Made by a program: the position numbers and the translations under genes
Assembly: GCA_013151565.1 (NCBI GenBank)
Contig: JAADIB010000181.1
Location: 2,785-35,090, forward strand
From: Chlorobiota bacterium
Lineage (GTDB): Bacteria > Bacteroidota > Ignavibacteria > Ignavibacteriales > Melioribacteraceae
Length of the DNA stretch: 32,306 nucleotides
Reading direction: 5' to 3'
Shown here: in pieces, positions 1 through 32,306 of the stretch
Position numbering within the stretch: the first letter of the stretch is position 1
Layout of the letters: every line of letters starts with the position of its first letter
Notes under the pieces: model-generated
Seen by the model: only the letters and a program-made list of their open reading frames with translations
Databases searched by the model: none
What the model was told of the DNA's origin: nothing

Positions 1-1394
1 TTGAGTTTGTATGGTTGTCGAGATAATAATAAGCGTCCGGTTGGATGCCCCAAAACATCTGTATGAGGATTTTCAATTGCAGCGATAATTCTATTTGTCA
101 TATCCTCTTCACTTAAATTAAACAATGAATGTACAGAAGCAACAACAAAATCAAAATTAGTCATAAAATCATCGGAATAATCTAATGAACCGTCTTTAAG
201 TATATCGGATTCTATTCCATGAAATATCTCAATATCGATTTGTTTCTTTACATCCTTTATCTCTTCCTTCTGTTTTAATACCCTTTCCTCATTTAATCCA
301 TTTGCATAAAAAGCAGATTTACTATGATCGCATACAGCTAAGTATTCGAACCTCATATTTTTTGCTTCTTCAGACATTTCCAAAAGTGTATTTGCACCAT
401 CTGAAAAATCAGTATGAAAATGCAAAAGACCTTTGATTTCTGATACTTTTAAATCGGAATTACTTCTTAAATTCTCTGGCGCATTAAAATATTCTGCTTC
501 TCTCATCTCCGGGATCACGTAGTTGAGATTAAGAACATTAAATATTTCTTCTTCGTTTTTGTATGCTCCCGATAAATCGTTAATATCCAAATTACTTAAA
601 AATTCATGTGCTCCGGTCGTTTGAAAGAGAACTTTTGGGAAATTTTTGTTGTTACTTAGATATAATTCAATGGGAATTGGTGAATCACTTTCTAAGAGCA
701 ATATACTCAATGAAGTATTCTCTGCTAACATACTGTATTTATAATATATTATAACTTCTTCTTTAAATTTATTTATATTACTAACAGCAATTACAATGCT
801 AATTTTTGATATTATTTCTAAACATCGTCTTATTTCTCCGGATATTTCCGCTTTTTCGACAGAATTCAGTGACATTAATTGTGAAACAACTAATGCTCCC
901 GCATGCTCCGCTCGACTAATATGCATGAATTTACTGTGTTTTCGAATGTTTTGTATTTCTTCTTGAATCTTCTCTTGTGTCTTTTCTGTAAACCCTTTTA
1001 TCGTAACAAGTCTGTTGCTTTTACATGCATTTTCCAATTCATTTATGTTACTAATATTTAATTGTTCATAAAGTACCTTAACTTTCTTAACACCTAGACC
1101 ACGAATTTGTAGAATATCTAGTATTCCACTTGGTATGCTCCCAAGATGCTCCTCATATTCTTTTACAGTACCATTATCCAATAACTCAAATAAGAAGTTT
1201 TGTATTCCTTTACCAATACCTTTTATATTAGTTATTGAACCATCATGAAGCATTTCTTCAAGATCAACATCCAATCTTCGGATCACATTTGCTGCTCCCC
1301 TAAATGCATTTATCTTGAATCGGTTCTCTCCTTTGAATTCCAAAATATCCGCATAATTTTCCAAATATTTTATAGCTTCACTTTTAAATGACAT
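1..1394 (-). CDS. polX: DNA polymerase X family protein with C-terminal PHP domain (truncated by window start; polymerase active site degenerate)
   Basis: Manual reverse-strand translation starting MSFKSEAIKYLENYADILEFKGENRFKINAFRGAANVIRRL...; HhH-like LGSIPSGILDILQIRGLGVKKVKVLYEQL; PHP motifs LLHFHTDFSDG, AVCDHSKS, HGIESDIL, SVHS, GHPTGRLL. Not in the ORF track because it runs off the window edge. Confidence 0.9.
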   Translation of the reverse strand, partial: MSFKSEAIKYLENYADILEFKGENRFKINAFRGAANVIRRLDVDLEEMLHDGSITNIKGIGKGIQNFLFELLDNGTVKEYEEHLGSIPSGILDILQIRGLGVKKVKVLYEQLNISNINELENACKSNRLVTIKGFTEKTQEKIQEEIQNIRKHSKFMHISRAEHAGALVVSQLMSLNSVEKAEISGEIRRCLEIISKISIVIAVSNINKFKEEVIIYYKYSMLAENTSLSILLLESDSPIPIELYLSNNKNFPKVLFQTTGAHEFLSNLDINDLSGAYKNEEEIFNVLNLNYVIPEMREAEYFNAPENLRSNSDLKVSEIKGLLHFHTDFSDGANTLLEMSEEAKNMRFEYLAVCDHSKSAFYANGLNEERVLKQKEEIKDVKKQIDIEIFHGIESDILKDGSLDYSDDFMTNFDFVVASVHSLFNLSEEDMTNRIIAAIENPHTDVLGHPTGRLLLSRQPYKL

Positions 1395-1396
1395 TT

Positions 1397-1981
1397 TTAA
1401 ACTAAATTAAGTGATAAATTCATTAAATAATATGTAACTAAATATCCTACCAGCAGCCCGGCTACAACTTGGTATAAGTCATGTAAATTCTGATACATCC
1501 TTGACCAAGATACAATTATGAGAATAATAGCAAAGTAGAAAGCTGAATTTCCTAATGTAAATACTAAAACAGCAAATGGTATAGCAACTCCAATTGCATG
1601 AGCACTTATTTTCCATCGTTTGTTGATTAGAACTAATATAACAGAAGTTAAAACATACGAAAGCCAAAGCGCTACAATAAAAGGATGCAGTTCAAGAAGC
1701 ATTGACAGCATGGCTCCTAGAACACTTAATCCGATACCTATTAAATAAGGTGTTGTTCTTTCACTTCCAACTGATGCTTCATTATCAATTATTTCCCCTT
1801 TCCACCTTAAATAGAAGAAAACCAATAGCGGGAGAATAAACCCAAAGATCGCTGCAACTGCAATAGTTTGGATCTGTAAAGTTGAATCATCATACACTCG
1901 AAAAGATAAATAAATAAAAATCAGCAATAGATTTAAAGGCGGAATGAATAAGTAAGAGATCAATTTTGCTAGAGTTTTCAT
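1397..1981 (-). CDS. PAP2-like membrane phosphatase family protein
   Basis: Multi-TM protein with PAP2-like motifs KWKISAHAIG-type segment (KRWKISAHAIG) and SRMYQNLHDLYQVVAG (SR-x5-H-x3-Q). Confidence 0.7.
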   Translation of the reverse strand: MKTLAKLISYLFIPPLNLLLIFIYLSFRVYDDSTLQIQTIAVAAIFGFILPLLVFFYLRWKGEIIDNEASVGSERTTPYLIGIGLSVLGAMLSMLLELHPFIVALWLSYVLTSVILVLINKRWKISAHAIGVAIPFAVLVFTLGNSAFYFAIILIIVSWSRMYQNLHDLYQVVAGLLVGYLVTYYLMNLSLNLV

Positions 1982-2964
1982 CAGTCATCAATATTTTTTA
2001 GTTCTTCAAGATAATTAAGAAGCAGATCTTCAATCGGAGGATATTCAGTAAAAACCATAAGCTGCTGTCTTATTTTTGCAGAATGATGCAAACCTTTTAA
2101 ATACCCTGTATAATACTTACGGAATGGAATAACTGCTTGACGTTCCTCATCTTTGTATTCAATTTCATATTTAAGATGTCTTAAAGCAGTATGTATTCTC
2201 TCATCAGCAGATACTTTCGGCAGCGGTAATCCGGTTTCAATAAGATGTTTTGCTTCTCTGAAAATCCAAGGATGTTGAATTGCACCGCGTGCGATCATAA
2301 CCCCGTCAGCGCCGGTTTCATCAAATGCGCGTTTGGCATCTTCTGCGGTAAATACTCCGCCGTTAAGAACAACCGGAATATTAACCACCTCCTTAATTTG
2401 AGAGATATACGACCAGTCTGCTTCTCCCGAATGTCCTTGCCTGCTTGTCCTGCAATGAATCGTGAGCGCTCTAGCTCCAACATTTTCCAATCTTTTAGCC
2501 ACATCGCAAATAATAATTGAATCTGAATCCCAACCGATCCTTGTTTTAACAGTGACAGGCTTATCAACAGCTTTTACAATAGCTTCAACCATTCTTTCCA
2601 TGTAGTCGGGATCTTTTAATAGACCAGAACCAGCGCCTCTCTTAACTACTTTCCTCACCCAGCATCCGGCATTGATATCAATAATATCGGGATTCATCTG
2701 TTCGGACATCTTTGCCGCTTCAACCATTGACTCAATATCAGCGCCGTATATTTGTATTCCAACCGGTTTTTCTTCTTCGGTAATGATCATCTTCTTTGCG
2801 GTTTTTTTATTGTTTCTTATGAGTCCATCCGAATTAACGAATTCTGTATAAACAATATCAGCACCCATTTCCTTGCACAGTTTTCTAAAACCGATTCCGG
2901 TTACATCTTCCATAGGAGCCAGCAGCAAAGGTTTATTTAACTTTATGTTATTTATCTCAAACAT
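1981..2964 (-). CDS. dusB: tRNA-dihydrouridine synthase (DusB type)
   Basis: LLAPMEDVTGIGFRKLC, NAGCWVRKVVKRGAGSGLLKDP, VTVKTRIGWD, LTIHCRTSRQGHSGEADW, VVLNGGV, GVMIARGAIQHPWIF. Confidence 0.93.
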   Translation of the reverse strand: MFEINNIKLNKPLLLAPMEDVTGIGFRKLCKEMGADIVYTEFVNSDGLIRNNKKTAKKMIITEEEKPVGIQIYGADIESMVEAAKMSEQMNPDIIDINAGCWVRKVVKRGAGSGLLKDPDYMERMVEAIVKAVDKPVTVKTRIGWDSDSIIICDVAKRLENVGARALTIHCRTSRQGHSGEADWSYISQIKEVVNIPVVLNGGVFTAEDAKRAFDETGADGVMIARGAIQHPWIFREAKHLIETGLPLPKVSADERIHTALRHLKYEIEYKDEERQAVIPFRKYYTGYLKGLHHSAKIRQQLMVFTEYPPIEDLLLNYLEELKNIDD

Positions 2965-4153
2965 TTGAAACTATCTTCTTTTTATCTGAATTAAGAAAAT
3001 AAATTGTAATAATCAATGTAAAAAAAGTAAATACTGCCCCAGTAATGAAGGGCCATTCGTATCCCAAATATTGAAAAGCGAATCCTCCCCATAGAGGACC
3101 GAGTACACGCGCCATGGAGGCAATGGATTGATTAAGACCAAGGATCCTTCCTTGACTAGCTTGCGGCGAATATTTTGATATTATGCTTAATATCATTGGC
3201 TGAAGAATTCCTGTACCAATAGCTAAAAGTCCCGAGATGATCGCCACACCGGTAAAATTAATTCCATATGGAAGTAACCCGAGACTAACCATTAGAAAAA
3301 TTAAACCAATGATGATCAAACTTTTATCGCTTATGAACTTTTCCATTCTTTTTAGAAAAGCTCCTTGTACAATAGCACCAACTATGCCGATTATACCAAA
3401 CAAATAGCCGTTTTCTCTATCGGTAAATCCATAATGTTTCTGACCTAAAAGAGCAAAAGTTCCGTAAATATTTGCCACTGCAAAAATAATTATGAAAAAT
3501 AATGCTATAAAGAATGCAACATTCGGAGTATTTTTTATTTCCAAAAGATCATCTTTTTTAATTAAAGAGTAATCAAACCCTTTAAGCGGTTTTTTCACTT
3601 TTAATGATTCCGGCAGAAAAAACAAAGCAAATAAGAATGCCATCGAAGAAAATCCTGCACTTGCAAAGCCAACATACTCGTAACCGAACTCTGCAATTAT
3701 GCCGCCGAATATTGGACCAAAGACAAAGCCGAGTCCAAATGCAGCACCGATTATTCCCATTCCTTTAGCTCTATTAGATTTATCCGTTATATCAGCAATA
3801 TATGCTTGTGCGGCTCCTACATTACTGCCGCCAATACCTGCAAGTAATCTAGTAGATAGAAGGACAATGAACGTTGTAGAGAAACTGAAAATAATATAAG
3901 AAATTATTGTTGTTATTAAAGATATCAATATCACCGGTCTTCTGCCGATCCTATCCGATATTTTTCCAATAATGGGATTAAAAATAAACTGCATTAATGA
4001 ATAGCTTGCAACAATAATTCCTATTCCAAAGTCAGAAATACCGATAACATTGCTGGCAAAAGTCGGAAGTATGGGAATTAAAATCCCAAATCCTAGCAGG
4101 TCTATAAAAACAGTCAGAAAAATTACCGCAAGCGAAGCTTTGTGTTTACTCAT
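2957..4153 (-). CDS. MFS transporter (TetA/multidrug-efflux-like)
   Basis: 12-TM-like hydrophobic pattern, GKISDRIGRRPVIL motif A, LLAGIGGSNVGAAQAYIADIT. Confidence 0.85.
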   Translation of the reverse strand: MSKHKASLAVIFLTVFIDLLGFGILIPILPTFASNVIGISDFGIGIIVASYSLMQFIFNPIIGKISDRIGRRPVILISLITTIISYIIFSFSTTFIVLLSTRLLAGIGGSNVGAAQAYIADITDKSNRAKGMGIIGAAFGLGFVFGPIFGGIIAEFGYEYVGFASAGFSSMAFLFALFFLPESLKVKKPLKGFDYSLIKKDDLLEIKNTPNVAFFIALFFIIIFAVANIYGTFALLGQKHYGFTDRENGYLFGIIGIVGAIVQGAFLKRMEKFISDKSLIIIGLIFLMVSLGLLPYGINFTGVAIISGLLAIGTGILQPMILSIISKYSPQASQGRILGLNQSIASMARVLGPLWGGFAFQYLGYEWPFITGAVFTFFTLIITIYFLNSDKKKIVSNV

Positions 4154-4221
4154 TCCAGAACAATTCAGTTAGTTTATCAACTTGCAAATATAATAAATTT
4201 TAATGGGAGCAATTTGATTAG

Positions 4222-5535
4222 TTAATCTTCTTGCTCAAAGAATTGCAACGAATCTGCTTTAACGGTAAGGTTTTTTGGATAGTCAACTTTGTAGGGAATT
4301 TTAGCTATAAAAGCTCTAAACTTTGCTTGTTCAAATTCCCATTTTCTATAAGCGCTTTTGTCAATAGAATCCAAAACTATGCGCTTTGTTCTGCTTTCCA
4401 TTAACTCCTTTGTATCATTATAGCACTGCAGCATTAGTTCTTTATCTTCTTTTGTAAAATATGATGGGTAAGAATTATTAGCTGCAATATCAGACGGCAG
4501 TATTAGATACTCTAATCCCCAATTTGTAACTCCTTTAAAAACCCAGATCGGGAGATAGCGAACTGCATCAAGTTTAATTGTATTAGTCTTAAAATCTTTT
4601 GTTACACTGAAATTTAGAACCGTCCCTCCGTCTGAATATCTCCATCTTTGATTAGATATAAAATTACCGAGTGAGAAGGCAACAAAGCCTGTATCAATAT
4701 TTGCATTTGCAGTTTTGTAAAGTTCAACAGGCTGCAAAGTGTGAGGATGTGATCCTAAAATTATATCCGCTCCATATTCAATTGTTTTGTTAACAATATT
4801 CCTTTGATAGCTGTTCTCTGTCCTCGCATATTCCCTTCCAAAATGGAAATATACAATAACTAAATCTGCTCCTTTTGATTTAGTTTTATCAATATCTTGC
4901 TTAATTAACTCAGGGTCTATCCTGTTTACGAGAAATTTATTCTTTGCTGGTATCCTATATAAATTGACGCCATAAGTATATGAAAGTAATGCGAACTTCA
5001 AGCCTGATTGCTCAAAGAGCTGAACTGAATCTCTCGCCTCTTGGGATTTGTAAGTGCCGGTATTTTGCATCCCGTTTTTTCTGATAAAATCTATCGTATT
5101 AATAACACCTTTTTTTTGATGGTCATAAGAATGATTGTTGCCAGTAACCATAATATCAAAACCGGCATATTTTAAACCTTTCAGAAAATCTTCCGGTGTG
5201 TTAAATACAGGATATCCGGAGTATTCAATATCACTTCCGGCAACAACAGTTTCAAGATTACCAATTATAACATCAGAGTTATCAAAATATCTTTTGATTT
5301 CTCTGTAAACCGGTTTAAAGTCATAAGTTGAATCTTCACGAATTGCATAATTAAATTGAGTGGAATGACACATAACATCACCAACAACACTAAAAGTAAC
5401 GGTTACGGATGAATCCCCACTAACATTATTCATAGAGAGTTGTTGAGAAAAAACAAAACTTGAACACGAGAGGAAAACCAAAGAGATAATATTAAAAAAC
5501 TGCTTATTCATATAACGTTTATTCTTTACTTTCAT
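4222..5535 (-). CDS. CapA family (PGA_cap) protein, exported; start may be an internal Met (MNKQFF...)
   Basis: FSVVGDVMCHSTQ, VIIGNLETVVAG, MVTGNNHSYDHQKKGVINTIDFIR, DLVIVYFHFGREY, GADIILGSHPHTLQPVEL: metallophosphoesterase-like CapA motifs; N-terminal signal/lipobox-like LVFLSCSS. Confidence 0.85.
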   Translation of the reverse strand: MKVKNKRYMNKQFFNIISLVFLSCSSFVFSQQLSMNNVSGDSSVTVTFSVVGDVMCHSTQFNYAIREDSTYDFKPVYREIKRYFDNSDVIIGNLETVVAGSDIEYSGYPVFNTPEDFLKGLKYAGFDIMVTGNNHSYDHQKKGVINTIDFIRKNGMQNTGTYKSQEARDSVQLFEQSGLKFALLSYTYGVNLYRIPAKNKFLVNRIDPELIKQDIDKTKSKGADLVIVYFHFGREYARTENSYQRNIVNKTIEYGADIILGSHPHTLQPVELYKTANANIDTGFVAFSLGNFISNQRWRYSDGGTVLNFSVTKDFKTNTIKLDAVRYLPIWVFKGVTNWGLEYLILPSDIAANNSYPSYFTKEDKELMLQCYNDTKELMESRTKRIVLDSIDKSAYRKWEFEQAKFRAFIAKIPYKVDYPKNLTVKADSLQFFEQED

Positions 5536-5543
5536 TCATAGAG

Positions 5544-5580
5544 TAAAGCCGCCAAGATCATCTAAGATCTTGACGGCTTA
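5544..5580 (-). terminator. Strong hairpin (candidate terminator/processing site) between the Hc1-like gene and capA-like gene
   Basis: AAGCCG-C-CAAGATC (5546-5559) pairs with GATCTTG-A-CGGCTT (5566-5579), 13 bp with one internal mismatch, 6-nt loop. No long T tract on either side. Confidence 0.55.
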
Positions 5581-5611
5581 AACTTCAAGAATTTAGAAAA
5601 ATAGTAATTTG

Positions 5612-5800
5612 TTAACTATCTTTTCTTTCTGATTTGATTTGTTGAATTTCATTTCTCATATCTTGAGCTTTTTTCTTCAATTCGCTCAATCCTTTACGAA
5701 TACGGGTACCAGCAGCTGCTTGTCCTTTTTCATAAAATTTTTGAACATCTGTTTCCATACTTTTAAGATGGTCCAACAAATCTTGGTATGATTGACTCAT
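5612..5800 (-). CDS. Small histone H1/Hc1-like protein
   Basis: 62 aa, KFYEKGQAAAGTRIRKGLSELKKKAQDMRNEIQQIK; matches the pattern of small Hc1-like proteins of Bacteroidota (FYEKGN.AAGTR.RKGM..LK..AQ.IR.E). RBS-like AGGAGG upstream on the minus strand. Confidence 0.75.
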   Translation of the reverse strand: MSQSYQDLLDHLKSMETDVQKFYEKGQAAAGTRIRKGLSELKKKAQDMRNEIQQIKSERKDS

Positions 5801-5834
5801 GAATGCCTCCTTCTGTTTGTGAATAAACTGTTAA

Positions 5835-7844
5835 TTATTGTATATGTTCGAGAACTATCTCAGCAATATCTTTAACTTCCACTTCCTCGTTTTTCCCCAG
5901 AGTCTTAACTCCGTCACTCAGCATCGTCATGCAAAACGGACATGCCGAGGCAATAGTATCTGCGCCGGTCTCAATAGCTTCTTTAGTTCGTACTTCGTTA
6001 ATACGTTCACCTTCTGTTTCTTCCATGAACATTCTTCCGCCGCCGGCTCCGCAGCAAAATCCATTATTAAAAGAACGATCCATTTCAACCAGTTCTAATC
6101 CGTCAATTGCTTTTATGGAAGCTCTTGGCTGATCGTAAATAGAATTATATCTCCCTAGGTAACAAGAATCGTGATAAGTGATTTTATTTGAATTCTCATC
6201 ATTTTTAAGAGAAATTTTATTTTCCTGTATTAGTTTATCAATAAATTCTGAATGATGCAATATTTTAAATTCGCCGCCCAATTTTGGATACTCATTTTTT
6301 AGTGAATTAAAGCAGTGCGGACAAGCTGTAACAATCTCTTTTACGCCGTATTTATTGAGCATTTCGATGTTTTCCATCATTAATGTTTGCGCTAAATACT
6401 CGTTGCCAAGCCTACGGGCAGTATCACCATTGCACTTCTCTTCATTACCCAATATCCTAAAATTTACACCCGCTTTCTGCATTATTGTTGCAAAAGCTTG
6501 AGATACCTTCTGATATCGCTGATCGAATGAGCCTGCACATCCAACCCAAAATAAAATTTCACCATCCGAATCTTCGCTCATTGTTTTTATATCAAGTCCT
6601 TCTGCCCAATTTACTCTATCTTGCGAATTGAATGCCCACGGGTTAAAATTAGTTTCAAGATTTTTAAATGTTGTTATCAGTTCACTTGGGAAATCACTTT
6701 CCATCATAACTTTATCCTGACGCATATGCAGAATATCAACTAACGGTTCGTTACCGACAGGACATGCGTATACACAAAAATTACAGCTTGTACAAGCCCA
6801 TAGAGCGTTATCAGTCAACAAAAGACCCTTAAGAGGAACTTCTGCTCCGTCAATGAATGATTGACCATGAGAATTGAAATAATATCGTTTATTGATCTCT
6901 ATTGCCGATGGCGATAATTCTTTACCGGTTTGATATGCCGGACAGTTATCCTGGCATCTATTGCACATGATACAAGAATATGCATCCAATAAAGACTTTT
7001 GCGGAAGATGTTCCATATTACCAACGCCAAACTGCTCTATCGATTCATCTTCAAAATTGAGTGGTTTTATTGTTCCTTTATTAGGTCGGTCATCGGGAAC
7101 CATATAATTGATCGGAGCCATAAAAAGATGAGCGTGTTTTGACAATGGGAAATAAGGTATAAACGCCAAAATTGCTCCAAGCGCTATCCACCAGCTTATA
7201 TGTTCTCCCAGAACTAATTGATTTGCCGATAGACCTTGCCAAAGCGCAGAGAAAATGGTTGCTAATGGTTGAGCCGCATCGCCGCCATTTTGCGCAACTG
7301 CAAATGATGCTCCTACAAACCTAGCCCCTACATGGATCATAATAAAAAGTCCTACGATCAAGGAATCTCTGCGGACTCCTTTTTTTACATCGTCCGTTAT
7401 ATGTACAGGCGGTTTTATAATTAATTTTTCTTCATTAAAAATAAACCGACGGACTAGCAAATAGAAAACACCCAGAAATACCAGCACGCTAAAAACATCG
7501 ACAAATAATCGATAGATAAATCCCACAGCACTGTTGGGGAAAAATTCAAATCCGGGAACATACCCTGCTATTACATCAAATAAATTTACCAGAATATAAA
7601 TTGTAAATCCCCAAGCTACCAGCGCATGAATGAAGCCTACTATTGGTCTTGTTGTGAAAAGTGTCTGTTGGGTTAAGAGTATTTTCAAACCTTTGGGAAA
7701 ATTTTTAAGCGTCTCCTTCCAAGGAATCGGGTCTGTTCCACGATCTATAATTTTGAACATCCTGGAAAAGGTTTTATAAGAAAGGACTAATGAAACTATT
7801 ACTAATACAATAAAGATTATTTTTTCAGCAAGTGTCAGCATCAC
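5835..7844 (-). CDS. Membrane-bound heterodisulfide-reductase-related Fe-S oxidoreductase (FadF/ETF:quinone-oxidoreductase-like)
   Basis: N-terminal NarI-like TM region; two 4Fe-4S motifs (CIMCNRCQDNCP, CTSCNFCVYACP); two CCG-type domains (CAGSF...EEKCNGD...CPHC; CYLGRYN...FCCGAGGGRM...CPFC). Confidence 0.88.
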   Translation of the reverse strand: MMLTLAEKIIFIVLVIVSLVLSYKTFSRMFKIIDRGTDPIPWKETLKNFPKGLKILLTQQTLFTTRPIVGFIHALVAWGFTIYILVNLFDVIAGYVPGFEFFPNSAVGFIYRLFVDVFSVLVFLGVFYLLVRRFIFNEEKLIIKPPVHITDDVKKGVRRDSLIVGLFIMIHVGARFVGASFAVAQNGGDAAQPLATIFSALWQGLSANQLVLGEHISWWIALGAILAFIPYFPLSKHAHLFMAPINYMVPDDRPNKGTIKPLNFEDESIEQFGVGNMEHLPQKSLLDAYSCIMCNRCQDNCPAYQTGKELSPSAIEINKRYYFNSHGQSFIDGAEVPLKGLLLTDNALWACTSCNFCVYACPVGNEPLVDILHMRQDKVMMESDFPSELITTFKNLETNFNPWAFNSQDRVNWAEGLDIKTMSEDSDGEILFWVGCAGSFDQRYQKVSQAFATIMQKAGVNFRILGNEEKCNGDTARRLGNEYLAQTLMMENIEMLNKYGVKEIVTACPHCFNSLKNEYPKLGGEFKILHHSEFIDKLIQENKISLKNDENSNKITYHDSCYLGRYNSIYDQPRASIKAIDGLELVEMDRSFNNGFCCGAGGGRMFMEETEGERINEVRTKEAIETGADTIASACPFCMTMLSDGVKTLGKNEEVEVKDIAEIVLEHIQ

Positions 7845-7878
7845 ATTTTTCCTTTATTAAATTTGCGGATATTATATT

Positions 7879-8745
7879 CTACATTTTACTCTTAAAGAAT
7901 TGTCCGGTTTTTATTAATAGCTTATCAAATTTTTCGTTTGTACCTGCAAATGGATGGACACATCCAAAAGTATGACCTGTATTTTCGATTGGGAATAATT
8001 CAGTTATCGACTTATCGGAATGTTCGTATAGTTCTTCCGCTTCTTTAAATTTAACAGCAAGGTCCTCCTTACCATGCGCTATCAAAAGAGGAATGCCTAA
8101 ATTTGCTGCAGCCTTAGTTATGTTGAGCTTGTCATCCTTATTCGCTTCCAAATCATTAAGTAGAGAAACATTCAATCTCATTTCTTGTTTTGTCCGCGAA
8201 TTCATCACAGCGAAATATCCTTTTTTTCTCCACTCAATTTTTTGCCGTTCTGAGTAACGATCAAGATTAGAAACACTCGACCAAGTTACAACAGCAGTAA
8301 TTCTATCTAGGTTTAAAGCAGTAAGTAAAGCGATCGCTCCTCCTCTGCTGTGACCTAACAATCCAATTTTAGGATTATTCACTTCTCCGAAAAAATTCTC
8401 TCTATATGCTTTTACAATTTCAGTTAATTCTTCAATTTCTAATGAAAATGTATTTTCAGCAAATTTTTCCAACTCGGTAAATTCTAATTTATTTGAACCG
8501 ATTCCGTTGTGTGAAAAATTAAATGTAATAACATAATACCCAAGGTTGGATAAATATTCAGCCGTGTATGGGAAGAATCCCCAATCTTTAAATCCCTTGA
8601 AACCATGTGTAATTATAATACAGGAATTATTCGAAATGTTCTCATTCCCGTAACTTGTGATTGAGATCACATTCCCACTAGAGGTTGTGTAGGAGTAATT
8701 TTCTCTCATAAATGTAAATATGTCGATTCTGGACAATAAAGTCAA
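7879..8745 (-). CDS. Alpha/beta hydrolase; translation more likely starts at Met at about 8709 (MRENYSYT)
   Basis: THGFKGFKDWGFFPYTAEYLSNLGYYVITFNFSHNG, GHSRGGAIAL nucleophile elbow, C-terminal ENTGHTFG. Confidence 0.85.
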   Translation of the reverse strand: MTLLSRIDIFTFMRENYSYTTSSGNVISITSYGNENISNNSCIIITHGFKGFKDWGFFPYTAEYLSNLGYYVITFNFSHNGIGSNKLEFTELEKFAENTFSLEIEELTEIVKAYRENFFGEVNNPKIGLLGHSRGGAIALLTALNLDRITAVVTWSSVSNLDRYSERQKIEWRKKGYFAVMNSRTKQEMRLNVSLLNDLEANKDDKLNITKAAANLGIPLLIAHGKEDLAVKFKEAEELYEHSDKSITELFPIENTGHTFGCVHPFAGTNEKFDKLLIKTGQFFKSKM

Positions 8746-8790
8746 GAATTTATCATCTGCGTATTGTTAACCAGAATAGCACACAGATTT

Positions 8791-8816
8791 AACTGATGCA
8801 ACGGATTTGCACAGAT
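8791..8816. repeat. Dispersed repeat copy 1 (inverted relative to copy at 12491-12516)
   Basis: AACTGATGCAACGGATTTGCACAGAT versus reverse complement of 12491-12516 CACTGATGTAACAGATTTACACAGAT: 22/26 identical. Confidence 0.65.
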
Positions 8817-8825
8817 AATTTTTCA

Positions 8826-9145
8826 TCGTAGGAAACGAATCTTTTCGTTCCCTACGATTGTTTGTTAAGTGACAGTAATAATAATTTCCAACCCACCCCT
8901 TAGTCCCCTCCCAAGAGGGGATTTCCTTTGGCAGTTACGGTCATACCGTGACGCGTGATTGTTACAATCCCGTAGGGACTGCATTATTGTAGAAAAAGCA
9001 GAAAGGGAATTGTATAAATCCCATCGGGATTTTATTATAATAAAACCCCTACAAGGTTTATTTGAGTTTAGGTTTATCGTTTCTATAATAATTACATTAC
9101 TATGGAATTTTTGGTGTTGTTGTAGTGGTCGCATAATATGCGACC
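8826..9145. repeat. Cluster of short palindromic/hairpin repeat units
   Basis: Stem-loops read by eye: 8826-8857 (TCGTAGGAAACGAA/TTCGTTCCCTACGA), 8905-8920 (CCCCTC/GAGGGG), 8934-8952 (ACGGT/ACCGT), TCCCGTAGGGA near 8969, AAATCCCATCGGGATTT near 9025, AAACCCCTACAAGGTTT near 9043, 9127-9145 (GGTCGCAT/ATGCGACC). Confidence 0.75.
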
Positions 9146-9289
9146 TTTACAGAAAATGAATTTTATTAGATGGTTAATCCGCGCTTATCAGTTCAATTCG
9201 TTATATCCGAGTGCTATTACTTTTACACTGAATCAAAAAGTACTACTCTTCTTCATCAAATCTTTCGGAATAATTTTAAATAGCTTTAT

Positions 9290-9321
9290 TTTGTTAAGTT
9301 ATGTTCATAATTTTAGTGTTG
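9290..9321 (+). promoter_or_regulatory. Candidate Bacteroidota-type promoter upstream of hisA-like gene
   Basis: TTTG (9290-9293) - 20 nt - TAGTGTTG (9314-9321); one mismatch to the -7 consensus TANNTTTG. Confidence 0.35.
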
Positions 9322-9357
9322 TTTTTAATTCCATTAAATAGTGAATAAACTATAAAT

Positions 9358-10113
9358 ATGAAATCTCAACTTTTGATCATACCATCGATAGATATTAAAA
9401 ACGGCAAGACGGTTAGAGGAGTGCAGGGAATACCAGAGTTGAATTGTAAAGATTATGGCAATGATCCTGTGGAAATGGCTATGATCTGGAGGACAGAAAA
9501 TGCAAAATTTCTGCATATAGTTGACTTTGACCACGCACAGGAACACTCTAAAATTAATTTTGAAATAATTCGTGAGATATGTGATTCGGTGATCATACCA
9601 GTTGAGTTCGGCGGAGGAATAAGTTCGTTCAAAGATGCATCGGATGCAATAAACTTAGGAATTACTCGCTTAGTAATAGGCTCGTTAGCTTACACTGATC
9701 CTGATGAATTCAAAAAGATTCTAAAAACATTTGGAGCTTCAAAAATCTCTGCTGCTATTGATGTGATCGATAATAAAGTAACTATAAAAGCTAGAAAAAA
9801 ATTTATTGAACCCTCTCCATTGAAATATGCGAAACAGCTTGAAGAGATGGGTGTTCAGAGAGTAATAATAACTGATGTAAAGAAAAATGGTATGCTGCAA
9901 GGTGCAAACATTGAACTTTCAAAACATATTGCTCACAACACAAATTTAAAAGTTACTCACTCAGGAGGTATTACAAATTATAAGGAACTGATTGAGATAT
10001 CAAAGTGTATATCAGGTAGAATTGATTCGGTAATTATTGGAAGAGCACTTTATGAAAATAAATTTCCTTGTCAAAAACTTTGGCGTGTTGCGGAAGCAGG
10101 TTTATTTGATTAA
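9358..10113 (+). CDS. hisA: HisA-like phosphoribosylformimino-AICAR ribotide isomerase family protein (divergent, orphan)
   Basis: LIIPSIDIKNGKTVRGVQG, FLHIVDFDHA, IPVEFGGGISS, AAIDVIDNKV, RVIITDVKKNGMLQGANIE, THSGGITN, DSVIIGRALYENKF. Confidence 0.78.
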   Translation: MKSQLLIIPSIDIKNGKTVRGVQGIPELNCKDYGNDPVEMAMIWRTENAKFLHIVDFDHAQEHSKINFEIIREICDSVIIPVEFGGGISSFKDASDAINLGITRLVIGSLAYTDPDEFKKILKTFGASKISAAIDVIDNKVTIKARKKFIEPSPLKYAKQLEEMGVQRVIITDVKKNGMLQGANIELSKHIAHNTNLKVTHSGGITNYKELIEISKCISGRIDSVIIGRALYENKFPCQKLWRVAEAGLFD

Positions 10114-10300
10114 ATTTAAACTAAGATGAAAGAAAAACACACTTCCGAAAAAATTCCTTTAGTAAAGGGGATGGTTATAAAAAGGAAATACGCGAGAATT
10201 ATGATTAAGATTTAAGATTAAGAATTTAAAAATACAGATACTTAAATATTAAACAGATGAAACGAGCATGTAAATTCCTTTACACACAAGGAGATGATTA

Positions 10301-10400
10301 TAAAAACCTTCGAGGTTTTGTGGTTAATTTAATTTAATGTAGCTCATTTAATTTGTTGATTTCGCTAACTTATTTTATTTAAAAACCTCGAAGGTTTTGT
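10301..10400. repeat. Pair of imperfect palindromes in inverted orientation
   Basis: AAAACCTTCGAGGTTTTG near 10304 and AAAACCTCGAAGGTTTTG near 10382 are reverse complements of each other and each is itself a near-palindrome. Confidence 0.7.
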
Positions 10401-10966
10401 TAAACAAAAATTATAAACAGATGAAAGAAAAACACACAATTCAGAAAAGCAGTTTTTGGGCTAATCTTTTTAAGACGAAAGCCAACAGTGATGATCTTTA
10501 CGATATCGTCAAGCATATCCCCCTTTTCCAAAATTTAAGTAAAAATCATTTTAAGCATCTCTATGAATTACTTCATTACAGATCTTACCAACCTAATGAA
10601 TATATTTTCTATCAGGGTGATCCGGGAAACGCTTTATACATAATAGTTGAGGGGTCAATAAAAATAAAACAATTTAGTAAAGACAATACTGAGATTGAAC
10701 TAGCCGAATTAAAGAGCGGAGATTTTTTAGGGGAACTTGCACTAATCGATGATGATATTCGCTCAGCTTCTGCAATCGCTTCAAGTCATACAAAATTATC
10801 TGTTATCTTCCAATCCGATTTGAATGCCTTTATGAAAAAATATCCGAGCGCCGGAGTAGAGATAATGAAGAACATGAGTTTTGTACTTTCAACAAGACTA
10901 AAAAAACTAGATACCGATTATACTCAATTGTTGTATGAATACAATAAAAACATGGAGGAAAAATAG
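10397..10966 (+). CDS. Stand-alone cyclic-nucleotide-binding (Crp/cNMP) domain protein; ATG start likely at 10421
   Basis: IPLFQNLSKNHFKHLYELLHYRSYQPNEYIFYQGDPGNALYIIVEGSIKI...GDFLGELALIDDDIRSASAIA; no HTH after the domain. The ORF-track start is TTG within a palindromic repeat; ATG at 10421 gives MKEKHTIQK. Confidence 0.85.
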   Translation: MLNKNYKQMKEKHTIQKSSFWANLFKTKANSDDLYDIVKHIPLFQNLSKNHFKHLYELLHYRSYQPNEYIFYQGDPGNALYIIVEGSIKIKQFSKDNTEIELAELKSGDFLGELALIDDDIRSASAIASSHTKLSVIFQSDLNAFMKKYPSAGVEIMKNMSFVLSTRLKKLDTDYTQLLYEYNKNMEEK

Positions 10967-11434
10967 ATGGAAACCATAAAAAAAATACTAGTGCCTATCG
11001 ATTTTTCTGATTATTCCAAAAAAGCTTTACAGTACACTGTTAAATTTGCAAACTCCTTCAATGCTGAGCTCTTTTTGATCTATGTTATTGAACCGATAAT
11101 CTATCCGGCTGATTTGAGTATGGGACAGATAGTGATTCCACCGAGTGAGGTGAATATGGACGAAAAAGCTAAAAGTGAATTGGAAGAGTTGGCTAAAACC
11201 GAAATTGGTGATTCTCTGCAATACAATATTATGGTTAAAACGGGTAAACCTTTCCAGGAAATAATTGAAACAGCTGCTGAGGTTGACGCCGATCTGATAA
11301 TTATTGCAACTCACGGTCATACAGGTGTTGAACATCTCTTGTTCGGAAGCACTGCTGAAAAAGTTGTAAGGAAAGCACCTTGCCCTGTATTGACCTTAAG
11401 AGAACCGATTAAAGGGTTTAGATTTAAATCATAA
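10967..11434 (+). CDS. Universal stress protein (UspA family)
   Basis: KKILVPIDFSDYSKKAL, LIIIATHGHTGVEHLLFGSTAEKVVRKAPCPVLTLR (ATP-binding G-x2-G-x9-G(S/T)-type motif). Confidence 0.93.
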   Translation: METIKKILVPIDFSDYSKKALQYTVKFANSFNAELFLIYVIEPIIYPADLSMGQIVIPPSEVNMDEKAKSELEELAKTEIGDSLQYNIMVKTGKPFQEIIETAAEVDADLIIIATHGHTGVEHLLFGSTAEKVVRKAPCPVLTLREPIKGFRFKS

Positions 11435-11597
11435 TACTGTGTTGCACTTTTGATATAAAAATTAAGAACAACAATTGAATAACATTGACTCCTAATCAGA
11501 ATTTAGAAGTAAAATAAAAAAACACATTAACCCCCTACGGCATACGCTATAACTAAAACGTTTTAAGCAATACGTTTTAACCTGAACTGAATACGTA

Positions 11598-12437
11598 ATG
11601 TCTATATTGGAAATGTTCAAAAGAAAAATGAATAAAGAACTGAATTATATAGAAATAAATAGACAATCTTGGAACAACAGAATTGATTCACATTTCCACT
11701 CAGATTTTTACAATGTAGAGAGTTTTTTAAAAAGTAAATCTTCACTAAACGAAATTGAACTTAAATTACTTGGTGATATTAAAGGTCAAAGTATCCTTCA
11801 CCTACAATGTCATTTTGGACAAGATACAATTTCACTAGATAGACTTGGCGCAAAAGTGATAGGAGTTGATTTTTCTGACAAAGCAATAGAAAGGGCAAAA
11901 GAACTTTCTGAGAAAACAGAAAGTGACGCGGAATTTATTTGTTGTGATATATATGACTTGCCTAAACATTTGAACATGAAATTTGATATTGTTTTTACAA
12001 GCTACGGAACAATTGGCTGGCTTCCAGATCTTGACAAATGGGCAAAAATTATTTCCAAATACTTAAAACCAGGAGGGAAATTCATTTTTGCAGAATTCCA
12101 TCCATTTGTATGGATGTTTGACGATAATTTTGAAAAGATTAAATACAATTACTTTAACACTGAAGCTATAGTTGAAACTGAAAATGGAACTTATGCAGAT
12201 AGAAATGCAAAGATAACTCAAGAAAATATTTGTTGGAATCATAGTATAAGTGAAGTTATAAATAGTCTTATAAGAAACGGACTTGAGATCAATTCGTTAA
12301 ACGAGTTTGATTATTCGCCATACGATTGTTTTAACAGGATCATTGAAGTTGAAATAAAAAAATATAGGATTGAACATTTGGATAGTAAAATACCAATGGT
12401 ATATACAATCAAAGCAGCAAAGAAAAACAAAAAGTAG
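11598..12437 (+). CDS. Class I SAM-dependent methyltransferase; start may be internal Met at about 11628 (MNKELNYIEINRQSWN)
   Basis: ILHLQCHFGQDTISLDRLGAKVIGVDFSDKAIERAKELSEK, FDIVFTSYGTIGWLPDL, LKPGGKFIFAEFHP. Confidence 0.88.
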   Translation: MSILEMFKRKMNKELNYIEINRQSWNNRIDSHFHSDFYNVESFLKSKSSLNEIELKLLGDIKGQSILHLQCHFGQDTISLDRLGAKVIGVDFSDKAIERAKELSEKTESDAEFICCDIYDLPKHLNMKFDIVFTSYGTIGWLPDLDKWAKIISKYLKPGGKFIFAEFHPFVWMFDDNFEKIKYNYFNTEAIVETENGTYADRNAKITQENICWNHSISEVINSLIRNGLEINSLNEFDYSPYDCFNRIIEVEIKKYRIEHLDSKIPMVYTIKAAKKNKK

Positions 12438-12490
12438 CATTACTTCTATAAGTCATGCAGGTTTTAGTTAATTAGACGATAGTAAATATT

Positions 12491-12516
12491 ATCTGTGTAA
12501 ATCTGTTACATCAGTG
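12491..12516. repeat. Dispersed repeat copy 2 (see 8791-8816)
   Basis: ATCTGTGTAAATCTGTTACATCAGTG; reverse complement 22/26 identical to 8791-8816. Confidence 0.65.
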
Positions 12517-12609
12517 TTCTATTAATGGCAATCAAATTTATTTCTGTTTTGTTATTACCCATTTGTTATTTTTAAGCTCCATTTTTTAACAACTATTAAA
12601 TAATACACT

Positions 12610-13083
12610 TTGCTATTTAACGAAGAAAATTACAAACTCATGTTTGCCGCTTTGAAGGAAGCGGAATTTGCATTTGAGGAAGATGAAGTTCCGATCGGGG
12701 CGGTTGTTGTTCACAACAATAAAATAATCGGGAAAGGCTACAATCAGACTGAGAAGCTTAAAGATCCAACAGCCCATGCAGAAATTTTGGCTCTTACTGC
12801 CGCTGCAAATCATTTAAAAGAAAAAGTGCTTCTGGAATGTGATATTTATGTAACAGTTGAGCCATGCCTGATGTGCATCGGAGCGATAACACTTGCAAAA
12901 ATCCGTAATCTATATTTTAGTACGTATGAACCAAAATCCGGTTCATGCGGTTCTATCTACAATATTCCAGACGAAAACAAACTAAATCATAGAGTAAATG
13001 TTTATACCGGTATTTATGAAAACGAATCGAAACAATTAATGCAGCAGTACTTCCAGAAAAAACGTAAAGAAATACAAGGATAG
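12610..13083 (+). CDS. tadA: tRNA-adenosine/nucleoside deaminase (TadA-like), TTG start
   Basis: HAEILAL and PCLMCIGA zinc/catalytic motifs, EDEVPIGAVVVHNNKIIGKGYNQTEKLKDPTAHAE. Confidence 0.87.
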   Translation: MLFNEENYKLMFAALKEAEFAFEEDEVPIGAVVVHNNKIIGKGYNQTEKLKDPTAHAEILALTAAANHLKEKVLLECDIYVTVEPCLMCIGAITLAKIRNLYFSTYEPKSGSCGSIYNIPDENKLNHRVNVYTGIYENESKQLMQQYFQKKRKEIQG

Positions 13084-13155
13084 TTTTTAATTATTCGTTT
13101 TTGCAATCAATTGTTTCAGCAATTCAGAGTTTAATTTAAAGTTAGTAAAAAAAAT

Positions 13156-13317
13156 ATTAGAAGGCTTTGCATAAACTATAATCGGTCATCTGTGAGAGCC
13201 CCTTTGGGGCAATCTCTCATATTCTGGAAGATTGCTTCCCCGATAATAAACTGTCATTTCACTCGTTCGCAATGATGTAAGATTGTTTATTTTGGAGGTT
13301 ATGCAAAGGCTTCTATT
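13156..13317. mobile_element. MITE-like element with terminal inverted repeats
   Basis: Left end ATTAGAAGGCTTTGCATAAACT (13156-13177) versus reverse complement of right end AATAGAAGCCTTTGCATAACCT (13296-13317): 19/22 identical. No ORF; internal hairpin GAGAGCCCCTTTGGGGCAATCTCTC (13194-13218). Confidence 0.6.
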
Positions 13318-13506
13318 AAAAAAGAAAAACAAATAAATATTTTTCTAGTTATCGAATTAAAATAAACCACTGAACTGGTTACAATATTAGTAAGAGCTTA
13401 GCCAATATACAGACCGTTTCTCCTTGGGAGTCTCACAGACAACGGTTTTTGTTGACTAATTTGTTAAGAAAATTAAGTTCTGAATCACTAAATCGTTTAA
13501 AGTAGA

Positions 13507-13537
13507 TTTGTTCATAAATACAACTATTGTATATTTG
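13507..13537 (+). promoter_or_regulatory. Consensus Bacteroidota-type promoter for adk
   Basis: TTTG (13507-13510) - exactly 19 nt - TATATTTG (13530-13537): full match to TTTG-N19-TANNTTTG; adk ATG at 13573. Confidence 0.75.
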
Positions 13538-13572
13538 TAATTAAAAATAATCTTTCACTAAAGTAAGATGCA

Positions 13573-14220
13573 ATGCAAATAGTAATCTTTGGAGCACCTG
13601 GGACTGGGAAAGGAACACAAGCAAAAATTCTTTCTAAAAAATTTGATATTCCTCATATCTCTACCGGCGATATTCTAAGAGATTCCGCTAAGAGAGGCAC
13701 ACCATTAGGTATGAAAGCTAAAGAAATAATGGACAGAGGTGAATTGGTTTCCGATGATCTTATGGGAGGTTTAGTCAAGGAAACTCTTGAAAATTTTGCT
13801 TCAAACGGTCATGGATTTATTTTAGACGGGTTTCCGAGAACAGTTAATCAAGCTGAAATTTTGTTGAATATTTTTAATCTGCTTAAAATAGAAAATCCTT
13901 ATTTTATCGTTTTAAAAGTTGATGATGAAGAGATAATTTCCCGCTTATCATCACGTAGAGCTTGTTCTGTTTGTGGAGCAATTGTAAATTTACATGACAT
14001 TGAAGATCCGAAAGTTTGTCCAAACTGCGGTTCTGTCGGAACTCTTTACAAACGTAAAGATGACGAAGAAAATGTGATAAAAAACAGACTGAAAATTTAT
14101 AGGGAATCAACATTCCCCGTATTGGATTTTTACAAAGATAAATTCAAGATAATATATGTAAAAGGAACTGATCCGATTGATGTTGTAACAAGCAATATAC
14201 TTAAGGAAATTGAGGAATAG
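13573..14220 (+). CDS. adk: Adenylate kinase with Cys4 zinc-type LID
   Basis: IVIFGAPGTGKGTQAK P-loop, STGDILRD, GFILDGFPRTVNQAE, LID cysteines CSVCGAIVNLHDIEDPKVCPNCG. Confidence 0.96.
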   Translation: MQIVIFGAPGTGKGTQAKILSKKFDIPHISTGDILRDSAKRGTPLGMKAKEIMDRGELVSDDLMGGLVKETLENFASNGHGFILDGFPRTVNQAEILLNIFNLLKIENPYFIVLKVDDEEIISRLSSRRACSVCGAIVNLHDIEDPKVCPNCGSVGTLYKRKDDEENVIKNRLKIYRESTFPVLDFYKDKFKIIYVKGTDPIDVVTSNILKEIEE

Positions 14221-14234
14221 TTCTGTACAATTTT

Positions 14235-14250
14235 AAATCTGGAAAGATTT
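14235..14250. terminator. Small hairpin between convergent adk and ftsE-like genes (weak bidirectional terminator candidate)
   Basis: AAATCT-GGAA-AGATTT, flanked by TTTT on the left and TT on the right; only 6 bp and AT-rich. Confidence 0.3.
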
Positions 14251-14257
14251 TGACCGA

Positions 14258-14926
14258 TCAGATTTCGTCCTGCTTGACTTCTTCAGCCACTCCGTTCTTT
14301 AGTCTTAGGATTTTTGCCTTATGTTTTTTAACAAGATCATAATCATGAGTAGCAAAAAGTACGGATGTGCCCCTTTGATTAATAGAAGTTAGTATCTCCA
14401 AAATTTCTTCCGATGTTTCCGGATCAAGATTTCCGGTTGGCTCATCTGCAATAATTAATTTTGGATCGTTTATAATTGCTCTGGCAATTGCAATACGTTG
14501 CTTTTCACCGCCGGATAATTGATGAAGTTTGTTCTTTTGTTTATGAGCAAGACCAACTTCCGAAAGGACCTGAAAAACTTTCCTTTTGATCTGCTTGCGT
14601 TTTGCGCCTGTAATTTGAAGAATAAAAGCGAGATTTTCATATACAGTTCTATCGGCAAGGAGCTTAAAATCCTGGAAAATTATTCCAATATTTCTACGCA
14701 GATCCGGCAGCAGATTGGGTTTTATCGTATCGCTGCTGAATCTATCAAACTGCACATAACCCGATTGAGGTAGAATATTCATATAGATCATCTGCAGAAG
14801 CGTAGTTTTTCCCGCACCGCTCTTTCCTATCAAAAATAGGAATTCACCTTCATCTACATTAAAATTCAAATCGATGAATACTGGTTGGTTCTTAAAATTA
14901 AACTCTACATCATTAAAAGTAAGCAT
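14258..14926 (-). CDS. ftsE: FtsE-like ABC transporter ATP-binding protein
   Basis: Walker A GKSGAGKTTLL, signature LSGGEKQRIAIARAI, Walker B LIIADEPTGNLD, H-loop ATHDYDLV. Confidence 0.85.
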   Translation of the reverse strand: MLTFNDVEFNFKNQPVFIDLNFNVDEGEFLFLIGKSGAGKTTLLQMIYMNILPQSGYVQFDRFSSDTIKPNLLPDLRRNIGIIFQDFKLLADRTVYENLAFILQITGAKRKQIKRKVFQVLSEVGLAHKQKNKLHQLSGGEKQRIAIARAIINDPKLIIADEPTGNLDPETSEEILEILTSINQRGTSVLFATHDYDLVKKHKAKILRLKNGVAEEVKQDEI

Positions 14927-15645
14927 TATAGTTTCTTCATTATAAACTGAATTCTTTCACTTTCGTCATTAGCATCCTCAAAAGTAAAAGCCTCAAAACA
15001 ACCGAGCACATGTAAGCCGGCTCTTTCACCTGCATCAAAATAAAATTCAAAATCGTATATTTTTTGTGTATGAACTTCTTCAATTATTTCACCATTTGCA
15101 AGTTTCATCCTGAAACTATTTCTGTGTAGTCTGAAATCTTTTTCATACTTACTAACTTGCTTGTATTCTATTCCTTTAAACTTATTAATGCGGTTTAACC
15201 GCTTAACGTTTTTAATGCTGTTGTTTTCCAGACTTGCATCAAAGGTGAATATCCCATCATCCGATAAAATGTTTCTTATTCCCCACATGTATCTAACAAT
15301 TTCCTCTTCGTCTGTAATATAATTAATACTGTCAAAGGTGGAATAGATAAAATCGAAATTACTTTTGAAAGGCTGACGCGTCATATCCGCGCAAACCCTT
15401 TTTCTATCAGATGGAATAACGTCAAGCATACTTTTGGAAATATCAAGCAGAACAATATCATTGAAAGATTTTTCTAAATATGTATTTAACTTACCGGTAC
15501 CGCAAGCAACTTCCAGAAATTTTTCCGCGTCATCTTTGTAGAATGTTTTAATATCAATAATATAATTTGCCCACTCGTTATAACTTAATCTGTGCATCAT
15601 GTGGTCGTAAATCATCGAAACAACTTTATAAGGATCGCTTGCCAT
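14926..15645 (-). CDS. Class I SAM-dependent methyltransferase
   Basis: FLEVACGTGKLNTYLEKSFNDIVLLDISKSMLDV, FDFIYSTFDSINYI, LSDDGIFTFD. Confidence 0.85.
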   Translation of the reverse strand: MASDPYKVVSMIYDHMMHRLSYNEWANYIIDIKTFYKDDAEKFLEVACGTGKLNTYLEKSFNDIVLLDISKSMLDVIPSDRKRVCADMTRQPFKSNFDFIYSTFDSINYITDEEEIVRYMWGIRNILSDDGIFTFDASLENNSIKNVKRLNRINKFKGIEYKQVSKYEKDFRLHRNSFRMKLANGEIIEEVHTQKIYDFEFYFDAGERAGLHVLGCFEAFTFEDANDESERIQFIMKKL

Positions 15646-15650
15646 TTTCT

Positions 15651-16640
15651 TTAATTTCTTTTTCTGTTTTTAGCAATTCTTCTAGCCCACTTGAACGACT
15701 CAACCATGCTCGATATATCGGCTCTCATGGTTCCTGCAATATCGTAAGCTGTTCCATGATCAGGAGAAGTACGAATAATAGGCAATCCCGCCGTATAGTT
15801 TACACCACTATTGAAATTCATCATTTTAAATGGAATAAGCAGCTGATCGTGATACATGCCGATAACTATATCATATTTTAAATATAACTTATTGGCAAAA
15901 AATGCATCCGGTACACAAGGACCGTCAATGTTAATCCCTTTTTTCACTGCTTCTTCAATTGCCGGAATAATTTTCTTGATCTCTTCCGGACCAATTTTCC
16001 CATTTTCACCGGCATGAGGATTTAATCCCAACACTGCAATTTTCGGTAATCTAATATTAAGATCGTTTAAAGATGTATCTGCAACAAGGTTGATCAAATC
16101 CAGCAATTTTGTTTTTGATATCAACCTTGGGATTTTGCTTATCGGTTCGTGAATTGTAGCTAACGCACATTTGAATTTTTGCGATAGAAACATCATTGAA
16201 TATTTTTTTGTTTTAGTTAGATGAGCCAATAATTCCGTATGTCCGGGGAAATTGATGCCGGCTTTCTGCCAAGCATATTTCGATATTGGTGCTGTGATCA
16301 TTGCCGAACCGGAATTTATATTTACTAATTCATTCGCTTTCAGAATTGATCGATAGCTTGTTCTTCCTGAAAAGCGGGTTGGTTTCCCAACATTCATTTT
16401 AACATTGCCTAAATCAATCACTGTGATCGAATCTGAGTCTAATTCATCTTTATATATCTTTTTAACAATGTTAAAGGGATATTTGAGTTTAATCTTGTCG
16501 GCGTAAAATTCAAATACATTTAGAGGAATGGGAATAATTAACTTGTACTTTTGGGGTGCATATAATTTGTTGATTGCTTTAAGTGATATTTCGGGACCGA
16601 TCCCATTTGTATCACCGCATGTAAATATAAATTTATCCAT
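15651..16640 (-). CDS. pdxA: 4-hydroxythreonine-4-phosphate dehydrogenase
   Basis: CGDTNGIGPEISLKA, FPGHTELLAHLT, VLGLNPHAGENGKIGPEE, GMYHDQLLIPFKMMNF, PIIRTSPDHGTAYDIAG. Confidence 0.95.
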   Translation of the reverse strand: MDKFIFTCGDTNGIGPEISLKAINKLYAPQKYKLIIPIPLNVFEFYADKIKLKYPFNIVKKIYKDELDSDSITVIDLGNVKMNVGKPTRFSGRTSYRSILKANELVNINSGSAMITAPISKYAWQKAGINFPGHTELLAHLTKTKKYSMMFLSQKFKCALATIHEPISKIPRLISKTKLLDLINLVADTSLNDLNIRLPKIAVLGLNPHAGENGKIGPEEIKKIIPAIEEAVKKGINIDGPCVPDAFFANKLYLKYDIVIGMYHDQLLIPFKMMNFNSGVNYTAGLPIIRTSPDHGTAYDIAGTMRADISSMVESFKWARRIAKNRKRN

Positions 16641-16642
16641 AA

Positions 16643-17923
16643 TTATTTTATTCTTACAAAATCACCCGTACCGGTTTTATCAGAAAAATATATTTTAAGT
16701 CCGAGTGATTTATAATCCCAAATTTCAATAATGTTATATTTTTCATTATAACTTCTCTTGGTTGAATCCGGTTTTCCATACCTGATATATACCATACCTC
16801 TATCCGATTCAGAACCAGGACCACCGCTTAAGGATTTATAATTTTTATTCGCGTAATCTATTCTTGAATAATATTCTGCAAAAACTTCGTTAAAAGCAGT
16901 CGTTGTATCATTATCGTATTTTTTCCAGTAATCATACAGAACGTGATAATATTCCTCATCAGGTTCATCAAGTAAACTGTCAGCCTGCTCTGATTTCCCT
17001 ATCAGGTTCAGCATCTCAATTGCAGATTCCGGATCGCGCAATGATTTTGGTTTGTTGTACCATAAAACCGGCACATGATATTCTTCAGTTCTATCATTCA
17101 TTGCAATAGTAATGCGTGACATTCCTTCATCAAGTTTCTGATTGACATAATCAATCTTGAACAATCTTACTTTAGGATATTCTTTATCATCAACTATCAC
17201 CACTTGTCCATCGTAGGAATCCAGTTTTATATTCAGTTCTTCATACTCCGCAATTGTCTTCTTAATTTTAATCTTCCCTCTCTGAAATATTTCAACGTCA
17301 ATAGAATTAATGGATTGATCAAAAACCGGGATTAAAAGATCATATTGGTTAATCGAATAAGGAATTGAATTTTCAGAATTTGATAAAGTATAAACCTTAT
17401 TATTGTTGAAAACAATTTTCTCTTTATGAACTGTGATCGGAAAAGAAAGTTGTGATGAATCAATTATTACACTTAACGGTTTTAGTTTTGCATCTATATC
17501 AGTATTCTCAAGAGAAGCAAGCGGATTGAAAGTATATTCTCCTTCGGGCAACACAATCCATGCAACATCCTGTAAAAAAAGATCTTTGTTTGTGGTTAAG
17601 TCATAATCATCAACGAGTACACTGCTTTTCTTAATAACACGGTCAACCGTCTTACCTTCCTTTTGAATCTCAATAGACAGAGATATTCCAGACTTAAATT
17701 GCGAACGATCTTTAACGAACACAAGATTATCGAAAGCCACTTTGAATGAAATAAAGCAAGTAAACAAACTATCTGAGGGCACCAAATGAGTTTCGATCCC
17801 TATAGGGCTATGAAATAACGGTCCTTCTTTTCGTCTGCCTTTGTGCTTGTGCTGAGCAGATGCAGAAACAAATAAGAGGATAAAGAAAATTAATGTGATT
17901 TTTTTTACAGAGAACATAAGCAA
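16643..17923 (-). CDS. GWxTD domain-containing exported protein
   Basis: Signal peptide; C-terminal DRGMVYIRYGKPDSTKRSYNEKYNIIEIWDYKSLGLKIYFSDKTGTGDFVRIK matches the C-terminal half of GWxTD-type domains. Confidence 0.7.
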   Translation of the reverse strand: MLMFSVKKITLIFFILLFVSASAQHKHKGRRKEGPLFHSPIGIETHLVPSDSLFTCFISFKVAFDNLVFVKDRSQFKSGISLSIEIQKEGKTVDRVIKKSSVLVDDYDLTTNKDLFLQDVAWIVLPEGEYTFNPLASLENTDIDAKLKPLSVIIDSSQLSFPITVHKEKIVFNNNKVYTLSNSENSIPYSINQYDLLIPVFDQSINSIDVEIFQRGKIKIKKTIAEYEELNIKLDSYDGQVVIVDDKEYPKVRLFKIDYVNQKLDEGMSRITIAMNDRTEEYHVPVLWYNKPKSLRDPESAIEMLNLIGKSEQADSLLDEPDEEYYHVLYDYWKKYDNDTTTAFNEVFAEYYSRIDYANKNYKSLSGGPGSESDRGMVYIRYGKPDSTKRSYNEKYNIIEIWDYKSLGLKIYFSDKTGTGDFVRIK

Positions 17924-17997
17924 GCTATCTCGAACTCAATTTTAGCAAAAGAATACTGGAAAATATTCAAAAAACGAGTTAAATAATAATCAGAATT

Positions 17998-19251
17998 TTA
18001 GCTACTCATACTATTCATAAATTCCTTATTATTTCTAGTTCCTCTTAACTTATCCAAGAGGAATTCCATTGCTTCAACTGAATCGTACTCGCTCAAGAAT
18101 TTTCTTAAGATGTAAATCTTGTTCAGCTCGTCTTCGTTAAGCAGCAATTCTTCTTTTCTTGTACCGGACTTATTTACATCAATTGCCGGGAATATTCTTC
18201 GATCGGCAAGTGCACGGTCGAGTATTAATTCCATATTACCCGTACCTTTGAACTCTTCGAAGATCACATCATCCATTCTGCTCCCTGTATCGATCAATGC
18301 AGTTGCAATAATGGTTAAGCTGCCGCCTTCTTCAACGTTACGAGCTGAGCCAAAGAATCGTTTCGGTTTTTGAAGTGCATTTGAATCAACACCGCCGGAC
18401 AATATTCTACCACTATGAGGTGCAACAGTATTATGAGCGCGTGCAAGTCTGGTTATACTATCCAGAAGTATTAAAACATCTTCACCGGCTTCAACCATTC
18501 TCTTTGCTTTTTCGATAACCATATTGGCAACTTGAACATGACGATCTGCCGGCTCATCAAACGTTGAACTGATCACTTCCGCTTGTACCGAACGCTGCAT
18601 ATCTGTAACTTCCTCCGGACGCTCATCAATCAGCAGCATAATGAGTTTTATCTCGGGATGATTTCTTGTGATCGAGTTCGCAATCTTCTGCAGCAGAACT
18701 GTTTTCCCACTTTTAGGTGGTGAAACTATTAAACCTCTCTGACCTTTACCGATCGGTGAAAGCATATTCATAACACGCATTGCATATTCACCAGGAGCAG
18801 ACTCAAGGTCCATTCTTTTATTAGGATAAAGCGGCGTAAGGTTATCGAAAAGAGTTCTGCCTCTTATCTCTTCAGGATCCTTGCCATTAATTGCTTCAAC
18901 ACGAAGAAGAGCAAAAAATCGTTCACCTTCTTTTGGAGGTCGAATCTGACCACTGACATCGTCGCCGGTTCTCATACTAAATCTTTTTATCTGGGATGGT
19001 GATACATAAATATCATCGGGAGACGGGAGGTAATTATAAGCTGCCGACCTTAAGAAACCGTAACCATCATTCAATACTTCTAATACACCTTTGGAAAAAG
19101 TTAATCCGTCTTTTACCGTTTGTGCTTCTAAAATTTTAAATATTAGGTCCTGTTTGCGTAGGTCGCTGTAGTTTGTGAGTTTGAGATCAGTTGCAATTTT
19201 ATGCAGATCAACGATCTTTAGTTTTTTGAGTTCGGAAATATCCATTGGCAT
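17998..19251 (-). CDS. rho: Transcription termination factor Rho
   Basis: [107 protein letters not shown]. Confidence 0.98.
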
Positions 19252-19398
19252 ACATACTACCCTAAATAGTTTATAAATTAATTTGAGTTTGCATTCGGAA
19301 AAATTTTCTTAATTATTCCATAATTTTGATTTTGAATCTTGATCTTGATGAAAGGAACAAGAGGTATATTGAAAACTTACATCTATTATATAATAATG

Positions 19399-20682
19399 TC
19401 AAGTTAAATTATTCAATAATTTCTTTTTGATTTCACCAAGCACATAAATCGATCCGAGAATTACAAGACATTCATTTTTATTTTTACTAATAAATTCATT
19501 TACATATTCTGCCGGTTTATTCAGCGGATAGACTCTAAGTCCAGCACTATCAGCGGCTTTCATGATTTCCTCAATGCTTGCGGCACGTTCGTATGTTATT
19601 TCGGTGATATAAATCTTGTCAAAATTAAGACTCAATTTTGTTATTATGGAAGAATAATTTTTATCTTTCATTGTACCGTAAATCACAATTTTTCTACTGT
19701 AATTTTGTGACTCTTTTTTAAACTCGTTTAAGAATTCTTCAATCCCTTCTAAGTTATGCGCTGCATCGAAAATGATATGCGGATATTTATGAAACACTTC
19801 ATACCGTGCTTGAATTCCTGAGTTATCGATAACATTTTTTAATCCGGTTAGAATTTGTCCCTTGTTCACTTCGGGAACCGCTGCTTTAACAGCCAGCACA
19901 GCTAATGCTGCATTATTCAGCTGATATCTTCCTTTGAGCGGAAGATCGGATATAATAATTTGTTCCTTGTTGTAATTAAGTTCTATCGAATCTTTTTGCA
20001 GATTTATATGATCGCTCAATAAGAAATATTCAGAATCCATACTGACCGCTTTATTAATCAAAACTTTTCTCGGTTCTTCTTCTATCATTCCTAAAATGAC
20101 AATGGAACTTTCTTTAATTATCTCACCTTTTTCAAATGCAATTTTGTTGAGATCGTATCCCAAAATATTTGTATGCTCTTCACTAATTGTCGTGATAACA
20201 GAAGCCAGCGGATTCAGAACATTTGTTGCATCCAATCTTCCGCCGAGACCGGTTTCAATAACAGCATAATCAATATTGCTTTCAGCAAAATATTTGAAAG
20301 CCATCGCGGTGGTCAATTCAAAGAAAGTCGGTGAGTGCTCATCGATGTATTCATTTAGATCATTCATAAAGTCTAACACAAAATCATCATGTATCATTAT
20401 TCCGTTTATTCTGATACGCTCATTAAATTTTACCAAGTGAGGAGAAGTATAAAGCCCAGTCTTATAACCGGCTTCCATCAATATGCTGGAAATGAATGAA
20501 GCTGTACTCCCCTTTCCATTCGATCCTGCTATGTGGATGGTCTGCAGAGAAGCTTCGGGATTACCGATAAACTGCAGAAGTCTCTGTATATTCTCCAATC
20601 CAAGTTTAATACCGAATTGATGAAGAGAAAAAAGTTTATTGAGCGATTCTTCTAAATTCATTTTAGATTGAGTAAGTTCCAA
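19399..20682 (-). CDS. folC: Bifunctional folylpolyglutamate synthase/dihydrofolate synthase; start may be at 20661 (MNLEESL)
   Basis: IHIAGSNGKGSTASFISSIL, TGLYTSPHLVKFNERI, ETGLGGRLDATNV, IIFDAAHNLEGIEEF. Confidence 0.95.
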   Translation of the reverse strand: MELTQSKMNLEESLNKLFSLHQFGIKLGLENIQRLLQFIGNPEASLQTIHIAGSNGKGSTASFISSILMEAGYKTGLYTSPHLVKFNERIRINGIMIHDDFVLDFMNDLNEYIDEHSPTFFELTTAMAFKYFAESNIDYAVIETGLGGRLDATNVLNPLASVITTISEEHTNILGYDLNKIAFEKGEIIKESSIVILGMIEEEPRKVLINKAVSMDSEYFLLSDHINLQKDSIELNYNKEQIIISDLPLKGRYQLNNAALAVLAVKAAVPEVNKGQILTGLKNVIDNSGIQARYEVFHKYPHIIFDAAHNLEGIEEFLNEFKKESQNYSRKIVIYGTMKDKNYSSIITKLSLNFDKIYITEITYERAASIEEIMKAADSAGLRVYPLNKPAEYVNEFISKNKNECLVILGSIYVLGEIKKKLLNNLT

Positions 20683-21580
20683 CTAAGTCACTGATTTTTG
20701 TAATTGATGTTTCTTGGCAGTATTGTATTATTCCTTCAATAATTTCAATTGAGGCATTCGGATTTATAAAGTTAATTGTACCTATCTGTATTGCCGTTGC
20801 ACCGCATATCATAAACTCAACGGCGTCTTTCCAGTTTGCAATACCGCCGATCCCGATGATCGGTATATCTACATTCCGGCTTATCTCGAGCACCTTAGCA
20901 AGTGCAACAGGTTTTATTGCCGGACCGGACAAGCCGCCTGTTATGTTTTTTATCCTCGGTTTTTTCGTATAAATATCAAAAGCGGTTCCAACCAGCGTAT
21001 TGATCGCAGAAACTGCATCAGCACCTTCATCTTTTGCTGCTTGTGCAAAATCTTTTATGGACGCTGTGTTCGGAGATAATTTGATTATAATCGGTTTGTC
21101 AGTAACGGCTCTTACTTTCTCAGTTATTCTTCTTACATTATTAACGTCATTCCCGAATATCAAACCGCCGTCTTTCACATTCGGACATGATACATTTATT
21201 TCAAAAGCTTTTACTGTATTTTCAGAATCAAGAGTCCTTGTGCATTCAACATATTCTTCAATAGTGCTGGCAGCAATGTTGCATATAAGCGTTGAACCTA
21301 TTTCTTTTAGGAATGGAATTTTAGTTTTAATGAATTCTTCCAAACCGACATTTGCTAATCCAATTGCATTTAACATCCCGGAGGATGTTTCAAATATTCT
21401 GTTCGGCGGATTACCTTTACGCGGCTTTAGTGAAACCGATTTTGTTACTATTCCTCCAATTCTACTCAAGTTGGTAAATTCTGATATTTCATTTCCATAA
21501 CCCACAGTGCCAGAAGCAAGCATTACAGGATTATTTAATTCTAAACTTCCGATCTTTACACTTAAATCTATTGAGTTCAT
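20663..21580 (-). CDS. pyrD: Dihydroorotate dehydrogenase, class 1B catalytic subunit
   Basis: NPVMLASGTVGYG, SVSLKPRKGNPPNRIFETSSGMLNAIGLAN, NVSCPNVKDGG, IIKLSPNTASIKDFAQAA, GGLSGPAIKPVAL, IGIGGI. Confidence 0.96.
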   Translation of the reverse strand: MNSIDLSVKIGSLELNNPVMLASGTVGYGNEISEFTNLSRIGGIVTKSVSLKPRKGNPPNRIFETSSGMLNAIGLANVGLEEFIKTKIPFLKEIGSTLICNIAASTIEEYVECTRTLDSENTVKAFEINVSCPNVKDGGLIFGNDVNNVRRITEKVRAVTDKPIIIKLSPNTASIKDFAQAAKDEGADAVSAINTLVGTAFDIYTKKPRIKNITGGLSGPAIKPVALAKVLEISRNVDIPIIGIGGIANWKDAVEFMICGATAIQIGTINFINPNASIEIIEGIIQYCQETSITKISDLVGTYSI

Positions 21581-22335
21581 AATTTCACATCCACTGCATT
21601 AAATACCGGACCATCCTTACAAACCAGAACGAAACCATCTTTCCGGCTGCTTTGAACTACACAGCCTTGACAAATTCCAAATCCGCATGCCATAACACTC
21701 TCAGTTGAGATTTCACATTCAATTCCTTCCTTTATACTAAACTCGCTTACTGCACGAAGCATCGGTGTTGGACCGCATGCAAATATTTTCGTTTCGTTTT
21801 TATCATATTCATTAATTTTCGATTTGAGCAGCTTAACAACATTACCGTGAAACCCTTCCGAACCGTCATCCGTTGAAGTTAAAATGTTTTTCATCTTATA
21901 CGATATCAAATCATCTTTAGTCCTTCCGCCGATAAAACAAGAAATCTGCCTATCCTCAGCAATCTCGTTAAGCAGAAACGGAAACGGTGCAGCGCCAATT
22001 CCTCCCGCTACAATAAGTACATTTTTATAATTCCCTTCATAATTAAATCCATTACCAAGCGGACCGATGATGTTCAATCTATCACCCTTTCTCTTTTTTG
22101 AAAGTATCTCAGTACCTACGCCGACGATGTTGAACATGAATGATATCTTATCAGCAGCAATTTCACAAATACTAAACGGTCTTCGTAATAACGGAGAATT
22201 ATTGTCATTTACTTTTATGTTGCAGAACTGTCCGGGTTTAGCCTCCGCAGCAATTGATGGCGCAGAAACTTTTAATAGAAAAATATTTTTTTTGATTTCC
22301 TGAACTGATTCAACTATAGTATCAACTTGTAACAA
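21577..22335 (-). CDS. pyrK: Dihydroorotate dehydrogenase electron transfer subunit
   Basis: LLRRPFSICEI, VLIVAGGIGAAPFPFL, FACGPTPMLRAV, [2Fe-2S] CGFGICQGC...C; overlaps pyrD by 4 nt. Confidence 0.95.
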   Translation of the reverse strand: MLQVDTIVESVQEIKKNIFLLKVSAPSIAAEAKPGQFCNIKVNDNNSPLLRRPFSICEIAADKISFMFNIVGVGTEILSKKRKGDRLNIIGPLGNGFNYEGNYKNVLIVAGGIGAAPFPFLLNEIAEDRQISCFIGGRTKDDLISYKMKNILTSTDDGSEGFHGNVVKLLKSKINEYDKNETKIFACGPTPMLRAVSEFSIKEGIECEISTESVMACGFGICQGCVVQSSRKDGFVLVCKDGPVFNAVDVKL

Positions 22336-22387
22336 CTTCTTCCTTCAATAATTTAATTGATTAGCGGGCTGGTATAGCAGCTTATTA

Positions 22388-23020
22388 TTAACTATTCTCT
22401 TTTTCGATTAAAGTAATTTTGTCTAATCTTCTTTGATGTCTTCCGCCTTCAAAGTTTGTATCCATAAATTTATTTAGGATTGATTTGATCGTTTCCTCGC
22501 CAAGAGTTTTTGCACCGACTACAAGAATATTTGCATCGTTATGAGCACGAGCGCTCCATGCTGAAAATTCATTGTAACATGTTGCGGCTCTAATTCCTTT
22601 AATTTTGTTTGCAGTAATAGCAGAAGGAATACCAGTTGCATCGACAATTATACCAAAATCAACCGAATCATCATTTACATTTACAGCAACTGCTTTTGCA
22701 TAATCCGGATAATCACACGAATCTTCACTGCTCGTACCAACATCAACAATATTGAAACCATTATCAATTAATATTTCTTTCAATATCTCTTTGATATGAT
22801 AGCCTGTATGATCAGATCCGATTGCTATTTTTTTCTTTGTTATCCAGGAGTCTGTTATTTCTTTCTTTGGTTCAGATTCAGAATTAATAACTTTGATCTT
22901 CAGATCATTAAGTTTATCCTTTGCTGCGGGAGTTATCAAAGTATTGCGGTCGATCTTTATACTGCTGCTTCCCGAACGATACTGATTGATAACATCTATT
23001 TCCGTGATAACCTTTTTCAA
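22388..23020 (-). CDS. rpiB: RpiB/LacAB family sugar-phosphate isomerase-like protein with N-terminal EutQ/EutT-like segment and substituted active-site loop
   Basis: KKIAIGSDHTGYHIKEILKEIL, DVGTSSEDSCDYPDYAKAVA, ARAHNDANILVVGAKTLG, TNFEGGRHQRRLDKI; N-terminus MKKVITEIDVINQYRSGSSSIKIDRNTLITPAAKDKLNDLKIKVI. Confidence 0.85.
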   Translation of the reverse strand: MKKVITEIDVINQYRSGSSSIKIDRNTLITPAAKDKLNDLKIKVINSESEPKKEITDSWITKKKIAIGSDHTGYHIKEILKEILIDNGFNIVDVGTSSEDSCDYPDYAKAVAVNVNDDSVDFGIIVDATGIPSAITANKIKGIRAATCYNEFSAWSARAHNDANILVVGAKTLGEETIKSILNKFMDTNFEGGRHQRRLDKITLIEKENS

Positions 23021-23035
23021 TTACTCATCCTAATC

Positions 23036-24106
23036 CTAAAGCAACTCATCTTTTTTATTCATCTTCAAATAATCAACCACAAGTTTTACATCTTGGGCAT
23101 AATCTCTGTGACAGACTAGTGTAGCATCGTCAGTATTGATAACTATCAAGTCTTTGGCACCAATAACAGCAGTAAACTTTTTATCGGAATGCACATAAGT
23201 TCTTTCCGAGTTTTCCAAGTAAACTGCGCCTTTCTCAACGTTATCGTTTGTGTCCTTCTCCAGGATGTGATAAACGGCATCCCAACTTCCAACATCACTC
23301 CAATCGAATTTACCTTTGATCAAATATACGTTTTTTGAATTTTCCATTATACCATAATCGACAGAAGTACTTCTTAGCTGACCATAAACATTAATCAAGG
23401 TAGTTTCAAAATCGTCTTTTCCGATTGATTCTTGAATTTCTTTGAGACCAAAACTGAGATCAGGCATGTATTCTTTTATTTCTTCTAGAATCACGCTCGC
23501 TTTCCAGATGAACATACCGGAGTTCCAGAAAAAATCACCGGACTCAAGAAAGCGTTCTGCCGTTGCCAGATTAGGCTTTTCGGCAAATCGAATAACTTTG
23601 TGCAATTCGTTATCATCATCATTACTCTCATCAATTTGAATATAACCGTAACCCGTATCAGGTCTTGTAGGATGAATACCGATCGTCACCAGGGCATCAG
23701 TTTTTTCAGCATAGCTTACAGCTTTATTCAATGTGCTGATAAATTTTTCTTTATCGTTGATCAAGTGATCAGCAGGAAGAATAATGGTTATAGCATTATC
23801 GTATTTTTCTTCTATTAGAATTGATGCAAGACCGATACAAGCAGCAGTATTTTTTCCAAAAGGTTCAACAATTATATTCTCTTCAGGAAGATCATTCAAC
23901 TGTTCAACAATTTTATCTTTCTGTAATTTATTTGTAACAACGTATATGTTTTCGTTTTTTACTAACGGATTTAATCTATCGACCGTATTCTGGATCATTG
24001 ATCTATCCGTAAAAAGGGTCAGCAATTGCTTCGGTTCTACTTGTCTGCTTCGAGGCCAAAATCGTGAGCCAACACCGCCTGCCATGATTATTGCGACAAC
24101 TTCCAT
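23036..24106 (-). CDS. manC: Mannose-1-phosphate guanylyltransferase
   Basis: IIMAGGVGSRFWPRSRQVEPKQLL, EPFGKNTAACIGLAS, ILPADHLI, IGIHPTRPDTGYGYIQ, RFAEKPN, FFWNSGMFIWKA, FDWSDVGSWDA. Confidence 0.95.
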   Translation of the reverse strand: MEVVAIIMAGGVGSRFWPRSRQVEPKQLLTLFTDRSMIQNTVDRLNPLVKNENIYVVTNKLQKDKIVEQLNDLPEENIIVEPFGKNTAACIGLASILIEEKYDNAITIILPADHLINDKEKFISTLNKAVSYAEKTDALVTIGIHPTRPDTGYGYIQIDESNDDDNELHKVIRFAEKPNLATAERFLESGDFFWNSGMFIWKASVILEEIKEYMPDLSFGLKEIQESIGKDDFETTLINVYGQLRSTSVDYGIMENSKNVYLIKGKFDWSDVGSWDAVYHILEKDTNDNVEKGAVYLENSERTYVHSDKKFTAVIGAKDLIVINTDDATLVCHRDYAQDVKLVVDYLKMNKKDELL

Positions 24107-24981
24107 TATTTTTCCTTACCTAATGATTCTAAATACTTTCCTAATTTTTCCGCTCTATTGATATAAGTGGTTATATCCACATCTTTACTTCGCACTATCG
24201 CTACAATAACGATAAGACATGCTCTCATCGATTCAACGAATTTTTTATCAACTGTGACTTCCTTGCTTTGAACTTTCGTAAGAGCGGTGTAAAAAACAGT
24301 ATGCATCTCAGCTAAGATATTAAACCCAATTTCTTCGGATAACTTTGCATGTTTTTTTATTAAGCTAATGATTTTTTTTATCTCTTCATATGAAACATTA
24401 TCAGTTTCTAACTCCTTCAACATTTTTTCTAACTTAGAAACAGGCTTCAGGATTTTTTCTTCAAAGTCAGCGAAATCAAATTTATCATGTTCGGCAACTT
24501 CTTCTAAAATCAATTCTTCTTTCAATGAATCAATTTCTTCCGATCCTTTTTCATCATTACTCGTTTCTTCATACAAATGTGTAGGAATATTTTTTGTGGA
24601 TTCAATATCACCTAAGTCAATTGATAACTCTTCCTCAGTTATTACCGGAGCTAGGATTTCTTTCAGCTTCTCCGTAGTAACTAGATCTAAAACATTGCTT
24701 AATTCAACAATTAAGTTATTGCTGTGCTCTTTAAATGTGTCTGTTAATTTTAGAAAATCGACCTTGGAACCGCTTATAAATTTAAATGCTTCCCCAAGTT
24801 TTATCCCAAATTTCGAAAGTTCGGTTTTGGTTTTCATCATAGCGATTTCTTTTTCAATATCTTCACTATTATTGAGATAGTCCTTCAGATATGCTACGGT
24901 TTCTACCCTATCCGGACTAAGACGAAGATTATTAGAAGCTAATGACAGAACCTGCAATATGTATTGTTTGAAAAAATTCAT
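24106..24981 (-). CDS. Conserved-looking hypothetical protein, predominantly helical/acidic, function unknown
   Basis: 291 aa ORF in tight operon with guanylyltransferase and alr (1-2 nt junctions); no recognised motif. Confidence 0.7.
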   Translation of the reverse strand: MNFFKQYILQVLSLASNNLRLSPDRVETVAYLKDYLNNSEDIEKEIAMMKTKTELSKFGIKLGEAFKFISGSKVDFLKLTDTFKEHSNNLIVELSNVLDLVTTEKLKEILAPVITEEELSIDLGDIESTKNIPTHLYEETSNDEKGSEEIDSLKEELILEEVAEHDKFDFADFEEKILKPVSKLEKMLKELETDNVSYEEIKKIISLIKKHAKLSEEIGFNILAEMHTVFYTALTKVQSKEVTVDKKFVESMRACLIVIVAIVRSKDVDITTYINRAEKLGKYLESLGKEK

Positions 24982-24983
24982 TT

Positions 24984-26096
24984 TCAGTATTTATAAATTC
25001 GTGGAACTCTTTTCCCTATACCGCATGTAATTTCATAAGGAATTGTATTTAATATCTTACACCAATCCATCGCGGTTGTTTCTTGATTTTTGGATTTCCC
25101 AATTAAAATAATCTTATCTCCAATTTTAATATTATCATCGTTAACATCAAACATAATTCTGTCCATTGTCACATTTCCCACTTGACGATATTTTTTGTCT
25201 CTTATTATTCCCATCATCCTATTTGTAAGTCCGCGTCTTATACCATCGGCATAACCTACAGCAACAGAAACTATTTTAGTCTTTTCCCCTGCAATAAACT
25301 TACGTCCATAACTAACAGAATCACCTTTTTTAATAATGCTGGCAGTTGAGACTTTAGATACAATTGACATAACCGGTTTCAGTTTTATCGATTCACTCGT
25401 TTCCGTTGACGGATAATATCCATAAAGTGATATCCCGCTTCTTACCATATCTAAATAAGATTCCGGAATATCCAAGATCGCACCGCTGTTTGCGGCATGA
25501 GCTGATCCGTAGTTAATGTTTAATTCTTTTAGTTCGTTTAGAATATCCAAAAATCTATTCAATTGCAATTCTGCAAAAGTTTTATCTTTTTCGTCAGAAG
25601 TCGCGAAGTGAGTATATACACCATCAATAACAACATTTCTAATATTAGCCAATCTCGAAATAAGTTCAACTGCTTGTGTAAATTTGATCCCGACTCTTCC
25701 CATTCCCGTATCGATATTAATATGAACAGGAAACTTTTTTGCTGATCCATGTTTTTCAATAAATTTTAACTGATCAAAATCTGTGATGGTCGGAATTACC
25801 TTATACCTTATATACTCATCCAGTTCTGCTTTTGTTAATGGAGCAAAGCAAAGAATCGGCTGTTTGGTGATGCGCGCTTTCCTCAACTCTATTGCCTCTT
25901 CCAAAAGTGCAACAGCATAGTAAGCTGGTTTTTTATCGCCAAGTGTTTCAAATGCTTTTACACATTCAATCATTCCATGACCGTAAGCATCAGCTTTTAC
26001 TACAGCCATTACTTTCGATTTACCCACTTTTCTTTTAATACCTATATAGTTAAATAACAGGTTTCTGATATCTATTTCGGCAAAAGTGGAACGCAT
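24984..26096 (-). CDS. alr: Alanine racemase
   Basis: MAVVKADAYGHGMIECVKAFE (PLP lysine motif), HINIDTGMGRVGIKF, MVRSGISLYGYYPS, VSYGRKFIAGEKTKIVSVAVGYADGIRRGL, NVTMDRIMFDV. Confidence 0.96.
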   Translation of the reverse strand: MRSTFAEIDIRNLLFNYIGIKRKVGKSKVMAVVKADAYGHGMIECVKAFETLGDKKPAYYAVALLEEAIELRKARITKQPILCFAPLTKAELDEYIRYKVIPTITDFDQLKFIEKHGSAKKFPVHINIDTGMGRVGIKFTQAVELISRLANIRNVVIDGVYTHFATSDEKDKTFAELQLNRFLDILNELKELNINYGSAHAANSGAILDIPESYLDMVRSGISLYGYYPSTETSESIKLKPVMSIVSKVSTASIIKKGDSVSYGRKFIAGEKTKIVSVAVGYADGIRRGLTNRMMGIIRDKKYRQVGNVTMDRIMFDVNDDNIKIGDKIILIGKSKNQETTAMDWCKILNTIPYEITCGIGKRVPRIYKY

Positions 26097-26271
26097 ATTA
26101 TTTAAAATTATTCTTAGGAAAATGATTTAAAAAATAAGCAATAATATTATAATTTTTCAAAATAACTATCTTATTTTACCCAAAATGAATAAAAGACGTT
26201 CTGCAAAATAAGGCTATTTAAAATGGTGGAAATTTATTAATTTTGAACATGTCAAATTCCCCTAAAAAGAA

Positions 26272-26471
26272 ATGCAAACCAAAACCACAAGATTTCAACG
26301 TCTCCTCGAACCTTCAGAGCCATGACCGGCTTAAGTAAAGAAAATTTTAATGAGTTATATAAAGAACTACCCTCTCTAAATGAAAAGTCAGAATTAAAAA
26401 GACTAAATAATTCAAAACGACAAGAAGGGATGCTCTTTTTTATACTTTTTCTTCCTCTTTGTTTTTTCTAA
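26272..26471 (+). pseudogene. Decayed N-terminal fragment of an IS5-superfamily-like transposase (frameshifted)
   Basis: Frame 1 from ATG 26272: MQTKTTRFQRLLEPSEP*; frame shift to ATG 26322: MTGLSKENFNELYKELPSLNEKSELKRLNNSKRQEGMLFFILFLPLCFF* (ends 26471). The 'RFQRL...TGLSKENFNEL...LFFIL' pattern is that of the helical N-terminal domain of DDE_Tnp_4-type transposases. Confidence 0.55.
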
Positions 26472-26699
26472 AAAAAAAGTTTTTCTCTCTTTTAAACATA
26501 ACTTCTTTGTATCTTAAAAATAAATTATTAGCTTTGGAACAACTTTATTATACACGGTTTCGCAAACAACCTTGTGAAACTTGACACCTATAGAATAACT
26601 AAGGAAGACTATCATGAATTAACTATTTTGTCCTAAACCTTTTGAAAATATACGATAACAGAATATAAGATCACTTGAATTATTAATGGAGTATCCATA

Positions 26700-28085
26700 A
26701 TGAAAAAACTTACTCGCAGAAATTTTTTAAAGAGCAGTGTATTTGCCACTGCTGGTATTTTCTCAATCCCAACAATATTGCCAGCTAATTTTCTCAAAAA
26801 CGGATCGCCAAATGACAAGATAAACATTGGTGTTATTGGCTGCGGTAGAATTGCACGTGGTCACGATATACCGGAAACGATCAAATACAATAGTGCTAGA
26901 ATTGTGGCTGTTTGTGATGTTGATTCCAAACGGATGAAAGAAGGCAAAGAATTCGTCGAAGGATTATACCTCAAGAAAACAGGGAAGAAAGATTTTGTAA
27001 ATATAAAGATGTACGGAGATTTCCGAGACCTGATTGCTGATAAAGATATAGATGCAGTAATTGTAAGCACTCCGGATTTTTGGCATGCGCTTCCGGCAAT
27101 TGCCGCTGCTAGAGCTGGTAAAGATATTTATCTTCAAAAACCGTTATCCCTTACAATCCAAGAGGGACGTGCTTTAAGTGACACCATTCATAGAACAGGA
27201 AGAATTCTTCAGGTTGGAAGTCAGCAGCGGTCACTTAATCCATGGCCACAATTTCATCGGGCGTGTGAACTTGTACGGAACGGTCGCATTGGTGAGATCA
27301 AAACAATCCAGATTGGTTTACCGGGTGATCCTTCGGGGAATGAAGAACCAGAAATGCCAATTCCAGAAAATTTAAATTATAATATGTGGCTTGGTTCAAC
27401 ACCCAGTGTCTATTACACTGAAAAGCGAGTTCATCCCCAAAGTGGTTATTCACGTCCTGGATGGTTACGGATTGAACAGTTCGGCTCTGGAATGATAACC
27501 GGTTGGGGAGCACATCATATTGATACTGCTCATTGGGGAATGGGAACGGAATATACAGGACCGATTGAAATTGTAGGAGAAGCCGTATTTCCTAAAAGCG
27601 GTTTGTGGAATGTACATGGTGATTTTAAAATAAAATCAAAGTATGCAAATGGTGTTGAAATGTTTATTAGCGGTGACAATCCAAATGGTGTTAGGTTCGA
27701 AGGAACGGAAGGATGGATATTTGTATCACGCGGAGCTGTTAAAGTTACTTCATCCGATCCCGGGACTGCTGATAAATCTTTGAAAGCATTAGATGCCAGT
27801 GATCAGAAAATATTGGATTCAGTTATTAGTCCCAACGAAATCCATTTGTATGAAAGTAAAGAGCAGCACGGAAATTGGCTGGAAAGTATTCGCAGCCGTA
27901 AACAGCCGGTAGCGCCCGCAGAGATAGGACACCGTTCATGCTCAGCGTGTCTTATCAGTCATATCAGTATGAAGCTGCCAAGAAAACTTTATTGGGATCC
28001 AGCAAAGGAGAGGTTTAAAAATGATGACGAAGCAAACTCCATGTTGTCAAGACCAATGAGATTACCATGGAGAGGTCTTTTGTAA
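26700..28085 (+). CDS. Gfo/Idh/MocA family oxidoreductase with Tat signal
   Basis: Twin-arginine leader KKLTRRNFLKSSVFATAG; Rossmann INIGVIGCGRIARGHD; DIDAVIVSTPDFWHALPAIAAARAGKDIYLQKPLSLT. Confidence 0.93.
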   Translation: MKKLTRRNFLKSSVFATAGIFSIPTILPANFLKNGSPNDKINIGVIGCGRIARGHDIPETIKYNSARIVAVCDVDSKRMKEGKEFVEGLYLKKTGKKDFVNIKMYGDFRDLIADKDIDAVIVSTPDFWHALPAIAAARAGKDIYLQKPLSLTIQEGRALSDTIHRTGRILQVGSQQRSLNPWPQFHRACELVRNGRIGEIKTIQIGLPGDPSGNEEPEMPIPENLNYNMWLGSTPSVYYTEKRVHPQSGYSRPGWLRIEQFGSGMITGWGAHHIDTAHWGMGTEYTGPIEIVGEAVFPKSGLWNVHGDFKIKSKYANGVEMFISGDNPNGVRFEGTEGWIFVSRGAVKVTSSDPGTADKSLKALDASDQKILDSVISPNEIHLYESKEQHGNWLESIRSRKQPVAPAEIGHRSCSACLISHISMKLPRKLYWDPAKERFKNDDEANSMLSRPMRLPWRGLL

Positions 28086-28102
28086 ATAAAACCGGCAGAT
28101 AG

Positions 28103-29308
28103 ATGATTAACAAAATTATATTTCTGATAATTACGATTGGAGTATTTTCATCATGCTCAGATAATCATGAAGAAATTGTTTTATCTAACATTGTTAGAAA
28201 TCTTGATTCACCCATTGAGATTGCTCCTGGTATAATCTCATTAGATAGTGATCTATTGAAAGCGCAGTTGGTGGATAACCCAAATATTGAATTTGTTCTG
28301 CAGAAAAGTCCCTCGATTTTTTACTCTGGTGATAGTACTTTACAAAATTCATATTCAACAGTTATCGGTATATCTGTTATTGAAGGGAAGTATAAAATAA
28401 TTCCATATACTCAAAAACCGGTATTCTCATTAAACAATAATGAGAATGGTCGACTGACAATTATGGAAAATAATAACCCAGTATTAAGCTATAATTTTGG
28501 AATGCAGCTTCGTGAAAATGTTCCTAAAAGATATCGAAGGTCTACATATATCCACCCGATTTATGATTTGAAGGGAAATATTTTAACCGATGATTTTCCA
28601 AAAGATCATTTCCATCACCGAGGACTTTCCTGGATGTGGCCGAAAGTATTTATCGATAGTGTGAGATATGATCTTTGGCATATATACGGTATGAAAGGTG
28701 AACTTGAGGGAATACATCAAGTTTTTGAAAAGTGGGTTGTAAAAGAAGTTGGTCCGATTTGTGCAACGATTGGAGCAAAGAATGTTTGGCAGCTTGATGA
28801 TGGAAAGAAAGTAATGGATGAATGGGTATATGTGAAAGTCTATCGAGCAACTGATAATGCGCGTGCGATAGATATCAAACTTATTTGGAAAGCTATTGCG
28901 CCCATTGGTATTGAGGGACAGACTAAAAAAGGTTACGGTGGATTAAATTTTCGATTCGCTCCAAGAACGGATACTCAAATATTTTCAAACCTCGGTGAAG
29001 AAGAAGACAGCGACCTCAAGAAATTACCATGGGCTGATGAATCTGCAAAGTTCAATGGTAAAAATTATTTTTCCGGTGTAAGCATATTTCAGCAAAAAGA
29101 TAATAACAATTATCCAGCTGGGTGGTGTTTGCGTCATTACGGATTTTTAGGGGTTGCATGGCCGGGAGTTGAACGATATGATATGAAACCAGGTGAAACA
29201 CTCTCTTTAAGTTTTAGAATCTGGATCCACCAGGGTAATGCTGAAGAAGGTAATGTTGAATCAGCTTATGATATATTCAATAATCCTCCGAAGATAGAAT
29301 TCAAATAA
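28103..29308 (+). CDS. DUF6807/PmoA-family exported lipoprotein
   Basis: Lipobox-like GVFSSCSDN; YIHPIYDLKGNILTDDFPKDHFHHRGLSWMWPKVFID; C-terminal WCLRHYGFLGVAWPG...FRIWIHQG. Confidence 0.78.
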   Translation: MINKIIFLIITIGVFSSCSDNHEEIVLSNIVRNLDSPIEIAPGIISLDSDLLKAQLVDNPNIEFVLQKSPSIFYSGDSTLQNSYSTVIGISVIEGKYKIIPYTQKPVFSLNNNENGRLTIMENNNPVLSYNFGMQLRENVPKRYRRSTYIHPIYDLKGNILTDDFPKDHFHHRGLSWMWPKVFIDSVRYDLWHIYGMKGELEGIHQVFEKWVVKEVGPICATIGAKNVWQLDDGKKVMDEWVYVKVYRATDNARAIDIKLIWKAIAPIGIEGQTKKGYGGLNFRFAPRTDTQIFSNLGEEEDSDLKKLPWADESAKFNGKNYFSGVSIFQQKDNNNYPAGWCLRHYGFLGVAWPGVERYDMKPGETLSLSFRIWIHQGNAEEGNVESAYDIFNNPPKIEFK

Positions 29309-29334
29309 ATAAGATTAAAATAGTTGAGATAAAA

Positions 29335-30246
29335 ATGAAAAAACTACTAAGCAGTATAATTATTTCTGTTCAATTGATGTTTCTTTGTTCAGTAACTTTT
29401 GCGCAATCTAATTTACTTTCCGCTGAGCAGCAAGATGCGAGAATTATTGTTAGAATAGATGATGTGACTTTTACAAGTTACCGCTATGGAGATGGACAAA
29501 AGTATCCGTACTTCTATCCACTAAATGGTCCAGCATCTGGCATTTCCGTAACAACTGAATCGAGTCTTCCATATCCACACCACCGTTCATTATGGTTTGC
29601 TTGCGATAAAGTTAATGGCGGGAATTATTGGCAGGAAGGAAATGAGCGTGGACAAATAATTTCCAGAGGTCCAGAAATATTGGAAAACAGTCCGACAAAA
29701 ATTCATATTAAAGATATATGTGATTGGAAACAACCTGACGAAAGCCCAGTAATTACAGACGAACGAGATATTATAATCACTGCACCATCCGATAATTTAA
29801 GAATAATTGATTTTACAATTACACTTAACGCTCTTACCGATATAGCAATATTAAATACAAATCATTCTCTTTTTTCTGCCAGAATGAATTCTGATCTATC
29901 TGTAAAAAGTGGAGGAGTTTTGAATAATGCTGAAGGAAAGTCAGGAGAAAAAGAAACTGCGGGAGTGGAATCTTCCTGGTGTGATTATTATGGCGAGCGA
30001 TTCGGAATAATTGAGGGATTAGCAATTTTTGATTCGCCACAGAATGTTTGGTATCCGAGCAAATGGTTTACAAGAGATTACGGCTTCTTTTCACCGACCA
30101 ACATGAATTGGAAGGAAGGGGATTTTACTATTAAAAAATCGGAATCAATTACATTCGAATACAGAGTAATAGTTCACACTGGGACAACCGAGCAAGCTGG
30201 AATTAAAAAGTTATATTCTCAATGGGCAGAAAACCTAGCGAAATAA
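29335..30246 (+). CDS. DUF6807/PmoA-family exported protein (paralogous architecture to upstream gene)
   Basis: Signal peptide ...MFLCSVTFAQS; YPYFYPLNGPASGISVTTESSLPYPHHRSLWFACDKVNGGNYW; C-terminal KWFTRDYGFFSPTNMNWKEGDFTIKKSESITFEYRVIVHTG. Confidence 0.8.
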   Translation: MKKLLSSIIISVQLMFLCSVTFAQSNLLSAEQQDARIIVRIDDVTFTSYRYGDGQKYPYFYPLNGPASGISVTTESSLPYPHHRSLWFACDKVNGGNYWQEGNERGQIISRGPEILENSPTKIHIKDICDWKQPDESPVITDERDIIITAPSDNLRIIDFTITLNALTDIAILNTNHSLFSARMNSDLSVKSGGVLNNAEGKSGEKETAGVESSWCDYYGERFGIIEGLAIFDSPQNVWYPSKWFTRDYGFFSPTNMNWKEGDFTIKKSESITFEYRVIVHTGTTEQAGIKKLYSQWAENLAK

Positions 30247-30334
30247 TTTTGTGATGCGATAATATAGAAGCTTTGGAGTAAGTATTTGTAAAACCACTTT
30301 TGTCAAATCTAAATAGTAAATAGAAGGATATATT

Positions 30335-31723
30335 ATGAATCTCAAAATAGCAGAATTGATTTTTATTATTCCATTATTACTCGTTGTTATTTCTTGTAGC
30401 AATAAAAATGAATCAATTAAAAAATTTACCGGCGCTGATCATGAAATAAAACTGATGATACTTGATCCTGGACATTTTCATGCTGGACTTGTGCAAAAAG
30501 TTCAATATGATCAAGTATCACCGTTAGTATATATTTACGCACCGGAGGGGCAGGATGTGAAAGATCATCTAGCACGAGTTGATGGTTTTAATAACCGCGC
30601 AGTAAATCCAACAAATTGGAAATCAAAAATATATACCGGGTTCGATTATTTGGAAAAAATGATTTCTGAAAAACCGGGTAATGTAATGATTACATCCGGA
30701 AAGAATGATAAGAAAATCATTTATATCAAAGCCGCTATTGATGCAGGGATAAACGTATTTGCCGACAAACCTATGTGTATTGATAAAGAAGGATTTGAAT
30801 TGCTTATTAAAACTTTTGAAGCAGCAAAGAAGAATAATGTTTTACTATATGACATAATGACCGAACGGAGTGAGATTACCTCAATCATGCAAAAGGAATT
30901 GATTGAGGTTCCAGAAGTATTTGGTACAATAATTCAAGGTTCACTTGAGAACCCGGCAGTTGTAAAATCGAGTGTCCATCATTTCTTTAAGTATGTTGCA
31001 GGTAAACCTCTTAAAAGACCAGCTTGGTTTTTTGATTCTGCTCAACAGGGCGATGGTCTTGTAGATGTAACAACTCACTTAGTAGATCTCATTCAATGGG
31101 AATTATTTCCCGAACAAATTCTCAACTATAAAACAGATGTTGAAGATATTGTTCCCAAGCATTGGCCCACCAAATTAACTTTAGAGCAGTTCAGCAATGT
31201 AACAAAATTAGAAAAGTTTCCTGAGTTTCTTCAATCGAAAATTATAGATAATGTGCTTCCGGTTTATAGCAATGGTGAGATTAATTATTCATTGAAAGGA
31301 ATCCATGCGAAAATAGTTGTCGAATGGAAATACCAGGCTCCAAAGGGTGGCGGTGATACTCATTACTCAATCATTAAAGGAACCAAATCAAATATAATTA
31401 TTAAGCAAGGGAAAGAGCAAAATTATAAACCGGAATTATATGTTGAGGCAGCTAAAGATGAAGATAAGGAGGAATTGAATAAACAATTAAATATATCAGT
31501 TACAAATCTTCAAAATAAATATCCCGGAATTGAAGTTGAAAGAGAAAATGAATATTGGCATATAATTATTCCCGATAAATATCGTGTCGGACACGAAGCT
31601 CATTTTGGTCAAGTAATGGAACGGTATCTAGGTTACCTTGTTGATGGAAAACTACCTAAGTGGGAAGTTCCAAATATGATTACAAAATATTATACAACAA
31701 CAGAAGCTTTGGAGATGAGATAG
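30335..31723 (+). CDS. Gfo/Idh/MocA-type putative oxidoreductase, predicted lipoprotein
   Basis: Lipobox-like LVVISCSN; LMILDPGHFHAGLVQK; YIKAAIDAGINVFADKPMCID; HHFFKYVAGKPLKRPAWFFDSAQQGDGLVDVTTHLVDLIQWE. Confidence 0.82.
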   Translation: MNLKIAELIFIIPLLLVVISCSNKNESIKKFTGADHEIKLMILDPGHFHAGLVQKVQYDQVSPLVYIYAPEGQDVKDHLARVDGFNNRAVNPTNWKSKIYTGFDYLEKMISEKPGNVMITSGKNDKKIIYIKAAIDAGINVFADKPMCIDKEGFELLIKTFEAAKKNNVLLYDIMTERSEITSIMQKELIEVPEVFGTIIQGSLENPAVVKSSVHHFFKYVAGKPLKRPAWFFDSAQQGDGLVDVTTHLVDLIQWELFPEQILNYKTDVEDIVPKHWPTKLTLEQFSNVTKLEKFPEFLQSKIIDNVLPVYSNGEINYSLKGIHAKIVVEWKYQAPKGGGDTHYSIIKGTKSNIIIKQGKEQNYKPELYVEAAKDEDKEELNKQLNISVTNLQNKYPGIEVERENEYWHIIIPDKYRVGHEAHFGQVMERYLGYLVDGKLPKWEVPNMITKYYTTTEALEMR

Positions 31724-31770
31724 CAAGGAAATCGAATTGATAAGTATCAGAGAATTTGCTAAATATTTAA

Positions 31771-31798
31771 TCACTGATAAGTGTTAGGTAATCAGTGA
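31771..31798. repeat. Inverted repeat upstream of four-helix-bundle gene
   Basis: TCACTGAT (31771-31778) and ATCAGTGA (31791-31798), perfect 8-bp arms; related TGATTACTGATCACTAG...GATTACC downstream at 32217-32246. Confidence 0.5.
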
Positions 31799-31838
31799 CC
31801 GGTGTTTAGCAAAAACAAATTACTAATAGGAATGAAGA

Positions 31839-32219
31839 ATGCATGCAAATAGTTTCAAAGATTTGGAAGTTTACAAATTGGCTAGGCAATTGTCTTTGGA
31901 AATATTCGAGGAGACAAAAAGCTTTCCTAAAGAAGAAATGTATTCTCTTACTGATCAAATAAGGCGATCATCTCGTTCAGTCGGAGCTCAGTTGGCAGAA
32001 GCTTGGTCAAAGCGAAGATATATAAAACATTTTGTCAGTAAATTAACTGATGCTGATGGTGAACAACAAGAGACACAACATTGGATTGAAACAGCATGTG
32101 ATTGTTGTTACTTAACCAACAAGCAATCTCAAGATTGGTTGAATCGTTATTCCTCTGTTGGCAAAATGCTGAATTCGATGATAAATAAAGCGGATAGTTT
32201 TTGCGGTAAGCAAGACTGA
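31839..32219 (+). CDS. Four-helix bundle protein (23S rRNA IVS-protein-like family)
   Basis: FKDLEVYKLARQLSLEIFEETKSFPKEEMYSLTDQIRRSSRSVGAQLAEAWSKRRYIKHFVSKLTDADGEQQETQHWIETACDCCYL: hallmark family pattern. Confidence 0.9.
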   Translation: MHANSFKDLEVYKLARQLSLEIFEETKSFPKEEMYSLTDQIRRSSRSVGAQLAEAWSKRRYIKHFVSKLTDADGEQQETQHWIETACDCCYLTNKQSQDWLNRYSSVGKMLNSMINKADSFCGKQD

Positions 32220-32295
32220 TTACTGATCACTAGTTTCCGATTACCAGAATTCAATTGTCTATCCCTGCATAGAGTTGACCATAAAGGAGACACCT

Positions 32296-32306
32296 ATGGA
32301 AGGGAA
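32296..32306 (+). CDS. Start of an unidentified gene truncated by window end
   Basis: RBS-like AAGGAG (32285-32290 region) followed by ATGGAAGGGAA to the window end. Confidence 0.4.

Follow-up and report, generated by a model that had tools for sequence, protein, structure and literature searches.

In this study, a protein of 210 residues, encoded in a 32,306-nucleotide stretch of DNA (the window) from a Chlorobiota bacterium, was investigated. We consider it likely, with a probability of roughly 0.7, that this protein is a shell-anchored sugar-phosphate isomerase with aspartate in place of the usual catalytic cysteine (Asp-type), and that it is cargo of a dispersed (FRAG) bacterial microcompartment (BMC) for (deoxy)ribose-5-phosphate, a reading in which encapsulation, shell docking, catalysis by the aspartate, the substrate and activity are inferred. 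Our data show the homology and domain structure of the protein, its conservation, its co-inheritance with shell genes and with the aldolase DeoC, its synteny, and its place in a single Asp-loop group that includes the RpiBs of SPU-type BMC loci.

An RpiB domain with an aspartate loop and a EutQ-like N-terminal domain

The coding sequence begins with a TTG start codon and occupies positions 22388 to 23020 of the window on the minus strand. Residues 63-208 (22397-22834, minus strand) form an RpiB/LacAB sugar-phosphate isomerase domain, which was recognized by PF02502 (8e-52, 175 bits against a cut-off of 24.7), and the protein also passes the curated cut-off of the TIGR01120 rpiB model (167 bits against 138.65). 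The AF2 model of the whole protein has a mean pLDDT of 93, and its RpiB domain was matched by Foldseek to C. thermocellum 3he8 with a TMt of 0.98 and an rmsd of 0.7, and to E. coli 2vvr with a TM of 0.96. The fold is thus like that of the Cys66-type RpiBs of E. coli, Thermotoga and C. thermocellum, with TMt values of 0.95-0.98 to 3he8, 1o1x and 2vvr.

The active-site loop, VDATGIPSAITANK (residues 126-139; 22604-22645, minus strand), sets the protein apart from these enzymes. In the PDB alignment, which runs without gaps from query residues 63-208 to residues 2-147 of E. coli RpiB 2vvr, Asp127 is equivalent to Cys66, Thr129 to Thr68 and Pro132 to Gly71, and Ser133 stands where M. tuberculosis RpiB has Glu75. 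The loop reads IVDATGIPSAITANKI, and its codons GTC-GAT-GCA-ACT were confirmed in the raw DNA. The first-pass annotation had described an RpiB body with Asp at the catalytic Cys position without giving the strand; both parts of that description held, on a minus-strand reading frame. Two types of RpiB are known, for which Cys66 and, in M. tuberculosis, Glu75 have been described as the catalytic base (PMC4783025); the protein has neither residue, displaying Asp127 and Ser133 instead. Comparatively, it differs from the Cys66 type by the Asp at the base position, with Gly71 of the loop changed to Pro or Ala in many members of its clade, and from the Glu75 type by the Ser, but shares with both the ring-opening His99 and the phosphate-binding Arg133 and Arg137. 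Its His160, Arg194, Arg198, Tyr104, Asp70 and His71 correspond to E. coli His99, Arg133, Arg137, Tyr43, Asp9 and His10. Among 37 aligned long orthologues, Asp127, Ser133, D70, H71, Y104, H160, N161, R194, H195 and R198 are invariant or nearly so; the position of E. coli Thr68 is not conserved across this clade, being T, A, V, I, S or L. The Cys-to-Ser mutant (C69S) of Leishmania RpiB is inactive on ribose-5-phosphate (PMC4783025), and a working Asp base is therefore not guaranteed.

Residues 1-46 (22883-23020, minus strand) make up a compact domain containing a TPxAxD motif, with the order strand-helix-strand-strand-helix-strand in the AF2 model and pLDDT block means of about 95-98 over residues 1-40. 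A flexible linker follows at residues 47-62 (22835-22882, minus strand), disordered in the model, with the lowest pLDDT (<50) at residues 53-60. The N-terminal extension of about 60 residues reported at first pass was upheld overall, its folded part being about 46 residues long. This N-terminus matched TIGR02536 (eut_hyp) at 2.8e-5 over residues 2-45 and the EutQ model NF012001 at 0.01 over residues 1-52. A profile built from 33 orthologous N-termini (A2) recovered E. coli EutQ with an E-value of 2.7e-7 in a proteome-sized search space (4300), hhalign of the N-domain profile against EutQ gave 1.9e-9, and EutT was matched more weakly, at 1.3e-4. The suspected likeness to EutQ and EutT was therefore sustained, in the case of EutT more weakly, and the EutQ sequence quoted in the first-pass annotation agrees with the E. 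coli record. Over the whole assembled genome, the A2 profile retrieved exactly two proteins, namely the 210-residue RpiB and a 97-residue protein of a PVM-like BMC locus on contig C98 (6e-9; hhalign 2.3e-9), for which a tblastn search against plasmids gave no match. It also retrieved the true EutQ of a relative (G119), identified by PF06249 and NF012001, at 4.6e-10. In the Pfam scan of the 210-residue protein only RpiB and a sub-threshold PGM match were noticed, the C-terminal cupin of EutQ (PF06249) being absent, and no Pfam family for the EutQ-type module was found in scans of this protein, the 97-residue protein and one stand-alone protein of an SPU-type locus.

Homology between the N-domain and residues 1-48 of EutQ is accordingly shown at the sequence level; docking to the shell is inferred. 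Residues 1-99 of Salmonella EutQ alone take GFP into BMCs, with helices H1/H2 binding the EutM/EutL shell interface and H3/H4 binding cargo peptides (PMC12487888). Residues 1-46 of our protein align with EutQ 1-47/48, the shell-binding H1/H2 part, but the protein lacks both the H3/H4 cargo-binding region and the cupin/acetate-kinase domain, and harbors an isomerase in its place. The earlier proposal of an RpiB paralogue repurposed or recruited with a domain of BMC enzymes is supported at the sequence level.

Co-inheritance with shell genes and DeoC in the class

The survey covered 197 genomes of the class, taken as species representatives and including many MAGs, and the lists under the contingency tables were transcribed from the search-output tables. 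Two kinds of RpiB were recognized, a long one matched from query residue 1-5 and a short one matched only from about residue 60; wherever sequences were examined, the Cys66 position is Asp in the long kind and Cys in the short. The long RpiB was detected in 65 of the 197 genomes, and because the Asp loop and the N-domain both recur there, they cannot be put down to chance. Shell genes (PF00936) were found in 75 of the 197, including 64 of the 65 genomes with a long RpiB (contingency 64/1/11/121, Fisher 5.5e-39), the single exception being a 78%-complete assembly. Permuting the labels inside each family, so that most of the common ancestry is taken out, gave an association as high in only 8 of 20000 permutations. 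Shell genes without a complete long RpiB were observed in 11 genomes. The gene is cut by a contig end in G041, and G144 is a 71%-complete assembly; G085 has an Asp-RpiB tagged with an encapsulation peptide (EP) inside a full SPU-type locus, G119 a EUT-type locus with a real EutQ, and G065, G096 and G174 PVM-like loci; in G130 and G165 the shell matches number just one or two and are weaker, and G073 and G114 contain degenerate long-RpiB orthologues.

The long RpiB is also co-inherited with an SPU-type DeoC (TIGR00126, 281.8 bits), which in this class carries about 60 extra N-terminal residues beginning in an EP-like helix, as judged by eye. This EP-DeoC is present in 67 genomes of the class, among them 63 of the 65 that have a long RpiB (p 6e-44). 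The exceptions are G031, where DeoC is cut by a contig end, and the present genome, in whose assembly no DeoC (PF01791) above the cut-off was found. Seven relatives of the same family have the fixed order relA-ruvX-BMC-H-BMC-H(ext)-ybbR-(tmk)-ctp-...-uvrC-deoC, with EP-DeoC behind uvrC at about 7-12 kb from the BMC-H pair. Since contig C443 of the present genome keeps this order and stops inside uvrC, its DeoC probably lies in an assembly gap, and the absence of DeoC as an argument against the SPU link was dropped. The position of the gene away from the shell loci and its co-inheritance with an SPU-type DeoC are shown, and go beyond what the first-pass annotation had claimed.

FRAG BMCs have been described in Ignavibacteriae as having dispersed shell genes, a separate BMC-P triplet and no obvious signature enzyme, with their function expected to emerge later (PMC8217296). 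The present genome fits this description, as its shell genes lie at several sites, with a BMC-H pair on C443 and BMC-P genes on C138 (two) and C346 (one), besides the PVM-like locus; we assign no numbered subtype. Where the described FRAG type lacks a signature enzyme, here two candidates, the Asp-type RpiB and EP-DeoC, co-occur with the shell. The genome also encodes the phosphopentomutase DeoB (TIGR01696, 357.7 against 341.2). In L231 (G000:C138, 3-1403) the BMC-P pair lies directly 3' of deoB and 5' of an rpoD-like sigma factor gene, an adjacency of deoB and BMC-P that rests on a single genome. On C443, the second member of the BMC-H pair (L013, 7931-8704) has a Lys/Glu-rich C-terminal extension of about 170 residues, and long open frames in the relatives suggest the same. 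Again, the second, PVM-like locus of the genome is apparently split over two contigs (L012, G000:C98, 1900-6973, and L192, G000:C225, 1-2323) and comprises a DeoR regulator, BMC-P, the 97-residue protein with an EP and the EutQ-like domain, three BMC-H, an aldehyde dehydrogenase, further BMC-P, a class II aldolase with a C-terminal EP and acetate kinase. The aldehyde dehydrogenase found in the genome belongs to this locus, and none was identified for the FRAG-like shell.

It could be argued that the protein is an ordinary housekeeping RpiB whose extension does no harm and whose loop change is tolerated. In favor of this, it passes the TIGR01120 equivalog cut-off and is the sole RpiB of its genome, and other RpiBs also lack Cys66, that of M. 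tuberculosis using Glu75 (PMC4783025). A look for BMC shell genes and for a second canonical rpiA or rpiB in the genome disclosed, besides the shell genes, a canonical RpiA and no second RpiB; this RpiA can carry the housekeeping reaction. Moreover, where a second RpiB was examined in relatives outside family f1, it was in most cases a short Cys-type RpiB beside the long one. The housekeeping explanation leaves both the BMC co-inheritance and the conserved tag unexplained, and we regard it as very unlikely.

The gene itself sits among housekeeping genes. Directly upstream, at a distance of 15 bases, lies a manC-like mannose-1-phosphate guanylyltransferase gene (23036-24106, minus strand), and the downstream neighbor is a pyrK-like gene (21577-22335, minus strand) kept mainly in families f1 and f2. 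No shell genes were found near the long RpiB gene in the present genome, and locus-based BMC surveys would therefore miss it. Further along the window (26700-31723, plus strand), a cluster of secreted Gfo/Idh-type oxidoreductases and PmoA-like proteins was observed, probably for carbohydrate catabolism, as judged from the sequence only. The position beside manC raises a second alternative, namely that the protein isomerizes a GDP-mannose or heptose precursor together with its neighbor and is unrelated to a BMC, and immediate adjacency in 39 of 40 relatives' neighborhoods, across many families, speaks for it. Against it, the presence of the gene tracks shell genes and EP-DeoC almost perfectly, its N-domain is a BMC-associated module, its counterparts with an Asp loop in other phyla are found in BMC loci that lack manC, and the adjacency itself is absent in L050 (family f18), the one exception. 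We hold this alternative to be very unlikely, and a simple manC link was rejected, as the distribution follows shell genes and not manC synteny.

An Asp-loop group shared with SPU-type microcompartments

In a scan of a genome collection, 80 RpiB loci were retrieved and their loop residue was assigned by alignment. Asp-type loci numbered 20, originating from Ignavibacteria/Bacteroidota, Chloroflexi, Acidobacteriota and Planctomycetota. BMC genes lie within 10 kb of eight of these 20 and of none of the 60 non-Asp loci (p 4e-6), and Cys-loop RpiBs exhibited neither an N-terminal tag nor BMC neighbors. The profile detected the N-domain in half of the Asp-type loci (10/20); others show, as judged by eye, an N-domain or an amphipathic EP-like helix, and in one (L185) RpiB is joined to DeoC. 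A tree of RpiBs was built with the loop columns removed and without the two degenerate orthologues (G073, G114), which have very long branches. All 50 Asp rows fell on one side of one branch with support of 99/87, in a group to which the RpiBs from SPU-type BMC loci in Chloroflexi, Planctomycetota and Acidobacteriota also belong. From this split and the BMC neighbors, we conclude that the Asp loop is the hallmark of a branch of RpiB that is linked to BMCs and includes the SPU-type enzymes, a relationship that the first-pass annotation had not claimed.

DeoC was confirmed in three SPU-type loci and adjoins RpiB in those scanned (L118, L220). A planctomycete BMC locus (L185, 10001-11467) displays an RpiB-DeoC fusion like that reported for Marinimicrobia. 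Stand-alone proteins of 113-134 residues with a EutQ-like N-domain were also noticed in SPU-type loci (L130:15300-15638, L136:15117-15491, L137:6278-6634 and L220:11377-11778); that of L220, the only one of the four scanned, has in addition a C-terminal match to residues 64-100 of EutQ. It is possible that these proteins are shell-cargo adaptors. The RpiB of SPU BMCs (pfam02502, with DeoC) is called a ribose-5-phosphate isomerase in surveys (PMC4207490, PMC8217296); the sections of these that bear on it do not mention the absent Cys, and the literature searched on SPU and FRAG enzymology held nothing beyond these two surveys. Our RpiB shares with the SPU enzymes the Asp-loop branch of the tree and the N-terminal tag, and the partner DeoC is of the same type, the DeoC of the class matching Chloroflexi and G085 SPU-type probes at 1e-86 to 1e-97. 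It differs in that its gene is not part of a shell locus and encodes a complete EutQ-like domain; several SPU-type loci instead combine an EP-helix tag with a EutQ-like domain on a small protein of its own, or have RpiB and DeoC fused. The definition of an SPU locus, with RpiB, DeoC and shell genes together, is not met here, as RpiB lies by manC, DeoC (in the relatives) behind uvrC, and BMC-P elsewhere.

Proposed role and significance

The degenerate orthologues bear on whether catalysis is the main function. Both G073 and G114 have the BMC-H pair, and in each the gene that follows manC still gives a strong A2 match in its N-domain (E-values of 1.3e-17 and 1.9e-13). The RpiB part has diverged strongly, scoring 36 and 70 bits against PF02502, and its loop, HN and GGRH motifs are gone. 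These genes lie at L213 1501-2115 and L218 1492-2223, with the RpiB domain decayed and the N-domain intact. Because two orthologues retain the N-domain with a ruined catalytic domain, the N-domain can outlive catalysis, and a structural role as well, as for EutQ, is likely. A third alternative takes this further and regards the protein mainly as a structural adaptor, fixed to the shell by its EutQ-like domain and offering the RpiB fold, as a dimer or tetramer, as a scaffold for other cargo, with catalysis secondary or lost. Besides the degenerate orthologues, the stand-alone EutQ-NTD-like adaptors of SPU-type loci and the double nature of EutQ as adaptor and enzyme (PMC12487888) favor it. Against it, the substrate-binding residues are invariant in all other orthologues examined, indicating that catalysis is retained, and the degenerate cases number only two, one of them from a 74%-complete assembly. 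We consider the adaptor explanation unlikely.

We thus prefer the reading of a shell-anchored Asp-type isomerase. In it, the BMC is of the FRAG type of Sutter 2021, its genes lying dispersed around the chromosome, and RpiB would be a cargo enzyme, with residues 1-46, as a module of the EutQ H1/H2 type, docking on the inner face of the shell and the linker leaving the RpiB domain free for work in the lumen. This domain is predicted to isomerize a phosphorylated pentose between its aldose and ketose forms, with the conversion of ribose-5-phosphate into ribulose-5-phosphate as the most likely reaction, and Asp127 would stand in for Cys66 as the general base. The putative partner of RpiB is the SPU-type deoxyribose-phosphate aldolase with the EP-like helix. 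Phosphopentomutase would supply the 5-phosphates from nucleoside-derived (deoxy)ribose-1-phosphate, RpiB and DeoC may process ribose-5-phosphate and deoxyribose-5-phosphate together, and the shell would hold the acetaldehyde released by DeoC inside. Encapsulation, docking, the catalytic base and the substrate are all inferences, as there are no localisation or enzyme data. The earlier suggestion that the protein is possibly not a ribose-5-phosphate isomerase remains undecided; ribose-5-phosphate is still a plausible substrate, because the partners, DeoC and a deoB beside the BMC-P pair, point to pentose phosphates. Several points weigh against the preferred reading, including the housekeeping location by manC, the presence of only the H1/H2 half of the EutQ N-terminal region, the variable Thr68 position, the catalytic loss in G073 and G114, the DeoC unseen in the present assembly, the inactive Leishmania Cys-to-Ser mutant, and the adjacency of deoB and BMC-P in a single genome. 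A bolder reading, which to us could as readily prove wrong as right, is that the FRAG BMCs of the class form one pathway, a scattered SPU-type (deoxy)ribose-5-phosphate organelle. Its signature would be a EutQ-type anchor fused to a third catalytic type of RpiB with an Asp base, bridging shell and lumen and isomerizing at once, with the enzyme half dead in some lineages and only the bridge left.

Our data place the RpiB of the class with the RpiBs of SPU microcompartments, and indicate that the RpiBs of such BMCs lack the textbook catalytic Cys and have an Asp in common, which we did not find stated in the literature searched. No Pfam family covers the EutQ shell-anchor module, which recurs in ethanolamine, PVM-like, SPU-type and FRAG-like systems. 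Through co-inheritance, the FRAG-like shells of this class, previously without a signature enzyme (PMC8217296), gain two candidate enzymes, and a concrete function, that of processing (deoxy)ribose-5-phosphate, may thereby be proposed for "fragmented" microcompartments whose job has been unknown.
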